Positions 1 through 64,000 of a stretch of DNA of 64,000 nucleotides are shown piece by piece. The notes under the pieces were generated by a model. It was given only the letters and a program-made list of their open reading frames with translations, searched no databases and was not told where the DNA came from. Positions within the stretch are counted from its first letter, which is position 1, and each line of letters begins with the position of its first letter. This stretch comes from Phycisphaera mikurensis NBRC 102666 (lineage in GTDB: Bacteria; Planctomycetota; Phycisphaerae; Phycisphaerales; SM1A02). The stretch is taken from contig CAMDUB010000004.1 in NCBI GenBank assembly GCA_945878575.1, positions 1 to 64,000 of the forward strand. The letters run 5' to 3'. A program made the position numbers and the translations under genes.

Positions 1-238
1 CCGCCCCCTCCGTTGCGCGCGGGACCCTCGGACGCGGACGGCTGCGCTCCACAAGGTTCCGCTTAGCCTCGGGCGAATCTGTTCGTCCGGTTGGCACCCA
101 CGGGGCGTACGTCCAACTGCCGGACTTCTCAGTTTCACACGCCGCTTACCGAGGATCCCGTGCTCACTGCGGGGGCTCGAACACGCAGGACGCGTGCATG
201 CGCAGTCTGGAACCTGTTCCCCTGGCCGCAGGCGCCGG

Positions 239-270
239 AGAGGATAGGGCCGCGCTCAGCGGCCATCCTC
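239..270. repeat. Strong hairpin, possible terminator
   Basis: GAGGAT and GGCCGC on the left pair with GCGGCC and ATCCTC on the right around a GCTCA loop, with a two-base bulge. There is no T-run on either side, so it may be RNA structure rather than an intrinsic terminator. Confidence 0.5.
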
Positions 271-283
271 GTAAGGCGAATGC

Positions 284-338
284 GGGCCAGTACGAAAGCG
301 TGTTGCATCAGGGCCAGTAGTGAAATCGTGTTGCATCA
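284..338. repeat. Two-copy tandem direct repeat (27/28 bases)
   Basis: Copy 1 (284-310) and copy 2 (311-338) both begin GGGCCAGTA and end CGTGTTGCATCA; they differ by a few bases in the middle. They lie just 3' of the FmdB-like gene. Confidence 0.7.
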
Positions 339-364
339 ACGCAACCCCCGCAAGCGCGCCCACC

Positions 365-649
365 TCAGTCGCCAGCGTTCAGCGTGTCCGGCCCGGTGCC
401 CGCAGTCTTTTCGTAGTGCCCGTCGCCCTTGCGTTCGAAACGACTAAAGCCCAAGCGCTCGAGATTGTTCTTGGAGAATCGTTGCGTGTCACTTGATGTC
501 TGTACTTGCGGCGTGACGATCAACTTACGGACTGGCTCGCCGGTTTCCGGGTGATGCGTGAGCGTCGGATCGGTGAGTTTTTGAAAGACTTCAAAGACCT
601 CGCCCTCGGTGCCGTCTGGCTTGATGATGGCGTAGACATAAGTAGGCAT
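365..649 (-). CDS. FmdB-like small protein lacking zinc-ribbon cysteines
   Basis: A 94-residue protein starting MPTYVYAI, with the overall plan of FmdB-family zinc ribbons: an N-terminal beta strand, then a VFEVFQ segment, then a knuckle followed by VRKL. In ordinary FmdB proteins two CxxC pairs bind zinc. Here the second knuckle reads HHPETGEPVRKL and the protein has no cysteine at all, so it cannot bind zinc the usual way. The start at 649 is chosen because family members begin MPxY; an in-frame extension to 712 would overlap the upstream gene. The tail after residue 50 is not recognised. Role unknown. Confidence 0.6.
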   Translation of the reverse strand: MPTYVYAIIKPDGTEGEVFEVFQKLTDPTLTHHPETGEPVRKLIVTPQVQTSSDTQRFSKNNLERLGFSRFERKGDGHYEKTAGTGPDTLNAGD

Positions 650-708
650 ATGAGAATCGTAGGCGATTGATGCTGGGGCGGGATGGTCGCTCGTGTACCG
701 ATCAGCAA

Positions 709-1536
709 TCACATGGTGCCAGCATGCGCAGAGCGCACAAGTGAGGCCGCAACCATGATGTCCGCTTCGCGCGTCGGACCGGCCTCACGCTCAATGACCA
801 GGTCCACGGTTCGGGGTAACGCTGCGACGGCTGCGAAGAAGGCAGGCCAATCGACGGCGCCGCTGCCGGCAACCACTTCGCGACCCCATGTTCCAGGCAC
901 GCTCGTTGGTACTGCGTCTTTCACGTGAATCTGCCAGACGTGCGGCGCAAGTGCACGGAGCGCCGCCACGGGATCGCCCATTCCGTAGAGGATCATGTTC
1001 GCTGGATCAAAGTTGACTCCCACATTCGGGTGCGCAATATCACCAAGTGCTGCCAGCAAGGTGTTCGCGTCCTCTTGGCCAGTTTCAAAGGCCACGCGCA
1101 CGCCGCGGGCTGCGTAGATGTCAGCGATCACACGCAGGCGATCGATCATGGCAGCACGTTCGGTGTTCGAACGATCGTGCGGAAGGAATCCAGCGTGGAG
1201 TGTGACGAGCGGAACGCCGTGATCGCCGGCAAGTGCGGCGGTAGCGCTGGCGAGTTCCTGATTGCGCGCCCACGTTGTTGCAGGGCGAACACCGCCAGTG
1301 AGTTCAATGGTCTGTAGCGATGAATAATCCTCGCCAACGGTCGCCAACATTCCGCTGACAACGGTGATACCGCGGGCGCGCAGTTGGGCGACGGCATTTC
1401 CCCATGTGGCTGGCTGCTCGACGCATGGCACGAGCGCCAATTGCACGGCGTGAATACCGCAGCGGTGCAAGGCGTCAGCCAATGCGTCGGGCGAATCAGT
1501 GCGCAAGCTCCAAGAACAGACGGCGAGGTGTTGCAT
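709..1536 (-). CDS. Sugar phosphate isomerase/epimerase (xylose-isomerase-like TIM barrel)
   Basis: A 275-residue protein of the AP endonuclease 2/xylose-isomerase-like TIM-barrel family. Visible landmarks are the N-terminal LAVCSWSLR strand, a VTLHAGF strand, a VAFETGQED segment with a likely metal-binding glutamate, VGVNFDPAN, WQIHVKDA with a histidine and acid, and a late VIEREAG. These match the metal-site strands of the family, whose members usually isomerise or epimerise free or phosphorylated sugars. No signal peptide is seen. I chose the ATG at 1536 because the fold begins there; an in-frame extension to 1578 adds only non-conserved residues. Exact substrate cannot be read from sequence. 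Confidence 0.8.
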   Translation of the reverse strand: MQHLAVCSWSLRTDSPDALADALHRCGIHAVQLALVPCVEQPATWGNAVAQLRARGITVVSGMLATVGEDYSSLQTIELTGGVRPATTWARNQELASATAALAGDHGVPLVTLHAGFLPHDRSNTERAAMIDRLRVIADIYAARGVRVAFETGQEDANTLLAALGDIAHPNVGVNFDPANMILYGMGDPVAALRALAPHVWQIHVKDAVPTSVPGTWGREVVAGSGAVDWPAFFAAVAALPRTVDLVIEREAGPTREADIMVAASLVRSAHAGTM

Positions 1537-1583
1537 AACCGCGGATTTCACACGATTCCCGTCCATGTTGCACGGCAAATCTG

Positions 1584-1599
1584 ACCTACAAATATAGGT
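1584..1599. promoter_or_regulatory. Short inverted repeat upstream of the hotdog gene
   Basis: ACCTA at 1584-1588 and TAGGT at 1595-1599 flank six AT-rich bases, in the gap between two divergent genes. It could be an operator or part of a promoter; no regulator is assigned. Confidence 0.3.
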
Positions 1600-1617
1600 A
1601 GGATCCTCCGTCCTGCT

Positions 1618-2229
1618 ATGTCAAGCGCTAACGTCGAACCCAACCCAGTCAACGACCGCGTCGCCGCGGATGGGAATTCCGCCCGCACGGCACTGCCGAC
1701 GATGGGGATTCTTGACCGCGTCGAGGCGTGGCTGAGTCGCGTCAGTATGAAGAGCAACTTGGTGCGCAAGGCTTTCGCATCGATTTGGCTTCCATACGCG
1801 TTCCGATCGGGCCTGACGATGAAGCGCGTGGACAAGCAGAGTTTTGTGGCGGTGCTTCCATTTCGGCGCGTCAATCGAAATTGGTACAACGCGATGGCCG
1901 GGGCAGCGCTGCTTGGTAACAGCGAGGTTGCAGGTGGGCTGTACCTGTTTGGTCGATGTGGCAGTGATTACATTGTGGTGTGCAAAGAGATGCGCTATCG
2001 CTTCATGCGCCCGTGCTATGGGCCCGCGATGTACGAAGTCATGAACGCGGGCGACCTGGACGCAAAACTCAGCGCCGGCGGGGAGTTCAACATCCCGTTG
2101 GAGATGGAAATCCGGCAGCATGTTCACAAGCCGGGCATCAAGGCGCCGCTCGTCGGCAAATGTGACATTACCTTTCATTGCACGCCGAAGCTGATGATCA
2201 AAGCAAAGCTCGAGCGCCGCAAAAAATAA
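1618..2229 (+). CDS. DUF4442-like hotdog-fold protein
   Basis: A 203-residue protein whose middle, roughly residues 60-165, reads like a hotdog-fold thioesterase-type domain of the DUF4442/PaaI group: an NxxG-like stretch RNWYNAMAGAALLG, then strands YIVVCKEMRYRFMRP and a final CDITFHC strand. Such proteins often hydrolyse acyl-CoA or act on acyl groups. No catalytic residue can be named with confidence. The first 30 residues look unstructured, so a start at Met29 or Met43 is possible. It is divergent from the epimerase and followed 27 bases later by a membrane protein gene. Substrate unknown. Confidence 0.6.
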   Translation: MSSANVEPNPVNDRVAADGNSARTALPTMGILDRVEAWLSRVSMKSNLVRKAFASIWLPYAFRSGLTMKRVDKQSFVAVLPFRRVNRNWYNAMAGAALLGNSEVAGGLYLFGRCGSDYIVVCKEMRYRFMRPCYGPAMYEVMNAGDLDAKLSAGGEFNIPLEMEIRQHVHKPGIKAPLVGKCDITFHCTPKLMIKAKLERRKK

Positions 2230-2256
2230 ATCTGTTGGCAGCTATACACTCCGTGG

Positions 2257-3450
2257 GTGAGACGCACTCTTGAGAGCATTCAATGGGGCCTGTTCTGCAC
2301 GTCAAGTTGGACGTGGTGCATCGGTATGTACCTCCCCTTCCTGATGCTCCGCCTCTGGGGTTGGCCGGGATTCTGGGCGTTCTTTGTACCGAATGTTCTT
2401 GGCTGCGCCGCGTTCGGCTTCGTCCTGGATGGACAACGTTCGCGCGCGCTGGCTGCTCGACTTGGCTGGATGTGCGCGCTCTTTAGTGCCGTCACCTTGG
2501 CCTATCAGTGCTACTTTGCAGGATGGGCTGCACAGTATTTCTTAGTTGGCCCGAACCTCTCCTCGGAAGCACTCGCGCCCGGCGCACTTAACACCATCGC
2601 TGCAACCGGCACTCCGATTGCATTCATCATCATCGGCCTGCTCCTGGCACTGCGCGGCAACGCATTCTGGCGTACTACCGGCACCGCCGTCACACTGCTC
2701 ACGGCACTCGTTGTTCTACTGCCAGGCGGGGTTGATCTGACGCCTATCAATGAGCGCATCCCGATCACACCAATGATCGAATCACTCCCGCTTGCATTCG
2801 CATTTCCGACGCTGTGCGCGGGCTTCTTTCTGACGCCATACTTCGATCTCACCTTTCACCGCGCTGCACAACAAGCGCCGAGTCCGCGCATTGCGTTCGC
2901 CACATTTGGGCTGACCTTTGCGGCGATGCTGCTACTCATTGCTAGTTTCTATGACCCAAGTACCGGCGCGCCGCGCATCGGTCCGGCACTGCTTGTGCTG
3001 TGGGGCGTACAACTCGCCTTCACCATCGCCGTGCACCTCCGCGAGCTGATCACCGCCCCTGCCGGGATTCGAATTCCAACCGCGGCCGCCGGCGGCCTGA
3101 CCGCGCTCGCGGTGCTGCTTGCTACGCCGGCCTTCATCTTCACCCTCGGCCCTGTCCTTGCAGAGGGACACCCGCTCTTGTACGGCCATGTCGGCACCAT
3201 GCTTCTCCCGGGAGAGCCCGCTTATCTGGCATTCTTAGGCGCGTATGGACTGCTTTTCCCGGTACTTTTTATACTCGAACCCCGCGGCGCCCCTCGCGCC
3301 CTCATCGCCGGAATCCTGATCATTGGCCTGCCCTGCTACCTCTTGGGCGCGTTCGACTTCATGACGTACCTCATGCCGGTGCCATTCTTTCTGGCGCAAG
3401 TGGCTGCCTGGAGAATTGGTCGGCAATCAAGGCCGGTGCTCCATCGTTGA
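2257..3450 (+). CDS. Polytopic membrane protein of unknown function
   Basis: A 397-residue very hydrophobic protein with about ten predicted membrane segments separated by short loops. The N-terminus has a WCIGMYLPFLMLRLWGWPGF segment somewhat like the start of sodium:solute symporter-like proteins, but I see no conserved sodium-site motif, so no transporter class is assigned. The start is GTG at 2257, 27 bases after the hotdog gene; no strong ribosome site is visible. Only two bases separate it from the DUF1800 gene, so the genes are probably co-transcribed. Confidence 0.6.
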   Translation: MRRTLESIQWGLFCTSSWTWCIGMYLPFLMLRLWGWPGFWAFFVPNVLGCAAFGFVLDGQRSRALAARLGWMCALFSAVTLAYQCYFAGWAAQYFLVGPNLSSEALAPGALNTIAATGTPIAFIIIGLLLALRGNAFWRTTGTAVTLLTALVVLLPGGVDLTPINERIPITPMIESLPLAFAFPTLCAGFFLTPYFDLTFHRAAQQAPSPRIAFATFGLTFAAMLLLIASFYDPSTGAPRIGPALLVLWGVQLAFTIAVHLRELITAPAGIRIPTAAAGGLTALAVLLATPAFIFTLGPVLAEGHPLLYGHVGTMLLPGEPAYLAFLGAYGLLFPVLFILEPRGAPRALIAGILIIGLPCYLLGAFDFMTYLMPVPFFLAQVAAWRIGRQSRPVLHR

Positions 3451-3452
3451 CC

Positions 3453-4982
3453 ATGCACTCCATGGCAACGCCCCCGCCCATCGCCACCGACCTCAGGCCC
3501 CTTGACCCCCGGGTTCAGTCCTTTGACACAGGGGCTGCCCGTCACCTGCTCAGTCGGGCGGGATTTGGTGGAACGCCAACGCAGATTGATGTGCTCGCTG
3601 CACAGGGAATGGATAAATCCGTTGCGCTCTTGGTGAACTTTGAGTCACAACCCGACAAATCCGTTTCTCCCGATGACTTCGACCGCAATGTGATGCCACC
3701 ACTCACGCGCGAGGAGCGCGAGCAACTGAATGCGGCGCGCCGCGCTCGTGACGAATCTGCAGTGGAACGCCTGGAACGCAAAGAAAATCAGGCGAAGGCG
3801 AACGATCGTCGTCAACTCATAGAGCTGAAGAAGTGGTGGATTGCGCGCATGATTGAATCCGCGCGACCACTCGAAGAAAAGATGACGCTCTTCTGGCACG
3901 GCCACTTTGCGACTGGCGCGCGCGCCATCGAAGACAGTTGGCATATGTTCCAGCAGAACCAACTGTTTCGCACCTATGCGACAGGTAACTTCGGCATGCT
4001 GGTGCTGAACGTGATTCGCGACCCCGCGATGATCAAATACCTGGACAACGATAAGAGCCGCAAGGGGCAACCGAACGAAAATCTCGCACGAGAGCTCCTG
4101 GAATTATTCATTCTCGGCGAAGGCAGCGGCTACACCGAAGCAGACATCAAGGCTGGCGCACGTGCGCTGACTGGCTACACGTTTATGGACGATGAGTTTG
4201 AATTCCGCGAAGGCAACCACGACCGCGGCGCAAAGACCATCTTTGGGAAACAAGGCAACTGGACCGGCGATGAATTCGCGCGCTTGGCACTTGCCAAGCC
4301 TGAATGCAGTGAGTTTATTGCAGCAAAGTTGTACCGATTCTTTGTGAACGACACGCCGGCCGCGGACATCCCTGCGGAACAGCGCGATGCTCGCGACGCC
4401 TTCATCAAGGCGCTTGCCACCGAATTGCGCGCGCAGCAATATGAGCTCAAGCCAGTGTTGACCAAGCTATTCAGCAGCGCACACTTTTATCATCAGTCGA
4501 ATCGTGCAGCAACAATCAAGAGCCCCGCACAGCTCATCGTGCAAACGATTCGGCAGTACGGCACTCCGCCCCGACAACTGAGCGCCCTGGCAGGTGCGTG
4601 CGACCTCATGGGCCAGGATCTGTTCCAGCCACCGAACGTGAAAGGTTGGGATGGCGGGCGCACCTGGATTAACACCAGCACCCTGTTTGTCAGGCAGAAT
4701 GTGGCCATTTACTTACTGACTGGCAAGCGGCCGGACGTCTACGACTGGGAGAACGACGAGACGCGTTTCGACCCCGCGCCGCTGCTCGCGGGGATCACCA
4801 CGTCGGGTGCCATGGTCGATCGTTTGATTTCCGTCAGCCTTGCCGCCCCGCCGCACCCCGAACGCCGGGCGGCGCTCGTATCGTTCCTTGAATCACAGGC
4901 GCAGGCACGCGCCTCGGAACACAGTCGTGCCGTTGCGGCCATCGCACTCATCACCGCGCTCCCGGAGTTTCAACTGGCATGA
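3453..4982 (+). CDS. DUF1800 family protein
   Basis: A 509-residue member of the DUF1800 family, abundant in planctomycetes and almost always paired with a DUF1501 protein. Visible family landmarks are the N-terminal HLLSRAGFG motif, KMTLFWHGHFATG, the stretch NENLARELLELFILGEG, DIKAGARALTGY, and a C-terminal PPNVKGWDGGRTWIN. The biochemical role of the family is not established; some members are exported. The ATG at 3453 lies two bases after the previous stop, and a second in-frame ATG at 3462 is an alternative. The stop overlaps the DUF1501 start by four bases, so the two proteins are probably translated together. Confidence 0.9.
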   Translation: MHSMATPPPIATDLRPLDPRVQSFDTGAARHLLSRAGFGGTPTQIDVLAAQGMDKSVALLVNFESQPDKSVSPDDFDRNVMPPLTREEREQLNAARRARDESAVERLERKENQAKANDRRQLIELKKWWIARMIESARPLEEKMTLFWHGHFATGARAIEDSWHMFQQNQLFRTYATGNFGMLVLNVIRDPAMIKYLDNDKSRKGQPNENLARELLELFILGEGSGYTEADIKAGARALTGYTFMDDEFEFREGNHDRGAKTIFGKQGNWTGDEFARLALAKPECSEFIAAKLYRFFVNDTPAADIPAEQRDARDAFIKALATELRAQQYELKPVLTKLFSSAHFYHQSNRAATIKSPAQLIVQTIRQYGTPPRQLSALAGACDLMGQDLFQPPNVKGWDGGRTWINTSTLFVRQNVAIYLLTGKRPDVYDWENDETRFDPAPLLAGITTSGAMVDRLISVSLAAPPHPERRAALVSFLESQAQARASEHSRAVAAIALITALPEFQLA

Positions 4983-6271
4983 CTGACATCAATGCATACA
5001 GCCGTCGAGTCTTCATTCGTCAGGGCGCACTGTTGGCGTCGTTCGCGGCAACGCTGCCGCACTTCATTCAACAGAGTGCGTTTGGCATGCTGGCACCGGA
5101 TGGCAGCGTGCTGGGATCGCGCCCGGGTGTGCCGGACGAGCGCATCATGGTGGTGGTGCAATTGTCGGGCGGTAACGATGGCCTGAACACGGTGATCCCG
5201 TACGGGCAATCGGAGTATTACAACGCACGACCAGGGATCGGCATCGGCGAGCCAGGCAAGCCCAAGAACGGTGGCGCTGCGTTGCAACTGGACCAAGCGA
5301 ACGGTATCGGGCTGCACCCGAACCTCACGGGCTTTAAGGAACTACATGACGCTGGATCGCTGTGCGTGGTGGCCGGCGTTGGCTACCCGAACCCCAATCG
5401 CAGCCACTTTGCGAGCATGGATATCTGGCAGAGCGGTCGCCCCGAAGGCAAGGGAACGGGCTGGCTGGGGCGGTACGTTGATGCTTCGTGCAACGGCAAT
5501 CCGGCAGCAGACATGGCCGTAGCGGTTGGCCGAACTGCGCCGCTTGCGATGACGGGTGCCAAAAGCACACCGATCGCATTCGAAAGCGCGGACCTATTCC
5601 GCTGGCTGGGCGCCGACAAAAACGGCGCGATGGACAAGGAATATCAAGCGATGGTTCGCGCTGGCTCCTTGCCTGGTGTGGAGCCTGGTTCGCAGGAAAG
5701 TTTCTTGATGCGCACCGCGCTTGACGCGCAGTTGACCAGTGATCGCATTCGCGCGGCAGTGAGCAAAAAGCCACTGGTGGCATATCCGGGTAGCGCGCTC
5801 GCCAAGCAGTTGCAAACTGTTGCGGCGATGATTCGTGATGGCATGAAGACGCGCGTCTACTACGTGAGTATGGGTGGATTTGACACCCACGCCAATCAGC
5901 CCGGCGGCCATGCGAATCTGATGCGGCAGCTTGGCGACGCCGTCTTAGCATTCCAGAAGGATTTGGCAGCCCAAGGGAATGCCGGTCGCGTGATGACCAT
6001 GTGCTTCAGCGAGTTTGGACGGCGCGTGCGCCAGAATGCGAGCAATGGAACCGATCACGGTACGGCGGGCCCGATGTTCCTGATTGGCCCGGGCGTGCAG
6101 CCCGGACTGCAGGGTAAATATCCGAGCCTCACGGACCTGGATGGCGGCGACCTCAAGTTCACCACCGATTTCCGCGGCGTGTATCAGGAAGTGCTTGGAA
6201 AATGGATGAAAGCCGATACGCAGTCCGTACTCGGCGGCGAGTACGCCGCCCCCGGATTGGTACGCGCTTGA
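4979..6271 (+). CDS. DUF1501 family protein with Tat signal
   Basis: A 430-residue DUF1501 (sulfatase/phosphatase-like fold) protein. The N-terminus has a twin-arginine signal, SRRVFIRQG followed by a hydrophobic stretch, so it is probably folded before export. Conserved pieces include VVVQLSGGNDGLNTV, HPNLTGFKEL, SHFASMDIWQ, YYVSMGGFDTHANQ and FSEFGRRVRQN followed by GTDHGTAGPMFLIG, the last supplying likely metal ligands of the alkaline-phosphatase-like fold. The function of the family is unknown. It overlaps the DUF1800 stop by ATGA, and its own stop forms TTGA with the likely start of the next gene. Confidence 0.9.
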   Translation: MTDINAYSRRVFIRQGALLASFAATLPHFIQQSAFGMLAPDGSVLGSRPGVPDERIMVVVQLSGGNDGLNTVIPYGQSEYYNARPGIGIGEPGKPKNGGAALQLDQANGIGLHPNLTGFKELHDAGSLCVVAGVGYPNPNRSHFASMDIWQSGRPEGKGTGWLGRYVDASCNGNPAADMAVAVGRTAPLAMTGAKSTPIAFESADLFRWLGADKNGAMDKEYQAMVRAGSLPGVEPGSQESFLMRTALDAQLTSDRIRAAVSKKPLVAYPGSALAKQLQTVAAMIRDGMKTRVYYVSMGGFDTHANQPGGHANLMRQLGDAVLAFQKDLAAQGNAGRVMTMCFSEFGRRVRQNASNGTDHGTAGPMFLIGPGVQPGLQGKYPSLTDLDGGDLKFTTDFRGVYQEVLGKWMKADTQSVLGGEYAAPGLVRA

Positions 6272-7008
6272 GCACGGAATTCTCGGTGCCTGAAGTGGCA
6301 TTCTTTGGTCGGACGTACAGCGAGTACTTGCAAATGTTTGCGCTGGATGAGGCTGCTCTGCGCGGCCGCGCGATCCTTGATTGCCCCTGTGGCCCGGCGG
6401 CGTTTGTTGCCAACGCGTGTGCAAGTGGTCTGCATGTTGTCGGTTGCGACCCACTCTTTGAGTTTGCGCCTGACGAATTGCTTGCGCGCGCGACCGCGAA
6501 CATCAATGATGTCTTCGCGCGGTTAGCGCTTGCCACTGACTCACTGACATTCCGCGATCCGGTGCAGTTTCGCAAGGACAAGTTTGACGCGCTTGATCAG
6601 TTTATTGCGGACTACCGAAACGGTCGCGGCACGCGCTATATCCATGCGGCACTGCCAACGTTGCCATTTGCGGATGGCGCGTTCGATGTGGTGCTTTCGT
6701 CCAATTTCCTGTTCTGCTACTCGGGAATCACCAACGGCGGACTCTTAGAGGACGACCGATTTGATCTGCCGTTCCATCTACAAGGCATCACTGAACTCGC
6801 ACGGGTCACGTGCGGTGAGATTCGCATGGCACCGACCCACGCGATGCAGATGCCGCCGCGTCAACATCCGTACATGGCGGCAGCGATGGCGCACTTGGAA
6901 ACCCTTGGATTCCACGCAGAAATCCGCCCAAGCCCCTACGACGACGGCTTCGCCCCACTCGCCGGCGTCCTCGTCGCCCACAAAATGGTCCGGGAGGAAC
7001 GGGACTAA
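6268..7008 (+). CDS. SAM-dependent methyltransferase-like protein
   Basis: A protein of about 246 residues with a Rossmann methyltransferase core: motif I AILDCPCGPAAF around residue 35, acidic end of strand 2 in VVGCDPLF, and FDVVLSSNFLFCY as motif IV-V. There is an aspartate-phenylalanine-rich insert between. The start is uncertain: TTG at 6268 gives a TTGA overlap with the DUF1501 stop, GTG at 6286 is an alternative, and longer forms would run inside the DUF1501 gene. The last residues, VREERD, and the stop fall inside a dispersed repeat (6981-7017). Substrate unknown. Confidence 0.65.
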   Translation: MSTEFSVPEVAFFGRTYSEYLQMFALDEAALRGRAILDCPCGPAAFVANACASGLHVVGCDPLFEFAPDELLARATANINDVFARLALATDSLTFRDPVQFRKDKFDALDQFIADYRNGRGTRYIHAALPTLPFADGAFDVVLSSNFLFCYSGITNGGLLEDDRFDLPFHLQGITELARVTCGEIRMAPTHAMQMPPRQHPYMAAAMAHLETLGFHAEIRPSPYDDGFAPLAGVLVAHKMVREERD

Positions 7009-7017
7009 TTTGTTTCA
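6981..7017. repeat. Third, partial copy of the 43-base dispersed repeat
   Basis: Carries the repeat core TGGTCCGGGAGGAACGGGA and a degenerate TTTGTTTC tail in the same orientation as the two tandem copies at 9018-9103. It supplies the last codons and stop of the methyltransferase-like gene. Confidence 0.75.
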
Positions 7018-7569
7018 CCAGTGTGCGCCGCCCGGCTGTTCGACGATCGAATAGAAGCCGTCCGCGTCGCGACGGAGCTTTCCGGCTTTGACGAGCGCTT
7101 CCCATACGCCCCACGGATAATCGCGCGGCGGCAACATGGCTTGAATGCGGTGCTGACCAGTGCCGCTCATCGGGCCGACACCGAGTTTGGAATCCGCATC
7201 GAGCTGTGAAAGTTTGACGCGCTTGCGGAACATACGCAGCGCGTCTTGAAGGACGGAGAGTTCGAATTCTTGCGCGGGGGGAGTGTTGGCGGCGGTGCCG
7301 TCGGCGGATGTTGCACCTGTATCAGATGACCCCTCCGATGCCGGCTCCGCCACTTCTTCACCCTTCGCACGCGCGACCGCCCGCGTGAGTTCCACGGTAT
7401 CCCGCGCCCCCACCAATCGCATGATTGCCTGCGGATCAATCTTTGCCTTCAAGAGCAGTTTGTGCATCGCTCCCCAATGCGGGCCGGCTGCCGATGGGTC
7501 AGAGGCCTGAATCCGCGCGAGCGCGGCGTCGATGTCCTTTACAAGTTGCGGCTGGAGTGGGCTGGACAT
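7015..7569 (-). CDS. Hypothetical protein with low-complexity middle
   Basis: A 184-residue protein I do not recognise. The N-terminal 75 residues are helical and charged (DIDAALARIQASDP, then HKLLLKAKIDPQAIMRLVGARD). Residues 75-100 are Ala/Thr/Ser/Glu-rich and probably disordered. The C-terminal 80 residues include FRKRVKLSQLDADSKLGVG and a PRDYPWGVWEALVKAGKL segment, which has a winged-helix-like feel without a clear family. No signal or membrane segment. It is convergent with the methyltransferase and lies 21 bases downstream of the oxidoreductase gene on the same strand. Confidence 0.6.
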   Translation of the reverse strand: MSSPLQPQLVKDIDAALARIQASDPSAAGPHWGAMHKLLLKAKIDPQAIMRLVGARDTVELTRAVARAKGEEVAEPASEGSSDTGATSADGTAANTPPAQEFELSVLQDALRMFRKRVKLSQLDADSKLGVGPMSGTGQHRIQAMLPPRDYPWGVWEALVKAGKLRRDADGFYSIVEQPGGAHW

Positions 7570-7590
7570 TCGTGCACGATAGTCGCGAAT

Positions 7591-8949
7591 TCACCGAATC
7601 GTCACTTCAATCCGCTTCCCTGCCCCTGCCCGGTACGCCTCCGTGCCGGCAAGCACCAACTCGGTGAGACGGCCCGAATACTCGAAGTTGCATAGCGGAG
7701 CATTCGGCGCGCCATCACGGATCGCTTGCAACCACTCGGCGTGATGGCCGCGACTCGCTGCGATCGGCGTGATGCCCGTCGTGCCACTCGCCACACGCGC
7801 ACTCCACTCCGCACCGCGTACGCCTGGCCACACCAACATTTCGTCGTAATTGGCAAACAGCGCGCCTTCTGTTCCCTGAAAGCACACGCTGAATCGGCTG
7901 TGGTAATCCTGCCGGTCCTTTGCACCGATCTCTTGCACGAACGGCGACATGCGACCTCCGTCAAACCAGCGCAGCACCAGCGGGTCAAGACTGACCCCGG
8001 CTGGACCCGCGGCAATTCCCGGCATCGCCCATGAAGCCTCCAGCCAGGCCGGCGTCCCCACTGCATCGAGCGGCGGACCATCCGCGCGGACTTCCATCTT
8101 GAGCGGAATGGTGCTAGTGCCACCCTTCACTGCTCCTGCAGGCAAATCCGCGCATGGCGCAAGCCCCAGAGCCCACACCGGTAAGTCCAGGATGTGGCAT
8201 CCCATATCACCCAGCGTGCCCGATCCGTAAGCCCAATAGCGACGCCAATTCGCGGGATGAATTCCATCGATGTACGGAACATTCGGCGTTCCACACAGCC
8301 ACCCGTGCCAGTCAAGTGTCGGCGGGCACACCGCGCCAGGGGTCAATTTGCCGTCGCCCCAACTCTTCAGCTGCCAACAATCAACCGCGGTCACACGACC
8401 GATCACACCCGCGCGTACGGCTTCCACCACGCGTCGATAGTTGTCCGTGGCGTGGATCTGCGTGCCCATCTGCGTCGGAACACGTGCGGCACGCGCTAAC
8501 ATGCGCAGCTCATACGCCTGCGCGCGTGTGTGCGTAAGCGGCTTCTCGCAATAAACGGGAATGCCTGCGCGCAGCGCCGCTGCTGCCATCGGAAAGTGCG
8601 CATGATCGGGCGTTGCAATGACGATGCCATCCAGGTCGAGCTCGCGTCGATAGTCAACAATCTGCTGCCACTCACTGGCGCGCGCGGCGTCTGGAAACTC
8701 CTTGCCGGCATGTTCGAGGTACGCGCTATCAACATCACACAGTGCAACGATCTGCTCGCCGCGCACTTCTTGAATGTTGTCCCACGCGCGGTTTGCTGTG
8801 CCGAGACATGCAATGCGCAACTTGTCCGGGCGCCGCGGGCCGACTGCTTTCAGGAAAGCCGGTGCCGTCCGAGACGAGACACAGCGCGCCAGTGCGGGCG
8901 TGAGTGCTAGACCAGCGGCGGCCAACAAGAACGTGCGGCGAGTAGGCAT
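7591..8949 (-). CDS. Gfo/Idh/MocA family oxidoreductase, probably exported
   Basis: A 452-residue NAD(P)-dependent oxidoreductase of the Gfo/Idh/MocA family, common in planctomycetes. The start MPTRRTFLLAAAG is a Tat-like signal peptide. The Rossmann part follows: RIACLGTANRAW, then IVALCDVD, then GIVIATPDHAHF and the hallmark YCEKPLTH around residues 130-160. The C-terminal domain has GTLGDMGCHILDLPVWALG. Family members oxidise or reduce sugars and sugar-like compounds. I start at 8949 because the signal peptide begins there; the in-frame extension to 9114 reads through the intergenic repeat. Substrate unknown. Confidence 0.85.
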   Translation of the reverse strand: MPTRRTFLLAAAGLALTPALARCVSSRTAPAFLKAVGPRRPDKLRIACLGTANRAWDNIQEVRGEQIVALCDVDSAYLEHAGKEFPDAARASEWQQIVDYRRELDLDGIVIATPDHAHFPMAAAALRAGIPVYCEKPLTHTRAQAYELRMLARAARVPTQMGTQIHATDNYRRVVEAVRAGVIGRVTAVDCWQLKSWGDGKLTPGAVCPPTLDWHGWLCGTPNVPYIDGIHPANWRRYWAYGSGTLGDMGCHILDLPVWALGLAPCADLPAGAVKGGTSTIPLKMEVRADGPPLDAVGTPAWLEASWAMPGIAAGPAGVSLDPLVLRWFDGGRMSPFVQEIGAKDRQDYHSRFSVCFQGTEGALFANYDEMLVWPGVRGAEWSARVASGTTGITPIAASRGHHAEWLQAIRDGAPNAPLCNFEYSGRLTELVLAGTEAYRAGAGKRIEVTIR

Positions 8950-9017
8950 GGGTATCACGGTACCTGTCCGCGGAATGACGCAGATAACGGCGGAACCATC
9001 CCCTACCGCCGCTGGTC

Positions 9018-9103
9018 CAATCGCGGCACAAATTGGTCCGGGAGGAACGGGAGCATTTTGTAATCGCGGCATAAATTGGTCCGGGAGGAACGGGAGCATT
9101 TTG
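9018..9103. repeat. Two tandem copies of a 43-base repeat
   Basis: Copy 1 (9018-9060) and copy 2 (9061-9103) match at 41 of 43 positions. The core is TGGTCCGGGAGGAACGGGA followed by GCATTTTG. They lie in the divergent gap between the oxidoreductase and the zinc-ribbon gene. A partial third copy lies at 6981-7017. Confidence 0.9.
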
Positions 9104-9124
9104 TTTCGGTACAATTTTCTCTCG

Positions 9125-9394
9125 ATGGGACAAATCGTGAACTACCGGTGCGGCGCTTGTGATTCCTCGTTTTCATGGATGAGCGGAAGTGGCACGTTCA
9201 CCAAGATGGCCCACTGTGGTACGTGCGGGGCTGCGCATGCTTGGCCACTGCACGGCGGTCGCAGCAAGAAGCAAGTCACCAAGACACAGAAATGCAGTTG
9301 CGGCGGCACCGTGCGCCTCGACGCCAAGGTGCGTTGCCCCAGTTGCAAGGCAACCGACGTCATTGCCGGCAGCGATAGCGCGCAGTGGGAGTGA
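9125..9394 (+). CDS. Small zinc-ribbon protein
   Basis: An 89-residue protein with four short cysteine knuckles: CGAC near residue 9, CGTC near 31, CSC near 58 and CPSC near 72. These would form two zinc ribbons. There is no catalytic domain. Such small proteins act as nucleic-acid or protein adaptors, but nothing here fixes the role. The start ATG at 9125 is 22 bases after the tandem repeat and gives a protein whose first cysteine pair is complete. Confidence 0.7.
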   Translation: MGQIVNYRCGACDSSFSWMSGSGTFTKMAHCGTCGAAHAWPLHGGRSKKQVTKTQKCSCGGTVRLDAKVRCPSCKATDVIAGSDSAQWE

Positions 9395-9505
9395 TCGATT
9401 CATACGGATCATCGCCGCACATTGCGCCCTGATGAGCGCCCTGACGCTGCACCCGATGCCACGAAACGCTGTTCGAAGGCATAAAGACCAATAAGCGGTT
9501 TTTGA

Positions 9506-9534
9506 TTGGGTTTCGTGGATGTATCAGCTATGCT
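9506..9534 (+). promoter_or_regulatory. Probable promoter of the aminomutase operon
   Basis: TTGGGT at 9506-9511 and TATGCT at 9529-9534 are separated by 17 bases, a sigma-70-like layout. Transcription would start near 9541, about 40 bases before the aminomutase ATG. A GAGG ribosome site precedes the start by about 9 bases. Confidence 0.45.
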
Positions 9535-9583
9535 TAAATTCGCAAGCAACTTTCAGCTGCAGAACCCATTCGAGGATCAAACC

Positions 9584-11029
9584 ATGTCGACGGAATATGC
9601 CACCACCGCGCGCCAGCAGGCGTTCTTGGACACAGTTGAAGACACGCGCCACGAGCGCAACATCATCAATGGTCTCGCGCCGTTTCTTGATGAGAAAGCG
9701 CCCGCCGATATGTTGGGTCTCTACTCGTCAAACGAACTCGTGCAGTTGCGCGTCCTCAAGGGCACCGATCGCGACCTTGAGAAGCGCATGCCAGTAAAGG
9801 TGACGCGACATTACTTTGAACTCGCGAAGACCAGCGCGCCGATCCGCCGCATTGTCAAGGCGGACCCCGCGGAAACCATGGACCTGGCGGGTTCCGAAGA
9901 CCCCGGCTTCCAAATGGACTACAGCCCGGTCGAGGGCATGCTGCACAAGTATGAGATGGGCCTTCTGTACGTCGTCTCCACTTGCTCAGCGCACTGCCGC
10001 TTCTGCTACCGCGAGGAACTGATCGCGCGCAAGGAGATCACCCGTCAAGACGGCACCGTTGCCAAAAAGGGCATGGCCACCATTCCAGAGGTGACCGAGT
10101 TCATCAAGCGCTTCAACTCTGAAGTGGCCGCAAACGGCGGACGCCACCCAACCTGTGGTCGCGAAAAACTCCGCGAGGTTCTGATGTCGGGCGGCGATCC
10201 GATGGTGTTGAACAATTCAAAGATCGCGGCATGGCTTGGCGCGCTTGCAGAGGCGGGCGTTGAGTCGATTCGCATCGGCACCAAGGAAATGGCGTTCTAT
10301 CCTGACCGATTTGACGAAGCGTTTGTAGCCATGCTTGATCGCTTTCATGAGACGTACCCAGACGTTGGCCTGCACATCGTGGTGCACTTTGAACACCCCG
10401 ACGAATTCCTGGCCAAGGACGCTGATGGAAAATACATCCACAATGACAAGGGATTCTTGCAGTGGGTGCCCGCCACTGGTGCTGCCATGCAGCGCTTGGT
10501 ATCGCGCGGCTGGCTAAGCGTTGAGAATCAAACGCCCATCATGAAGGGCATCAACGACGATCCCGATGCGCTGCGCATTTTGCAACGCGAATTCAAGCGC
10601 GCGGGCGGCGAGAATCACTACTTCTTCTGCGGTCGCGACATCATCGCCTACCGCGCATTCAATGCGCCCATTGAGACCGTATGGAAAATCCTCAACGAAT
10701 CGCAAAAGGGTCTGTCCGGCGTTGAAAGCCACGCACGACTTTCCATTACCCACTACAAGGGCAAGACAGAAGTGTGCGCCGTCACCAGCGAACCGATTCC
10801 TGGTCTCAAAGGCAGCGAGAACGGAGTTGTCATCTTTAAAATCATGCGCAACTCTGGCTCCGCCAAAGACAAGGGCAAGATTTGCATCGTCGGTCGCAAT
10901 CCAGAGGCGTTGTGGTTTGACGGTTACGCGGATCGCGTGTTGTATGACGAGGCCGGTCTGTTTGACTACTCGCGCGTCAAGAGCGCACGTGTCACGCACG
11001 CGACATCACCAACACCGTCCTGCCGATGA
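9584..11029 (+). CDS. KamA-family radical SAM/PLP 2,3-aminomutase, substrate probably not lysine
   Basis: A 481-residue member of the lysine 2,3-aminomutase family, whose enzymes move an amino group from C2 to C3. The radical SAM cluster motif is C134-x3-C138-x2-C141, followed by R143, which matches the carboxylate-binding Arg134 of clostridial KamA. SGGD (202-205) and NQTPIMKGIND (315-325) are family motifs, and K394 in YKGKTEV fits the PLP lysine. Aligned by eye from memory, KamA Asp293 becomes R351 and Asp330 falls at S387/I388, so both residues that bind the lysine side-chain amine are gone. It is the first gene of an operon and its stop overlaps the CoA-transferase start by ATGA. The start at 9584 follows a GAGG site. 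Confidence 0.85.
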   Translation: MSTEYATTARQQAFLDTVEDTRHERNIINGLAPFLDEKAPADMLGLYSSNELVQLRVLKGTDRDLEKRMPVKVTRHYFELAKTSAPIRRIVKADPAETMDLAGSEDPGFQMDYSPVEGMLHKYEMGLLYVVSTCSAHCRFCYREELIARKEITRQDGTVAKKGMATIPEVTEFIKRFNSEVAANGGRHPTCGREKLREVLMSGGDPMVLNNSKIAAWLGALAEAGVESIRIGTKEMAFYPDRFDEAFVAMLDRFHETYPDVGLHIVVHFEHPDEFLAKDADGKYIHNDKGFLQWVPATGAAMQRLVSRGWLSVENQTPIMKGINDDPDALRILQREFKRAGGENHYFFCGRDIIAYRAFNAPIETVWKILNESQKGLSGVESHARLSITHYKGKTEVCAVTSEPIPGLKGSENGVVIFKIMRNSGSAKDKGKICIVGRNPEALWFDGYADRVLYDEAGLFDYSRVKSARVTHATSPTPSCR

Positions 11030-11736
11030 TCGATAAGCGCGTTGGTAGCGCCCGCGAGGCGGTCGCCGACATCTTCGATGGTGCGACCGTCATGATTGGT
11101 GGCTTCGGCGAAGCAGGAAGTCCAATCGAGCTCATTCATGCCCTGATCGATCAGGGCGCGAAGGGCTTGACCGTGGTGAGTAACAACACCGGCACTGGCC
11201 TGGTTGGACTCGCCGCGCTTCTGCGTGCTGAGCGCGTCAGTAAGGTCATTTGCTCGTTCCCCAAGACCGCTGGCTCGACCGTGTTCCCCGATCTGTATCG
11301 AGCGGGGAAAATTGAACTTGAGTTGGTCCCGCAAGGAACACTCGCAGAGCGGATTCGCGCTGGCGGAGCTGGAATTGTCGCGTTCTACACGCCAACCGCA
11401 GTGGGAACGCCGCTCGCGGAAGGCAAAGAGTCCCGCGTGTTCAGTAACCGCGAGCATGTACTTGAGTACGGCATTCGCGCAGACTTCACGCTGATCAAGG
11501 GCTGTAAAGCCGACACGCACGGGAACGTTCTGTATCACCGCACCGCGCGAAACTTTGCGCCCATGATGGCTACTGCCGCAACCGTGACCATCGTGCAGGC
11601 CGCGGCAGTTGTTGAAGCTGGCGCGCTCGATCCAGAGGCGATCGTTACCCCTGGCATCTTTGTGGACCGCGTTGTGCATGTGCCGTCGCCAGCACTTGAA
11701 TCCGCGCTCAACGAAGCGGGAGCAAGTTACCCATGA
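11026..11736 (+). CDS. 3-oxoacid CoA-transferase subunit A
   Basis: A 236-residue alpha subunit of a type I CoA-transferase (the ScoA/AtoD/PcaI group). The glycine-rich GATVMIGGFGEAGSP near residues 20-35 and KGLTVVSNNTGTG follow the family pattern, as do VELVPQGTLAERIRAGG-type and FYTPTAVGTPLAEGKE segments. With subunit B it moves CoA from a donor such as succinyl-CoA to a 3-oxo acid. It overlaps the aminomutase stop and the subunit B start by four bases each, so the complex is probably made with the aminomutase. Subgroup (acetoacetate or 3-oxoadipate) cannot be set from sequence alone. Confidence 0.9.
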   Translation: MIDKRVGSAREAVADIFDGATVMIGGFGEAGSPIELIHALIDQGAKGLTVVSNNTGTGLVGLAALLRAERVSKVICSFPKTAGSTVFPDLYRAGKIELELVPQGTLAERIRAGGAGIVAFYTPTAVGTPLAEGKESRVFSNREHVLEYGIRADFTLIKGCKADTHGNVLYHRTARNFAPMMATAATVTIVQAAAVVEAGALDPEAIVTPGIFVDRVVHVPSPALESALNEAGASYP

Positions 11737-12398
11737 CCAGCGCCCCTGCCAACGGTTGGACGCGCGACGGAATCGCCAAGCGCCTGGCGCAGGACATTCC
11801 GAACGGTTCATATGTGAACCTTGGAATTGGTATCCCTGAGCTTGTCGCCAGTCATGTGCCCGAAGGGCGCACGTTTATCTATCACACCGAGAACGGCCTG
11901 CTTGGCATGGGGCCCTCACCCGCTGCAGGCGAGAGTGACCCCGAACTCATTAACGCCGGAAAGCGCCGCGTGACCATGATGCCAGGCGCTGCGTTCTTTG
12001 ACCAAGCAACAAGTTTCGCGATGATTCGCGGCGGGCATCTTGATCTCTCCGTGCTCGGCGCGCTGCAAGTAGCCGCCAATGGCGATCTAGCGAATTGGTC
12101 GACCGGCGCCGACGACGCGATTCCCGCCGTCGGGGGCGCGATGGACTTGGTCGCGGGCGTGAAGCGCGTGTTTGTCATGACCACGCACGTCACCAAGGAA
12201 GGCGAGCCGAAGCTTGTTAAGCACTGCACCTACCCGCTCACTGGCCGCGGCGTAGTGACGCGCATTTACTCGGATCTTGCCGTCATTGACGTCACTGAGC
12301 GCGGATTTGCGCTTGTTGAACTCGCGCCCGGCATAGCCTTTGACTTTGTGCAAGAGCGCACTGGTGCGCCGATCATTACCAACCACGCTCGCAAGTGA
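11733..12398 (+). CDS. 3-oxoacid CoA-transferase subunit B
   Basis: A 221-residue beta subunit. The motif TENGLLGMGP around residues 52-61 carries the catalytic glutamate E53 that forms the glutamyl-CoA thioester in type I CoA-transferases. The N-terminal VNLGIGIPELVASHVP and the C-terminal segment RIYSDLAVIDV-type strand match the family. It pairs with the preceding subunit A, which it overlaps by ATGA. Ten bases later the aminotransferase begins, preceded by a ribosome site. In context it would activate the keto acid made by the aminotransferase. Confidence 0.9.
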   Translation: MTSAPANGWTRDGIAKRLAQDIPNGSYVNLGIGIPELVASHVPEGRTFIYHTENGLLGMGPSPAAGESDPELINAGKRRVTMMPGAAFFDQATSFAMIRGGHLDLSVLGALQVAANGDLANWSTGADDAIPAVGGAMDLVAGVKRVFVMTTHVTKEGEPKLVKHCTYPLTGRGVVTRIYSDLAVIDVTERGFALVELAPGIAFDFVQERTGAPIITNHARK

Positions 12399-12408
12399 GG
12401 AAACTCCA

Positions 12409-13743
12409 TTGACAACCAACTCCACCACGGGCGCCACCACTCCAGCAACCAGCCGCAGCGCGCAACTCTTTGAGCGCGCCAAGAAGGTGATGCCCGGCGG
12501 TGTCAGCCGCAACACCGTGCTGTGGTCGTCGGTTCCACCCTATGTGGCGTACGGCAAAGGTTGCCGCGTCACTGACATCGATGGTGTCACCCGCGTCGAC
12601 TTTGCCAACAACGTCGCCTCATTGATCCACGGACACGCGTATGGGCCGGTTGTTGAGGCTGTCTCCGCGCAACTTGCGCGCGGCAGCGCCTTCATGATGG
12701 CCACTGAGCAGGAAGTTCTGCATGCGGAGCACATCTGCTCGCGTAGCGCGGGCTTTGATCAGATTCGTTTCGTGAATTCCGGCACCGAAGCCGTGATGGC
12801 CGCGCTCAAGGCGGCGCGCGCGTTCACGGGTCGCCCAAAGATTGCGAAAGTAGAAGGCGCCTACCACGGTGCCTATGACTATGTCGAAACGAGCCAAGGC
12901 TCGTCACCTGCAAACTGGGGAAGTGTCGATCACCCCAATCGCGTGGCATTGGTGCATGGGCAGCCGCAATCGGCGATGGACGATGTAGTAATTATTCCAT
13001 TCAACGATGTCGATCGAGCAATCGCCCTGCTGAACGAGCAGCGCAGCGATCTGGCATGCGTGCTGCTCGACCTTCTGCCGCATCGCGTGGGGCTGAAGCC
13101 TGCGTCCCCGGAGTTTGTCACCGCAATGCGCGAGTGGACCACCAAGAACGGCGCGCTTCTTGTGCTTGATGAAGTCATCACCTTCCGTACCGAATATGGC
13201 GGAGCGCAGCAGCGCTACGGGATTCATGGCGATATCACTGCCCTTGGCAAGATGATCGGCGGTGGATTCCCGGTCGGCGCGCTTGCTGGTCGCGCGGATG
13301 TGATGGAAGTGCTGAATCCAGGTGCTGCGAAGCTCCTTTTCCCACTTTCGGGAACGTTCTCCGCAAATCCAGTCACGATGACTGCGGGCCGTATCGCCAT
13401 GGAGCACTTCGATCAGCCCGCTGTGGCACGTCTGAACGCGCTGGGCGACCGCGCTCGCAACGGCATCGCGGAGGCAATTCAGCGCACCAACGCGTGCGCC
13501 AGTGTGACCGGCGGCGGCAGCATGTTCCGCTTGCACATGAAGGCCACCGTGCCAGCGAACTACCGCGAGGCGTACACCAACGCTGACGAGAATCGCCGCC
13601 TCAAGATGATGCTTGAGCATCTCTTTAACGAAGGATTCCTTATGGTTGGAACATGCACGGCCATGTTGTCCACGCCGATGGTCGAGGCAGACATCGACGC
13701 GCTTGTCGGCGCGATCGAAAGCGGATTGAAGAAGACTGGCTGA
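12409..13743 (+). CDS. Class III aminotransferase, glutamate-1-semialdehyde-aminomutase-like
   Basis: A 444-residue fold-type I PLP enzyme similar to HemL and to beta-amino-acid aminotransferases. MPGGVSRNTV is near residues 28-37, NSGTEA (123-128) binds cofactor phosphate, AYHGAYD follows, LDEVITF (253-259) carries the PLP-nitrogen aspartate D254, and K281 in ALGKMIGGGF is the Schiff-base lysine. The likely start is TTG at 12409, with a GTGAGGAA ribosome site about eight bases before it; an ATG start would lie inside the previous gene. HemL itself seems unlikely, because the neighbours are an aminomutase and CoA-transferase rather than haem genes. A beta-amino acid transaminase role is inference. 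Confidence 0.8.
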   Translation: MTTNSTTGATTPATSRSAQLFERAKKVMPGGVSRNTVLWSSVPPYVAYGKGCRVTDIDGVTRVDFANNVASLIHGHAYGPVVEAVSAQLARGSAFMMATEQEVLHAEHICSRSAGFDQIRFVNSGTEAVMAALKAARAFTGRPKIAKVEGAYHGAYDYVETSQGSSPANWGSVDHPNRVALVHGQPQSAMDDVVIIPFNDVDRAIALLNEQRSDLACVLLDLLPHRVGLKPASPEFVTAMREWTTKNGALLVLDEVITFRTEYGGAQQRYGIHGDITALGKMIGGGFPVGALAGRADVMEVLNPGAAKLLFPLSGTFSANPVTMTAGRIAMEHFDQPAVARLNALGDRARNGIAEAIQRTNACASVTGGGSMFRLHMKATVPANYREAYTNADENRRLKMMLEHLFNEGFLMVGTCTAMLSTPMVEADIDALVGAIESGLKKTG

Positions 13744-13749
13744 ACGAAC

Positions 13750-14958
13750 TTACGTCCGCTCGAAGAGCGTCGCAAGCCCCTGTCCGACACCCACGCAGAG
13801 CGAAGCGATGCCGCGCTTCGCGTCGCGGCGTTGCATCTCGTGAAGAAGCGTAACCACAATACGCGCGCCGCTTGCGCCAAGCGGATGACCAAGCGCGATC
13901 GCGCCGCCATTCACATTGACGCGCGCCATATCAAAGCCAAGCCCGCGCACGCACGCAATCGACTGCGCCGCGAACGCCTCGTTCAACTCGACCAGATCAA
14001 TATCACCAGCAGAAAGCCCCGTGTGCGCGAAGAGCTTCTGAACCGCTGGCACTGGACCGATGCCCATGTGCGCAGGATCTACACCCGCTGACGCGCATGC
14101 TCCTACGAAGGCGATCGGCTTCAGCCCAAGCGCAGCAGCGCGCGAAGCTTCCATCAAGACCAGCGCCGCGGCACCATCGTTGATGCCCGATGAGTTGCCG
14201 GCGGTCACGGTGGCGACGGCCGCCTTGGAGAATGCGGGCTTCAGCGCAGAAAGCTTGATGAGTGTGGTGTCCGTGCGCGGATGTTCGTCGGTATCGAAGT
14301 TGATCGGCGGCTGCCTCCCTTGCGGAATCTCCACCGGCACAATCTCGTCGCGGAATCGACCGGCGGCGTGCGCGGCGGCCCACTTCTGTTGGCTCGCAAG
14401 CGCAAACGCGTCCTGATCCGCACGCGAGACACCATGCACGCGCGCAACGTTTTCGGCTGTCTCACCAAGTGAGATCGGCGGATACATGGCGGCAAGACGC
14501 GGGTTCACAAAGCGCCAACCGATGGTGGAGTCAAACATCTGCTGCTCGCGACCAAAGGCTTGCTCGGACTTACTCAGGACATACGGCGCGCGGCTCATCG
14601 ACTCAACGCCGCCCGCGATCATGATGTCGCCCGCACCCGACTCGATCATGCGCGCAGCGATGTTCACGGCCTCAAGGCCCGAAGCGCACAGGCGATTCAC
14701 CGTTGCGCCCGGCACGGTCGCAGGCAGACCCGCCAAGAGGGCCGCCATGCGCGCTACGTTGCGATTGTCCTCCCCCGCTTGGTTGGTAGCACCAAAGTAG
14801 ACATCTTCGATGAGCGCAGGATCAATGCCAGCGCGCGCAACAACTGCCCGAATGACATGCGCGGCGAGGTCGTCGGGACGAACCGAGGAAAGCGCGCCGC
14901 CGTGACGGCCGATCGGGGTTCGGATGGCTGCAACGATGGCGACTCTGCGGGGCATCAT
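13750..14958 (-). CDS. Acetyl-CoA acyltransferase (thiolase), 3-oxoadipyl-CoA type
   Basis: A 402-residue thiolase. NRLCASG holds the nucleophile C91, [14 protein letters not shown] holds the catalytic histidine, and LCVGVGQG the second catalytic cysteine. Several stretches match PcaF-type 3-oxoadipyl-CoA thiolases as I remember them: [16 protein letters not shown], the insert with [10 protein letters not shown], and GETAENVA. These support cleavage of a 3-oxoacyl-CoA to acetyl-CoA and a shorter acyl-CoA, perhaps of a dicarboxylic acid. It is convergent with, and six bases from, the aminotransferase, so it has its own promoter. A second ATG at 14955 is an equal start. Confidence 0.9.
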
Positions 14959-15090
14959 GACAATCTACCGCAGGTATCGGGGGCGCGGCGAATGTGCGGC
15001 TACGCAGTGACGCGGTGACGCGGCGACGAGACCACCCGTCATGTGGCGATCCAACCCCACCTGATCTGCTGTATCACACCCCCACACGTG

Positions 15091-15939
15091 ATGAAGCCTC
15101 GCCCCACCCACGAATACGTCCTCGGTACGCACGACGCAGAACGTGATCGGCTTGCGAGCCAGCATGCACTGTGGCTCGATGAGATGCGCCACGCTTGGCG
15201 CGCGGCAGGGATCACGCGCGGGTCTCGCGTCCTTGACATTGGATGCGGACCGGGACTCGTACTCGAATCACTCCTTGCAGAGGTCGGCGCCGAAGGCCGC
15301 GTTGCAGGGCTCGACATCGCGCCAGAATTTGTGCGTCAATCGCAACAGCGCGCCATCGCTCACAAGAGTCCCAACACGGACATTCGCGTGTTTGACCTGA
15401 TGCACGGCCCGCTTCCCGCCGATATGCACGGGCAGTTCGATGCCGTGTGGTGCCGCTGGGTTGCTATGTTTGTGCGCGACCCCGCCATGCTGGTGCGCGC
15501 CGTGCGCGACGCGCTCGCCCCCGGAGGGCGCGTTGCATTCCACGAATATGTGAATTACGAAACCTATGCGCTTCATCCGAACGGAACGCGCGTGGCGGAG
15601 TTTGTGCAGCTGGCGATGAAGAGTTTCGCCGCGGACGGCGGAAATGCGAACATTGCAGATCGCCTTCCCACACTCATCACTGACGCCGGCATGACCGTCA
15701 CCTCCCTGCGCCCGATCGCGCGGGTGGCGCGGCCATCCGAGCCGCTCTGGCACTGGCCCGCGGGGTTCATCCGTACCTACGCACCGCGACTGGTCGCGCT
15801 GAAACTTGCCACGCCGCAATGGACGGAAGAACTCTTCGCGGATATTGACGCTGCAACGCAGGAATCCGGTGCGTTTTTGATGGCGCCAACGGTAATGGAA
15901 ATCATTGCGGAACGCACGGTAACGTCACCCGCCTCGTAA
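15091..15939 (+). CDS. Class I SAM-dependent methyltransferase
   Basis: A 282-residue methyltransferase. Motif I VLDIGCGPG lies near residues 47-55, strand 2 ends in VAGLDIAPEFV, and FDAVWCRWVAMFVRDP followed by LAPGGRVAFHEY forms motifs IV to VI. This plan fits ubiquinone/menaquinone-type or small-molecule methyltransferases; the acceptor is unknown. The start at ATG 15091 fits the family length; the in-frame extension to 15043 is unlikely. It lies divergent from the thiolase and convergent with the next minus-strand operon. Confidence 0.85.
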   Translation: MKPRPTHEYVLGTHDAERDRLASQHALWLDEMRHAWRAAGITRGSRVLDIGCGPGLVLESLLAEVGAEGRVAGLDIAPEFVRQSQQRAIAHKSPNTDIRVFDLMHGPLPADMHGQFDAVWCRWVAMFVRDPAMLVRAVRDALAPGGRVAFHEYVNYETYALHPNGTRVAEFVQLAMKSFAADGGNANIADRLPTLITDAGMTVTSLRPIARVARPSEPLWHWPAGFIRTYAPRLVALKLATPQWTEELFADIDAATQESGAFLMAPTVMEIIAERTVTSPAS

Positions 15940-15959
15940 ACCGCATGACTGCATGCCGC

Positions 15960-17414
15960 TTAGTCCGGCGCTTGATTCTGTAACGCTGAGAGCGCGGGAT
16001 GCCAAAGGTAGCCAAGGATCTCTTTGAACCCCTCCACCTGCGCTGCTGTCGGAGTCTTGCCTTTGAGCAATTCGCGTTCGATCATATGAATGAGTGACCG
16101 ATGCGTCTGTCTCGGCATTTCAAGAATCTCTCGATTGGAGAATCCCAATCGAGCCGTCTCATAAATCAGTTGTGATATGTCCTTCTCCGGGACCGGCGCA
16201 GGCAAGCGTGCGAATGCCTCCTCGGCCGCGCTGCGCACCAACCAGTGGCGATCGAGCCGAAGGTGTTCGAGCGTGGAACGATCGACGGTGCGACTCATGG
16301 CGATACTCAGCCTGACCATCCAGTCGCGTGACCGTGCACGTATTTGGACCAATTCTGCCGGGCATAAATCACTGGAGAGAAGTGCAAGATGCTCGGCGGT
16401 GCCACTCACCCACGGGGCGCATGATCGCTCCACGCGCGTTCGCTGCCAAAAGTCGGCAAGCGTGAGAGTGCGTTTCGCGGCTTCTGGTCGATTGTATTCC
16501 GCGATTACTGTAGGCGCGACGTCCGCCGCTTCCGTGAGTGATGCGAAACTCGCTGCGATCGGGGTGTAATAAATCGGATCACTAATTCGCCGATACGAGA
16601 ATGGAGTGCCGTGGCATCGATACGGGATGCCGCAAGGTGATCGGCCCATGTCCCAACACCGAATGGCCGCCCGCAACAACAGGTCAACCGGATCGACACG
16701 ACCGGTTCGGCCGATCGTTCGGTACGTGTCCATCGCGTGCAACAACTTCGCCTCTGGCGGTACGTGCCTCATGATCCGTGCACTCACATCCTTTCGACCA
16801 AGCAACACCAGGCCAGCAACGATCGGTGCACTCGGACTCAAGTGGCCCTCAGCAAGCAGCCCACTGATAAATCGATCCCGCTGCCGGTGAAGTTTGCTAT
16901 GGCCGTAGTCACTCACCGCGATCGCAAGCGGAACCGTCTCTTGCCAACCGATCCCCGATCCTTCCGGATGGTTCAACCGATGAAGTGCGAGCTCCTGTGC
17001 CGGCGTCCCCATCTTGCGCTGATCCCATGGCTTGATAAGAACTTCAAGAACACTCTTGGCCGCATCGGCGCGCGAAGCGATATTCCACTGCACGTAACTC
17101 GCGAGATACTGCGTGGAACCGCCGTGTCCGGTTGTCACACGCTGCGCCACACTCATCCACAAGCCACCGCCGGCACTTTCATGCTCAACGAGCGCTTCGA
17201 GCTGGTCATACTGCAACGTCCCAATGATTGATGGAGATGCAACAACAGCCAACTGCCACGCTGGATTTCCGCAAACTTCCAATGGAAAGTGTGTCAGTAG
17301 CTCTATCAGTTTCTCAATCGGCGTCGATGGATCGGACGCCATGATGGCGCGCTCCGGAAACTGCGCGGCGCGCGTCTCTTCGTCTGGGTATGAATCTGGC
17401 CACGGATTGTTCAT
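15960..17414 (-). CDS. Unknown protein, last gene of MoxR/VWA operon
   Basis: A 484-residue protein I do not recognise. It is mostly helical, with repeated short helices such as FPERAIMASDPSTPIEKLIELL near the start and LEHLRLDRHWLVRSAAEEAFARLP near residue 400, so a HEAT- or armadillo-like repeat fold is possible. The C-terminal quarter has a HRSLIHMIERELLKGKTPT helix. No catalytic motif, signal or membrane segment is seen. Its start overlaps the stop of the amidohydrolase-like gene by ATGA, so it is co-translated with the operon and may be its substrate-binding or structural part. Confidence 0.7.
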   Translation of the reverse strand: MNNPWPDSYPDEETRAAQFPERAIMASDPSTPIEKLIELLTHFPLEVCGNPAWQLAVVASPSIIGTLQYDQLEALVEHESAGGGLWMSVAQRVTTGHGGSTQYLASYVQWNIASRADAAKSVLEVLIKPWDQRKMGTPAQELALHRLNHPEGSGIGWQETVPLAIAVSDYGHSKLHRQRDRFISGLLAEGHLSPSAPIVAGLVLLGRKDVSARIMRHVPPEAKLLHAMDTYRTIGRTGRVDPVDLLLRAAIRCWDMGRSPCGIPYRCHGTPFSYRRISDPIYYTPIAASFASLTEAADVAPTVIAEYNRPEAAKRTLTLADFWQRTRVERSCAPWVSGTAEHLALLSSDLCPAELVQIRARSRDWMVRLSIAMSRTVDRSTLEHLRLDRHWLVRSAAEEAFARLPAPVPEKDISQLIYETARLGFSNREILEMPRQTHRSLIHMIERELLKGKTPTAAQVEGFKEILGYLWHPALSALQNQAPD

Positions 17415-18697
17415 GTTGACTTCCTCTTTCTGATTTTCAGGTTGTTCACTGCATTGTCACGCGCCACCGAAGCGCGCAACGTCGCAATAAGACCAGCAAT
17501 AAATCGTTGGCACTTCTTGAACGATGACCGACGTACCGCCTGTGTGCCTTCCAAATTCATGTACCGCGCGCGGTTGATTTCAATCATGATGGAGAGCACC
17601 CGCCGGTCTTTCCCGTTGTGATTCAAGGGAACTATCGACCCCGAGTACGGCGCATCAACACGTACTGACCAACCTTGTGACTTGCACCACTTTGTTGCAG
17701 CGTGCACAAGCCACTGCGGCGTATGAATGCCCGCCGTTCCAATACACACGTCAGGACGCGGAACGTCGTGGTTCGCGTCCGTTGCAAACGGAACATCCGG
17801 GAATGTGTGGCAATCAATCACCAGCGCACGTGGCGCACGCGCGAGCGCGTCGTCCACTGCCTGCGTTAGCCAGTCATGGTGCAGCCGATACCACGCCGCA
17901 AGAATCTCCTCGCGCCGCGCTCCCGTGATCGGCCGCCGAGTCACGTTTCCGTCATGACCACGTTCGTAGAGAACACCCAGCCCGCGTTTCGCCATCGGCT
18001 CCAACGAGTCGCGCTCGAATCGCTCCGGATCAACCGCTAAGCGGCTGATTGGGAAGATCAACGCTTGGGTGTTCGGCAGGTTGCTATCGAATAGCTCATC
18101 CGTAAAGTGATCCGTCGACGCCGCAAGATGAGCAGACAACTTCTTGTGGCGAACAACAAACTCAGGTTTCAACGAGGCTGGTATCGCTACCTTGCTATGC
18201 GGAATATGCAGGACCAACGGAACCGGCTGCTTTGCGTCGCGCTTTGCCTTCGCGCGCAATACCTTCTCGCGCCGCTCTGTTCGCTGCGCTCGGTTGTACC
18301 GTGGAACCTGCCCGCCAATGGTGTCCATCCAATGCAGATTGACTGACCCGAGGTTCCACTGCGCGTGCGGTACCGATCGAAACAACGCGTCGGCAACATC
18401 AAGAACGCCGTACTGCACGGCCCAGACAATCTGTTCCTCGATGCACCCAGATTTATGTTGATCGGTGTGATATAACGAAGCAGCACCTGTGAGACAGTTT
18501 GGAAAACATCGAATCGCCGCCTTGATTCCCACCGATTCCTTCAGTCGCGAAGCAATGTTCTCCCAGACCTCGGGCGTCGGACAGACGCGGAGATCGGCGG
18601 CGCAGTATTCAAGGAGCGATCGTGCTTGGTCGCTTGCCAGCAACGGATGCGCTGCCGCTTCAGCACTGATATTCGAACGAATTTTCCTTGTAGTCAT
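17411..18697 (-). CDS. N-formylglutamate-amidohydrolase-like domain with extra N-terminal region
   Basis: A 428-residue two-part protein. Residues 1-150 are unrecognised, with several cysteines and a WNLGSVNLHWMDTIGG stretch. Residues 155-415 read like an N-formylglutamate amidohydrolase (zinc-dependent HutG/FGase fold): HIPHS (164-168), STDHFTDELFD (194-204), ISRLAVDPERFERD (217-230), VIDCHTFPD and IEINRARYM. Known family members release formate or act as related metallohydrolases. No histidine-degradation genes are near. It sits between a MoxR/VWA pair and an unknown gene, overlapping both by four bases, which suggests a peptide- or protein-directed role here. Confidence 0.75.
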   Translation of the reverse strand: MTTRKIRSNISAEAAAHPLLASDQARSLLEYCAADLRVCPTPEVWENIASRLKESVGIKAAIRCFPNCLTGAASLYHTDQHKSGCIEEQIVWAVQYGVLDVADALFRSVPHAQWNLGSVNLHWMDTIGGQVPRYNRAQRTERREKVLRAKAKRDAKQPVPLVLHIPHSKVAIPASLKPEFVVRHKKLSAHLAASTDHFTDELFDSNLPNTQALIFPISRLAVDPERFERDSLEPMAKRGLGVLYERGHDGNVTRRPITGARREEILAAWYRLHHDWLTQAVDDALARAPRALVIDCHTFPDVPFATDANHDVPRPDVCIGTAGIHTPQWLVHAATKWCKSQGWSVRVDAPYSGSIVPLNHNGKDRRVLSIMIEINRARYMNLEGTQAVRRSSFKKCQRFIAGLIATLRASVARDNAVNNLKIRKRKST

Positions 18698-19953
18698 CGC
18701 TTACCTCCCATGCGCAACACCGTTCCAAAAGCGAAATCGCATGACTCACGCCCACCCGCGGTGACAACCCACAACACGTCAAGATCCGGTGCGGTCTGCG
18801 GGAACATGCCGAATCCATCAGTGATGTAGATGACCGTCGGCGATGCGTTGCTGCGGGCGCCGTCCGCTGCCACCCGCGCCGCAACCGCGGCGAAGAACGG
18901 CCGGAAGTCCGTTCCTCCACCGCCGGTCGGGGACACGAGCGGCCGATTGACGTCGACCTCAAATGGGCCAACGCACTGCGAATCGGCGTAGTACAGCCGG
19001 CAGCGCACCGATGGATACGAACACACGATGTTCCGCAGTACTCCCAGGAACTCGGAGAGTTGACTGTCAGACACCGAACCACTGGTGTCGATGCACACAT
19101 CGACATCAACCGTGTCTGTCTCGAGGACCTCCACATACAGACCGCGCCACAGGTGACGCCGATCGAATCCAGCAAAGTCATCGGGAGTGCGAACCACCGA
19201 ACGCCAGAGCGCCGATTGCCAGTCGATCTGCGGCGTATTTGCTTCAAGAACACTGCGCAAGAGCGCAGCGGGCGGCGAGCCCTGAGGCAGCTTGCCCGCC
19301 ATTCCCAACGCACAACTCACATTAGCCGTCCACGTGTTGACGAGCTGGGCTGATAGTGCGGATTTGTTACTGGAGTCGTGCGAATCCCCTCCGTCGTCAG
19401 GCAGTTCAACCAAGTCCACAACTTCGAGCTTGCCTGCCTGGCGACGTAATGTCAATCGATTCTTCGAAGTGTCCTTTCTGTCATTGAGAAGTTTTTCATA
19501 GATCTCCTCAACGCACAGCGGCGCGAGCCCGAGATCCTCTACCGCACCCGCCGGCAACTTCAGTTGCTTCATCGAATAAACGATCCCGTTGACATGGATG
19601 TCCGCCGCGATATTCCAAAGCATGTGATCACGAACTCCGCGTCGTGGTACATGTAACAACGCCAGATGAAGCAATTCATGAACGACAACACCATCCAATT
19701 CTTGCGCGTTGAGGCTATGCACGAAGTCCGCGTTGAATAGAAGATCTCGTCCATTCGTGGCCGCGGTCGGAATGGTGTTGGTCATCACGATGGGTGCCAT
19801 CATGAGGAGCGCTCCAAAGAATGGAAATGATTCACTCAAACGAATCTGGCTTGCAGCGAGGCGCTTGCGTTGCTGAACCTGCAGTGCTTCACGATCAGCG
19901 GCCGTGGTGACGTGCGCCTCGCCCACGGGCGCTACGGCGTGAGTGCTACTCAT
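18694..19953 (-). CDS. DUF2201-type VWA-like protein with HELLH metallopeptidase motif
   Basis: A 419-residue protein with the plan of the DUF2201 family. The N-terminal half carries HELLH (92-96) and a following histidine near 101, a zinc-metallopeptidase-like site. The C-terminal half is a VWA-like domain with a MIDAS motif DTSGSVS at 289-295 and GGGGTDFRP and ITDGFG later. Such proteins occur next to MoxR-family AAA+ ATPases, whose partners they are thought to be. Here it overlaps the MoxR gene and the amidohydrolase-like gene by four bases each. Confidence 0.85.
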   Translation of the reverse strand: MSSTHAVAPVGEAHVTTAADREALQVQQRKRLAASQIRLSESFPFFGALLMMAPIVMTNTIPTAATNGRDLLFNADFVHSLNAQELDGVVVHELLHLALLHVPRRGVRDHMLWNIAADIHVNGIVYSMKQLKLPAGAVEDLGLAPLCVEEIYEKLLNDRKDTSKNRLTLRRQAGKLEVVDLVELPDDGGDSHDSSNKSALSAQLVNTWTANVSCALGMAGKLPQGSPPAALLRSVLEANTPQIDWQSALWRSVVRTPDDFAGFDRRHLWRGLYVEVLETDTVDVDVCIDTSGSVSDSQLSEFLGVLRNIVCSYPSVRCRLYYADSQCVGPFEVDVNRPLVSPTGGGGTDFRPFFAAVAARVAADGARSNASPTVIYITDGFGMFPQTAPDLDVLWVVTAGGRESCDFAFGTVLRMGGKR

Positions 19954-20969
19954 GCTGTCACCTGCAATTCGTGATAATCCTTTACGAACGCCTTGAAAGT
20001 TGGCTCAGCAAGCAGCGCGGTGGCTAGCGGCGCCTGCAGACCCTTCGACTGCATCGACTGGCGCAAATCGTGGATGAATGTGCGCGTCCACTCCGTAGTC
20101 ATCTTGGCGGTCAACCATCGGAACGAATTGACGGCGTGCTCGCCGCTGCGTGCGCGCAGAGCCAGACTCACGGTGGTGGCGTACTTGACTGAAAGTTCCG
20201 TCGGAACGTCAACGTGTTTCCCATTCCCTTCAAGAATTGCCTCGACATCGGGCAACGTTTCGAAGAGCTTGATGAAAGCGCTCAGCTCTGCACTCGCAGC
20301 TGCACCGATTACAGAATCTGCAGGCAGACCTGCCTTGAGCAATCGATCCGCCATGAACCACGAGCGAGGCGATGGCCACGCTGGCTGCGTGGGATCAATG
20401 CGATGCAGCAGTTCCGGGCGGAACGATAGAAACGCGATGATCTGTTCCGACACCCCGTGCGCGATCGCATACTTCTTGAAACTCTCTACATCCGGCGAGA
20501 TCTCAATGTGCGCAAATCGATTCGCGAGCGCCGTCGGCATGTCGAACACCGACGCGCGGTCTTCCTTGCGGTTACCTGCGGCCCACACAAACCAGCCGTC
20601 TGGCAGCTGGTAATTGCCAACACGCCGGTCCAGGATCAATTGCTGCGCGACGCCCTGCATGCTTGGCGCGGCCATGTTTAGTTCGTCAAGGAAGAGGATT
20701 CCGGACCCATTACGCGGCAGGAATTCCGGTGGATACCAGCGCGAAACACCGCCGCCCTCCTCCAGTCGCTCGGGGACGGGGAGCCCGCGCAGGTCAGTTG
20801 GCGCAAGCTGACTGACGCGAATATCAATAAAGTCAAGACCAGCCTGCTGTGCGACCTGCGAAACGATGCTTGACTTGCCAACGCCAGGGGCGCCCCAAAT
20901 CATGAGGCTGATGCGAACTTCGTTGGCGACAACCGAAGAGAGGTACGCGAGTAAATCAGACGGATTCAT
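19950..20969 (-). CDS. MoxR-family AAA+ ATPase
   Basis: A 339-residue AAA+ ATPase. Walker A is GAPGVGKSS (26-34), Walker B is ILFLDELN (91-98), AAGNRKED is sensor 1 near 131-138 and ANRFAHIEI follows with the likely arginine finger. The missing N- and C-terminal extra domains are normal for MoxR. These ATPases act as chaperones that remodel a VWA partner and a target. It is the first gene of the minus-strand operon, with a weak AAAGG ribosome site about ten bases before the ATG. Confidence 0.9.
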   Translation of the reverse strand: MNPSDLLAYLSSVVANEVRISLMIWGAPGVGKSSIVSQVAQQAGLDFIDIRVSQLAPTDLRGLPVPERLEEGGGVSRWYPPEFLPRNGSGILFLDELNMAAPSMQGVAQQLILDRRVGNYQLPDGWFVWAAGNRKEDRASVFDMPTALANRFAHIEISPDVESFKKYAIAHGVSEQIIAFLSFRPELLHRIDPTQPAWPSPRSWFMADRLLKAGLPADSVIGAAASAELSAFIKLFETLPDVEAILEGNGKHVDVPTELSVKYATTVSLALRARSGEHAVNSFRWLTAKMTTEWTRTFIHDLRQSMQSKGLQAPLATALLAEPTFKAFVKDYHELQVTA

Positions 20970-21092
20970 GTGACGGAGCCTTTCAAACGTGAGTAGTCAT
21001 TCCAAAGCGCGTGCGCGACAAACAACAACCAACCGCCCGCAACGAGCGGGCGATTCCGAAGAGCGCATGCAGAAATTGGATGAACACCACGC

Positions 21093-21189
21093 GAGACCTT
21101 GAGGGTTCGATCGCACGACCACTGAGGCCACGCGACATCAAGACCCTGAGACCTTGAGCGCGAGACCAACACGGTCGCGCGACATCAAG
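21093..21189. repeat. Two-copy imperfect tandem repeat
   Basis: GAGACCTTGAG occurs at 21093-21103 and 21148-21158; CGCGACATCAAG at 21131-21142 and 21178-21189. The units are interleaved in an imperfect tandem of about 47-55 bases. They lie upstream of the MoxR operon. Confidence 0.6.
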
Positions 21190-21313
21190 GCCTCTAGCGC
21201 TGGTGGCGAACAAGGCCACCAGCCAAGGCGCGGATCCGCCGAATGTACGCGGCACAATGAAGTGCGCGCGCCATTCCGGCGGACCCGCGGGCTATGCGAT
21301 CAGTAGCAGAAAC

Positions 21314-21329
21314 GGCCTGTTTTCAGGCC
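21314..21329. terminator. Short hairpin, possible terminator
   Basis: GGCCTG-TTTT-CAGGCC is a perfect six-base-pair stem. It lies downstream of the VWA gene on the minus strand. The T-run after it is poor, so termination is uncertain. Confidence 0.35.
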
Positions 21330-21496
21330 AATTTGCGCAACTGCGCCACATGCCCCTTTCGGGGTGTCCTCCGCACCGTGGCGCGCGATTCAGGGGTGTG
21401 CCTGCGCGCGCTCGGTTGCGACCCAGCTCTCAGAGGAAGCCTGGGTATCTGTATGCAGCGTTTAGTGTAGCGACAACGAAACCAAATGCAAGTGAA

Positions 21497-22246
21497 TTAT
21501 TGCGGATTGTTTCCGCTTTCAGCATCCTCTCGGGCATAGTCCGCCTTGGCTCGATCGAAGTTCATTTCCGGTGCAGCGCACTCGCTGTACCTAGCGGACT
21601 CACGTGCAACGGTGCTCCACAAGCGGCTTGAGCCACGCGAAGATTTCATGACGCCCATGGACTGCTGCGCACGAACTCCCACTGACTCTCCAGAGGCAAT
21701 GGCGCCTTCATCAGCACTCAGGAAGACAATCTGCCATCCGGCTGCACGGCGTTCGGTCACCATGCTGCGCACCTGCGCCCCGGTGAATTCATGGCTCGAA
21801 TTCTCTTGTCCATCGGTGACGATGACAAAGATGATGCGAGCTGGTCGCTGGGCCACTGGCATCGACCGCAGCCGAGTATCGAGATCAACAATGCCTCGTC
21901 CGATGGCGTCAAAGAGCGGCGTGTTCGCACGCGGCACAAATGTTTCCTCGGTCAATTCTGGAACCGCAACGATCGGCGTATAGGCGTGCACCACTTCGTA
22001 CGGGTCCAGCGAATCGAACTGTACGAGGGTGAGTGTGACCTGCGTCGGCAGACGCTTGTGCTCCGCGAGGAAGGCATTGAATCCACCGATCGTGTCCGCC
22101 CGGATGGACGACATGCTGCCGGTGCGGTCCAGAATGACCGAGATTTGCGTGCAGTCCGCCGTGCCCCTGGCGCCAGCAGACGAGCTGGCTGCACTTGCTG
22201 TGTTCTCTGCGTTCCCCGTGTTCCCCGTCGTTGCTTTGTCCGGCAT
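21497..22246 (-). CDS. VWA domain protein
   Basis: A 249-residue VWA protein without signal peptide or membrane segment. After a Ser/Ala/Asn-rich disordered tail of 30 residues, ISVILDRTGSMSS provides a MIDAS motif, FDSL and NTPLFDAIGRG follow, and VIVTDGQENSS is the second metal-binding strand. Such soluble VWA proteins act as metal-dependent adaptors. The start ATG at 22246 follows GAGGAA by about eight bases. It is divergent from the winged-helix protein gene. Confidence 0.85.
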   Translation of the reverse strand: MPDKATTGNTGNAENTASAASSSAGARGTADCTQISVILDRTGSMSSIRADTIGGFNAFLAEHKRLPTQVTLTLVQFDSLDPYEVVHAYTPIVAVPELTEETFVPRANTPLFDAIGRGIVDLDTRLRSMPVAQRPARIIFVIVTDGQENSSHEFTGAQVRSMVTERRAAGWQIVFLSADEGAIASGESVGVRAQQSMGVMKSSRGSSRLWSTVARESARYSECAAPEMNFDRAKADYAREDAESGNNPQ

Positions 22247-22321
22247 ATAGAAGTTCCTCTATTGAAAGGCGTTCCCACTGCCCGGCTTCGGCCGTGCAGG
22301 CCCCTGGAAGGGCTCTCGAGT

Positions 22322-22349
22322 ATCTTAGCACTATATCACAACATTGCAA
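22322..22349 (-). promoter_or_regulatory. Probable promoter of the VWA gene
   Basis: On the minus strand TTGCAA (22349-22344) and TAAGAT (22327-22322) are 16 bases apart, a plausible sigma-70 layout in an AT-rich gap. Note that TTGCAA is palindromic. Confidence 0.4.
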
Positions 22350-22358
22350 CTAATGTAT

Positions 22359-22386
22359 TTGTAATTAACCGGAAATATGTTATAGT
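22359..22386 (+). promoter_or_regulatory. Probable promoter of the winged-helix protein gene
   Basis: TTGTAA (22359-22364) and TATAGT (22381-22386) are separated by 16 bases, in an AT-rich gap between divergent genes. The start codon lies at 22429. Confidence 0.45.
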
Positions 22387-22428
22387 CCCACAAGCGCTTG
22401 CCGATCAACGACTTGAGGACCCCCCGAC

Positions 22429-23634
22429 ATGGGAATGCCGAACTTCGAACCACTGATTGTTCCCGTCATCTTCACGCTCTCCGACCGCTCGTGCCAACTT
22501 CGGCTCGCGGCCACGCGTGCGATCCCGGTGAACTCGATAGCCGCCATGCGCGCCACACAGAACAGTTCGGATCCTGCAGCATGGATCGCAGAGTTGATCG
22601 CTCAAGAGTTGCCAGACCTGCACCTCACCTCGCGCGTGCATCCCCTGCTCCCCCGCCTCATGGGGGGCAATCGCGTGGCTATGCCGGTCTGGGCCGCCGC
22701 GCGAAGTAGCGGAACCGATCACAGCGCGGAGAGCGGCGGGAGCGAACGAGTTCTGTACCGCAAGTCCTCCCGCCAAGAGGCAGATGAAGATCTCGCGTAC
22801 GGTCTCGAGCGCCTGGGTCGCGAACTGGGCGATCGATCCTTCGGCAGGCATGTGATGTCCTCCATGCGCGCCGAGCTCACCACCGATCCATTTGCGCAAC
22901 GCATCTTGGGCGATGACCTTCGCCTCAGCGCACTGAGCGGCGATCAGCTCACGCAGAACCCGACTGACGGACTGCCAGCGGTCATCGCGCTCTTGCCCGA
23001 GAGCTTTACGTTCAACGAACTGCAGAACGCGATTGCAGCGACACTGGGCCTTGAGCCCGATGCCATGGAGTCGAACAGTAGTTTTCGCCGGCGTTCGCAG
23101 GAATTCGTGCACCGCGGGGTGCTGCGAGAGGTACGCACATCTCGCGATCCATCCGAAGCGGACCGCATTGGTCGCCCGCCGCGGCGATATGAGTTTGACC
23201 AACATGCCTGGCGAATATGGTTGGAAGAGCGCGGCGGAACCGTATCGATGCGATCGGCGCAACGGACGCCGGTCAGATTCTCGCCGCCCATGTCGCCCAT
23301 GTCCCCAGTGCCACCAATGTCGCCACTGACGACATTGCAGATGCGCGCAACATTGCGCGAAGAGCGGGCAAACGACGTGCGCGCAAGCGAAGACGACGGC
23401 GTTCGCCGAGACATCGACCCCGGGTCTGCACAGGAATCCGCAGATTCGCGCGGCCTTCCATCCTGGCTGGCATCGCCCCGTCGATCGATAGCCCGTGCCT
23501 CGATGCCCTCGGAAACGACGAAGGCACAGGCTGAACCAGAACCCGATCGCTTGGCGCGCTTGGAACGCATGGTCGAGATGCTTGCGCAGGAACTCGCGCG
23601 CAGCAAGGATGCGGGGCGCGGGAAGAAGAGTTGA
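22429..23634 (+). CDS. Protein with NrtR-like winged helix
   Basis: A 401-residue protein. Residues 188-256 resemble the C-terminal winged helix of Nudix-related NrtR transcription regulators: LLPESFTFNELQNAIAATLG, then FRRRSQEFVHRGVLREV, then GRPPRRYEFD. Residues 10-95 could be a decayed Nudix-fold sensor (VIFTLSDRSCQLRLAATRA), but the Nudix box is absent. Residues 275-300 hold a Met-Ser-Pro repeat. The C-terminus ends in a coiled-coil-like helix, DRLARLERMVEMLAQELA. It is divergent from the VWA gene and could regulate it. Confidence in the fold is modest. Confidence 0.5.
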   Translation: MGMPNFEPLIVPVIFTLSDRSCQLRLAATRAIPVNSIAAMRATQNSSDPAAWIAELIAQELPDLHLTSRVHPLLPRLMGGNRVAMPVWAAARSSGTDHSAESGGSERVLYRKSSRQEADEDLAYGLERLGRELGDRSFGRHVMSSMRAELTTDPFAQRILGDDLRLSALSGDQLTQNPTDGLPAVIALLPESFTFNELQNAIAATLGLEPDAMESNSSFRRRSQEFVHRGVLREVRTSRDPSEADRIGRPPRRYEFDQHAWRIWLEERGGTVSMRSAQRTPVRFSPPMSPMSPVPPMSPLTTLQMRATLREERANDVRASEDDGVRRDIDPGSAQESADSRGLPSWLASPRRSIARASMPSETTKAQAEPEPDRLARLERMVEMLAQELARSKDAGRGKKS

Positions 23635-23661
23635 TGATGGCGCGACCCGACGCACCCGCAT

Positions 23662-24159
23662 TCACCTCAACGACGCCGGCACCAACACCGGCTCCCCATT
23701 TATCGATAGGTACATCGGTGCTGGCGGCGGAGGCGGTGCCGCGATCGTGACATGCACGTGCACCGTCACTGGAGCGCCGACCGCCACTACTGGTACGGCC
23801 ACCTGGACCGCTGCTGGCTGCGGAACGGCTATCGATACGGCGCCCAACGGAACGATGGCGCCAGTGCCCGAATTTCCCCAACCTCCAGTATTCACTGCAA
23901 TTCCTGTATTCACCGGATTCACCGGATTCCACGGCGGACTTACCCCCGGGAACGAATCCCAGCCAGAACCAACCCAGGTTCCTTCCGAGAGCCGGTTCGC
24001 CATACCGGTTCCACCTGGGCCGCTCCATACATAGAGGCCATCGGCGATCTTTAACACCGCGTCGGCGCTCACTGCCGGCGTGAGCGCCAGGCAGGCAACG
24101 CATGCGACCACTGAGCCAAAGGCGAGTTCAATCGGACGGAACGAAATTCGAGTGCGCAT
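23662..24159 (-). CDS. Small secreted protein with Pro/Val/Ala-rich region
   Basis: A 165-residue protein with a signal peptide (MRTRISFRPIELAFGSVVACVACLAL, cleaved near VSA-DA). The mature part has a WSGPGGTGMANRLSEGTWVG segment, short WNPVNPVNTG repeats and a Val/Ala/Pro-rich stretch of about 50 residues. No family is recognised. The ATG at 24159 follows GAGGAG by about six bases, so I prefer it to longer starts. It is convergent with the winged-helix protein gene. Confidence 0.6.
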   Translation of the reverse strand: MRTRISFRPIELAFGSVVACVACLALTPAVSADAVLKIADGLYVWSGPGGTGMANRLSEGTWVGSGWDSFPGVSPPWNPVNPVNTGIAVNTGGWGNSGTGAIVPLGAVSIAVPQPAAVQVAVPVVAVGAPVTVHVHVTIAAPPPPPAPMYLSINGEPVLVPASLR

Positions 24160-24413
24160 AAGTATCTCCTCAGTGGTCGACACGTGATCGCCAAGCGGCA
24201 AACAAGCAATCGCCAAGCGATCGCCAACCGATCGACGATCCATCCGAAGTCCGCAGGCAGGGCCCGCGGGCGGTGAGTCGTTCGGTCGATGATGAACATA
24301 CGTCGTCACGGTGAAACAACTGCTTCACCGCTGCGCCACCATGCCCAGAATGCACGAATCCACTCACTCACGATTCCCTCAGCCACCGCAACAACCCCCT
24401 ACCATCGCCCCCC

Positions 24414-24845
24414 ATGCCCTCCATCCTGCGCAACATCCTCGCGTGCCTCGCCGGAATCATCATCGGCAGCATGGTGAACGGGGCCGTTATCACCGCTGGC
24501 GCATCGATCGTGCCACCGCCGGCGGGCGTCAATGTCAATGACGCTGACAGTATCGCCGCCAATATCCACCTCTATGAGCCACAGCACTTTGCACCACCCT
24601 TCCTGGCGCACGCACTCGGCACGCTCGTCGGCGCAGTGGTCGCCGTTGCACTCTCAGCACAGCGCCGCATGACCCCTGCGATTGTGGTCGGTAGCGTGTT
24701 CCTCATCTTCGGCATCGCCATGTGTTTCATGATCCCGGCACCTGGGTGGTTCATCGCGCTCGACCTGGCAGTTGCGTACATCCCCATGGCATGGCTCGGC
24801 GGCACACTCGCTCGCGGCCGCGCTACCACCCAACCGCCACATTAA
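24414..24845 (+). CDS. Small membrane protein, unknown function
   Basis: A 143-residue protein with about four membrane segments: one near residues 8-30, one near 66-85, one near 90-110 and one near 112-132. No family motif is seen. It lies 75 bases before the formylglycine-generating-enzyme-like gene. Confidence 0.6.
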   Translation: MPSILRNILACLAGIIIGSMVNGAVITAGASIVPPPAGVNVNDADSIAANIHLYEPQHFAPPFLAHALGTLVGAVVAVALSAQRRMTPAIVVGSVFLIFGIAMCFMIPAPGWFIALDLAVAYIPMAWLGGTLARGRATTQPPH

Positions 24846-24920
24846 TTTCTGCGCGAGCCGCAACCCGTCAACTGCAACCGGCGTACGTCATGCACGAAGT
24901 TCCGTCTGGTTGAGCGCCTC

Positions 24921-25883
24921 GTGCCGGGGGTTTCGATGAACAACGGGAACAATTCGAACAACGCGCGAGATGCGAGCGATGCCAGACATGCGGCATCCGC
25001 AGATAGTCGCCCCCGGGGCGCTCGCAAACCCAGCCGCTCCCTCTTCACCCTCCACCCCCTCCGCACCTGGTGGCACAATCGCTCGCTCGTTGATGTCCAT
25101 GGTTGGCACGTCTCCGTGATCACCAAACTCCCTGACTCTTCCGTTGCCATGCCGCCCCCGATGCTCGCAGCAATCGCCGCCCTGAAACTACCGTGGAAAG
25201 TGCGCGATCCCAATACGGGAATCGTGTTCCTCCTCTGCCCGCCTGGCTCATGCACCATCGGATCATCCTCCGATGAAGAGGGTCACAAGGACGACGAAAC
25301 CCACATTATCTGCAACATCAAACATCCGTTCTACCTTGCAGCGACCGTCACGACCCAGTCACAGTGGGAACGCGTCATGGGCTCCAATCCCAGCGTTCAT
25401 GTCGGAGCAGCATTGCCGGTTGAGAATGTCAGCGTCGATGCTTGCCGCGCATTTACACGCGCATGCGGACCCAACTTTCGATTTCCCCACGAAGTTGAAT
25501 GGGAATACGCGTGCCGCGCTGGCTCGGACACGCCGTTCAGCCATGCAAAATATCTCGATGCCGACGTCGTGAATTACAACGGTCGCCACCCATACCGCGA
25601 TGGTCCACATGGACCGGATCGCCGCCAGACCGTACCCGCCGGAAGTATGCCCGCCAACGCATGGGGATTTCATGAAATGCACGGCAACGTCTGGGAATGG
25701 TGCGAGGCCGCCGCAACCCGCGTTGCGCTCGCCAACGCCGATGGTGAAGCCGGCATTCCCACTGTGATGCGCGGGGGTTCATGGGCGAACCACGCGCACA
25801 ACTGCCGCAGTGCGTCACGGATCACGCGAGCCTCGGACTACTCGCGCAAGACTGCCGGATTTCGCATGGCCCGTGGTATCTAG
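24921..25883 (+). CDS. Formylglycine-generating-enzyme (SUMF1)-like protein
   Basis: A protein of about 315-320 residues with an FGE/sulfatase-modifying-factor fold. After a charged N-terminal region of about 85 residues, CPPGSCTIGSSSDEEGH begins the domain, then ATVTTQSQWERVMGSNPS, RFPHEVEWEYACRAGS, GFHEMHGNVWEWCE and VMRGGSWANHAHNCRSASR. These are the usual landmarks of this broad family. The active-site cysteine pair of true FGE is not obvious, so substrate binding or a different modification is likely. No signal peptide. Start is GTG 24921 or ATG 24936. Its stop overlaps the tail of the porin gene (CTAG shared). Confidence 0.75.
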   Translation: MPGVSMNNGNNSNNARDASDARHAASADSRPRGARKPSRSLFTLHPLRTWWHNRSLVDVHGWHVSVITKLPDSSVAMPPPMLAAIAALKLPWKVRDPNTGIVFLLCPPGSCTIGSSSDEEGHKDDETHIICNIKHPFYLAATVTTQSQWERVMGSNPSVHVGAALPVENVSVDACRAFTRACGPNFRFPHEVEWEYACRAGSDTPFSHAKYLDADVVNYNGRHPYRDGPHGPDRRQTVPAGSMPANAWGFHEMHGNVWEWCEAAATRVALANADGEAGIPTVMRGGSWANHAHNCRSASRITRASDYSRKTAGFRMARGI

Positions 25884-27454
25884 AACAACAACTGCAACTG
25901 CGCACGCACCACCACGCCGCCGTTCCCTGTGCCGGTACCGGTCCCACGCCAGTCGGTGCCGGCAATCGGCTCTCCAAAGAGTCCGTTCGAGAACTGAATG
26001 GAATCGAAGGCCCACCCGGCATCAAGAGTGAACTTCACGTCGTTCTTATTGAAGTAGTAGTTGAAACCCACCGTCGCAAGATTGAGCGTTTGCCTGCTGA
26101 GCGCAGAATTCACATCCGAAGCCGCCTGACCCGAGTTAACGCGCAGGAACTCATAGCGTGCGATCAGTTCAAGTGCATCTGCCACGAAGAACCCGCCCTG
26201 CACCACCGCACCGTAAGACAGACTGCCCTCGATCCCCTGCGCAACAGCAGCATTCCCTCCGTCATAGAGGTAGTTACCAAGAAACGCACTCCAAAGACTC
26301 CAACCGTTACCGCGCAGGTTGAAGTCAGCCGTGTAAGTGAGAAGCGTCAGTTGATCATTCGTAGTCGGTGAAATCTGACCATTGCCAATCGATGGGCGAC
26401 CGTCAGGTGGATTTCCCGGCGCATGCTGCCAATTCACCGCGACGCCCAACATCGCGGCAAACGGACTTCCGCGCCACCCTTGCATATCTTTGAACTGACC
26501 CCAATCGCCGTCAAGTTTATATTCAGCACGACCAGTGAAAGCCCAACTTATAACCTCGCCATTTGGCTGAATAGCAGCGAGATTTCGATTCGCACCACCA
26601 TCGTTGTACGAGGCGTACGTGCGAAGTTTCTCTGACTCCCACCCAAGCAGAATGCCCTGAATCCATTTGGTGTTGTAGTACTGATTCACCAACGAGCGCT
26701 CTGCAAATTGCTGCGTGCGGCTCGAGGTGTTCTCTTCGTAATTGAAGAAGTTCTTCCACTGCCCTGCGCGCAGGAAGAACCCATCGCCGAGCGCCTTTTG
26801 AATGAATACATCCTCAAGGTTGAAGGGGTTATTGAGATTCCCGCCATCGCGGTCCGACGCAAACTGCACGCGGTAGGTCCAGCTTGGATCAAACACGTGA
26901 CCAAAGAAATTGATGCGCACGCGCCGCAACTCAAAGCCACTTTCGTTCTGCGCACCAGCCTGTCGTTGTTCAGAATTCAAGGAACTACGAGTCGCATACG
27001 CATAGGAGAATCGCGACTGCACCTGCCCGCCGATATTCATCCGATAGTTTCCATCAGCGCTGGCGAGGTAGAACCCATTGTCGTAGCCCGCGATGGCACC
27101 CTCTTTTCGGAATGAAGACCGATTGGCCGAGTCACTGAGCGCGTCAGTCACAATGCCACGAATCTGTTGTGCGCGCTGCGCAGTCAGCCAAACCTCGCCG
27201 TTCTCTGACTTCAGTTCCTCAATCTTCTTCTCTTGCTCATCGGTCTTGCGCCGGAGCGCTTCAACCTCTGACTGCAGGCGATCAAAGCGGTCCATCGTTG
27301 AGTCTGGAGTGGCGACTCGGTCGGGCGGTGCTGACTCAGGCGCGGCGGCCGAAGCGGGCGGATCGGTGTCCCTGCTCCAAGCAGGTAGCGCGGCAACACC
27401 CAGAGCACCTGCAACGGCGATGAACAGGGTTGTGGGCGTTACGCCGAGCGGCAT
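25880..27454 (-). CDS. Phosphate-selective porin (OprP/OprO-like) outer-membrane protein
   Basis: A 524-residue exported protein. MPLGVTPTTLFIAVAGALGVAALP is a signal peptide. Residues 45-80 form a coiled coil, DRFDRLQSEVEALRRKTDEQ, which trimeric porins often carry. The remainder is beta-rich with alternating aromatic residues (GYDNGFYLAS, FELRRVRINFFGHVFDPSW), matching the OprP/OprO family, and the last residue is phenylalanine as in outer-membrane barrels. It would import anions such as phosphate, but specificity is inferred only. The start at 27454 is set by the signal peptide. Confidence 0.75.
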   Translation of the reverse strand: MPLGVTPTTLFIAVAGALGVAALPAWSRDTDPPASAAAPESAPPDRVATPDSTMDRFDRLQSEVEALRRKTDEQEKKIEELKSENGEVWLTAQRAQQIRGIVTDALSDSANRSSFRKEGAIAGYDNGFYLASADGNYRMNIGGQVQSRFSYAYATRSSLNSEQRQAGAQNESGFELRRVRINFFGHVFDPSWTYRVQFASDRDGGNLNNPFNLEDVFIQKALGDGFFLRAGQWKNFFNYEENTSSRTQQFAERSLVNQYYNTKWIQGILLGWESEKLRTYASYNDGGANRNLAAIQPNGEVISWAFTGRAEYKLDGDWGQFKDMQGWRGSPFAAMLGVAVNWQHAPGNPPDGRPSIGNGQISPTTNDQLTLLTYTADFNLRGNGWSLWSAFLGNYLYDGGNAAVAQGIEGSLSYGAVVQGGFFVADALELIARYEFLRVNSGQAASDVNSALSRQTLNLATVGFNYYFNKNDVKFTLDAGWAFDSIQFSNGLFGEPIAGTDWRGTGTGTGNGGVVVRAQLQLLF

Positions 27455-27546
27455 GATTGAGGCAAGGTACCTGCACGAAAGAGTGGTCACAACTGCGATA
27501 CCGATATCCCCCGCCGCTGCAAATTTCCCCGTCATTATGCCGCTCA

Positions 27547-28773
27547 ATGAACGCTGCCCGCCTCGCGGCGCCCGATTACGCTGCGCAGTTGATGACACAC
27601 CTGAAGCCGACAGATCACTCGATTCCCGCATCGCTCGAACGCGTGACGGCGTGGCTCGCCAAGGAACAGCCGTCCGCTGGCGGTGCACCGACCACTTCCA
27701 CCCTACGGCTCCTGACCGCGCTGTTGCGCCTTGAGTCCACTGAGCGCGCCGATACGCTCAAGTCTTCATTCGCTGCAACGATTGCAGCTGGCGCGGTGCC
27801 GAACACGCCCACCTATGACTCGTTCGTAGCGGCACTGCATGAGTTGCTCGGTCGCGCCAATTATCGAGAGATTTCAGGTGCAGAATTGCAAGAGGCCTTC
27901 GATTCCGAAGCGCTGTCATCAGTCAAAATCCAGGTTGACATGGCCGCGTTCGCTGCACTGCATATCTTTGCGCGTGGCAAAGATCGGCGTGCCGAAACCG
28001 TGCGCTCACTCTTTGGCATGCGCAAGCGGCGCGTTGAATTTGATGTCTTGGAGCGAGTCTTTGTGTTCTCAAGCCTTGCAACAAGTGATGGGGCGCTCAA
28101 CCTCAAGCTCTTTGGAAACATCCCTGTGCCGGATATGGAAATGCTGCTTCCCAACTGCAAAGTGAAGATGCGGCGCGTCGACCAAGCGGTGGTTTTCCTT
28201 CCAGCCACCATCAGTGTGGTGCTTGCTGCGTCGAAAGTGCTGTTTTCGCTCACTGCCATTTGGAGTGCCATTCAGTTCTACACCGGTCTGTCCAAGGACG
28301 AACCGATTGTTTCCGGCGGTTGGGGACTGGTGGCCGCTGGGTCGTTCACACTGCTTGGCATCACCATGGGCGCGTACACCAAGTACCAGAAGCGACGGCT
28401 CGAATACGCGAATGCGCATTCACGAACGCTGTACTTTCAAACGCTCGATAGCGAGTCCGGCGCGTTCCTACGCGTGCTCGACGAGGCGTTTGAAGAAGAA
28501 GCCAAGGAAGCAGTGTTGGCATACGCGTTCCTGGTAGCCCACGGACCAAGCACTGAACAAGCACTCGATGATCGGGTTGAGCAATGGCTCAGCACCAAGA
28601 TCGGCGCACCGGTCGACTTTGAAGTGGACGATGCGCTCGCTAAGTTGGAACGCCTTGGAGTTGCCACGCGGACAAGGACGGGCTCGGATGCGAGCGATAC
28701 ATGGTCAGCCGTGCCGCCTTCCATCGCCACGGAAAGCCTGCGCGCTCGGTGGGTGACGATGGGGCCGAGTTGA
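27547..28773 (+). CDS. DUF3754 family (TMEM143-like) membrane protein
   Basis: A 408-residue protein. IPVPDMEMLLPNCKVKMRRVDQ is the signature segment of DUF3754, near residue 200. Two membrane segments follow: one near 230-250 and one near 265-290. The N-terminal 190 residues are soluble, and the C-terminal 110 include a winged-helix-like EVDDALAKLERLGV. Homologues occur in bacteria and in mitochondria (TMEM143); their role is unknown. The start at 27547 avoids overlap with the divergent porin gene. Confidence 0.65.
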   Translation: MNAARLAAPDYAAQLMTHLKPTDHSIPASLERVTAWLAKEQPSAGGAPTTSTLRLLTALLRLESTERADTLKSSFAATIAAGAVPNTPTYDSFVAALHELLGRANYREISGAELQEAFDSEALSSVKIQVDMAAFAALHIFARGKDRRAETVRSLFGMRKRRVEFDVLERVFVFSSLATSDGALNLKLFGNIPVPDMEMLLPNCKVKMRRVDQAVVFLPATISVVLAASKVLFSLTAIWSAIQFYTGLSKDEPIVSGGWGLVAAGSFTLLGITMGAYTKYQKRRLEYANAHSRTLYFQTLDSESGAFLRVLDEAFEEEAKEAVLAYAFLVAHGPSTEQALDDRVEQWLSTKIGAPVDFEVDDALAKLERLGVATRTRTGSDASDTWSAVPPSIATESLRARWVTMGPS

Positions 28774-28874
28774 GCGGGCGCGGAAACGCGTGGGCGCGCG
28801 CGCCGAAACGCGTAGGGGCGCGTGCCTGACGGCGATATCAATGAATCGACAGCCGCCCTGCCGATGATCGTTGC

Positions 28875-29234
28875 ATGACTACCAACACTTCCGGGTCGTG
28901 TCTTGGCTGGAAATCACTTGTTACTTCAGTTGTCATCGTGGGCGGCGCGTGCGCTTTACTTGCAGCGGGGAACGTAGCCGCGCCCAATCCCGGTCGCTGC
29001 GTTGCCATGGGTCTCGACACCAGCGGGCGCGAATCGCGACTGCCAAAGCAAGTGATTGCCAATGCCACCAACCTCACCATCCGCGGTTCGATTCCATGCA
29101 TGGACCAGGTGATGGCGTGGACCGTCGCCGGTCCGTACCGCGCATTCGAAGATGGGACCGTGGAGATGCTGGCGTCGCCAGTACCGCCCTGCCAAGGCGG
29201 CGACTACTACGTATGGATTGCGTTTCCGAAGTAA
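28875..29234 (+). CDS. Small hypothetical protein with N-terminal signal or anchor
   Basis: A 119-residue protein. Residues 13-34 are hydrophobic (VTSVVIVGGACALLAAG) and would act as a signal or anchor. The remainder holds three cysteines and ends WIAFPK. No family is recognised. Confidence 0.5.
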   Translation: MTTNTSGSCLGWKSLVTSVVIVGGACALLAAGNVAAPNPGRCVAMGLDTSGRESRLPKQVIANATNLTIRGSIPCMDQVMAWTVAGPYRAFEDGTVEMLASPVPPCQGGDYYVWIAFPK

Positions 29235-29252
29235 CCGCCGAGCGCCGAGCGT

Positions 29253-29624
29253 TTATGCAGCGGAAGTCTTCGGGTTGGGACCAAAGCGGTTCGTGCCGGG
29301 CGTGCTGTCCATCACCATGAAGATGAAGAAGATGATGGTGCCGAGCAATGGAAGCATATGGATGAAGATCCAAAGCCCGGTGCGGTCCGTGTCATGCAGG
29401 CGGCGGAATACGACGGCCAGCCATGGCAGCGCCACCGCCAAACCGTAGATCGCACACAACGGTCCCGGTCCGTAATCACCAATGGCGTGCCCCATCACGC
29501 GGTCAATAGCCAGCAGGCCGGCATACACAAAGAAGTTCACAATCATGAACATCCAATACTCCATGCGTCGAGCGCGGCCGGAGAAGCCGACGTAATTCTT
29601 GAAGACGGCGAGGTACCAGTTCAT
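29253..29624 (-). CDS. DUF805 family inner-membrane protein
   Basis: A 123-residue member of DUF805. The N-terminal NWYLAVFKNYVGFSGRARRMEYW is diagnostic, followed by about three membrane segments and the VVFRRLHDTDRTGLW motif. Role unknown. The start at 29624 agrees with the family and follows an AAAGGT-type site. Confidence 0.85.
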   Translation of the reverse strand: MNWYLAVFKNYVGFSGRARRMEYWMFMIVNFFVYAGLLAIDRVMGHAIGDYGPGPLCAIYGLAVALPWLAVVFRRLHDTDRTGLWIFIHMLPLLGTIIFFIFMVMDSTPGTNRFGPNPKTSAA

Positions 29625-29705
29625 GCGGTGACCTTTCGATTGATCCTCCGGGAGTGTGCCCCGTTGGAGTGAATTCCGGCGCATTGCCGGCGGGCGGTAT
29701 TGCAA

Positions 29706-29960
29706 AGCGCTGCAACACCGAAGGTTGCGATGCTATGCGGAACAGAGCTCACCATGCCCCCCAACGACAAGTCATCCACAATCTGATGATCCGCCACGAT
29801 CCGCGCTGATTTCACTTGCGCGCGCGGCGCTAGGAATTACCATCGTCGCCGATCGCACGTTCCGGAGCAATGCCTAACTCGAAACCACCGGCCGACTGCG
29901 GACGCTCCACGCTCGCATCGGAAGGACATGCTCGCGCACCAACCACTGAAGGAAAGACTC
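29706..29960. other. Intergenic stretch upstream of the RuvB-like gene
   Basis: I see no supported gene or clear promoter in these 255 bases. A GAAGGAAAG ribosome site lies at the right edge. Confidence 0.4.
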
Positions 29961-30947
29961 ATGGACGAGTCAAGAAACGCTCACGCACGCGCAAACGCCA
30001 ACGCCCACGCCAAAGTCAACGCAACGATGCTCGATCACACGCATCTTGTCGCGCCGACCCTGAGTCATCTTGGAGAATGCCCAGCCATCGGTCGCGCACT
30101 TTCAGCGATCGTTGAGCAATCCCTGCAGACTGGCAAGCGATTTCCGCACACGCTTCTCATTGGTGTCGCAGATAGTTCAAAGCGCATCATCGCTGCGACC
30201 ATTGCTGCAGAGATGGCTGTGCCGATTCACTACATCGATTTAGTGCAGATTCGCAGTGGCGACGCTTTGCACGCGGTGCTCCGTCATGTGACAGCCGGGG
30301 CGATAGTCCTGATGAGCGGTATCGACTGCACCCACGAAGGGACCTTCGCTGACCTTGCACGTGCGGTCAACGGGCGTGAGCGACTCAAGGAACCGAGTCT
30401 CGCCTCGTGGATGCGCGAGATGACCCGTGAGGAATGGCAGAAGAACTCCCGGCAAGCCTCATTGAAATACGCAGATTTCACCGTGATTTTGACTTGTCGT
30501 AAGAGCCACCCCGCCCACGCCACCTACCTGCGGTGGGTTGAGCGGCACTACTTCACCAAACAGTACGAAGGAGGCGAAGTTGCACGACTCAGCCGACTCT
30601 TTCGGCATACCGACCGAACCGTCGATGACGACGTGATCTGCCTCATTGCCAAGGTGACCACCACGTTCGGCGTCCGTACTCTTGAGGCTGCAAATGCTAT
30701 CGTCGAGCGAATGCGTAGCAGTGGCATTGAGCGCCTTGACAAGCGCACGTACGGCGAGCATTTTGAGGACATGTTCGCAGCGCTCCTCGACCCAAAGCGT
30801 GTCGCCGCATACAAGAAGAAACTGGAGCGTCTGGAACAGGCTGCCCGAAAGGCCGCCGTAGCGGAAGCAATGCAGCACACCTCGACGGGCGCAACGACCA
30901 ATGCGCCAGATGCTGCATCAAACATCAGCGGCGCGATCGCGGCGTGA
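29961..30947 (+). CDS. RuvB-like AAA+ protein with degenerate nucleotide site
   Basis: A 328-residue protein whose residues 40-240 follow the RuvB core: GECPAIGRALSAIVEQSLQTGK, FPHTLLIGVADSSKRII, IAAEMAVPIHYID, and GDALHAVLRHVTAGAIVLM. Where RuvB has the P-loop GPPGLGKT, this protein has GVADSSKR (68-75), and where RuvB has the DEIH Walker B, it has LMSGID. ATP binding is therefore doubtful. The C-terminus is charged and coiled-coil-like. The ATG at 29961 has a good AAGGAAAG site; an in-frame ATG at 29928 does not. I propose a non-catalytic paralogue of an AAA+ ATPase. Confidence 0.55.
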   Translation: MDESRNAHARANANAHAKVNATMLDHTHLVAPTLSHLGECPAIGRALSAIVEQSLQTGKRFPHTLLIGVADSSKRIIAATIAAEMAVPIHYIDLVQIRSGDALHAVLRHVTAGAIVLMSGIDCTHEGTFADLARAVNGRERLKEPSLASWMREMTREEWQKNSRQASLKYADFTVILTCRKSHPAHATYLRWVERHYFTKQYEGGEVARLSRLFRHTDRTVDDDVICLIAKVTTTFGVRTLEAANAIVERMRSSGIERLDKRTYGEHFEDMFAALLDPKRVAAYKKKLERLEQAARKAAVAEAMQHTSTGATTNAPDAASNISGAIAA

Positions 30948-30964
30948 AGCGGTGTAGAGATCCC

Positions 30965-30979
30965 TGAACAGATTGTTCA
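30965..30979. promoter_or_regulatory. Perfect short palindrome
   Basis: TGAACA-GAT-TGTTCA is a perfect inverted repeat in the gap between the convergent RuvB-like and prfC genes. Its position between convergent ends argues against an operator role; it may be a small terminator stem. Confidence 0.3.
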
Positions 30980-31061
30980 TGAGTGTCTGTGCGCGGCACA
31001 TGGCACGCCCGAAACGGCGTCGAGGAACCGAAAGCGCATATGAACTACAAAGAGCCTCGAA

Positions 31062-32657
31062 TTACCGCCCCGTAAACGGCGCTGTCCCCAATTCCACGCC
31101 TGGGTTCTTTTGGGTGAAGTAGCGCATCGGCCACTCATCAGAGAAGAGCACCATCGGCCGACCCTCGTGATCTTCGGCGAGGCTTGCATCAGCAAAGACC
31201 TCCGGATGGAAGTCCGCTGGCGCCCCGTCCTTCTTCCACCAGCGCGCCAGTTTCCAACGCGTCGGCTCCAACCGGCATTCCGCGCTGTACTCGCTCTCCA
31301 TTCGATACTGCAGCACCTCAAACTGCAGCGGACCAACCGCAGCAAGTACGGGGCGCCGCACCATGCCACCCGGACCGCTGAGCATGTGGTACTGCCGCAC
31401 CACGCCTTCTTGCAGCAACTGCTTCAGACCAAGCGCGTACTTCTTGGCATTACCAGCGCTCGGATTATGAATGTACGAGAAGCACTCCGGCACAAATGAC
31501 GGCATCTCGTTGTAGCAAATGCTTCGATCCGTAGTGAGCGTGTCACCGATGCCAAGCGAATCATGACCAACAATGCCGACCACGTCGCCGGCAAGCCCTT
31601 CGTCCACCGTTTCACGATCACGCCCAAACAGGCGCTGCGCGTTGTTGAGTTTGATCTTGCGACCACTCTGCACATGAAGGACGGTCATTTCACGTTCAAA
31701 TCCACCACTCACCACGCGTACAAATGCAATGCGATCGCGGTGGCGCGGATCCATATTCGCCTGAATCTTGAACACAAATCCACTGAAGGCAGGATCCTCA
31801 GGCATCACCATCCGGTCGCCGGAGCACCGCGGACCGGGTCCCTGCGAATGCGCTAAGAAACCGTCGAGCAACAGCTGCACACCGAAGTTATTCATAGCGC
31901 TTCCGAAGTACACGGGCGTGATTTCGCCACGCTGCACGCGCTCTTGGTCAAACGAATCACCAAGGCTGCCAAGCAGCTCAATTTCTTCGCGCGCCTTGGC
32001 ATACACATCCGCATCAATCTTCTGAACGATGAACGGATCGTCAATACCCATCACCTTCACCGGCGCGGCCTGCGCGTTCTTGGCGGCGCGCTCGAATAGG
32101 TGGACCTGCTTCTCAAGACGGTCGTACACGCCACGGAACTCAGGACCATTGCCAAGCGGCCAGTTCACTGGGAACGGCGCAATACCGAGCGCCTTCTCCA
32201 AGTCATCCAGCAACTGCAGCGGTTCGCGCGTGGGGCGATCGCACTTATTCATGAAGGTGAAGATCGGCACACCGCGACGTCGGCACACTTCAAACAGTTT
32301 GCGCGTCTGCGTCTCGATACCCTTACCGGCATCAATCACCATGATCGCGGCATCAACAGCCGTGAGCACGCGGTAGGTGTCCTCACTAAAGTCATTGTGG
32401 CCCGGCGTATCAAGAAGGTTGATGCGAAAGTTGTCGTAGTCAAACTGCAGCACGGTGCTGGAGATGGAGATGCCGCGCTGGCGCTCCAGTTCCATCCAGT
32501 CACTGGTAGTGGCGCGCTGGTTCTTGCGCGCGGTGATCGAGCCGGCTAACTCAAGCGCTCCGCCATAGAGCAGCAGTTTCTCCGTAAGCGTGGTCTTGCC
32601 GGCATCCGGGTGAGAGATGATGGCGAACGTACGACGAGGGAGCGTGGCGGAAGACAT
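31062..32657 (-). CDS. prfC: Peptide chain release factor 3
   Basis: A 531-residue translational GTPase that removes RF1 or RF2 from ribosomes after termination. G1 is SHPDAGKTT (15-23), G2 follows in RGISISS, G3 is DTPGHNDF, G4 is NKCDRP. The C-terminal domains follow the RF3 pattern, with VLQYRMESEYSAECRLEP and FSDEWPMRYF. Length is normal. I chose Met at 32657 because RF3 proteins begin a few residues before the RRTFAIISHPDAG motif. Confidence 0.95.
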   Translation of the reverse strand: MSSATLPRRTFAIISHPDAGKTTLTEKLLLYGGALELAGSITARKNQRATTSDWMELERQRGISISSTVLQFDYDNFRINLLDTPGHNDFSEDTYRVLTAVDAAIMVIDAGKGIETQTRKLFEVCRRRGVPIFTFMNKCDRPTREPLQLLDDLEKALGIAPFPVNWPLGNGPEFRGVYDRLEKQVHLFERAAKNAQAAPVKVMGIDDPFIVQKIDADVYAKAREEIELLGSLGDSFDQERVQRGEITPVYFGSAMNNFGVQLLLDGFLAHSQGPGPRCSGDRMVMPEDPAFSGFVFKIQANMDPRHRDRIAFVRVVSGGFEREMTVLHVQSGRKIKLNNAQRLFGRDRETVDEGLAGDVVGIVGHDSLGIGDTLTTDRSICYNEMPSFVPECFSYIHNPSAGNAKKYALGLKQLLQEGVVRQYHMLSGPGGMVRRPVLAAVGPLQFEVLQYRMESEYSAECRLEPTRWKLARWWKKDGAPADFHPEVFADASLAEDHEGRPMVLFSDEWPMRYFTQKNPGVELGTAPFTGR

Positions 32658-32877
32658 GGAGGGAGCCAATGGTACGGCTCCTTGGGGCAACACGGGCTGC
32701 CGCTGTTGCAACTGCCAACCCGAGTAATACCGCACTCCGATTGACCACCAGTGAACCGGTCACCCGTCGAGTGGCCTGCGGCGCAACTGCTCAAAGTCCG
32801 CCAAATCCTGCGGTCGGCCAGCGGCAACTTTGCTTCATATCAGTGACTCACGATCAATGAACGCAATGTCCAGCGTG

Positions 32878-33084
32878 TCAGCACGCAGCATGACCACACC
32901 AAAGATCAAGATCACCCGTGGTCCTGGGGCGTGCGTGGAGGCTCACCGCAAAGCCCCCGAACACCAACGTCCGCGCACCATGGCGCTCGCAGCACTTCAA
33001 GAACGCGAGGAATTCGTTCGGCCACATGATCGCGTCCATAGGTTGCCTCTCGCAGGAATAAGGCGGCCGCAATTCGCTCAACAT
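32878..33084 (-). pseudogene. Truncated nucleotidyltransferase remnant
   Basis: A protein fragment of at most 68 residues; the recognisable part starts near 33039 with MDAIMWPNEFLAFL. It reads FLAFLKCCERHGARTLVFGG, then FAVSLHARPRTTGDLDLW, the start of an AbiEii/MNT-type nucleotidyltransferase with the GG and DxD motifs. It then stops abruptly after CGHAAC instead of continuing for another hundred or so residues. I read it as a decayed or cut gene. Confidence 0.6.
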
Positions 33085-33175
33085 CCGACTTCAGCGCCCA
33101 CTCATGCACCGCGTCGCGGGCCGAAGTGACCGATAGAACCTCGAAGTATGTGCGGTCAAATGTTGGCCGATCCAT
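32912..33175 (-). CDS. Small protein usually paired with a nucleotidyltransferase (antitoxin-like)
   Basis: An 87-residue reading frame. EWALKSDVERIAAALFLREATYGRD followed by AERIPRVLEVL looks like the short proteins found directly upstream of AbiEii/MNT-like nucleotidyltransferases. Its tail beyond residue 62 reads through the start of the nucleotidyltransferase frame, so its true end is uncertain and it may be part of the same decay. Function as an antitoxin is only suggested by that pairing. Confidence 0.4.
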   Translation of the reverse strand: MDRPTFDRTYFEVLSVTSARDAVHEWALKSDVERIAAALFLREATYGRDHVAERIPRVLEVLRAPWCADVGVRGLCGEPPRTPQDHG

Positions 33176-33391
33176 GCAGGCATCATACGGCGATTCGTCA
33201 ACGAGTCTGCGTTCTGTACGCTCGCTTTGCCATTACGGGCACTTCGGACAGTCGCTTGGAAACTTGAGCGTGGCGTTGTACGGGGCACCTACACCCGAAT
33301 TGCAGGACAGCGTTGGCCAGCAACTGCAATACTCGATGGAGTCACAGATCCACGAGTCGTAGAGGCATCCGCGATTCCTGCACAGAGCCGC
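33176..33391. other. Gap without a supported gene
   Basis: This 216-base gap lies between the truncated nucleotidyltransferase pair and the end of the large secreted protein gene. No family or clear regulatory site is seen. Confidence 0.35.
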
Positions 33392-36352
33392 TCATCGCCG
33401 CCCGCCACCACCGCGCCCAACGCCCATGCGCATGCCGCCACCACCACGACCGTAGCCGCCGTAACCGCCATATCCACCACCGTAGTAGCCCCCGTAGTAG
33501 CCATTGCCTGGCCACATGCCCATCCATGTGTAGTGCGGATTCTGACCGCCGACCATGCCGTAGCCGAACATGCTGTAGTTGCGCGTCTGTCCGCCGCCGG
33601 TGTACCCGCTGACTGGACCGCCGCCGTGCTCGTACTTGGCGTAACCATCGCGATCCTCATAGCGCTGGTATCCCGATGGATTTGAGTAGCCACCGTTTCC
33701 CGAGTCTTCATCGGAACGAACGATGCCACGAGCACCGGTGTATCCACTCAGTTCACCGTAGCCACGCTGACCGTTGGACCATGTGGAATTTTCGTTGGTG
33801 GATCCATTGCGTTGATCCCAACCGCCGCCGTTCCACGTTCCACCGCGCGCGTATTGCGATGAATTCCGACCAGCGTTTCCAGGCTGCAATCCTTCGTTTC
33901 GATCCGCGTAATTCGTTTCACCGCGCGCGAACGCGCCGCGCGGGCTGCCGTCGAAATTATGGTTTGGATCCGGGCGGAAGTCATCCATCGTTGATGATCG
34001 CGCATTGGACGTTGCTGCGGTTGAACCATCGCGTTCTTGGAATTGACCTGCAGCACCATTGTTGTTTGCCATCGCGCCCGCGTTGCCGGCGTTGTTTGAA
34101 CCTCCAGCGACAGCGTTCGCGGAACCGTCCCCCGAAGCCCTGCTCCACCCACCGTCAGCGCGCGCGAAACTCTGCGTTCCGCGCTGCTGCATGACTTGAC
34201 CATCACGGGTCGCGGACACATCATCATTGACACCGCCCGCGTGTCGCCACTGCGCTGCGTTTGCGGTGTTCGCAGATGTGGTCGCCGCACCGTTCGCCAC
34301 TGCTGCACCCGCACCTGTCCCCGCGCCGGCCCCCGCGCGCGACGATGCCGCCTTCGAGAACTGATTGATGTCCCCCGCTGCCGCCGCGCGGTTGTAACTG
34401 CGCGCCGCATCACTCCACGCGCGGCGATATGCGCCGCTCCAATGATTCATCCACCATCCATCAGTGCCACGCCAACCCCATGGGTGATAGCCCCAGTGCC
34501 AGGATCCACCGTAGCCCATGCCCAATGCATAGCTCAGTCCAAAGGAACGCCCGGGCCCCCACCAACCGTTGCACGCCCAGGTCGGTGCGCATTGCAATCC
34601 GTACTCGCCCCAACCGGGCGCAGTCTCATACATCCAGCCGGCGTAGCCGAAATTTGGCCAACTTCCATAGGTTCCTGGGTAACCCAAGTAATCATTGCCA
34701 GCCACGCCCGGAGCCGTCATGCCGGTTGTTGCGTATCCAGTTCCATAGGAAACGATTCCGTTGTTTGCATAGCTATTCATATAGCCAGCCGTGAATCCAA
34801 AGGTCACCGTGTCGGCAGTTGAACCCATGACGCGCACGAAGGTCACTCCGTAGACCGGCGAACTCGGCGGCATCACGTACATCAACTGCGGCACTGCATC
34901 GCACAACACCCACGGTCCGGTGGCAGCGTCGGAAGTGAACCACGCTGCATCTTGGCACAGGTAGTACGAGCCCTCACAGAGAATCAGTGGCGAACTTGCG
35001 TTGGTTGCCCAACTCAAACTCGTTCCATCAATCGCTACGAAACGCGCCGCACCACCGATTGTTGAGAGCGATGCCTTTGCCTTCGATCGATCCAAGGTGG
35101 CAACGTGAGGAACTGACTGCTGATAGATCGCATCATTTGCAGCGGATGTTCCTGGTACTGCCGCCAGCACATTGCCCCACGTTCCCTTCGGATCGATCGC
35201 CGCGAACGATGATGGCAGCGCGGATGGCTTGACGTAGCTCCACGGACCGTTCATCAAATCACCGCTCGTGAACCAACGGCCTGAGGCAAGCAAATACCAA
35301 GTGTTCGATGCCGTTGCAGTGAAGAGATCACAGTTTGCATTTGATATCGCGAAGAGACCGTCGGCTACCTGCGCCAAATTGGGCGCACCGTTGATCGACA
35401 CCATGCAGAGCGGACTGGTACTGACCACGATTTCAGGAAGTTGACTGGAAGGCCCCGCTGCGGGCGCTGAGTTTCCAGGCGTGGCCGCACTTGAACCGTC
35501 CGGTTGCACTGCGGCGGCGCTGGACCCGCTCGACTGCGCGGCGCCTGTGCTCCGCGGCAATGCTGCATTGATGGCGCTTGCCACCGAATCAGCGGGCGCC
35601 GTACCGCTGGTGAATGGACCGCTGAAACTGGATGCATGCATCCACGTACTGTCGCCCACCCGCGTGAACCAGGTGTTACTTGCGGAATCGAATGCCAAGA
35701 GCGATGGCGTGTTCTGTGCAATACCAACGCCCGATCCGACATCACGAAGTACGGGCGCCCCGTCAAGGAGCAGCAACACGGCAGGATGATCAATGACTCG
35801 AATCGTCGGCGCTGCATTTCCCATCGGCGCCGCGTCCGCCTGCAACGATGTCACTTGCATGTTCTCCAGCACCACTGAACGCTGAACAGTGAACGTTGCA
35901 CTGGCGAGCATCTGTTGCAGAATCGCCGTGGTGGCCGTGGAATCTTGGCTGCCTGCCAACTGCACGCGCGTCACTTGCATGCCGGAAACCTGAATGAGTC
36001 CAGCGGCAAGGTCATTATCCAGTGTGGCGCTGAAGAACATCGCTCCATAGGTGCGTTGTGCGCCAGGCGTTGCAATCCGGAAGGCTGCGCGACCGGTACT
36101 TGTCGTACCGATAATGGACTCAAACTGCGGGGTGTACAGGGTGTAGACCGAGCCGTTCACTGCCGCGACCTGCGGCCAGAAGGTCTCGCCATTGTCTTGG
36201 TCGGGCGCGGGCGGCAGGTTGTCAGGATGGGTGAGCCCAGGTGCGATCGAATACTCGCCAGAAACTTGCGCGCTGGCGTGACCGACCGCTAGGCACAGCA
36301 TCGCAAAGGCAGTGGCGGCGGACATATAGGAACGGTGCGTGGGGTTGCCCAT
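33392..36352 (-). CDS. Large secreted repeat protein with Gly/Tyr-rich tail
   Basis: A 986-residue secreted protein. MSAATAFAMLCLAVGHASAQ after a short basic lead is a signal peptide. The middle holds three copies of a tryptophan motif of the form W-(F/Y)-x-GxW(F/T)-x-(G)PW: TWFTRVGDSTWMHASSFSGPF, TWYLLASGRWFTSGDLMNGPW and AWFTSDAATGPW. An Asn/Gly/Ser-rich region and a GYGGYYGGGYGGYGGY tail follow, ending in GGGGRR. It probably sits on or near the cell surface. I recognise no enzymatic motif. The start at 36352 (MGNPTHRS) is preferred; 36373 and 36325 are alternatives. Confidence 0.65.
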   Translation of the reverse strand: MGNPTHRSYMSAATAFAMLCLAVGHASAQVSGEYSIAPGLTHPDNLPPAPDQDNGETFWPQVAAVNGSVYTLYTPQFESIIGTTSTGRAAFRIATPGAQRTYGAMFFSATLDNDLAAGLIQVSGMQVTRVQLAGSQDSTATTAILQQMLASATFTVQRSVVLENMQVTSLQADAAPMGNAAPTIRVIDHPAVLLLLDGAPVLRDVGSGVGIAQNTPSLLAFDSASNTWFTRVGDSTWMHASSFSGPFTSGTAPADSVASAINAALPRSTGAAQSSGSSAAAVQPDGSSAATPGNSAPAAGPSSQLPEIVVSTSPLCMVSINGAPNLAQVADGLFAISNANCDLFTATASNTWYLLASGRWFTSGDLMNGPWSYVKPSALPSSFAAIDPKGTWGNVLAAVPGTSAANDAIYQQSVPHVATLDRSKAKASLSTIGGAARFVAIDGTSLSWATNASSPLILCEGSYYLCQDAAWFTSDAATGPWVLCDAVPQLMYVMPPSSPVYGVTFVRVMGSTADTVTFGFTAGYMNSYANNGIVSYGTGYATTGMTAPGVAGNDYLGYPGTYGSWPNFGYAGWMYETAPGWGEYGLQCAPTWACNGWWGPGRSFGLSYALGMGYGGSWHWGYHPWGWRGTDGWWMNHWSGAYRRAWSDAARSYNRAAAAGDINQFSKAASSRAGAGAGTGAGAAVANGAATTSANTANAAQWRHAGGVNDDVSATRDGQVMQQRGTQSFARADGGWSRASGDGSANAVAGGSNNAGNAGAMANNNGAAGQFQERDGSTAATSNARSSTMDDFRPDPNHNFDGSPRGAFARGETNYADRNEGLQPGNAGRNSSQYARGGTWNGGGWDQRNGSTNENSTWSNGQRGYGELSGYTGARGIVRSDEDSGNGGYSNPSGYQRYEDRDGYAKYEHGGGPVSGYTGGGQTRNYSMFGYGMVGGQNPHYTWMGMWPGNGYYGGYYGGGYGGYGGYGRGGGGMRMGVGRGGGGRR

Positions 36353-36496
36353 TCCCTCATGGTATGTACCCACGGCGTGGATGACCGAGGGGAGGAAACG
36401 CGTGGCAGATTGCTCAATTCTTCATTGAAAATGTAAGTTTTAGCTCCGGACTTGGTCATCCGAACATGGCGGGTCGGCCGCTGCGACACAGCGCAT

Positions 36497-36513
36497 TCTT
36501 AACCGAATTAAGA
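36497..36513. promoter_or_regulatory. Inverted repeat between divergent genes
   Basis: TCTTAA-CCGAA-TTAAGA is a perfect six-base-pair inverted repeat in the gap between the large secreted protein gene and the STAS gene. It is a possible operator for either gene. Confidence 0.4.
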
Positions 36514-36572
36514 CAGTGCTCGACCATGAAATCACGAAAGTGCCAAGTAACTTCTTAGAGTCTTTGAGATGG

Positions 36573-36920
36573 ATGAGTACACACATGAGCGAACCAATCA
36601 AGTCAATACCTGATGGAGTCGTTGTGGTTCTTACGGGCCGCCTCGATTCCAAGAACGCTGCAGAGACGCTCACCATGATTCGTGCGGTCATGAATCCCAG
36701 TGCGAAGCGGGTGGTCTTTGACCTCACTGCCCTGGTATTTATGGCGTCAGCAGGTCTTGGCGTGCTTGTGCAATCGGCGGGACTCGCCAAGGCAAATGGT
36801 GGAAGCGTTCATCACTTTGGAGCCAGCCCCGCCATCATTCAGTTGCTGCGGATTGCCGGGTTGGGATCGGTGATCACGCCGTACCAAGTACAACCCGAGT
36901 CAACCAAGGCACCCGCTTGA
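36573..36920 (+). CDS. STAS domain protein (anti-sigma-factor-antagonist-like)
   Basis: A 115-residue STAS protein. GVVVVLTGRLDSKNA, FDLTALVFMASAGLGVL and GGSVHHFGAS are the usual strands, and Ser59 in the ASAGLG turn matches the phosphorylated serine of SpoIIAA-like proteins. No kinase is near. It overlaps the next gene (TTGA), so the two proteins are probably linked. The start is ATG 36573 or 36585. Confidence 0.8.
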   Translation: MSTHMSEPIKSIPDGVVVVLTGRLDSKNAAETLTMIRAVMNPSAKRVVFDLTALVFMASAGLGVLVQSAGLAKANGGSVHHFGASPAIIQLLRIAGLGSVITPYQVQPESTKAPA

Positions 36921-38695
36921 ACCCGTCCGATCACTTGACGACATTTCCCGCGATAGCCATTTTCCTTGCGGGGCTGGCTTTCTTCTTTCACGGGCTTGAT
37001 GGCGTCAAGGAGTCCCTCAAGTCAATGGCCGGACGCTCACTGCGGCAGCGAATTGAGCGACTCACCTCAACGGGCGCACTTGCAGCGCTGTGGGGATTCA
37101 TCCTGGGAGCGCTCGCGCAAAGTTCCACCGCGGCATCGTTCATCGTCACTGGGTTTGTATCCAGCCGCCTGCTGACGCTCCGACGAGCGTTGACGATGGT
37201 TGCATGGGCCAACCTTGGAACGGTGGTGCTCCCATTCATTGCATCGTTCGATATTCGTACAGTCATCGCACTGATCCTGGGCGTCGGTGGTCTGTTGGCC
37301 ACCTTCCGTGCCGGCCGCGAATTCCTACTTCCCGCGTGGCGTGGTCTGTTCATGCTGGGCCTGCTGATGATGGGGCTGCAATTCCTGAAGGATGCCACGG
37401 GCGGTATCCCTGAGGAGCCTTGGTTTAGGCAATTCGCACAGACCTTGGGCGATTCGCTCGCATTCGGCTTCGTGGTAGGGATCGCATCGCGCTTGGTGAT
37501 CCAATCAACATCAGCAATCGTGGTGATCGTGGTGACGTTCGTCAACAGTGGCATCCTCACGGACGGCCAAGCTGCCATGATGGTTCACGGCGCCGGTGTG
37601 GGTGTCGGTGCGACAGTGCTTCTGATGGGCCGTAGTTCACATGGCCTACCCCGACAACTGGCGTACTTCCAAGCGATCATCAACTCTGCTGCGGGGGCCA
37701 TACTGGCGCTTGAAGTGATCGCTACAAAGTTCACGGGACTGCCAAGCCTGCTGGATCTGATTCGTAACACCATCACCTCCGACTCAAGCCGCATGTTGGC
37801 GGTCGTGTACGTGGTGCAGCAAGCGCTCTGCGTTGGAATTGCCGAAGTGTGTGGCAGCCGTTGGACACACTGGCTGAACCGACTCAGCCCGCCAACCGAC
37901 GCGCAGAATCTTGCAACTCCGATGTACATCGATCAAGGTGCGGGTGTCGATCCCACCAGTTTCTTGGACATGATTGCGCGGGAGCAAGCGCGCATTGTTG
38001 AGCGGCTTCCCGACATTCTTGACTGCGTGCGTTCTGATGGCGAACGAACCCTGGCGGAATGCAACCACATGGCGGAGTCGTGCAAGTCATTGGGCGCTGA
38101 GATCCATCATGCCCTTCGGGAACTTTCGCAGACGCGGCTTGATCGGCAAGACGCTGAGCAATTGCTGGCGTTAGACATTAAGCAACGCGCCGTCGATCAA
38201 TTGGTCACCGAGGTCGCACACTTTGCCCGCGCATCACTCGATGAACGCCGGACCAGTGAGACGGGGAGCGACTCCGATGGCAACGCGCTATTGTTCGGGA
38301 TGACGGAAGGACTGCACTTGGTGCTCTCGCAACTGGTGGAGTGCGACCGCAGTCGTGTACCGAGCGATGTTGCCATGCTGCTGATGATCGTCAGCGACCG
38401 CGGCGACCTCATGGAACAACTGCGGGCAGACATTGCAGCCTCAACATCACGCGGCGCTCGACCAGGATTGCAGTACACGCTGGCACTCTTCGAGCGAGCG
38501 ATGTGGCTGGTTGGAAAGGTGGCTCCGGCGAATGGCGCCGATGAGCTCGACGACACGAATGGCATCGATGGCATTGGTGGCAGCGGCGGGACTGACGGCA
38601 CTGATGGCACGGACGGCACGGACGGCACCGATGACACGCTCAGCAACCCGACCACTCAAGCACCCGCCGCGTCTGATTCACTCCAACACGCATAA
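36917..38695 (+). CDS. Na/Pi cotransporter family protein with PhoU-like tail
   Basis: A 592-residue membrane transporter of the Na+/Pi-cotransporter (PF02690) family. Each repeat half has the family motif: QSSTA at 68-72 and QSTSA at 196-200. Residues 330-560 are a soluble helical PhoU-like region. The last 60 residues carry a GTDGTDGTDGTD repeat. The start is TTG 36917, overlapping the STAS stop by four bases. It would take up phosphate with sodium; the STAS partner may regulate it. Confidence 0.9.
   Translation: MNPSDHLTTFPAIAIFLAGLAFFFHGLDGVKESLKSMAGRSLRQRIERLTSTGALAALWGFILGALAQSSTAASFIVTGFVSSRLLTLRRALTMVAWANLGTVVLPFIASFDIRTVIALILGVGGLLATFRAGREFLLPAWRGLFMLGLLMMGLQFLKDATGGIPEEPWFRQFAQTLGDSLAFGFVVGIASRLVIQSTSAIVVIVVTFVNSGILTDGQAAMMVHGAGVGVGATVLLMGRSSHGLPRQLAYFQAIINSAAGAILALEVIATKFTGLPSLLDLIRNTITSDSSRMLAVVYVVQQALCVGIAEVCGSRWTHWLNRLSPPTDAQNLATPMYIDQGAGVDPTSFLDMIAREQARIVERLPDILDCVRSDGERTLAECNHMAESCKSLGAEIHHALRELSQTRLDRQDAEQLLALDIKQRAVDQLVTEVAHFARASLDERRTSETGSDSDGNALLFGMTEGLHLVLSQLVECDRSRVPSDVAMLLMIVSDRGDLMEQLRADIAASTSRGARPGLQYTLALFERAMWLVGKVAPANGADELDDTNGIDGIGGSGGTDGTDGTDGTDGTDDTLSNPTTQAPAASDSLQHA
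38588..38632. repeat. Nine-base coding tandem repeat
   Basis: Five copies of a GGCACGGAC-type unit encode Gly-Thr-Asp repeats at the C-terminus of the transporter. The unit varies at the third codon base. Confidence 0.8.
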
Positions 38696-38720
38696 CGGAC
38701 CGGCACCCTCTCACGTGCCG

Positions 38721-39608
38721 TTACTTCGGAACAGTTGCAGCAACCGCGGCCTGCGCGTGTTCTTTGAAGAACCGAGTAATCAGCGCACTCGAACCCTTGG
38801 GATACTCGTGGCCGCCTTCATGGATGACGGTCACCAGTGGCGCGCCCTTGCTCGATTCGTAGAGCGTTGCGGTGAGACCGCCCTCAGTCGCCCACGGCTT
38901 GCCATCACTTGTGCACGCATTGGCAGCGCGGACGTTGATGAACGTTCGCTCCTGCCACGAGAATTTCACTATGGGGTCATCCTTACCCGCCACATGAATC
39001 ACCGGTAACGGTTTGATGTCCGTGGTCGGCTTCAGGTACGCGCCAGCCACTGGTCCGATGGCCGCGAGCGTCGCACCACGTGTCTGCCACAACAAGTAAC
39101 TGAAAAACCCGCCGTTTGAATGTCCGGCAGAATAGGTGTGTCGTCCATCAAGCTTGTACTCCGTACGCAATGATTCCACCATGGCGTCATACAACTTGAT
39201 GTCACGGTCGCCGTTGTTGCCGGCAGCGGTTTGCCAACCGGACTTCTTGCCTTCCGGATCAACCAGCGGACTCGCGGTCTTCACTCCTTGCGGATACACC
39301 ACAATTGCTTCGGGCCAGGCCAGTTCAAATGCCGCGGTTGCGCGCGAATGCACTGCGTTACCGCCGTGACCGTGCCAACAGAACACCAGGGGAGTCTCGG
39401 CAGTTCGGTTGACCGCGGGTGGAAGGCACACCAGGGCGGTACGAGACACTCCGTCCACGGTCCATTCTCGCTTGGAAACGCTGGCACTGGCACTCGCGGT
39501 GTCGCTCGCGCTGCTAGGCGTACCGGTGGTTCGATTCGGCGGCTGAGTCGGAGACGGCGTCGGCGGAGCCAAGCACGCGCACATCAACACGATTCCAATG
39601 AGTTTCAT
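38721..39608 (-). CDS. Secreted esterase, PHB depolymerase/feruloyl esterase-like
   Basis: A 295-residue alpha/beta-hydrolase. MKLIGIVLMCAC is a lipoprotein-like signal; a Ser/Thr/Ala-rich spacer of about 30 residues follows. VFCWHGHGGNA is the oxyanion segment, HSNGG at 163-167 holds nucleophile S164, D210 or D211 in AGKDDP is the acid and H267 in EGGHEYP is the base. Such enzymes cleave polyhydroxyalkanoates or plant-wall esters. It is convergent with the transporter. Confidence 0.8.
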   Translation of the reverse strand: MKLIGIVLMCACLAPPTPSPTQPPNRTTGTPSSASDTASASASVSKREWTVDGVSRTALVCLPPAVNRTAETPLVFCWHGHGGNAVHSRATAAFELAWPEAIVVYPQGVKTASPLVDPEGKKSGWQTAAGNNGDRDIKLYDAMVESLRTEYKLDGRHTYSAGHSNGGFFSYLLWQTRGATLAAIGPVAGAYLKPTTDIKPLPVIHVAGKDDPIVKFSWQERTFINVRAANACTSDGKPWATEGGLTATLYESSKGAPLVTVIHEGGHEYPKGSSALITRFFKEHAQAAVAATVPK

Positions 39609-39671
39609 ACGAATATAGTACGCATGTCGGAGGTCGGGTCACTGCACACCCCCGCTCGCACAACAACACTC

Positions 39672-40184
39672 ATGACGCACTCCGCCATACGCCCTGCCAC
39701 CCGCGCCGATCTCCCAGAGATTCTTGCCATCTACAACGCATCAATCGCTGCGCGGATGTCCACCGCGGACTTAGTACCCCAATCAATGGTCGCGCGCGAG
39801 GCATGGTGGGAGCAGCGCAATCATGACACGCGACCAGTGCTAGTGACCGAGCGCGCCGGGCGCGTGGTCGCGTGGGGCGCATTCACCAACTTTAAGGACC
39901 GCGCTGGGTACGCACCAACTGCGGAAATCAGCGTCTATGTAGATCCGTCAGCAGTCGGCAGCGGGCTCGGAAGCGCAATGCTTGACGAACTGCTTTCGTG
40001 CGCAGTCGCGTGCCAGATCGACCGCGTCATCGGAATCTGCTTTGAACACAATAACGCCAGCCTTCGACTCGCCCGATCACGTGGCTTTGAAGAGTGGGGA
40101 CGGTTACCTGAAGCCTGCAACATGGATGGCGTCCGTCGCTCCGTGGTGATCCTTGGAAAGATCATTTCAGCGCCGCATTCATAA
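39672..40184 (+). CDS. GNAT acetyltransferase (phosphinothricin acetyltransferase-like)
   Basis: A 170-residue N-acetyltransferase. IRPATRADLPEILAIYN is a typical start, GAFTNFKDRAGYAPTAEISVYV gives strand 4, VGSGLGSAML is the acetyl-CoA motif A, and FEHNNASLRLARSRGFEEWG is motif B. Similar enzymes acetylate amines such as phosphinothricin or methionine sulfoximine; the substrate here is unknown. Start ATG 39672. Confidence 0.85.
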   Translation: MTHSAIRPATRADLPEILAIYNASIAARMSTADLVPQSMVAREAWWEQRNHDTRPVLVTERAGRVVAWGAFTNFKDRAGYAPTAEISVYVDPSAVGSGLGSAMLDELLSCAVACQIDRVIGICFEHNNASLRLARSRGFEEWGRLPEACNMDGVRRSVVILGKIISAPHS

Positions 40185-40224
40185 ATTACATGCGCTACTG
40201 ATCAGCGTTCCGAGCGCGGGACAT

Positions 40225-42219
40225 TCACCCGACAACCTGAGCCACAATCCCATCCGGCAACGCATCGAGGAACATTCGTCCGTAACGCTTGGTGACGATG
40301 CGCGGATCCAGGACCACTACCCGGCCCTCATCAGTGGAACTACGGACCAGCCGCCCGAATCCCTGCTTGAAGCGCAGCACCGCGCGCGGAAGTGAGTCTT
40401 CGGAGAATGGCTTTCCGCCGCGCGATTCAATCAATTCATGACGCGCTTGCACAATTGGGCGATCTGGCACCTCAAACGGAAGCCGCGTGATGATCACATT
40501 ACGCAACGCCCGACCGCGCACATCAACGCCCTGCCAGAAACTGGCGACGCCAAAGAGCACGCTGCGTTCATCGGTGCGGAATCGTTCCAGCAATGTATTA
40601 CGTGGCACACCGATGCCTTGAATGTGCAAGGGGAAATTGTCATCAACAAGTCGATCGGCAATACGCTCAGCGACCGCATTCAGTGTTCGGAAGCTAGTAA
40701 ACAGGACAAACGCACCGCCGTCAGTCTCACGGATGTGGCTCAGAACGCGCCCCGCTAACTCATCTTCATAATCCGGATGATTTGGCTCCGGCATGGTGCG
40801 ATCGATGATCAGTGTGACCAAGCGGCCGTAGTCAAACGGACTTCCAAGTTCCAGCGTCTGCGGATCGTCGCACCCCAGGCGAATGGCTGCGTGTCGAAAG
40901 TCCCCATGACCGGTCGCAAGCGTGGCGCTGGTGAGTACCACGCCCTTGTCTTGCGCAAAGAGATGTTCGCGCAGAATCGGCCCAACATCCACCGCCGCAC
41001 ACACCACGGTCATGTTGGGGCGCTCACCACCGCGTCGCTTCTTGCCAATCTCTACCCAATACACGCAACCCGCTAGCGCCTGCGCCAAGAGATCACGCGC
41101 ACCGGTCGCGTGCGCCTCGGCGCGCGCAGCGTAGGAATTCAACTCAAATTGATCAGCCTCATTGGCAATACGGTCGCGCAACATGCGCAGCGTTGCAGCC
41201 AGTTGCAACATTGGCCCGCTCAGGTGATCCCGTACCGCATCCTTGTTACGCATGCGCCCCGATGATTCTGCATATTCCTCATGCCAGCGCCACAGCGCAT
41301 CAAACTGCCTGTCCGCCGCACTTTCGCAGTCACGAATACAGCGAATGGCGTCTTCAATGGCTGTTTCCGCGGAGTCGTCAGAGCGCATGGCACTGAGGTA
41401 TCCACGACCAGTACTGGTTTGATACAGCGTCCGCAAGAGATGCCGAACTCCACTCTCCGAGAGTCGAATTCCAAAGTTCTCTGCCGCAACATCCTCTATC
41501 TCATGTGCTTCGTCAAGAATCACGTGGTGGTAATTCGGGAGCACTCCGCCAGTCGCACCAGCGCGGGCGCGCATGGCCAGGTCAGCAAAGAACAACGCGT
41601 GATTGGTAATGAGCAACTGCCCATTCTCCATACGCCTTCGCGCCGCTTGGTAGAAACACTTGTCAAAGGTTGGGCAGCGTCGCCCCATGCAATTGTGCGC
41701 GTCGCTCTGCACTTGGTCCCACACTTCGCTGCGCGGCAACTGTGGAAGCGTTGCCAATGATCCGTCCGTAGTGTGGTACGCCCACTTCTCAACACGACGG
41801 AGGTCATTGCGATCTTCATCATGCGCAAAGAGACGACCCTCGCGCTCACTTGCGAGTTTGAGGCGGCGCAGACTGACATAGTTGCCGCGGCCCTTCACCA
41901 GCACCGAACTGAATTCTTCGGGAATCACCGCATTGAGAAGCGGAATGTCCTTCTCAATCAACTGCTCCTGCAAACTGATGGTGTTGGTAGCAACCACCAC
42001 GCGCTCCCCGCGTTCCACAATGCGCCGAATCGCTGGAATCAGATAGGCAAAGCTCTTGCCAACGCCCGTCCCTGCTTCGACAAACAAGCGCTGCCGCTCT
42101 TCAAAGGCGCGCTCCACCGCGCTGGCCATCAGAATTTGCTGGGGGCGCACTTCAAAGCCGGACAATCGCCGCGCGATTGCCCCGGTATCCGAGAGCAACA
42201 TGTCAACGGAGAGTGTCAC
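40225..42219 (-). CDS. DinG/Rad3-like helicase
   Basis: A 664-residue superfamily 2 helicase of the XPD/Rad3/DinG group. Walker A is GTGVGKS (50-56), Walker B is DEAH (236-239), and GFGRLVRSSTDEGRVVVLD is motif VI. The iron-sulphur cluster of DinG needs four cysteines. Here C177, C182 and C188 are present, but the first position, NYLC in related proteins, is NYVS (113-116), so the cluster may be altered or lost. It is the last gene of the mrdA-rodA-rsmG-dinG run and overlaps the rsmG stop. Confidence 0.85.
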   Translation of the reverse strand: MTLSVDMLLSDTGAIARRLSGFEVRPQQILMASAVERAFEERQRLFVEAGTGVGKSFAYLIPAIRRIVERGERVVVATNTISLQEQLIEKDIPLLNAVIPEEFSSVLVKGRGNYVSLRRLKLASEREGRLFAHDEDRNDLRRVEKWAYHTTDGSLATLPQLPRSEVWDQVQSDAHNCMGRRCPTFDKCFYQAARRRMENGQLLITNHALFFADLAMRARAGATGGVLPNYHHVILDEAHEIEDVAAENFGIRLSESGVRHLLRTLYQTSTGRGYLSAMRSDDSAETAIEDAIRCIRDCESAADRQFDALWRWHEEYAESSGRMRNKDAVRDHLSGPMLQLAATLRMLRDRIANEADQFELNSYAARAEAHATGARDLLAQALAGCVYWVEIGKKRRGGERPNMTVVCAAVDVGPILREHLFAQDKGVVLTSATLATGHGDFRHAAIRLGCDDPQTLELGSPFDYGRLVTLIIDRTMPEPNHPDYEDELAGRVLSHIRETDGGAFVLFTSFRTLNAVAERIADRLVDDNFPLHIQGIGVPRNTLLERFRTDERSVLFGVASFWQGVDVRGRALRNVIITRLPFEVPDRPIVQARHELIESRGGKPFSEDSLPRAVLRFKQGFGRLVRSSTDEGRVVVLDPRIVTKRYGRMFLDALPDGIVAQVVG

Positions 42220-43043
42220 CCCAATGGCCTTCGCTTTGGCTCGCCCGGCAGACGCGGGTAATTACGCGGCGTAGCGCGCGTCTTCTCCAGGACCACTACC
42301 GTGCCGGTAGCCGTCTTGTGCAAATCAACTACATGCGTGTGCAATTTGTGGAGCGCGGGCTTGGCCTCTTCTACTTCTTCTGCAGCCTTGTCGCCCTTGA
42401 TCAGAAAGATCGATCCCGCCTCGCGTGCGAATGGAACAGTCAGTTCCACCAACACATTCAGTTTGCCAACCGCACGCGCTACCACCGCGTCGTACTTGGC
42501 ACGGTGGTCGTGGTGATCCTGTCCCGCCGTTTCAGCGCGATCATTCAAAATGCGCGCGTTGGAAATACCAAGCGCCGCAATGGTTTCCTTGATGAATGCG
42601 GCCTTCTTACCGGTGGCCTCAAGCAACGTGAATTGCACTTCGGGCATCACAATGGCGAGCGGGATTCCTGGCAGTCCGCCACCAGAACCAACATCGATCA
42701 CCGTCTTCGCTTCCGCACTGGCAAGAAATGGCACCAACGTCAGGCAGTCTTGGATATGCCGCACCCACATGGTTTCCGGTTCAACAATCGCGGTGAGATT
42801 GAATCGAGCGTTCGCTGATCGAAGCGCTTCCAGGTAAGCGCGCAACCGCTCTGCGTCACCGGGCTCCAGCTCAATGCCCATGGTGGCAAGCGCCTCCGTG
42901 ACAGCGCCGGGGATTCCCGGAATCGGCGGCAGCGGCGGCAACGGAGACGACGAAGGCAGATCAGAAGCAGGTGAATGAGTGGATTCAGTATGAATGGCGA
43001 GACTTATGGGGTTCAGGTGCGAATGAAGTTGCAGGTGCAACAT
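42216..43043 (-). CDS. rsmG: 16S rRNA (guanine-N7)-methyltransferase RsmG
   Basis: A protein of up to 275 residues that methylates G527 of 16S rRNA. NLTAIVEPETMWVRHIQDCLTL, VIDVGSGGGLPGIPLAI (SAM site) and KYDAVVARAVGKLNVL are RsmG signatures. The first 45 residues are a proline-rich, disordered lead and the true start is uncertain. Its stop overlaps the dinG start by four bases. Confidence 0.92.
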   Translation of the reverse strand: MLHLQLHSHLNPISLAIHTESTHSPASDLPSSSPLPPLPPIPGIPGAVTEALATMGIELEPGDAERLRAYLEALRSANARFNLTAIVEPETMWVRHIQDCLTLVPFLASAEAKTVIDVGSGGGLPGIPLAIVMPEVQFTLLEATGKKAAFIKETIAALGISNARILNDRAETAGQDHHDHRAKYDAVVARAVGKLNVLVELTVPFAREAGSIFLIKGDKAAEEVEEAKPALHKLHTHVVDLHKTATGTVVVLEKTRATPRNYPRLPGEPKRRPLG

Positions 43044-43066
43044 GCGAGGCGTCTATCGGGTGCATC

Positions 43067-44248
43067 TTAGGCGTCGAGGTCAAAGCCTCTGGAACGCCGG
43101 CTCGCCACGGCAAACAGGACACTGGTGGTGATCCACAGGCACACGAGGCTTGAGCCGCCGTAACTCACGAACGGAAGCGTCATGCCAGACACCGGCAGCA
43201 CGCCGATGGTCATGCCAGTATTCACCATCAATTGCAGGAAGACCATAGCACCGATCCCCACTGCGACCAAGCGTCCAAACATGGTTCCCGCACGCACTCC
43301 CACCATGAATGCGCCAAATGCGTAGGCGGCTGCCAGTACCCACAGTGCCATGCCTCCCAGAAGGCCCCAGCGACAGACGATGACCGCAAAGATCATGTCC
43401 GTGTGCTCTTCAGGCAATCGGTTGTACTGGATCAGTGCGCGCGACTCTTGCTTGCCAGAACCAACAATCCCACCCGCTGCCGCAAGCGTCACCGCTCGGC
43501 TTGACTGAAACCCATTCCCGTGGTTGAGGCGAGTATCGCCAACAACCTGCGCGATCAGTGTGTCAATGCGATCACGCTGGTGCTTTTTCAAGAGGGGATA
43601 GCTGCATGGCGCCAGCACCACTGCGATACACGCAATGATCAGCAAGTGCTTAATGCGCGCACCGGCGGCCAGAAGCATCACCAAGAGCACCGGTGCAAAG
43701 AGCAGTGCACTGTCAAGGTCGGGCTGCAAGATGATCAGCGCCACCGGAACAAGCGTCACCAGGATGGTGGCGATGATGCCACTGAAGCGCTTCACATGAG
43801 CGGTGGTGCGCATCCACGCAGCCATGGCGACCACCCAAGTGAGCTTAATCAACTCACTGGGCTGAAAGTCCAGCGCCCCAAGATTGATCCAGCGGCGCGC
43901 ACCGTTGCGTGGACGCACGATGGACTCCGGCACAAATGGAATCAACAGCAAGACCAAGAACGTCAGGTTCACTGCAAAGAGGAGCCATGCCCAACGCCGC
44001 ATCCAACGCCATTGTTGCGCACCAACGAACGCCGCGGCAAGCATGCCCACGATAAGAAATCCAAACTGCCGTTTCGCCAGCAATGGCTCAGTAGTGTCAA
44101 TAGCAGCGATGCCCAGCAAACTCAGTCCCAGTCCAGCCAACACGGGCAACCATGCCCAATGCAACCACTGCCGATCCGCAGTGCGCGTGTCAACCGCGCG
44201 CTCACGGCGCAATCCGCGCGCCAGCGAATTGGAAACCAGGATGCTCAT
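43067..44248 (-). CDS. rodA: Peptidoglycan glycosyltransferase RodA
   Basis: A 393-residue SEDS protein with about ten membrane segments. GARRWINLGALDFQPSEL and ILQPDLDSALLFAPVLL are family motifs, and MTLPFVSYGGSSL is the C-terminal signature. It polymerises lipid II and works with the class B PBP encoded just before. Its start overlaps the mrdA stop by four bases. Placement next to mrdA favours RodA over FtsW. Confidence 0.92.
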   Translation of the reverse strand: MSILVSNSLARGLRRERAVDTRTADRQWLHWAWLPVLAGLGLSLLGIAAIDTTEPLLAKRQFGFLIVGMLAAAFVGAQQWRWMRRWAWLLFAVNLTFLVLLLIPFVPESIVRPRNGARRWINLGALDFQPSELIKLTWVVAMAAWMRTTAHVKRFSGIIATILVTLVPVALIILQPDLDSALLFAPVLLVMLLAAGARIKHLLIIACIAVVLAPCSYPLLKKHQRDRIDTLIAQVVGDTRLNHGNGFQSSRAVTLAAAGGIVGSGKQESRALIQYNRLPEEHTDMIFAVIVCRWGLLGGMALWVLAAAYAFGAFMVGVRAGTMFGRLVAVGIGAMVFLQLMVNTGMTIGVLPVSGMTLPFVSYGGSSLVCLWITTSVLFAVASRRSRGFDLDA

Positions 44249-46683
44249 CCAGCGCCTCCGGTTGGCTCAATATCAGCGGTACCGATTCGCTGCAATGGCT
44301 TACGCGCAGGGCGCGAGTGCGGATCCCCGTGCAAGTAGCCCTCCTTAATCAACGCGTGAATCACCTGATTAGCAATCGGGCCCGCAGACTTTCCGCCCGA
44401 TCCACCGTTCTCCAACAGCACCGCCACCGCATAGCGCGGTCGAGGCTCCTGCGCGTCAGCAACGAGACCAACAAACCATGCGTGATCCACAGGGGTCCTG
44501 CGATCGATCGTGCCGTTGCCATCATCATCAAACTTGAGCGGCGAAGCCTGTGCTGTGCCGGTCTTGGCCCACACCACCACGCCGGGCGCATTGATGATCG
44601 CCTCTACCGATTTATCTTGGTAACTCACGTGATGGCCAGAGCCGTGCTGCTCCTCCACTGCCTGCCGCAACCCTTCAAATGCGCGCTCGCAACTATGCGG
44701 GTTCAATTTCAAATCGCCGGTCCGACGTACCGCACGGCCCGGAATCAGAGTGACCAACAAGTCCGCATCGCGAATGACTCCGCCGCGCGCCAGTGTTGCG
44801 TAGGCGTTCGCTGCTTGCATGGGCGTCCACAAGATCGGACCTTGACCGATACCGGCGAACGCTGGAACCATGCGATTGCCCGTTGATTCAATCTTGGCGA
44901 TTGCCTGCGCCGATGGCAGCACACCAGGATTCTCACCAGACAGTCGATCGCCGAATTTGTTGCCCGCCTTGTCTAGTCGCGGCTCCAATCGCGCAATCCC
45001 GATATCCAACTTCTTGCCAAGTCCGAAGTTGTGATACCAGTCAGTGAGCGTGCGCAGACCCATGCGTTGCGCGATGGTGTAGAAGTAAATGTTGCAACTG
45101 CGACTGATGGCCGCTTCTACATCCAGTGGCCCGCCGATGGCTTTGCTGTGTGTCTGGTAGTTCCACTGCTTCCTATAAATCCAACAGCGCCCGAACGAAT
45201 CGCCCTCACCAAAGAAGTGTCCGTTGCACTCGATCTGGTCATCGGCCCCAAAAACTCCGCTGCGTACCGCGCTCACGTACACAATTGGCTTGATGATCGA
45301 GCCGGGCTCATAGGAACCCTCAATGGCGCGATTCATTGACGGAACGCGCGCCGTACGTTCCGCGTCATCAAAGTGCTCACCCGCGGCAACGGTTGGCCAG
45401 GACACCATTGAGAGAATCTCGCCAGTATCGACATCAAGCACCACCGCAGCTCCATTGAGCTCCGCCAACTTGGGAAATGGCAGTTCCTTCGGCGTACCGT
45501 CCTTCTCCCATCCGTAGTGCCACTGCTGCACGAGCGCGAGTCCCACTTCTGGCATGAAGAGTGCTTGCACACGGGCCTGCAGTGCAATGTCGAGCGTCAG
45601 TTGTACGTCTGATCCAAGCACCGGCTCGGTTCGCGTTGTCTCGTTGGTATCAACGCGCTGCGTCGTGCGACCACGCTTGCCGCGGAGTAGATCCTCGTAG
45701 GTGCGCTCGATTCCGTAACTGCCAACCGTGTCGTGGCCAGGACGGTAGCCGCCTAAGTCAACCGCAACATCGCCCGCGGAGTCAACGGTGCGAAATGGTC
45801 GACGATCAAGATCCTGACGCCACACTTCCTCGCGAACACCGCCGATCACGTGATCAGCAATACCTTGGACATCAAGTTTCAGTGTTCCGCCTCGTAGCGG
45901 TCGCGGCATGCTGGAGCGATCCAAGTCAATTCGCGCCGACGCCCACGGATACACGCGGTGCGTACTGTCCTTCACTTCAATGGTCCCGGGATGTGCGTCT
46001 GCAAGCTTGCGCAGTGCGAAAGCGCTGGCGGTTTCAATGCCTAGTTTCACCACATGCGCTTCGCTCTGCTCCGCGATTGGCTGCGCATCAAACTGCTCCT
46101 CGGCATCCTCGCCGTACTTGGCGCGTTCAATTTCAAGCCGCGCCTCCCACACAGCGCTTGCCTTCTTCTCAACGTGCATGCGCACCGAACCCATCTCCGC
46201 GGACAACTGATCGCGCGTCATGTGACACGCCTTTGCGACCTCGTTGAACACTGCCTCAAGTTCCGCTGCAAGCCCCTGTCGCTGCGCCTCAATGCGCTCC
46301 TCGCGATCGGCGGGTCCGAGGCGATTCCACGCCGCGCGACCGACCGCCTTCTTCGCAGCAGCGATCGCTCGCGTATCAACCCAAGCTCCGTTGATGGCGG
46401 GATAGAAAATCGCCACGTCGTAACTGGGAACGCTCGCCGCCAATACACGACCCTTGCGATCCGTGATCGCGCCGCGCACCGTTGCAAGGAGCGTGCTGCG
46501 GTCGAGCCGGCTGTCCGCCAGTGCGCGCTGCTGACTTCCCATGACCACGGTGAGACTAAAGAGCCGCGCTGCCATGCCGCCAAGTACCACGGCAAAGACA
46601 ATGCCAACAATGAGCATCCTCCGCTCGAACATGGAGGTGCCGCGAAGTGACGATGGGCGATCCGATTCCGATTCTGAAGCCAT
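44245..46683 (-). CDS. mrdA: Penicillin-binding protein 2 (class B transpeptidase)
   Basis: An 812-residue bitopic protein. One membrane segment lies near residues 23-45, the pedestal follows, and the transpeptidase motifs are S462-x-x-K465 in PGSIIKPI, S529-C-N531 in ISRSCNIYF, and K707-T-G in VVWAKTGTAQ. This is the elongation-type class B PBP; the pedestal is longer than in E. coli PBP2 (812 versus about 630 residues), with extra charged helices near 110-230. It pairs with rodA. Start is ATG 46683; MFERRML at 46632 is an alternative. Divergent from ychF. Confidence 0.9.
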   Translation of the reverse strand: MASESESDRPSSLRGTSMFERRMLIVGIVFAVVLGGMAARLFSLTVVMGSQQRALADSRLDRSTLLATVRGAITDRKGRVLAASVPSYDVAIFYPAINGAWVDTRAIAAAKKAVGRAAWNRLGPADREERIEAQRQGLAAELEAVFNEVAKACHMTRDQLSAEMGSVRMHVEKKASAVWEARLEIERAKYGEDAEEQFDAQPIAEQSEAHVVKLGIETASAFALRKLADAHPGTIEVKDSTHRVYPWASARIDLDRSSMPRPLRGGTLKLDVQGIADHVIGGVREEVWRQDLDRRPFRTVDSAGDVAVDLGGYRPGHDTVGSYGIERTYEDLLRGKRGRTTQRVDTNETTRTEPVLGSDVQLTLDIALQARVQALFMPEVGLALVQQWHYGWEKDGTPKELPFPKLAELNGAAVVLDVDTGEILSMVSWPTVAAGEHFDDAERTARVPSMNRAIEGSYEPGSIIKPIVYVSAVRSGVFGADDQIECNGHFFGEGDSFGRCWIYRKQWNYQTHSKAIGGPLDVEAAISRSCNIYFYTIAQRMGLRTLTDWYHNFGLGKKLDIGIARLEPRLDKAGNKFGDRLSGENPGVLPSAQAIAKIESTGNRMVPAFAGIGQGPILWTPMQAANAYATLARGGVIRDADLLVTLIPGRAVRRTGDLKLNPHSCERAFEGLRQAVEEQHGSGHHVSYQDKSVEAIINAPGVVVWAKTGTAQASPLKFDDDGNGTIDRRTPVDHAWFVGLVADAQEPRPRYAVAVLLENGGSGGKSAGPIANQVIHALIKEGYLHGDPHSRPARKPLQRIGTADIEPTGGAG

Positions 46684-46807
46684 TGGTCGTCCTGACCGTG
46701 GTGAATCTGCGTTGTGGAGCGAGGCTCCACGATCCGCGCAGCGTCCTGCCGTGCGGGTCCCCGCGGGCGGGACATCTTGACGCGCAGAGCGTACCATTCC
46801 CCCCCCT

Positions 46808-47896
46808 ATGGACGCAGGAATTGTCGGTCTACCGAATGTCGGAAAGAGCACGCTTTTCAACGCCCTCACGGCGGCAGGAATCGAGGCTGCGAACTATCCG
46901 TTCTGCACCATCGAACCGAACGTCGGAGTGATCACCGTGCCGGACAAGCGGCTCGGCATCCTGCGCCACCACATTGAGAGCCAGAAGATCCTGCCGGCCA
47001 TCATCCGCCTCGTGGACATCGCCGGCATCGTCCGCGGAGCCAGTGAGGGCGAAGGCCTGGGCAACAAGTTCCTGACCCACATCCGCGAGGTGGATGCCAT
47101 CCTGCATGTGGTCCGCTGCTTTGAAGACGCAGACATCATCCACGTTGAAGGATCGGTCGATCCGCTGCGCGATATCGGGACCATCGAAACCGAGTTGATG
47201 CTGGCGGATATGCAGGTGGTGGAAAACATATTGGACAAGGCGCAGCGCCTGGCGCGCAGTGGCGACAAGGAAGCGATCGCCCGCGGTGCGGTGCTGCAAA
47301 AGTGCAAAACCTGCCTAGATACCTCAAATCCGATCCGAAGCTTGGAACTTGAGGAAGAGGAACGCCGCATCCTGCGCTCCCTGGGAATGATCACCGCCAA
47401 GCCGGTCCTCTTTGTAGCCAACGTTGACGAGAAGGATCCAAACGGAACCGGTCCACTGGTGCAAAAAGTGCGCGACTACGCCAAGGCCAACGGCGGCAAC
47501 GTGGTGGTGGTGTGCGCCAAGATTGAAAGCGAACTGTCAGAACTCACCGAAGCCGATCGCACCGAGATGCTTGCCGGTCTTGGCATGAACGAGCCCGCGC
47601 TCAACTCCGTGGCGCGCGCTGCCTATGAGCTGCTCGGTCTGCAGAGTTACTTCACTGCCGGTCCCAAGGAAATTCGCGCCTGGACGATCTTGAAGGGATC
47701 CACTGCCCCGCAAGCCGCCGGCGTCATTCACACCGACTTTGAACGCGGCTTCATTCGCGCCGAGATCTACTCAGTGGCAGACCTTGAAAAGCACGGCAAC
47801 GAGAAGTTGATTCGCGAAGCCGGACGCATGCGCAGTGAAGGCAAGAGCTACGTCATGCATGACGGAGATGTGGCGCACTTCCTGTTTAACGTCTGA
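46808..47896 (+). CDS. ychF: Redox-regulated ATPase YchF/Obg-like ATPase
   Basis: A 362-residue GTPase-fold protein that binds [18 protein letters not shown] (7-21) is the P-loop, [17 protein letters not shown] is G3, and VANVDEKD stands at the G4 site. The C-terminal TGS domain holds [13 protein letters not shown] and [15 protein letters not shown]. It associates with ribosomes; the exact role is not settled. Length and C-terminus are normal. Confidence 0.95.
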
Positions 47897-48207
47897 TAAT
47901 CAATGAAATCAGGGCTTGTTCGGCAATTTTTGCCGCTGTAACACCTTCTCTGTACAGAAGTTGCAACTGAAGTAATTGACTGTACGGAAGACAGGACTAT
48001 CCTTCGGAACCAACCATGCTCGCAGCCAAGACACCTATTCGCATGAACACCACTGAGCCATCGGCCCCAAGCCGTACGCCAGCGATGTTCGTTCCGCGAG
48101 TGATGACGCTTGGTGGACGAAGCAACGCACGGATCCGACTTGCAGCGCTGACTGTCATCGCACGCAGCTCTGCCCTGCGTGAAGTTGCCACTCCAGCAGT
48201 GCGCGCT
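47897..48207. other. Gap between ychF and aat, with a direct repeat
   Basis: CTGTACAGAAG at 47950-47960 and CTGTACGGAAG at 47980-47990 form a direct repeat spaced by 30 bases. Small frames occur on both strands at about 48000-48200; a minus-strand one ends in GTNIAGVRLGADGSVVFMRI, but neither has support beyond composition. No terminator after ychF is obvious. Confidence 0.4.
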
Positions 48208-48840
48208 TCAGCGACCCTGTAACGGATCGCCTTCCACATCCCAACGGGCATCCGTCTCCACCGCGTCCTCAAGAAGCGATAGGTATTCCTTGGCGGAAAC
48301 TTCGTACACCCCAAACCGGGCCATGTGGTCGTTGGCGTACTGACTATCGCAAACCAGGAATCCGCCGCGACGCAGACGATCAACCAGGTGCACCAAGCAC
48401 ACCTTGCTGGCATCGGTGCCAACGCCGCGCATACTGAACATGCTCTCCCCAAAGAACGCGCCCTTGAGCGCCACTCCGTAGAGCCCGCCGACCAGCTTGC
48501 CATCGCGCCAGGCCTCCACGGAATGCGCGAAACCAAGACGGTGCAGTTCGCAATAAACCTCAGTAATTTCCGGACCGATCCAGTTGCGATTGTCCGGGCC
48601 GCGGTCGCTGGCGCAATTGGCCATCACCTGTTCGAACGCCGTATCCACCCGCACTTGGAATCGCCCGCTGCGGACCACGCGCGAAAGCGATTGTGCAACG
48701 CGGAATCGTTCATCGAGCGGAACCAGCGCGCGCGGGTCACACGTGAACCACTCGACGCGCCCGGATTCGGGCTCGCACATCGGAAACGCACCGCGCAGGT
48801 ATCCGGTGAGAACAAGTTCAGGAGTGATCGGTCGTGCCAT
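48208..48840 (-). CDS. aat: Leucyl/phenylalanyl-tRNA-protein transferase
   Basis: A 210-residue enzyme that adds leucine or phenylalanine to proteins with N-terminal arginine or lysine, marking them for ClpAP. GYLRGAFPMCEP, WFTCDPRALVPLD, WIGPEITEVYCELHRLGFAHSVEAW and GGLYGVALKGAFFGESMFS are the family signatures. Length is typical. Adjacent ClpS/ClpA genes are not seen. Confidence 0.95.
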   Translation of the reverse strand: MARPITPELVLTGYLRGAFPMCEPESGRVEWFTCDPRALVPLDERFRVAQSLSRVVRSGRFQVRVDTAFEQVMANCASDRGPDNRNWIGPEITEVYCELHRLGFAHSVEAWRDGKLVGGLYGVALKGAFFGESMFSMRGVGTDASKVCLVHLVDRLRRGGFLVCDSQYANDHMARFGVYEVSAKEYLSLLEDAVETDARWDVEGDPLQGR

Positions 48841-48863
48841 CGCAGCGACTATTCTCCCTTCCC

Positions 48864-49097
48864 ATGCTCCCCTTTGTCGGTATCCACCCTGCGCAAATCA
48901 CCCAGTCTCGCGAAGTTCTGATCCACGGAGATCGGTATTTCGACTGCAGCATCGTTCTTGAGGCAGAGGGCAGTGGTGAAGGAACCCGCGCCAACCTACG
49001 CGTTGCTGCACATGCCGCGAAGGTGCCACTGGAGCCGGGGGCCATGGTTCGAATTCGGTTCATTCTTGGGCAAGCTGACGAAATCATGGGGCGGTGA
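48864..49097 (+). CDS. Small hypothetical protein
   Basis: A 77-residue beta-rich protein starting MLPFVGIHPAQITQ. YFDCSIVLEAEG and VPLEPGAMVRIRFILG have the pattern of a small barrel. No family recognised. It is divergent from aat and its end overlaps the end of the aldehyde dehydrogenase gene by 14 bases. Confidence 0.45.
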   Translation: MLPFVGIHPAQITQSREVLIHGDRYFDCSIVLEAEGSGEGTRANLRVAAHAAKVPLEPGAMVRIRFILGQADEIMGR

Positions 49098-50499
49098 CCG
49101 GCGCGGGATGACTGACGGCGCGCACCTGTGCGAACTGTCGATGCCCTGCTTTGCCGCTGTGGAATCCATAACCGGAGTTGCGTGCACCCACCCATGGTGT
49201 TCCGTGCGCGCCGCCACATCCCTTGTTGATTCCAATCATGCCTGCGGTCAACTGACGACCCACTAACTCTGCGTGTGCCGCGGCGCCGAAGACTGCTGCA
49301 CCAAGTCCATAGGGCGAATCATTGGAGAGCCGAACTGCATCGGCATCGGTATCAAAGCGCATGATGCATGCCACCGGGCCAAACGTTTCGTCACGCATGA
49401 TGTCCATGGTATGGTCGACGTCAACAAGAACTGTCGGCTGAATAAAGTTGCCCGGCGCGTCATGCCCGCCTGCCAAGACGCGCGCGCCGGCGCGCACTGC
49501 GCTGGAAATCTGCGCAACCACTTTTTCCTTTTGCTTGGCATTGACCATCGGGCCAATGATCGTGCCTTCACGCATTCCGTCGCCCTGAATCAATGCACGC
49601 GTCCCTGCAACAACGCGGTCAACAAATGCGTCAGCGACTTCGCGCTGAACATAGATGCGCTCCGTGCTGACGCACACCTGGCCCGCGTTTCGAAAGCTAT
49701 TTTGCACGGCAAATGCAGCCGCTGCGTCAAGATCGGCATCGGCAAGCACTACCAACGGATCCTTGCCGCCCAGTTCAAGAATCACGCGCTTTAAGCCAAG
49801 GGCGGCATCCTGCATGATGCGGATCCCCGTGGCGCGACTGCCAGTGAACACGATGAGATCAACATCACTCAGGACCAGCGCACGGCCAACATCACCGGCG
49901 CCCTGCGCTACTTGCAGAACATCTGCCGGTAAGTGCCGACCAAGTACCTCCGCCCAAAGCGCCGCAGAGAGCGGGGTCTCTTCGCTTGGCTTAAATACCA
50001 CGGTGTTGCCTGCTGCAAGTGCCGGCATCACACACTGCTGTGGCATGAGAATTGGAAAGTTCCACGGAGTGATCGCTGCGCAGACTCCAAATGGATCGTG
50101 ATGGAGTGCCGTGACGGTGCGTGCATCCGTCAGCGTCTCGGTGCGCAGCGCTTGCAGCATTTCATTCAACTCTTCACCCAGGATGTCAACGGCGTAGTGC
50201 ACCTCGCCCTTGGCTTCGGCGAGCGGCTTCCCCATTTCAAGCGTGATCAGTTCGCCCATCCGGTCGGCCGCGGCCTTGAGATCCGGAACTGCGGCGCGAA
50301 TCCGGGCAACGCGGGCTTCCAGACCCATGGCCGCCCAGGCCGGCTGCGCCGCGCGAGCGCGCGCGACGATGTGTCCGATATCAGCGGGAGGGGTGATCTG
50401 AACCGTGCCTGCGGCCGCGCCAGTGGCGGGGTTGAGCGAAACCAGGGTATTCGTGGTGTTCATGGAGGGCTTGGGGGACAGGGAGTTCGTGGTGCTCAT
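49084..50499 (-). CDS. NAD(P)-dependent aldehyde dehydrogenase, succinate-semialdehyde-dehydrogenase-like
   Basis: A 471-residue aldehyde dehydrogenase. N147 in PWNFP, E242 in LELGGKDP and the catalytic C276 in NAGQVCVSTERI are present, and FTGSRATG is the cofactor loop. The plan is closest to succinate-semialdehyde or glutaraldehyde dehydrogenases (GabD type), but the substrate cannot be fixed. Start ATG 50499, or 50463 in frame. Stands alone. Confidence 0.85.
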   Translation of the reverse strand: MSTTNSLSPKPSMNTTNTLVSLNPATGAAAGTVQITPPADIGHIVARARAAQPAWAAMGLEARVARIRAAVPDLKAAADRMGELITLEMGKPLAEAKGEVHYAVDILGEELNEMLQALRTETLTDARTVTALHHDPFGVCAAITPWNFPILMPQQCVMPALAAGNTVVFKPSEETPLSAALWAEVLGRHLPADVLQVAQGAGDVGRALVLSDVDLIVFTGSRATGIRIMQDAALGLKRVILELGGKDPLVVLADADLDAAAAFAVQNSFRNAGQVCVSTERIYVQREVADAFVDRVVAGTRALIQGDGMREGTIIGPMVNAKQKEKVVAQISSAVRAGARVLAGGHDAPGNFIQPTVLVDVDHTMDIMRDETFGPVACIMRFDTDADAVRLSNDSPYGLGAAVFGAAAHAELVGRQLTAGMIGINKGCGGAHGTPWVGARNSGYGFHSGKAGHRQFAQVRAVSHPAPVTAP

Positions 50500-50816
50500 G
50501 GGGACAGAGAATAGAGATTCGCGCGGTATGAGCACAGAAATGGTTGGATCCGCTACACTTTCCGGTCTCTCAGCAATGGGCCGTCGGTGACTGACATGGG
50601 TCAGGCGCCGCATGGTGCAGGCATTTGCGGCATGACCGCCTGCTCCAGCCTCGAGAGTGCCGCGGCCAGGGTGATCCCGGTCCGCGCCAGATTGTTTGGC
50701 ACCCCGCGCGATGCTCATTTATGAGCGCGTAACGGGAATGGACTGACGAACCCCTGGAGAAGCGCCTCGCGCACCTGATACGAACACCCAACCCGACCTA
50801 TCATTGATGACGCTAA
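50500..50816. other. Gap upstream of tRNA-Gln
   Basis: About 317 bases without a supported gene. GCTCAT-TT-ATGAGC at 50713-50726 is a perfect hairpin. A TATCAT sequence near 50799-50804 could be a -10 element for the tRNA, but the -35 is poor. Confidence 0.4.
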
Positions 50817-50887
50817 TGGCCCGTGGTGTAACGGTAGCACAGCAGGTTTTGATCCTGCTTGCCCAGGTTCGAATCCTGGCGGGCCAG
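50817..50887 (+). tRNA. tRNA-Gln (anticodon TTG)
   Basis: A 71-base cloverleaf: acceptor TGGCCCG pairs with CGGGCCA, D stem GTGT with GCAC, anticodon stem GCAGG with CCTGC around the loop TTTTGAT, T stem CCAGG with CCTGG around TTCGAAT. The anticodon is TTG, which reads CAA (glutamine). The terminal CCA is not encoded. Confidence 0.95.
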
Positions 50888-50925
50888 TTCCTCCAGCTTC
50901 ATCGATGGTCTTGAAATGCCAATCG

Positions 50926-51720
50926 ATGAGCATCAATACACATACAGCCTCCTACTCTCGCAGCGTGATCGTCCTTGCCGCCGGCAAGGGCACGCGTATG
51001 AAGAGCGATCTGCCGAAGGTCATGCACCACGCGGCGGGTCGGCCGATGGTGGAAGCAGTTGTTGATGCAGCACGTTCAGTTGGATGCACACCAGTCGTGT
51101 TGGTGATCGGCCATGGCGCCGATCTTGTGCGCGCGCATTTCGCGGGACGAGCCAACACTGAATTCGTCATGCAGATGCCGCAGCTTGGGACTGGTCACGC
51201 CGTTGACATGGCGCGTCCGCTCTTTGAAAACGGGCTACTCGGCGAAGAGACGCTGGTCCTGTGCGGCGACGGTCCACTGATCCGCCCGCACACCTTGCAA
51301 GTCCTGCTTGACACCCACCGCCAGACTGGCGCGAGCGCAACACTGGCCACTGCCGTGATTGCCGATCCCCAAGGATATGGCCGCATTCAGCGTGATTCCA
51401 ACGGGAATTTCGCACGGATCGTGGAGCAGAAGGATGCTTCGCCAGAGCAACTCGCGATCTGCGAAATCAATCCTTCCTACTACTGCTTCCGCACGGCTGA
51501 TCTCTTTGATGCGCTGAAGCGCGTGACCAATCAGAATGCCAGCGGCGAGTACTACATCACTGATGTATTCGAATTGCTGCTCCGCGACGGCAAGCGCGTG
51601 AGTGTGGTGGATGCTGTGCCCGCTGAAGATGTGCTCAGCGTGAACACGCTCGAACAACTTGCTGAAGTCAGCCGAATTCTTGAAAGTCGTTCGTCCACCA
51701 GCACCGGAGCCCGAGCATGA
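50926..51720 (+). CDS. GlmU-like nucleotidyltransferase, uridylyltransferase domain only
   Basis: A 264-residue protein with only the N-terminal pyrophosphorylase domain of GlmU. VIVLAAGKGTRMKSDLPKVM (15-34) is the nucleotide site, and LGTGHAVDMA, LCGDGPLIRP, GYGRIQRD and EINPSYYCFRT follow. The left-handed beta-helix acetyltransferase half is absent, so glucosamine-1-phosphate acetylation must be done elsewhere if this is the cell's enzyme. It overlaps the prs start by ATGA. Confidence 0.85.
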   Translation: MSINTHTASYSRSVIVLAAGKGTRMKSDLPKVMHHAAGRPMVEAVVDAARSVGCTPVVLVIGHGADLVRAHFAGRANTEFVMQMPQLGTGHAVDMARPLFENGLLGEETLVLCGDGPLIRPHTLQVLLDTHRQTGASATLATAVIADPQGYGRIQRDSNGNFARIVEQKDASPEQLAICEINPSYYCFRTADLFDALKRVTNQNASGEYYITDVFELLLRDGKRVSVVDAVPAEDVLSVNTLEQLAEVSRILESRSSTSTGARA

Positions 51721-52700
51721 GCACCACGGATCGCGACAATCTCAAGATCTTTGCATCACGCAGCGGGCGCGAGCTTGCGCAGAAGATGTGCGATCACATT
51801 GAGTTACCGCTTGGTCAAGCAGAGACCGTGCAGTTCCCCGACGGTGAACTGCTCGTCAAGCTTGCCGAAGATGTGCGCGGTCGTGACTGCTACGTGGTGG
51901 CCAGTACATCAGCGCCAGTCAATGACAGCTTGATGGAACTCTTGGTGTATATCGACTGCTTACGTCGCGCCAGCGCCCGGCGAATCACCGCGGTCATTCC
52001 GTACTTTGGCTACGCGCGTCAAGATCGCAAGGACGAGGGGCGCGTTCCGATTACCGCCAAACTGGTGGCTAACTTGATCACTGGCGCCGGCTGCGACCGC
52101 GTCTTGTGCGTTGATTTGCATGCCGCGCAGATTCAGGGCTTCTTTGACATTCCGGTGGACCACCTCACCGCCGCCCCGGTGCTCGCTGAGCATTACCTTG
52201 CCCTGCGCGACCAACTGGGCGAATGCGTGGTGGTGAGCCCAGATGTCGGGAATGTGAAGGTGGCAAACATGTTTGCCAACCTGCTTGGCTACGACATGGC
52301 CATCATTGACAAGCGCCGCCAAAGCGGCTCCAAGGTCAGCGTCAAGAATCTGATCGGCGACGTGAAGGGTCGACGAGTCCTGATGTTTGACGACATGATC
52401 TCTACCGCCGGTACGGTTGCCGAAGCAGCGCGAGTGGTCATGGACGAAGGTGCCACCGCATGCGAATGCGCGTGCACGCACGCCGTGCTGGTTGGCCAAG
52501 CCTTTACCCGGCTCAATACTCCGGTCATTGAACGTATCACCATCACTGACACCATTCCAGGCGGCGAACGCCTGAGTTCACTTGAGCACAAGCTGGTGGT
52601 CCGCTCCGTGGCGCGACTACTGGGCGAAGCAGTGCACCGTATTCACCATGATCAAAGCGTCAGCGCCATGTTCCGCGATGGAATTGGCGTGAAACGCTAA
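51717..52700 (+). CDS. prs: Ribose-phosphate pyrophosphokinase
   Basis: A 327-residue enzyme that makes PRPP from ribose-5-phosphate and ATP. FASRSGRELAQKMCDHIELP, the ATP loop FPDGE, YFGYARQDRKDEGR, DLHAAQIQGFF, DVGNVKVA and the PRPP loop DDMISTAGT are the family signatures. Length is normal. The glmU-prs-rplY-pth order is a common bacterial arrangement. Confidence 0.95.
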   Translation: MSTTDRDNLKIFASRSGRELAQKMCDHIELPLGQAETVQFPDGELLVKLAEDVRGRDCYVVASTSAPVNDSLMELLVYIDCLRRASARRITAVIPYFGYARQDRKDEGRVPITAKLVANLITGAGCDRVLCVDLHAAQIQGFFDIPVDHLTAAPVLAEHYLALRDQLGECVVVSPDVGNVKVANMFANLLGYDMAIIDKRRQSGSKVSVKNLIGDVKGRRVLMFDDMISTAGTVAEAARVVMDEGATACECACTHAVLVGQAFTRLNTPVIERITITDTIPGGERLSSLEHKLVVRSVARLLGEAVHRIHHDQSVSAMFRDGIGVKR

Positions 52701-52797
52701 CAGACTTCCGATTTCAAGAGGTGCCCGGCCGTTCGGGCGCACATCACTGTTTACTGACACCACCATCACACTCCATCCCCGAAAGGAGACATCAAAC

Positions 52798-53448
52798 ATG
52801 TCCAAGGAGACTCCGGTACTGGTCGCGAAGAAGCGCGACAAACTCGGCTCGCGATTCGCTCAGCGCCTTCGCGCAGCAGGCGAACTGCCTGCCAACCTGT
52901 TCGTCGCCGGCAGCGCGCCGATGCCGATCAGCCTGAACGAGCACGCCACCATTTACGCCCTCAAGAAGGGCGCACACGTCTTGGCGCTCAAGTTTGAAGA
53001 CGGCGCAACTGACACCGTCCTTGTGAAGGACCTGCAGTTCGGCTATCTCGGCGACAATGTCATTCATATTGACTTGGCGCGCGTCAATCTCGATGAGATC
53101 GTCACCGTCAAGGTGCACCTCTCCTTCGTTGGTACGCCTGATGCGGCCAAGAAGCCCGGCGCCATCATCATCCACGACATGCCGCAGATCGAAGTGTCGT
53201 GCAAGGTGCGCGACATTCCGGAAGAGATCAAGATCGATCTCTCACAGATGGGCGAGACGCTCACCGTCGGCCAGCTCAAGCTGCCAGCCGGTATCACTGC
53301 TGTGTCCGATGCGGACGCTGCTGTGATCCGCGTTCAGATCGTCAAGGAAGAGGCTGCTGCAGTCGGCGAAGCCGCTGCCGTGGATTCCAAGACCGGAACG
53401 CCGGAAGTGCTCACCGCCAAGAAGGACGAAGGCGACGCGAAGAAGTAA
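52798..53448 (+). CDS. rplY: 50S ribosomal protein bL25 (CTC family)
   Basis: A 216-residue general-stress-type bL25 that binds 5S rRNA. LVAKKRDKLGSRFAQRLRAAGELPANLFV is the usual start, and the C-terminal beta domain has VSCKVRDIPEEIKIDLSQM-type and MGETLTVGQLKLPAG segments. The tail is Ala/Glu/Lys-rich. A GAAAGGAGA ribosome site precedes the ATG. Confidence 0.92.
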   Translation: MSKETPVLVAKKRDKLGSRFAQRLRAAGELPANLFVAGSAPMPISLNEHATIYALKKGAHVLALKFEDGATDTVLVKDLQFGYLGDNVIHIDLARVNLDEIVTVKVHLSFVGTPDAAKKPGAIIIHDMPQIEVSCKVRDIPEEIKIDLSQMGETLTVGQLKLPAGITAVSDADAAVIRVQIVKEEAAAVGEAAAVDSKTGTPEVLTAKKDEGDAKK

Positions 53449-53531
53449 TCGCGCCTATGAAGTTTGCAGTAGCTCAAGACACCGTGTCGCGAGCAGCATG
53501 AACACTCCGATACGCCAACAGAGAGCGAACT

Positions 53532-54155
53532 ATGAAGCTCATCGTCGGACTTGGAAACCCCGGAAGCGAATACGCAGGAACCCGCCACAACGTGGGTTTC
53601 AGCGTGGTCGATCGCCTTGCCCGACGCTTTGCGCCGGACGCGGCACCGAAGTCCAAGTTTGCCGGCCTGTTGACGGATGCGGAGATCGGTGGCGAGAAGT
53701 GCATTCTTCTCAAGCCGACGACGTTCATGAACCTCTCAGGACGTTCTGTCCTGGAGGCGCTGCAGTTCTTCAAGCTCGAAGCTTCCAAGGATCTCTTGGT
53801 GATCGTCGATGATCTCGCCCTCCCCTGCGGCTCCATCCGGCTTCGTCCGGACGGCTCAAGTGGCGGGCACAACGGGCTCACCGACATCGGTCTCAAGCTG
53901 GGGTCAAACTACTGGGCGCGCTTGCGGATCGGAATCGATCTGCCAGGGCGTATCCCGCAGTCGGACTACGTGCTTGGGAAGTTCTCGCCCGACCAGCAAC
54001 CGCTGGCGGACGCGTCCATGACAGAAGCCGCGCAAGCAGCTGAAGTGTGGGCGAGCAAGGGACTCCAGGAAGCAATGAATCGTTTCAACACCAAGGCCAC
54101 GCGTGGCGCGGCCATTGATAGCAACAACAGTCACTCAACCAAGGAAACCACATGA
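53532..54155 (+). CDS. pth: Peptidyl-tRNA hydrolase
   Basis: A 207-residue enzyme that releases peptides from peptidyl-tRNA. VGLGNPGSEYAGTRHNVGF carries the catalytic histidine of the RHN motif, KPTTFMNLSGRSV and DDLALPCGSIRLRPDGSSGGHNGL follow. The last 20 residues are a non-conserved tail. It overlaps rpsF by ATGA. Confidence 0.95.
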   Translation: MKLIVGLGNPGSEYAGTRHNVGFSVVDRLARRFAPDAAPKSKFAGLLTDAEIGGEKCILLKPTTFMNLSGRSVLEALQFFKLEASKDLLVIVDDLALPCGSIRLRPDGSSGGHNGLTDIGLKLGSNYWARLRIGIDLPGRIPQSDYVLGKFSPDQQPLADASMTEAAQAAEVWASKGLQEAMNRFNTKATRGAAIDSNNSHSTKETT

Positions 54156-54550
54156 CAACGACAGAGATTCGAAACGGAAAGTACGAGGCTATGTTCCTCT
54201 TCCCGCAGGCAGCATCCGCTGACCTGACGGCAGCGATTGACCACATCAAGGAGTGCCTCTCCAAGGGTGAAGCCACCCTGTGCAGTTTGGTGAAGTGGGA
54301 CGAGCGTCGACTCGCCTACGACGTCAAGGGCAACAAGCGCGGCGTGTACTTCTTGACGCGCTTCACCGCCGACACCCGCAAGGTGAAGGAAATTGAGCGC
54401 GATTGCCGTCTCAGTGAAAAGATGCTCCGTGCGCTCATCGTTCGTAACGATGAACTCACCGACGAGCAGATGTCGAACGTCGAAGCCGCGCAGCGCACGG
54501 CCGACGAGGTCAAGCTCCGCGAGGACGCCCCGGCCACCAGCGAGGAGTGA
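54152..54550 (+). CDS. rpsF: 30S ribosomal protein bS6
   Basis: A 132-residue bS6. The YEAMFLFPQAASADLTAAIDHI start, LVKWDERRLAYDVKGNKRGVYFLTRF and CRLSEKMLRALIVRNDE are the family pattern. A short acidic tail follows. A strong terminator lies 28 bases after the stop. In many bacteria rpsF leads an operon with ssb, rpsR and rplI; here ssb and rplI are on the other strand. Confidence 0.95.
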   Translation: MTTTEIRNGKYEAMFLFPQAASADLTAAIDHIKECLSKGEATLCSLVKWDERRLAYDVKGNKRGVYFLTRFTADTRKVKEIERDCRLSEKMLRALIVRNDELTDEQMSNVEAAQRTADEVKLREDAPATSEE

Positions 54551-54577
54551 TCCTCCGCTGCCATCCGCAGTGAATTC

Positions 54578-54617
54578 AACAGGCCGCGCATCATGTGATG
54601 CGCGGCCTGTTTGTTTA
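54578..54617 (+). terminator. Intrinsic terminator after rpsF
   Basis: A perfect 16-base-pair stem: AACAGGCCGCGCATCA (54578-54593) with TGATGCGCGGCCTGTT (54596-54611), followed by a T-rich tail TTGTTTA. It ends the glmU-prs-rplY-pth-rpsF run. Confidence 0.9.
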
Positions 54618-54656
54618 TAGATTCGGATGGAGTTGCGCGCAGGTCTGCGCAGTCAA

Positions 54657-55019
54657 TCATTCACCGTAGTGATGCAGGATGTAACGCGCCACGTAATCCA
54701 GAATGCTGAGCGCTTCCGGGATATCCGGGTTGCTGGTCGCGCCCATCGGTTCAAAGCGCATGCCGCGGAAACGTTCTGCCGCCTCCGCCGCTGGGAGACC
54801 ATGCTGCAGAACCAAACTGAATGCTCGGCAGAAACCCTGAATGAGACCAGAGAGCGTCGAGCCCTCCTTACTCATCTTGATGAAGAGTTCGCCCGGTCGC
54901 CCATCGGCGAACAGGCCAACCGTGAGGTAGCCCTCATGCCCGTTGATTGCGAATTTGTGCGTGATGGAACTGCGAGTACTCGGAAGTGTCTCGCGCTTGG
55001 AAACTGCTGCTGTCGTCAT
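54657..55019 (-). CDS. C-terminal (NrdJb-like) fragment of B12-dependent ribonucleotide reductase
   Basis: A 120-residue protein whose body matches the C-terminal TSCPD-like part of adenosylcobalamin-dependent ribonucleotide reductase: THKFAINGHEGYLTVGLFADG, ELFIKMSKEGSTLSGLIQGF, SLVLQHGLP and RFEPMGATSNPDIPEALSILDYV. In some bacteria this part is a separate protein, NrdJb. No catalytic NrdJ body lies nearby. Start 55019 is chosen because the domain follows it closely; a longer start at 55196 is possible. Confidence 0.7.
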   Translation of the reverse strand: MTTAAVSKRETLPSTRSSITHKFAINGHEGYLTVGLFADGRPGELFIKMSKEGSTLSGLIQGFCRAFSLVLQHGLPAAEAAERFRGMRFEPMGATSNPDIPEALSILDYVARYILHHYGE

Positions 55020-55249
55020 GGAGAGGTCGCCTTGCTCGTCCTGAGCGGAAGTCGGCGGAACATCTGAAATGCCAGCCGCCGCGACCGTACGCGGTGCCGG
55101 GGTGGAACTCGCACTGCCGCCATGCGGTGCGCGCTCCACACGTGAATTCAATATCGGCGCTTTGGTGGGCATCGGTACAACAGGTCTCAGTGACAAGTGT
55201 CAGAAATTCGTCAAGAGGGACCGGCAGCGCCAACCCACGGGCGTCAAAG

Positions 55250-55282
55250 ATAACGCGCCACCCGGGTTGGGTGGCGCGTTAT
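55250..55282. terminator. Hairpin terminator downstream of rplI
   Basis: ATAACGCGCCACCC (55250-55263) pairs fully with GGGTGGCGCGTTAT (55269-55282) around a five-base loop. On the minus strand it lies about 95 bases after the rplI stop, with a weak T-rich tail. Confidence 0.75.
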
Positions 55283-55376
55283 GGGGTTACTATTTTCCCG
55301 GATCCTTTCGAATCCGTCCCCCACCCGGAGGCGAGGGCCCGGCCCGGAGGCAGGGGAGCGAGCGATCAGCGGGCGG

Positions 55377-55964
55377 TCAGTCCTTCTTGGACTTCTTGCC
55401 CTTCTTTGGCTCCTCGGCGGCAGCGGCGGCAGGCTCGTCGGCAGCCGGAGTCTCCTCCTCCGCAGCCTCCGCAGCGGCGGCCGCTGCGGTGAAGTTCTCA
55501 AGGGCGCGGTCCGGGAGGACGTCGATGGTGAGTTCGGTCTTGAGGTCGCGGTCGAGCTGAATCAAGCAGCTGTACTGACCGATGCGTCGAATCGGGTTCT
55601 GCAGACGAACCGCGCGCATGTCAACCATGAATCCGTCGACCACCAACTGATCCGAGATGTCGCGCTGCGTGACGGCGCCGTACAGGACGCCCTGGTCGTT
55701 GACGCTGCGGATCAGTTTGATCGCGGCGCCTTCCATGCGGGCCATGAGAGCCTCGCGCTCCGAACGAAGCTTGGAGAGTTCAGCCTGCGCCTGCGCGCGG
55801 CGGTCCTTCAATGCCTCGATCTTCTCTTGGGTAGGAGCCTCGGCGAAACCGTGCGTCAGCAAGTAGTTGCGAGCGAAGCCGGGCTTCACCTTGACGACGT
55901 CTCCAACGAGACCCAGATTTTCGATGGTGCGGTTGAGCAGGAGCTCAATCTTCTTTGATGCCAT
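55377..55964 (-). CDS. rplI: 50S ribosomal protein bL9
   Basis: A 195-residue bL9. KIELLLNRTIENLGLVGDVVKVKPGFARNYLL is the family start, and the C-terminal domain holds VLYGAVTQRDISDQL-type residues. The tail, from residue 155, is Ala/Glu-rich and ends KKGKKSKKD, longer than in E. coli (149 residues). It has no neighbour rpsR. Confidence 0.95.
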   Translation of the reverse strand: MASKKIELLLNRTIENLGLVGDVVKVKPGFARNYLLTHGFAEAPTQEKIEALKDRRAQAQAELSKLRSEREALMARMEGAAIKLIRSVNDQGVLYGAVTQRDISDQLVVDGFMVDMRAVRLQNPIRRIGQYSCLIQLDRDLKTELTIDVLPDRALENFTAAAAAAEAAEEETPAADEPAAAAAEEPKKGKKSKKD

Positions 55965-56084
55965 GACGCTGTCCTTTTGCGGCTGTGCCGCGTCAAGTTA
56001 GGGCTGCCTCGGGGCCCAACCTTTGGAAAGCAACCGACCGCGTAGTCGGAAGCGAGGCGAGCCGCGCATTATGGCAGAAACACG

Positions 56085-56120
56085 CCGCCGCGGAAAGCCC
56101 CGTAGGGGCCTCCGCGGCGG
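56085..56120. terminator. Hairpin terminator downstream of ssb
   Basis: CCGCCGCGGA (56085-56094) pairs with TCCGCGGCGG (56111-56120) and an inner GCCCC/GGGGC stem forms within the loop. It lies 48 bases after the ssb stop on the minus strand, separating ssb from rplI. Confidence 0.6.
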
Positions 56121-56167
56121 ACATCGTGGTTCCGATAGCCGTTATGCGCCCACTCGGCGCACCGGGA

Positions 56168-56650
56168 TCAGAAAGGAATTTCCTCTTCACTCACGTGCTG
56201 GTGCGCAGCTCCGCCGCCCTGTGATGAGCCGGCGTTCCCGCCGCGACCACCGCGAGCAGACGAGCCGCCCTCTTCGCTGACGTAGCGCTCGCCGGAACCA
56301 CCGCCACCGCCGCCACCGCCAGCGGTGCCGAGGAACTGGAAGTTCTCAATGACCACGCGCATCTTGGAGCGCTTGCCACCTTCCTTATCTTCCCAGGTGT
56401 CGAGCTTCAGGCGACCTTCGAGAAACACGGGCTTGCCCTTACTCATGTATTGCTTGAGGACTTCGGCCTGCTTGCCCCACGCTTCGCAGTCGACGAAGGT
56501 GGTCTCTTCACGATCTTCACCTTCCTTGGTGCGGTACTTCCGGTTGACGGCCAATCCGAACTCGCACACCGGCTGACCGCCGGGCGTGTGCTTGAGTTCC
56601 GGGTCGCGCGTGAGATTTCCAATCAGCATCACCTTGTTGAGATTCGCCAT
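56168..56650 (-). CDS. ssb: Single-stranded DNA-binding protein
   Basis: A 160-residue SSB. NLNKVMLIGNLTRDPELKHTP is the OB-fold start, EETTFVDCEAWGKQAEVL and GKPVFLEGRLKLDTWED follow. A glycine-rich linker (108-150) leads to the acidic tip EEEIPF, which recruits repair proteins. The start at 56650 has an AGAAGGAG ribosome site. Confidence 0.95.
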   Translation of the reverse strand: MANLNKVMLIGNLTRDPELKHTPGGQPVCEFGLAVNRKYRTKEGEDREETTFVDCEAWGKQAEVLKQYMSKGKPVFLEGRLKLDTWEDKEGGKRSKMRVVIENFQFLGTAGGGGGGGGSGERYVSEEGGSSARGGRGGNAGSSQGGGAAHQHVSEEEIPF

Positions 56651-56992
56651 CGTGTAGCTCCTTCTGTGGTTCAGGGTTCGACTGGACTTCAGATCCTCCG
56701 AAGCCATCTCGCCCAGTGCGTCCATGCGTCAGGCGTCGCATGACGCCTCTCCGAACTGCAATCAGTATGGACGCGCCCGGTGACACATCTATGGGAATGG
56801 GAAGTATTTCCTGATCAATCGTAAAGATTATTTGGACGTTGCGAAATTTTGCAAATTCGCTCGAATGGCAGTGACACATTCCATGCTTCGTTCTCGCCTC
56901 CTCAGATGTTACGGCACCGTTGCCGCGACCACGAGCACATTTTCCCTCCGGACAGTGCTCACGTTCCCCCCTGAAGGTCTTGGAAACGAACC
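56651..56992. other. Divergent gap between ssb and the PEP-CTERM-like gene
   Basis: AT-rich from about 56820. On the minus strand TTGCAA near 56850 with TAATCT 18 bases further is a weak ssb promoter candidate. No gene is supported here. Confidence 0.35.
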
Positions 56993-57724
56993 ATGTCGAC
57001 AAACATTCGAGCCGCTCTCATCACTGGTACCGCTGCGCTCCTTGCATCAGGCGCCCACGGCGCAGTGGTGACAAATTGGAATTTCAACACCGCTGCCACC
57101 AGCGCTGACCTCGGCCATGGCGAAGCCAACGCCATCGAGACGAGCGTCCGTACCGTCTCCCTCTCCAAGAAGAAGCCCCGCAAAGGTTCTACCCAGGTCA
57201 CCAACCGCGCGTTGGAAGTGTTGAACTTCGACGCCGATGCCTCGCGCTCCGGTTACGACGGAATCAGCTTCGCCACGGACACCAACGATTTCCAAGACCT
57301 CTCCGTGAGCTTCTTGCAGCTCAACGGCGCACGCTCCAGTGCGTGGGCACAGTTCCAATACTCCATTGACGGCGGTGTGACCTTTATCACCACCGGATTG
57401 GACGACGATGGCAAATACCGAGTCGCAGCGAGCAAGAACTTTACGCTTGTCAGCTTCGATCTCAGCGGCATCACCGAGGCAAGCAACAATGCCGACTTCC
57501 AGTTCCGAGTCATGGCCATCCATGCTCCTGACATGGACAAGTTCCTCGCCACCTCCGGCAAGCGCTACGCGGCGACCGGCAACACCGCCACCTGGAAGTT
57601 TGACGAGGTCACCGTCAATGGTTCGACGCTCGCTCCAGCCAACGTAGTTCCGGCGCCAGGAGCCTTTGCACTGCTTATGGCTGCTGGAACGATCGTAACG
57701 GGCGCACGCCGTCGCAAATCCTGA
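56993..57724 (+). CDS. Secreted PEP-CTERM-like protein
   Basis: A 243-residue exported protein. MSTNIRAALITGTAALLASGAHG is a signal peptide. The mature part is beta-rich, with SFLQLNGARSSAWAQFQYSIDGG-like strands. The C-terminus, VVPAPGAFALLMAAGTIV followed by RRRK, is a PEP-CTERM sorting signal of the PAPG kind common in Phycisphaerae. It would be anchored and then processed by an exosortase-like system at the surface. No enzymatic motif is seen. Confidence 0.8.
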   Translation: MSTNIRAALITGTAALLASGAHGAVVTNWNFNTAATSADLGHGEANAIETSVRTVSLSKKKPRKGSTQVTNRALEVLNFDADASRSGYDGISFATDTNDFQDLSVSFLQLNGARSSAWAQFQYSIDGGVTFITTGLDDDGKYRVAASKNFTLVSFDLSGITEASNNADFQFRVMAIHAPDMDKFLATSGKRYAATGNTATWKFDEVTVNGSTLAPANVVPAPGAFALLMAAGTIVTGARRRKS

Positions 57725-57762
57725 TCATTCCTAATCATCGTCGAACTCAAACGCTCGACAGC

Positions 57763-57806
57763 CACCGACCGCGTGCTCCACGCCTGCACGCGGTCGGTGC
57801 ATTTTT
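57763..57806 (+). terminator. Intrinsic terminator after the PEP-CTERM-like gene
   Basis: CACCGACCGCGTGC (57763-57776) pairs with GCACGCGGTCGGTG (57786-57799) and is followed by CATTTTT. Confidence 0.92.
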
Positions 57807-57862
57807 GAGGCGCTGAGCACCAGCCCCAGACTGTCCAAGCCGGAATCCGCGCGGGCGCGCTG

Positions 57863-60800
57863 TTACTCCCCCACCAACCGACGCCGCAGCACTTGCAACA
57901 GCGGCTTGGGCGTGAGAAATGCCTTGGCAGGACGAAGGTAAACGTCCACCACCCCATGCTCGTCGGGCTGGCCAACCACGCGAACCGTTCCCTGGATACC
58001 GGCGAGTCGCGCCTCGAGCGCGCCCGGATCAACCGTGCGGAACACCACATCTTGTTCGCGCCGCGCCACGCTGCGCACACCCATGATGGTGGCAGCGAGG
58101 CGAACATCGGCAAGGTCAAGGAGCGTCTGCACCGCAGCGGGTGGCGCTCCGTATGCGCTTTCAAGATCGATGCGCACCTTGGCGAGTTGTGCAGGATCCT
58201 TCGCCATGGCAATGCGGCGGTACGCCTCCATGCGTCGCAGGTCGCTTGGAACATAGCCGCGCGGAATGCTGGCGGCGATACCAATGTCCAACATGGTGTC
58301 GCTGGGCACCACACGATCTTCTGAACGCAATTCGCCCACCGCCTGCTCCAGGAGCTGGCAGTACATCTCGTATCCGACCGTGGCGATGTGCCCGCTTTGC
58401 TCAGCGCCCAACAGATTGCCCGCGCCGCGAATCTCTAAATCGCGCATGGCAATTCGAAAGCCGGCGCCGAGCATGGAGTAATCCTCAATCGCCTTCAATC
58501 GCTTCATGGCGTCTTCGGTCATGACACGATCCTGCGGCAGCGTCATGTAGCAATAGGCGCGGTGCTTGGAGCGACCAACACGACCGCGCAATTGATGCAA
58601 CTCCGCAAGACCAAAGATGTTTGCATCATGGATCACCATGGTGTTGGCAATGGGAATATCGATGCCACTCTCAATGATGGTGGTTGACACCAGAATGTCT
58701 GCCTCGTGGCGCATGAACTTGAGCATGACTTCCTCAAGCACGGACGGCGTCATCTGGCCATGACCAATCAAGACGCGCGCATCTGGCACCATGGCCTGCA
58801 CTTCCGCGGCCACTTTCTCAATGTCATTCACACGGTTATGAACAAAGAACACTTGCCCCTGCCGAGCCAATTCACGTCGAATCGCCTGCTGAATTCGACG
58901 GGGATTCCAAGGAATCACCTCGGTGACAATGGCGCGACGGTCCAGCGGCGCGGTCGTCAAACTTGAGATGTCGCGAATACCAAGCAGACTCATGTGCAGC
59001 GTGCGCGGGATGGGCGTGGCACTCAGCGTCAGCACGTCCGCGGCTAATCGAAATGCCAACAAGCGCTGCTTATGTTCAACACCGAAGCGCTGTTCTTCAT
59101 CAACGATCACCAACCCGAGATCTGCAAACGAAACATCCTGACTCAGAATGCGGTGCGTGCCGATCACCACATCCACCTTGCCTGCAGCAAGATCTGCCAA
59201 AATCACTTTGCTCTCAGCACCGGTCTTAAAGCGCGACAGGCTCTCAATGCGAAACGGATACGCACGGAATCGATCACGGAAGGTGCGCTCGTGCTGCTCG
59301 GCAAGCACGGTTGTTGGAACCAGTACCGCTACTTGCCGGCCGCTCTCGACCGCCTTGAACGCGGCGCGAATGGCCACTTCGGTCTTTCCAAATCCAACAT
59401 CGCCGCAAATCAGTCGATCCATGGGGCGCGCTGATTGCATATCACGCTTCACTGCGGCGATCGCCGTCAGTTGGTCTTCCGTTTCCGTCCACGCAAAGTC
59501 TGCTTCAAATTCATGCATCCATGGCGTGTCTTCCGGAAAGCGAATACCCGCGCTTGCCTCACGCGCTGCCTGAATGCGCAACATTTCGCCCGCCATGTCG
59601 CGGACCGCCTCTTGAACGCGCTCCTTCTGCGCTTTCCATCGCTTACCGCCGATGGTTGCCAGCGTTGGCCGCGTTGCACCCGAGCCGATGTACTTCTGGA
59701 CAAGGTCAATCTTGGAGGCGGGCACGTGGATTTTGGCACCACCCTCGAATTCCAAGGTGAGGAACTCTTCTTCCCCGCCGCCAATCAATTGCAGACCATG
59801 GAAGCGCGCAATGCCATGGTCGCGGTGCACCACATAGTCGCCCGCCCCAAACTGCATGAATGCATCACGAGTGGTGGCAGCACCCACCCGTTGCACGCGA
59901 CGGCGCACTCCGAATCGGTGCAGCACCTCATGCTGAGGAACCACCGCAAACGGCTTATCACTTTCCCAAACGAATCCGCGGTGCACGTGCTGGCGCAGCG
60001 TCGCCAACTTTGCGGAACCAGCGTGCTCAGTAAGCAACTCACGGGCGCGCGCTAATTCGCCTTCGGTATCGCAGCACAAAGAGGTGGGTACCCGTGCTGA
60101 CAACTCGCCAAGTTCAGCGAATGCCTCCGCAACTTCGTCGTCGAAGGCAGGCAGCGTGATCGCCGGCAACGCCACGACGCGATCAGAAGCGTTGGTTGAA
60201 CTAAATCCGTTAATATCAACCATCGCGTGACAACGCGCGCCCAATGACTTGAAGAGCGCCTGCGGTGACAGCACGCCTTGGCCGTCGTTCACTCGTTCCC
60301 AGTAGCCGCGACCCTGCTCAAGTACTTCCGACAATTCCGCAATGATGCACACCGTTTTTCGCGGCAGCAATTCTGCAATCGATACCTTTCCAGCATCATC
60401 AAGGACCGATGAGATGCTGGCGCCAACCAATTGCGCTTCTGGAATACGCCGATCACTCGCCTGGGTGATCAGGTCAATCTCGAAGATGCGCTCGAGTTCA
60501 TCACCGAAGAAGTCAAGGCGCACTGGCAGCGCCCCGCCGGGTGGAAAGACATCGATGAGCCCACCGCGCACGGCGAACTCGCACGGATTCTCGATGGCCT
60601 CGGTGCGTACATATCCAGCATCGGCAAGCCACTCGGCGAGTTCACGCGGTGCGCAACGCTGCCCGGCGCGCGCAACCCGCAGGAGCCGTGGCAAGAGTGC
60701 AGCATCCGGCACCATTTGCATCAGGGATGGAAATGGAGCCACCAATATGCCCGGCACGTTTCCCTCAATGAGTCGCCGCACCACGGTCAGTCGCTCGGCA

Positions 60801-61123
60801 AGTAAGTCGAGGGCAGAACCACCTTCACCGGGAGAACTTTCGAGCGCTGGAAGTAGCACCGGCTCCGGACCAACGCCAGCGGCAAAGAGGTCGTTGAGTT
60901 CTGAAACAGCTTCGTCCGCTTCATCGATATGCGCGGTGACCAAGAGCACGGTGCGCTGTGTTCGTTGCGCGAGCGCTGCCGCAACAAACACCGTGCTGCT
61001 ACCCGCCGCACCACGACACGAAGAAGCTCCGCCCGCCTCGACATTGCTGACGAGTGGGTCGATGGCGCTCGCGGCGACAAGCCCACCAAACCAGGTGGGC
61101 GACGCATCCTTGGTGGAAGACAT
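57863..61123 (-). CDS. mfd: Transcription-repair coupling factor
   Basis: A 1086-residue SF2 translocase that removes RNA polymerase stalled at DNA damage and recruits UvrA. The N-terminal part is UvrB-like (FAVRGGLIDVFPPGG), the RNA-polymerase interaction domain has GDYVVHRDHGIARFHGL, the P-loop is GDVGFGKTE (575-583), Walker B is DEEQRFG (676-682), and the TRCF region follows. Length is close to normal. The ATG overlaps the comEA-like stop (TGATG). Confidence 0.95.
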   Translation of the reverse strand: MSSTKDASPTWFGGLVAASAIDPLVSNVEAGGASSCRGAAGSSTVFVAAALAQRTQRTVLLVTAHIDEADEAVSELNDLFAAGVGPEPVLLPALESSPGEGGSALDLLAERLTVVRRLIEGNVPGILVAPFPSLMQMVPDAALLPRLLRVARAGQRCAPRELAEWLADAGYVRTEAIENPCEFAVRGGLIDVFPPGGALPVRLDFFGDELERIFEIDLITQASDRRIPEAQLVGASISSVLDDAGKVSIAELLPRKTVCIIAELSEVLEQGRGYWERVNDGQGVLSPQALFKSLGARCHAMVDINGFSSTNASDRVVALPAITLPAFDDEVAEAFAELGELSARVPTSLCCDTEGELARARELLTEHAGSAKLATLRQHVHRGFVWESDKPFAVVPQHEVLHRFGVRRRVQRVGAATTRDAFMQFGAGDYVVHRDHGIARFHGLQLIGGGEEEFLTLEFEGGAKIHVPASKIDLVQKYIGSGATRPTLATIGGKRWKAQKERVQEAVRDMAGEMLRIQAAREASAGIRFPEDTPWMHEFEADFAWTETEDQLTAIAAVKRDMQSARPMDRLICGDVGFGKTEVAIRAAFKAVESGRQVAVLVPTTVLAEQHERTFRDRFRAYPFRIESLSRFKTGAESKVILADLAAGKVDVVIGTHRILSQDVSFADLGLVIVDEEQRFGVEHKQRLLAFRLAADVLTLSATPIPRTLHMSLLGIRDISSLTTAPLDRRAIVTEVIPWNPRRIQQAIRRELARQGQVFFVHNRVNDIEKVAAEVQAMVPDARVLIGHGQMTPSVLEEVMLKFMRHEADILVSTTIIESGIDIPIANTMVIHDANIFGLAELHQLRGRVGRSKHRAYCYMTLPQDRVMTEDAMKRLKAIEDYSMLGAGFRIAMRDLEIRGAGNLLGAEQSGHIATVGYEMYCQLLEQAVGELRSEDRVVPSDTMLDIGIAASIPRGYVPSDLRRMEAYRRIAMAKDPAQLAKVRIDLESAYGAPPAAVQTLLDLADVRLAATIMGVRSVARREQDVVFRTVDPGALEARLAGIQGTVRVVGQPDEHGVVDVYLRPAKAFLTPKPLLQVLRRRLVGE

Positions 61124-61461
61124 CACTGTGGAGCGTAGGCGGGAGCGGAGATGAACGCTCTGATCCGAGCAAGGGCGGCAGGACCAACTCCGCGGACCCG
61201 ATCAATATCGGCGGTGGTGGCAAACGGACCACGAGCTGCCCGATCGTCCACGATGGCCTGTGCCAGGCCAGGGCCAACCCCGGGAAGCAAAGAGAGCTCT
61301 GCTGCCGAGGCGCGATTGATGTCGATGAAATCGGTACCGATGACGGCAGGCCCCGGCGCTCGAAAGTACTCAGAAACACTGCTGAATAATGCCGCCAGGG
61401 AGCATCCGAGTACCACTACCACCGCGCCGCGACGGCGCATTGCGCTCACGATGCGCATCAA
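61123..61461 (-). CDS. ComEA-like helix-hairpin-helix protein
   Basis: A 112-residue protein. A hydrophobic segment at about 12-30 anchors it. DFIDINRASAAELSLLPGVGPGLAQAIV and DIDRVRGVGPAALARIRAF form the tandem helix-hairpin-helix of ComEA-type DNA-binding proteins. In competent bacteria such a domain binds incoming DNA; no other competence gene is near. It sits between the GH10-like gene and mfd, overlapping both. Confidence 0.8.
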   Translation of the reverse strand: MMRIVSAMRRRGAVVVVLGCSLAALFSSVSEYFRAPGPAVIGTDFIDINRASAAELSLLPGVGPGLAQAIVDDRAARGPFATTADIDRVRGVGPAALARIRAFISAPAYAPQ

Positions 61462-62975
61462 CTTTCCTCTGCTGCGGAGCGGGCGACGTCTGCATTCAGC
61501 GGAGGCAGGGGCATGCGAATGTGGCGTCGGAAGCGAACAATTCGTTCGGCAGCCGACTTTGGGGTTCCATCAGTGGCAAACAATCCGCCGTTCTTGATGC
61601 CAAGTCCGGCATCGTCGCGCAATCGATCCCACACCACTGCTTGGATGCCGGGATTAGCCATGGCAATCTGGAAACACATGCCAGCCCACGCGCCTTGCGA
61701 CTCCATTCCCCATGGACGACGCCAGAATCCAGCGCCCGGTTCCGGGTGTGGCTCACTGGGCGCTCCGCATGCGGTGATAACGACGGGCGGCATTTCCTTG
61801 CGACTGGTAAATCGCTCCAGCATCGCCGCAATCTGCATCAAGTCACGGGTTCCCTTGCCGCGCGCCGCATCGCCGACAACCACCGGTATGCCAACAATGT
61901 CCACCGTGACACCCTCAGACACCAGCGATCGTAAATAGCGAATGGCGTTCATGGCGCCGCTTGCGTCCGGAGGAATGTCACCAAACGGATCGCCAATTTC
62001 AACAAGCAGTTTTGCATTCTTCTGCACTCGGCGAACCGCCACAGCGGCAATACGCGTGGCTTGCACCATCGCCTCCGGCGAGAGAGTGGCTGCCTCATTC
62101 AAATGGATCGCAGAGCCAATGTTCCAGATCGGATTGAGCGGGGCGTAGCGGGTAACCACCTCAGTAATGAATGAGTGCAGGCGATCCTTCAGCTTTGCCG
62201 GATCCGCCATGATTGGGCGCACCCAGCCAGGAATTCCTGCGGCACTCGCATCGAGGAGCGGGCCGGCAATCAATTCACGCTTGCCTGCTTTCGCAAACTG
62301 CATCCATCGGTCAACCTGCTCCCACACAAACCGCCCTTGAGTGGGCTCAATCACATGCCACGGCGTGGGCACTGACAAGATGTCAAAGTCTTGAATGAGC
62401 GCAGACTTCAGCAACTCTGGCGCCTTCTCAACGGGCACTCGCACTCCAAGTGCGCGTTGCGCGCCCTGCTTGGCGTAGCGGCGATGCAACATCCACTCGG
62501 TGCGCTTCATCACCAGCTTCTCGCTGGCATCCATGGCTATCGCCAAGGCATCGCGGTGATGAACCTGCGCGCGATAGGGCTCATGATCCACCGTGCCGGT
62601 GACAAACATGGAACGCGCGCGTTCAAATTGTTCGAACGCCTCAGGCGCCTTGGCCGGATCAAGGAAGCCCCAGTTCTCACTTTTCTCCAGGAAAATCTTC
62701 ACGCGGTGGCGCGACAGTTCCTCGTACAACCGGTACGGCTCGTTGCGCTGCTCCAAGAGGCACGTCTGCAACATCATCGTGCCAGCTTTGCCGGCATTCA
62801 CCTCAAGGCACAAAGCGATGGCAGGCTTGGTATCGACTGCCTTGCAGACAATCTTCCCTTTGCTGAATGTCACAACTCCCTCAAGCGCCGTGTCATCGAC
62901 GCCAAGAATGTGTGCATTGACGAGCGGCCAATCCCGCGCCGGCCCGTCCTCGTCGAACACCGTGAAACGAAGCAT
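61458..62975 (-). CDS. GH10-like TIM-barrel protein, probably not an active xylanase
   Basis: A 505-residue protein. Residues 1-180 are a beta-rich unknown domain. Residues 180-480 read like glycoside hydrolase family 10: FDILSVPTPWHVIEPTQGRF, IPGWVRP, AIHLNEA (acid/base E site) and MPPVVITACGAPSE, where family enzymes have the nucleophile glutamate and this protein has alanine/cysteine. I suspect a carbohydrate-binding or inactive member. No signal peptide. Start 62975; it overlaps the comEA-like start by four bases. Confidence 0.65.
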   Translation of the reverse strand: MLRFTVFDEDGPARDWPLVNAHILGVDDTALEGVVTFSKGKIVCKAVDTKPAIALCLEVNAGKAGTMMLQTCLLEQRNEPYRLYEELSRHRVKIFLEKSENWGFLDPAKAPEAFEQFERARSMFVTGTVDHEPYRAQVHHRDALAIAMDASEKLVMKRTEWMLHRRYAKQGAQRALGVRVPVEKAPELLKSALIQDFDILSVPTPWHVIEPTQGRFVWEQVDRWMQFAKAGKRELIAGPLLDASAAGIPGWVRPIMADPAKLKDRLHSFITEVVTRYAPLNPIWNIGSAIHLNEAATLSPEAMVQATRIAAVAVRRVQKNAKLLVEIGDPFGDIPPDASGAMNAIRYLRSLVSEGVTVDIVGIPVVVGDAARGKGTRDLMQIAAMLERFTSRKEMPPVVITACGAPSEPHPEPGAGFWRRPWGMESQGAWAGMCFQIAMANPGIQAVVWDRLRDDAGLGIKNGGLFATDGTPKSAAERIVRFRRHIRMPLPPLNADVARSAAEES

Positions 62976-63063
62976 CCGCCGAGTGTAGCCGGGCAGCGAG
63001 TGCTGATCGCCACATGCCTGCGGAAAGGCAGCAAGAATGCTGAGGAGATCGTGGGTGATTACG

Positions 63064-64000
63064 ATGCCATGGATGAACGCCCTCCCCGGCACCGACACCA
63101 CGGCACACTCGGTCTTCGAGACGCACTTGCCCCTTGAGGGCCGCCGACAAGGGAAGGTCCGCGACGTCTATTCGCTTCCGACCAAGGCGGGCGATCGCCC
63201 ACAGCTCTTGGTGGTCGCCACGGACCGGATCAGTGCATTCGATGTCGTGATGCCCACGCCGGTACCTGGAAAGGGTCGACTGCTGACAGAGATCAGCGTT
63301 GCGTGGTTCACCTTCTTGCGCTCACTGGGAATTGCTCCCGATCACCTTGTATCGACGGACGTTTCACGGCTGCTGGCGCTGGGCGATGATGATCGTGCCA
63401 TGCTTGCTGGTCGCTCCATGATCTGCCGCGCGGCCCGGGTGGTGCAAGTGGAATGCGTGGCGCGCGGCTACTTGGCGGGCAGCGGTTGGCAGGAATACCA
63501 ATCGAATGGAACGGCGTGTGGCATTCCATTGCCAGCCGGGCTTCGTCAGTGCGAGCAACTGCCCGAGCCAATCTTCACGCCCGCTACCAAGGCGGCAGAG
63601 GGGCACGACGAAAATATTTCCTTCACCGCCATGTGCGATGCCGTTGGCGGTGAACTTGCGGCGCGACTGCGAACCATGACGCTCACTATCTACAAGGCCG
63701 CCGCTGCGCGAGCACGCGCGCGTGGGCTGATCCTGGCAGACACCAAATTTGAGTTTGGCTTTGCACTTGATGCGAACCATGAACCAACTGCCGAACTCAT
63801 GTTGGTTGATGAAGTGCTCACCCCCGATTCAAGCCGATATTGGCCGGTGGCTGGATATGCGCCCGGCCGTGATCAACCCAGTTTCGATAAGCAATACCTC
63901 CGTAACTGGCTACTGGAGCGGGTGGCACGCGGCGAATGGCACAAAGAACCGCCTGGACCCGTGCTGCCTCCTGAAGTACTCCGCGAGACGCGCTCAAAGT
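63064..64000 (+). CDS. purC: Phosphoribosylaminoimidazole-succinocarboxamide synthase, cut by the window edge
   Basis: The reading frame is open to the last base, so the 3' end lies outside. It makes SAICAR in purine synthesis. GKVRDVY, ATDRISAFDVVMPTP, VECVARGYLAGSGW, EGHDENISF, ILADTKFEFGF and LVDEVLTPDSSRYW are all PurC signatures. The start is ATG 63064, or ATG 63073 in frame. It is divergent from the GH10-like gene. I read this frame directly from the sequence. Confidence 0.92.
   Translation, partial: MPWMNALPGTDTTAHSVFETHLPLEGRRQGKVRDVYSLPTKAGDRPQLLVVATDRISAFDVVMPTPVPGKGRLLTEISVAWFTFLRSLGIAPDHLVSTDVSRLLALGDDDRAMLAGRSMICRAARVVQVECVARGYLAGSGWQEYQSNGTACGIPLPAGLRQCEQLPEPIFTPATKAAEGHDENISFTAMCDAVGGELAARLRTMTLTIYKAAAARARARGLILADTKFEFGFALDANHEPTAELMLVDEVLTPDSSRYWPVAGYAPGRDQPSFDKQYLRNWLLERVARGEWHKEPPGPVLPPEVLRETRSK

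Follow-up and report, generated by a model that had tools for sequence, protein, structure and literature searches.

An LRV repeat protein coupled to one clade of MoxR and metallopeptidase-VWA pairs, with an FGase-fold hydrolase in the operon of one planctomycete genus

Results

Organization of the operon

The window analyzed here, i.e., a stretch of 64,000 nucleotides from Phycisphaera mikurensis NBRC 102666 (contig CAMDUB010000004.1, positions 1 to 64,000), contains at positions 15960-20969 four minus-strand genes in the order A-B-C-D. Together with the features immediately upstream, these are:

19950..20969, minus strand: A, MoxR-family AAA+ ATPase (phrog_1297 type), 339 aa; Pfam AAA 1e-7 and AAA_3 5e-6, phrog_1297 4e-81
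18694..19953, minus strand: B, DUF2201 protein with an N-terminal putative metallopeptidase (HELLH) and a C-terminal VWA domain, 419 aa; Pfam DUF2201_N 7e-30 and DUF2201 1e-12, phrog_1314 2e-59
17411..18697, minus strand: C, FGase-fold zinc amidohydrolase (aa 160-420) with a 150-aa N-terminal extension, 428 aa; Pfam FGase 3e-43
15960..17414, minus strand: D, probable divergent leucine-rich-repeat-variant (LRV) alpha-solenoid, 484 aa, candidate scaffold or adaptor; assigned through the Pfam LRV matches of its homologues
21031..21055, minus strand: terminator-like hairpin upstream of A, between E and the operon; consensus match only
21497..22246, minus strand: E, second VWA protein, 249 aa, a conserved neighbor; phrog_7371 7e-48, same position in genomes G002, G003 and G004

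The four-base overlaps noted in the preliminary description are present as ATGA at every junction, each preceded by a purine-rich stretch, and junctions of the same kind occur in the operons of relatives in several genomes. Comparison of genus members yields dN/dS values of 0.07-0.35 for A, B, C and D, which indicates purifying selection on all four genes. The genes around the operon in the window look metabolic. A 527-bp gap to A and the terminator-like site speak against membership of E in the operon, and E is probably a separate transcription unit. Its location upstream of the operon is kept across the genus and is retained in G004, a genome without A-B-C; homologues of E are found in 215 phage records, chiefly from Streptomyces, Microbacterium and Pseudomonas phages. 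At 9 kb from the operon, window positions 29928-30947 encode a protein with 32% identity to an AAA+ loader-like protein upstream of MoxR in genome G008 (L058 3856-4929).

The MoxR ATPase and the metallopeptidase-VWA protein

The Walker A motif and the R202 region are present in A, and residues G26, G29, G31, K32, D59, N133, R151 and R202 are invariant in the alignment of its homologues. In B, the HELLH(x4)H motif and the DTSGS...T...D metal-ion-dependent adhesion site (MIDAS) are invariant or nearly so among 27 homologues, with H92/H96/H101 and D289-S291-S293...T348...D379 kept in 26 or all 27 of them. A and B hence combine a MoxR-type ATPase carrying Walker motifs with an adjacent VWA partner carrying an intact MIDAS, as is expected of a MoxR-vWA module, and the fusion of the vWA domain to an N-terminal HExxH metallopeptidase domain places B with the phage-type pair. 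In tblastn searches B is linked to large phages, among them Agrobacterium phage Atu_ph07, and 555 relatives of A-B were retrieved among viral contig candidates. The two genes lie on one strand and at most 1 kb apart in 58 of 85 plasmid and viral loci, and the pair is widespread in bacteria and phages.

The PHROGs label of phrog_1314 is 'HNH endonuclease', yet this family matches the DUF2201 metallopeptidase-VWA protein B (18694-19953); the label is also carried by phage records, e.g., from S-TIM5 and phage G. Distant DUF2201-VWA genes adjoin type IV secretion operons on two Burkholderiaceae plasmids (L153 and L155), one of them also near PRTRC genes.

C is a member of the FGase family

C matches Pfam FGase (PF05013) above the curated cut-off, and alignment with relatives reveals that the zinc-site residues H164/H167, D196/H197, H297 and E373 of the family are retained. 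The preliminary assignments of A as a MoxR ATPase, B as a DUF2201 protein (HELLH and VWA) and C as an N-formylglutamate-amidohydrolase-like protein are thereby borne out by Pfam matches and site residues. The FGase domain is modeled by AF2 with pLDDT mostly 90 or more and matches 2q7s in Foldseek (E 4e-14); the model of the N-terminal 150 residues is of low confidence, and 14 relatives outside the genus lack this extension. Fold and zinc-site residues are common to C, the structures 2Q7S and 2ODF, and HutG, whereas C alone has the extra 150-aa N-terminal region and a distinct operon context, and it scores far below the cut-off of the HutG equivalog TIGR02017 (34.3 bits compared with 278.75), a score on which an identity as HutG and a role in histidine use were rejected.

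Beyond the genus, one of the nearest relatives of C comes from a deltaproteobacterium, and FGase relatives of C were not found in viral contigs. Outside the genus these relatives are located elsewhere, and stand-alone FGases occur with no A-B pair nearby. In 5 of 16 other genomes (L015, L016, L017, L025 and L029) the FGase gene lies no more than 4 genes from type I restriction-modification (R-M), Cas9/Cas1 or McrBC genes, a figure that stands without a matched background rate and includes Cas9 and HsdS calls read by eye from sequence in L016 and L017; it hints that the FGase subfamily of C travels in defense islands. Two SAR116 genomes encode a conserved 139-aa protein directly upstream of the FGase (L028 7581-7997 and L029 6036-6452), and the L029 copy has no Pfam match.

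D is best read as a divergent LRV solenoid

Described before as an unknown helical protein, D can now be placed. The window protein has no Pfam match up to E 1, whereas homologues score above the LRV/LRV_2 cut-off: the relative directly after B in G008 matches Pfam LRV at 4e-9, and D homologues adjoining MoxR-VWA genes do so at 2.6e-11 on the Thermus plasmid pTHEOS01 and at 2e-25, up to 5e-27, in Chloroflexota. The aligned D family shares an FPxxxxxNPA motif in the N-terminal part and a VRxAA cap at the C terminus, a profile built from the close D proteins matches the LRV structure 1LRV weakly, and the AF2 model is all-helical, albeit of low confidence (pLDDT 60) and with no significant Foldseek match. 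On these grounds D is best read as a divergent LRV solenoid. Compared with known LRV proteins (PF01816; 1LRV), the repeat pattern is common to D and its clearer homologues; the window D appears eroded and has kept the FPxxxxxNPA motif of the MoxR-linked homologues.

D accompanies one clade of A-B pairs in several phyla

Three planctomycete lineages, Chloroflexota and a Thermus plasmid all encode D-family proteins next to A-B pairs. In 10 Chloroflexota loci D lies directly upstream of or near A-B, with an ATGA overlap in several, and in pTHEOS01 D overlaps MoxR. The position relative to A-B varies, D being upstream in G174 and downstream in G008. A looser case is the Synechocystis plasmid pSYSA, where D is ~4 kb from A-B and on the opposite strand. 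Locus L254, with a fragmentary D placed just upstream, was left out of the adjacent-LRV count because the D match lies partly inside the MoxR region in another frame.

In gene trees the LRV-linked pairs form one clade, with support of 0.999 (A) and 0.976 (B), the Thermus pair being placed in the A tree only. The closest pairs outside this clade are S-TIM5-type phage pairs, which form its sister clade (support 0.965 and 0.999); since both trees are midpoint-rooted, they leave the direction of transfer between phages and bacteria unfixed. No sampled pair outside the LRV clade has D, and D was not found at planctomycete A-B pairs outside the clade of the window; likewise, none of 80 viral loci contains D, C or E. 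Among 50 Chloroflexota genomes, D is present in 13 of 15 with a close pair and in 0 of 35 without one (Fisher p 3e-10, an indicative value that overstates independence because the genomes are related). Close pairs with no detectable D occur in G1158 and G1167, and in some Chloroflexota genomes D is found away from the A-B pair.

D is thus not general to A-B pairs, it is tied to one clade, and the A-B-D module recurs in at least three bacterial phyla. The coupling of a D-family LRV protein to one A-B clade, by which we propose to define a MoxR-VWA-LRV module, has G004, G1158 and G1167 as exceptions. The preliminary description made its proposal depend on conservation of both the hydrolase and the last gene with MoxR/DUF2201; this survives for D, which is conserved with them across phyla and becomes the main result, whereas C is conserved with them only inside one genus. 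On pTHEOS01 (L152 10407-15139) the LRV-MoxR-VWA genes continue with overlapping ends into genes for a 746-aa protein and a UvrD helicase.

Probable insertion of C in the genus

The window, G009 and G007 all have the A-B-C-D order, and contig ends in G003, G010 and G002 carry partial copies. Every FGase homologue in the genus belongs to this operon and is located between B and D. In the sister genome G008 A-B-D are joined directly, B and D overlapping, and there is no C. G004 (97% complete) has two D-like genes at the same site and neither the A-B pair nor C; A-B-C was either lost from this genome or never there. In G004 (L057 2674-8812) the flanks of the window enclose E, a dockerin-like 711-aa ORF and the two D-like genes in tandem. 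The simplest history starts from an A-B-D operon that gained C by insertion in the sublineage of the window. The ATGA junctions on both sides of C have been kept over dS up to about 0.6.

The earlier remark that the hydrolase is not a usual MoxR-VWA partner agrees with these data, C being tied to the pair only in one genus. An FGase as general partner of the A-B pair is ruled out by its absence from the other sampled bacterial pair loci and from the 80 viral loci. Because C is confined to one genus, its functional tie to A-B-D rests on synteny and constraint.

Profiles of defense systems

Neither C nor D has a VMAP, iSTAND or beta-propeller Pfam match, bpMoxR scores 13.7 bits compared with a cut-off of 27, and no match to an FtsH-like component was obtained among A, B, C, D or E. 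PADLOC system profiles give only weak generic AAA matches to A (best 3e-4), and no recognized defense effector domain is present in A-B-C-D. By Pfam and PADLOC profiles, the operon is therefore assigned neither to PADLOC anti-phage systems nor to the published ternary systems. Around LRV modules, mostly from Chloroflexota, each PADLOC family listed matches 1-2 proteins, many through helicase models; the neighbors are mostly not defense genes and not clearly defense-rich.

Discussion

Proposed mechanism

Our main reading, to which we assign a probability of about 0.5, is that A-B-D constitutes a three-part AAA+ machine, with C working on the same substrate in the genus of the window. A would form the MoxR hexamer and, with ATP and the VWA co-chaperone B, remodel a substrate; the MIDAS of B may dock on this target, and the N-terminal zinc peptidase of B may cut it. 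By analogy with related pairs, ATP-driven remodeling by A with B is the safest part of this scheme; because B has an intact HExxH site, proteolysis is likely too, an activity that has also been proposed for the phage pair. The solenoid D would serve as a scaffold or adaptor, selecting the substrate or placing the complex, and since it is conserved with one clade of the pair, D most simply supplies substrate choice. C, translationally coupled to its neighbors, would most likely hydrolyze an amide (acyl-Glu/Asp or a peptide end) exposed or produced by A/B. Complex formation, the adaptor role of D and the sharing of a substrate by C are what we infer from the operon and its relatives; a protein or peptide as the putative substrate of the set, as suggested earlier, is plausible.

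MoxR-VWA pairs are often encoded beside their client; CbbQ/CbbO activate Rubisco and NorQ/NorD activate nitric oxide reductase. In the same way A and B, with D, might activate or metallate C as their client, with C performing ordinary amide hydrolysis. C is indeed a metalloenzyme inside the operon, coupled through 4-bp overlaps, and its N-terminal extension is absent from the 14 relatives outside the genus. We nevertheless consider such a maturation role rather unlikely, as A-B-D occurs without C in G008, Chloroflexota and Thermus, FGases stand alone with no pair nearby, and the intact peptidase site in B is unexpected for a pure activator. More improbable is the view of C as a metabolic passenger, in which a deformylase or some other amidohydrolase was acquired and is co-transcribed by chance with an unrelated chaperone operon: its restriction to one genus, its insertion between B and D and its deltaproteobacterial relative would fit, whereas the exact junctions retained on both sides, a constraint like that of the neighboring genes and the added N-terminal region would not.

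A role of the module in conflict or defense is indirectly suggested by its presence on plasmids including pSYSA, beside toxin-antitoxin genes, by the defense neighborhoods of FGase relatives and by the exchange of third components in published MoxR-vWA ternary systems (PMC7159879). The weak generic PADLOC matches, the lack of VMAP and iSTAND domains, the metabolic-looking neighbors in the window and the LRV-module neighborhoods, which are not clearly defense-rich, argue against it, and overall this role is unlikely. Domestication of A-B from a phage virion-assembly protease system is very improbable. The proximity of the S-TIM5-type pairs and the many relatives among viral contig candidates speak for it, whereas members of the LRV clade come from bacteria or plasmids and the viral loci are devoid of D, C and E. 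In a tree with only three phages, the window pair seemed nested among them; after addition of Chloroflexota and plasmid pairs the bacterial LRV clade became sister to the phages, and domestication was rejected as the main story.

The three-part machine, with D as its defining partner, could be extended to a more far-reaching proposal, which we put forward tentatively: A-B-D may represent a new class of ternary MoxR-vWA systems for conflict or protein quality, found in several phyla on chromosomes and plasmids, in which the LRV solenoid is the sensor. The window may then record how the FGase-fold amidohydrolase, from a gene family often located in defense islands, was taken up as a new effector. 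In the open-access papers searched, the LRV module was not found described, nor was any account found joining MoxR with DUF2201, MoxR with N-formylglutamate, or MoxR with vWA and LRV. The novel part is mainly the LRV partner that defines the module, and less the hydrolase. MoxR-VWA pairs are widespread and few have known substrates, which makes the conserved D solenoid a handle for finding them; its co-occurrence with one A-B clade defines a searchable module, and the genus of the window displays a recent step in which the module took up a hydrolase.

Comparison with known systems

Chaperone-like roles in the maturation of dedicated complexes have been described for MoxR-VWA proteins (PMC3893208). 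RavA-ViaA, CbbQ-CbbO and NorQ-NorD have in common with A-B an AAA+ MoxR protein with a VWA partner that remodels clients; in contrast, B has a zincin-like domain, and there is no respiratory or Rubisco client nearby in the window. The pair of jumbo phages (ASV44729.1/ASV44728.2), for which a function in assembling virions, with structural proteins processed peptidolytically, has been proposed (PMC7824862), consists of the same two proteins, i.e., MoxR and an N-terminal metallopeptidase fused to vWA. However, the sampled phage loci have neither D nor C, whereas the window pair is chromosomal and coupled to an LRV protein and an FGase. In MoxR-vWA ternary conflict systems the third components replace one another, the classes being VMAP, iSTAND, FtsH and a fourth (beta-propeller) class (PMC7159879). 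These systems and A-B-D both combine MoxR, vWA and a conserved third component in one operon, but here the third component is LRV and not VMAP, iSTAND, FtsH or beta-propeller. A-B-D is best read as a putative LRV-targeted MoxR-VWA-peptidase machine that is akin to the published ternary systems and differs from them in its third component.
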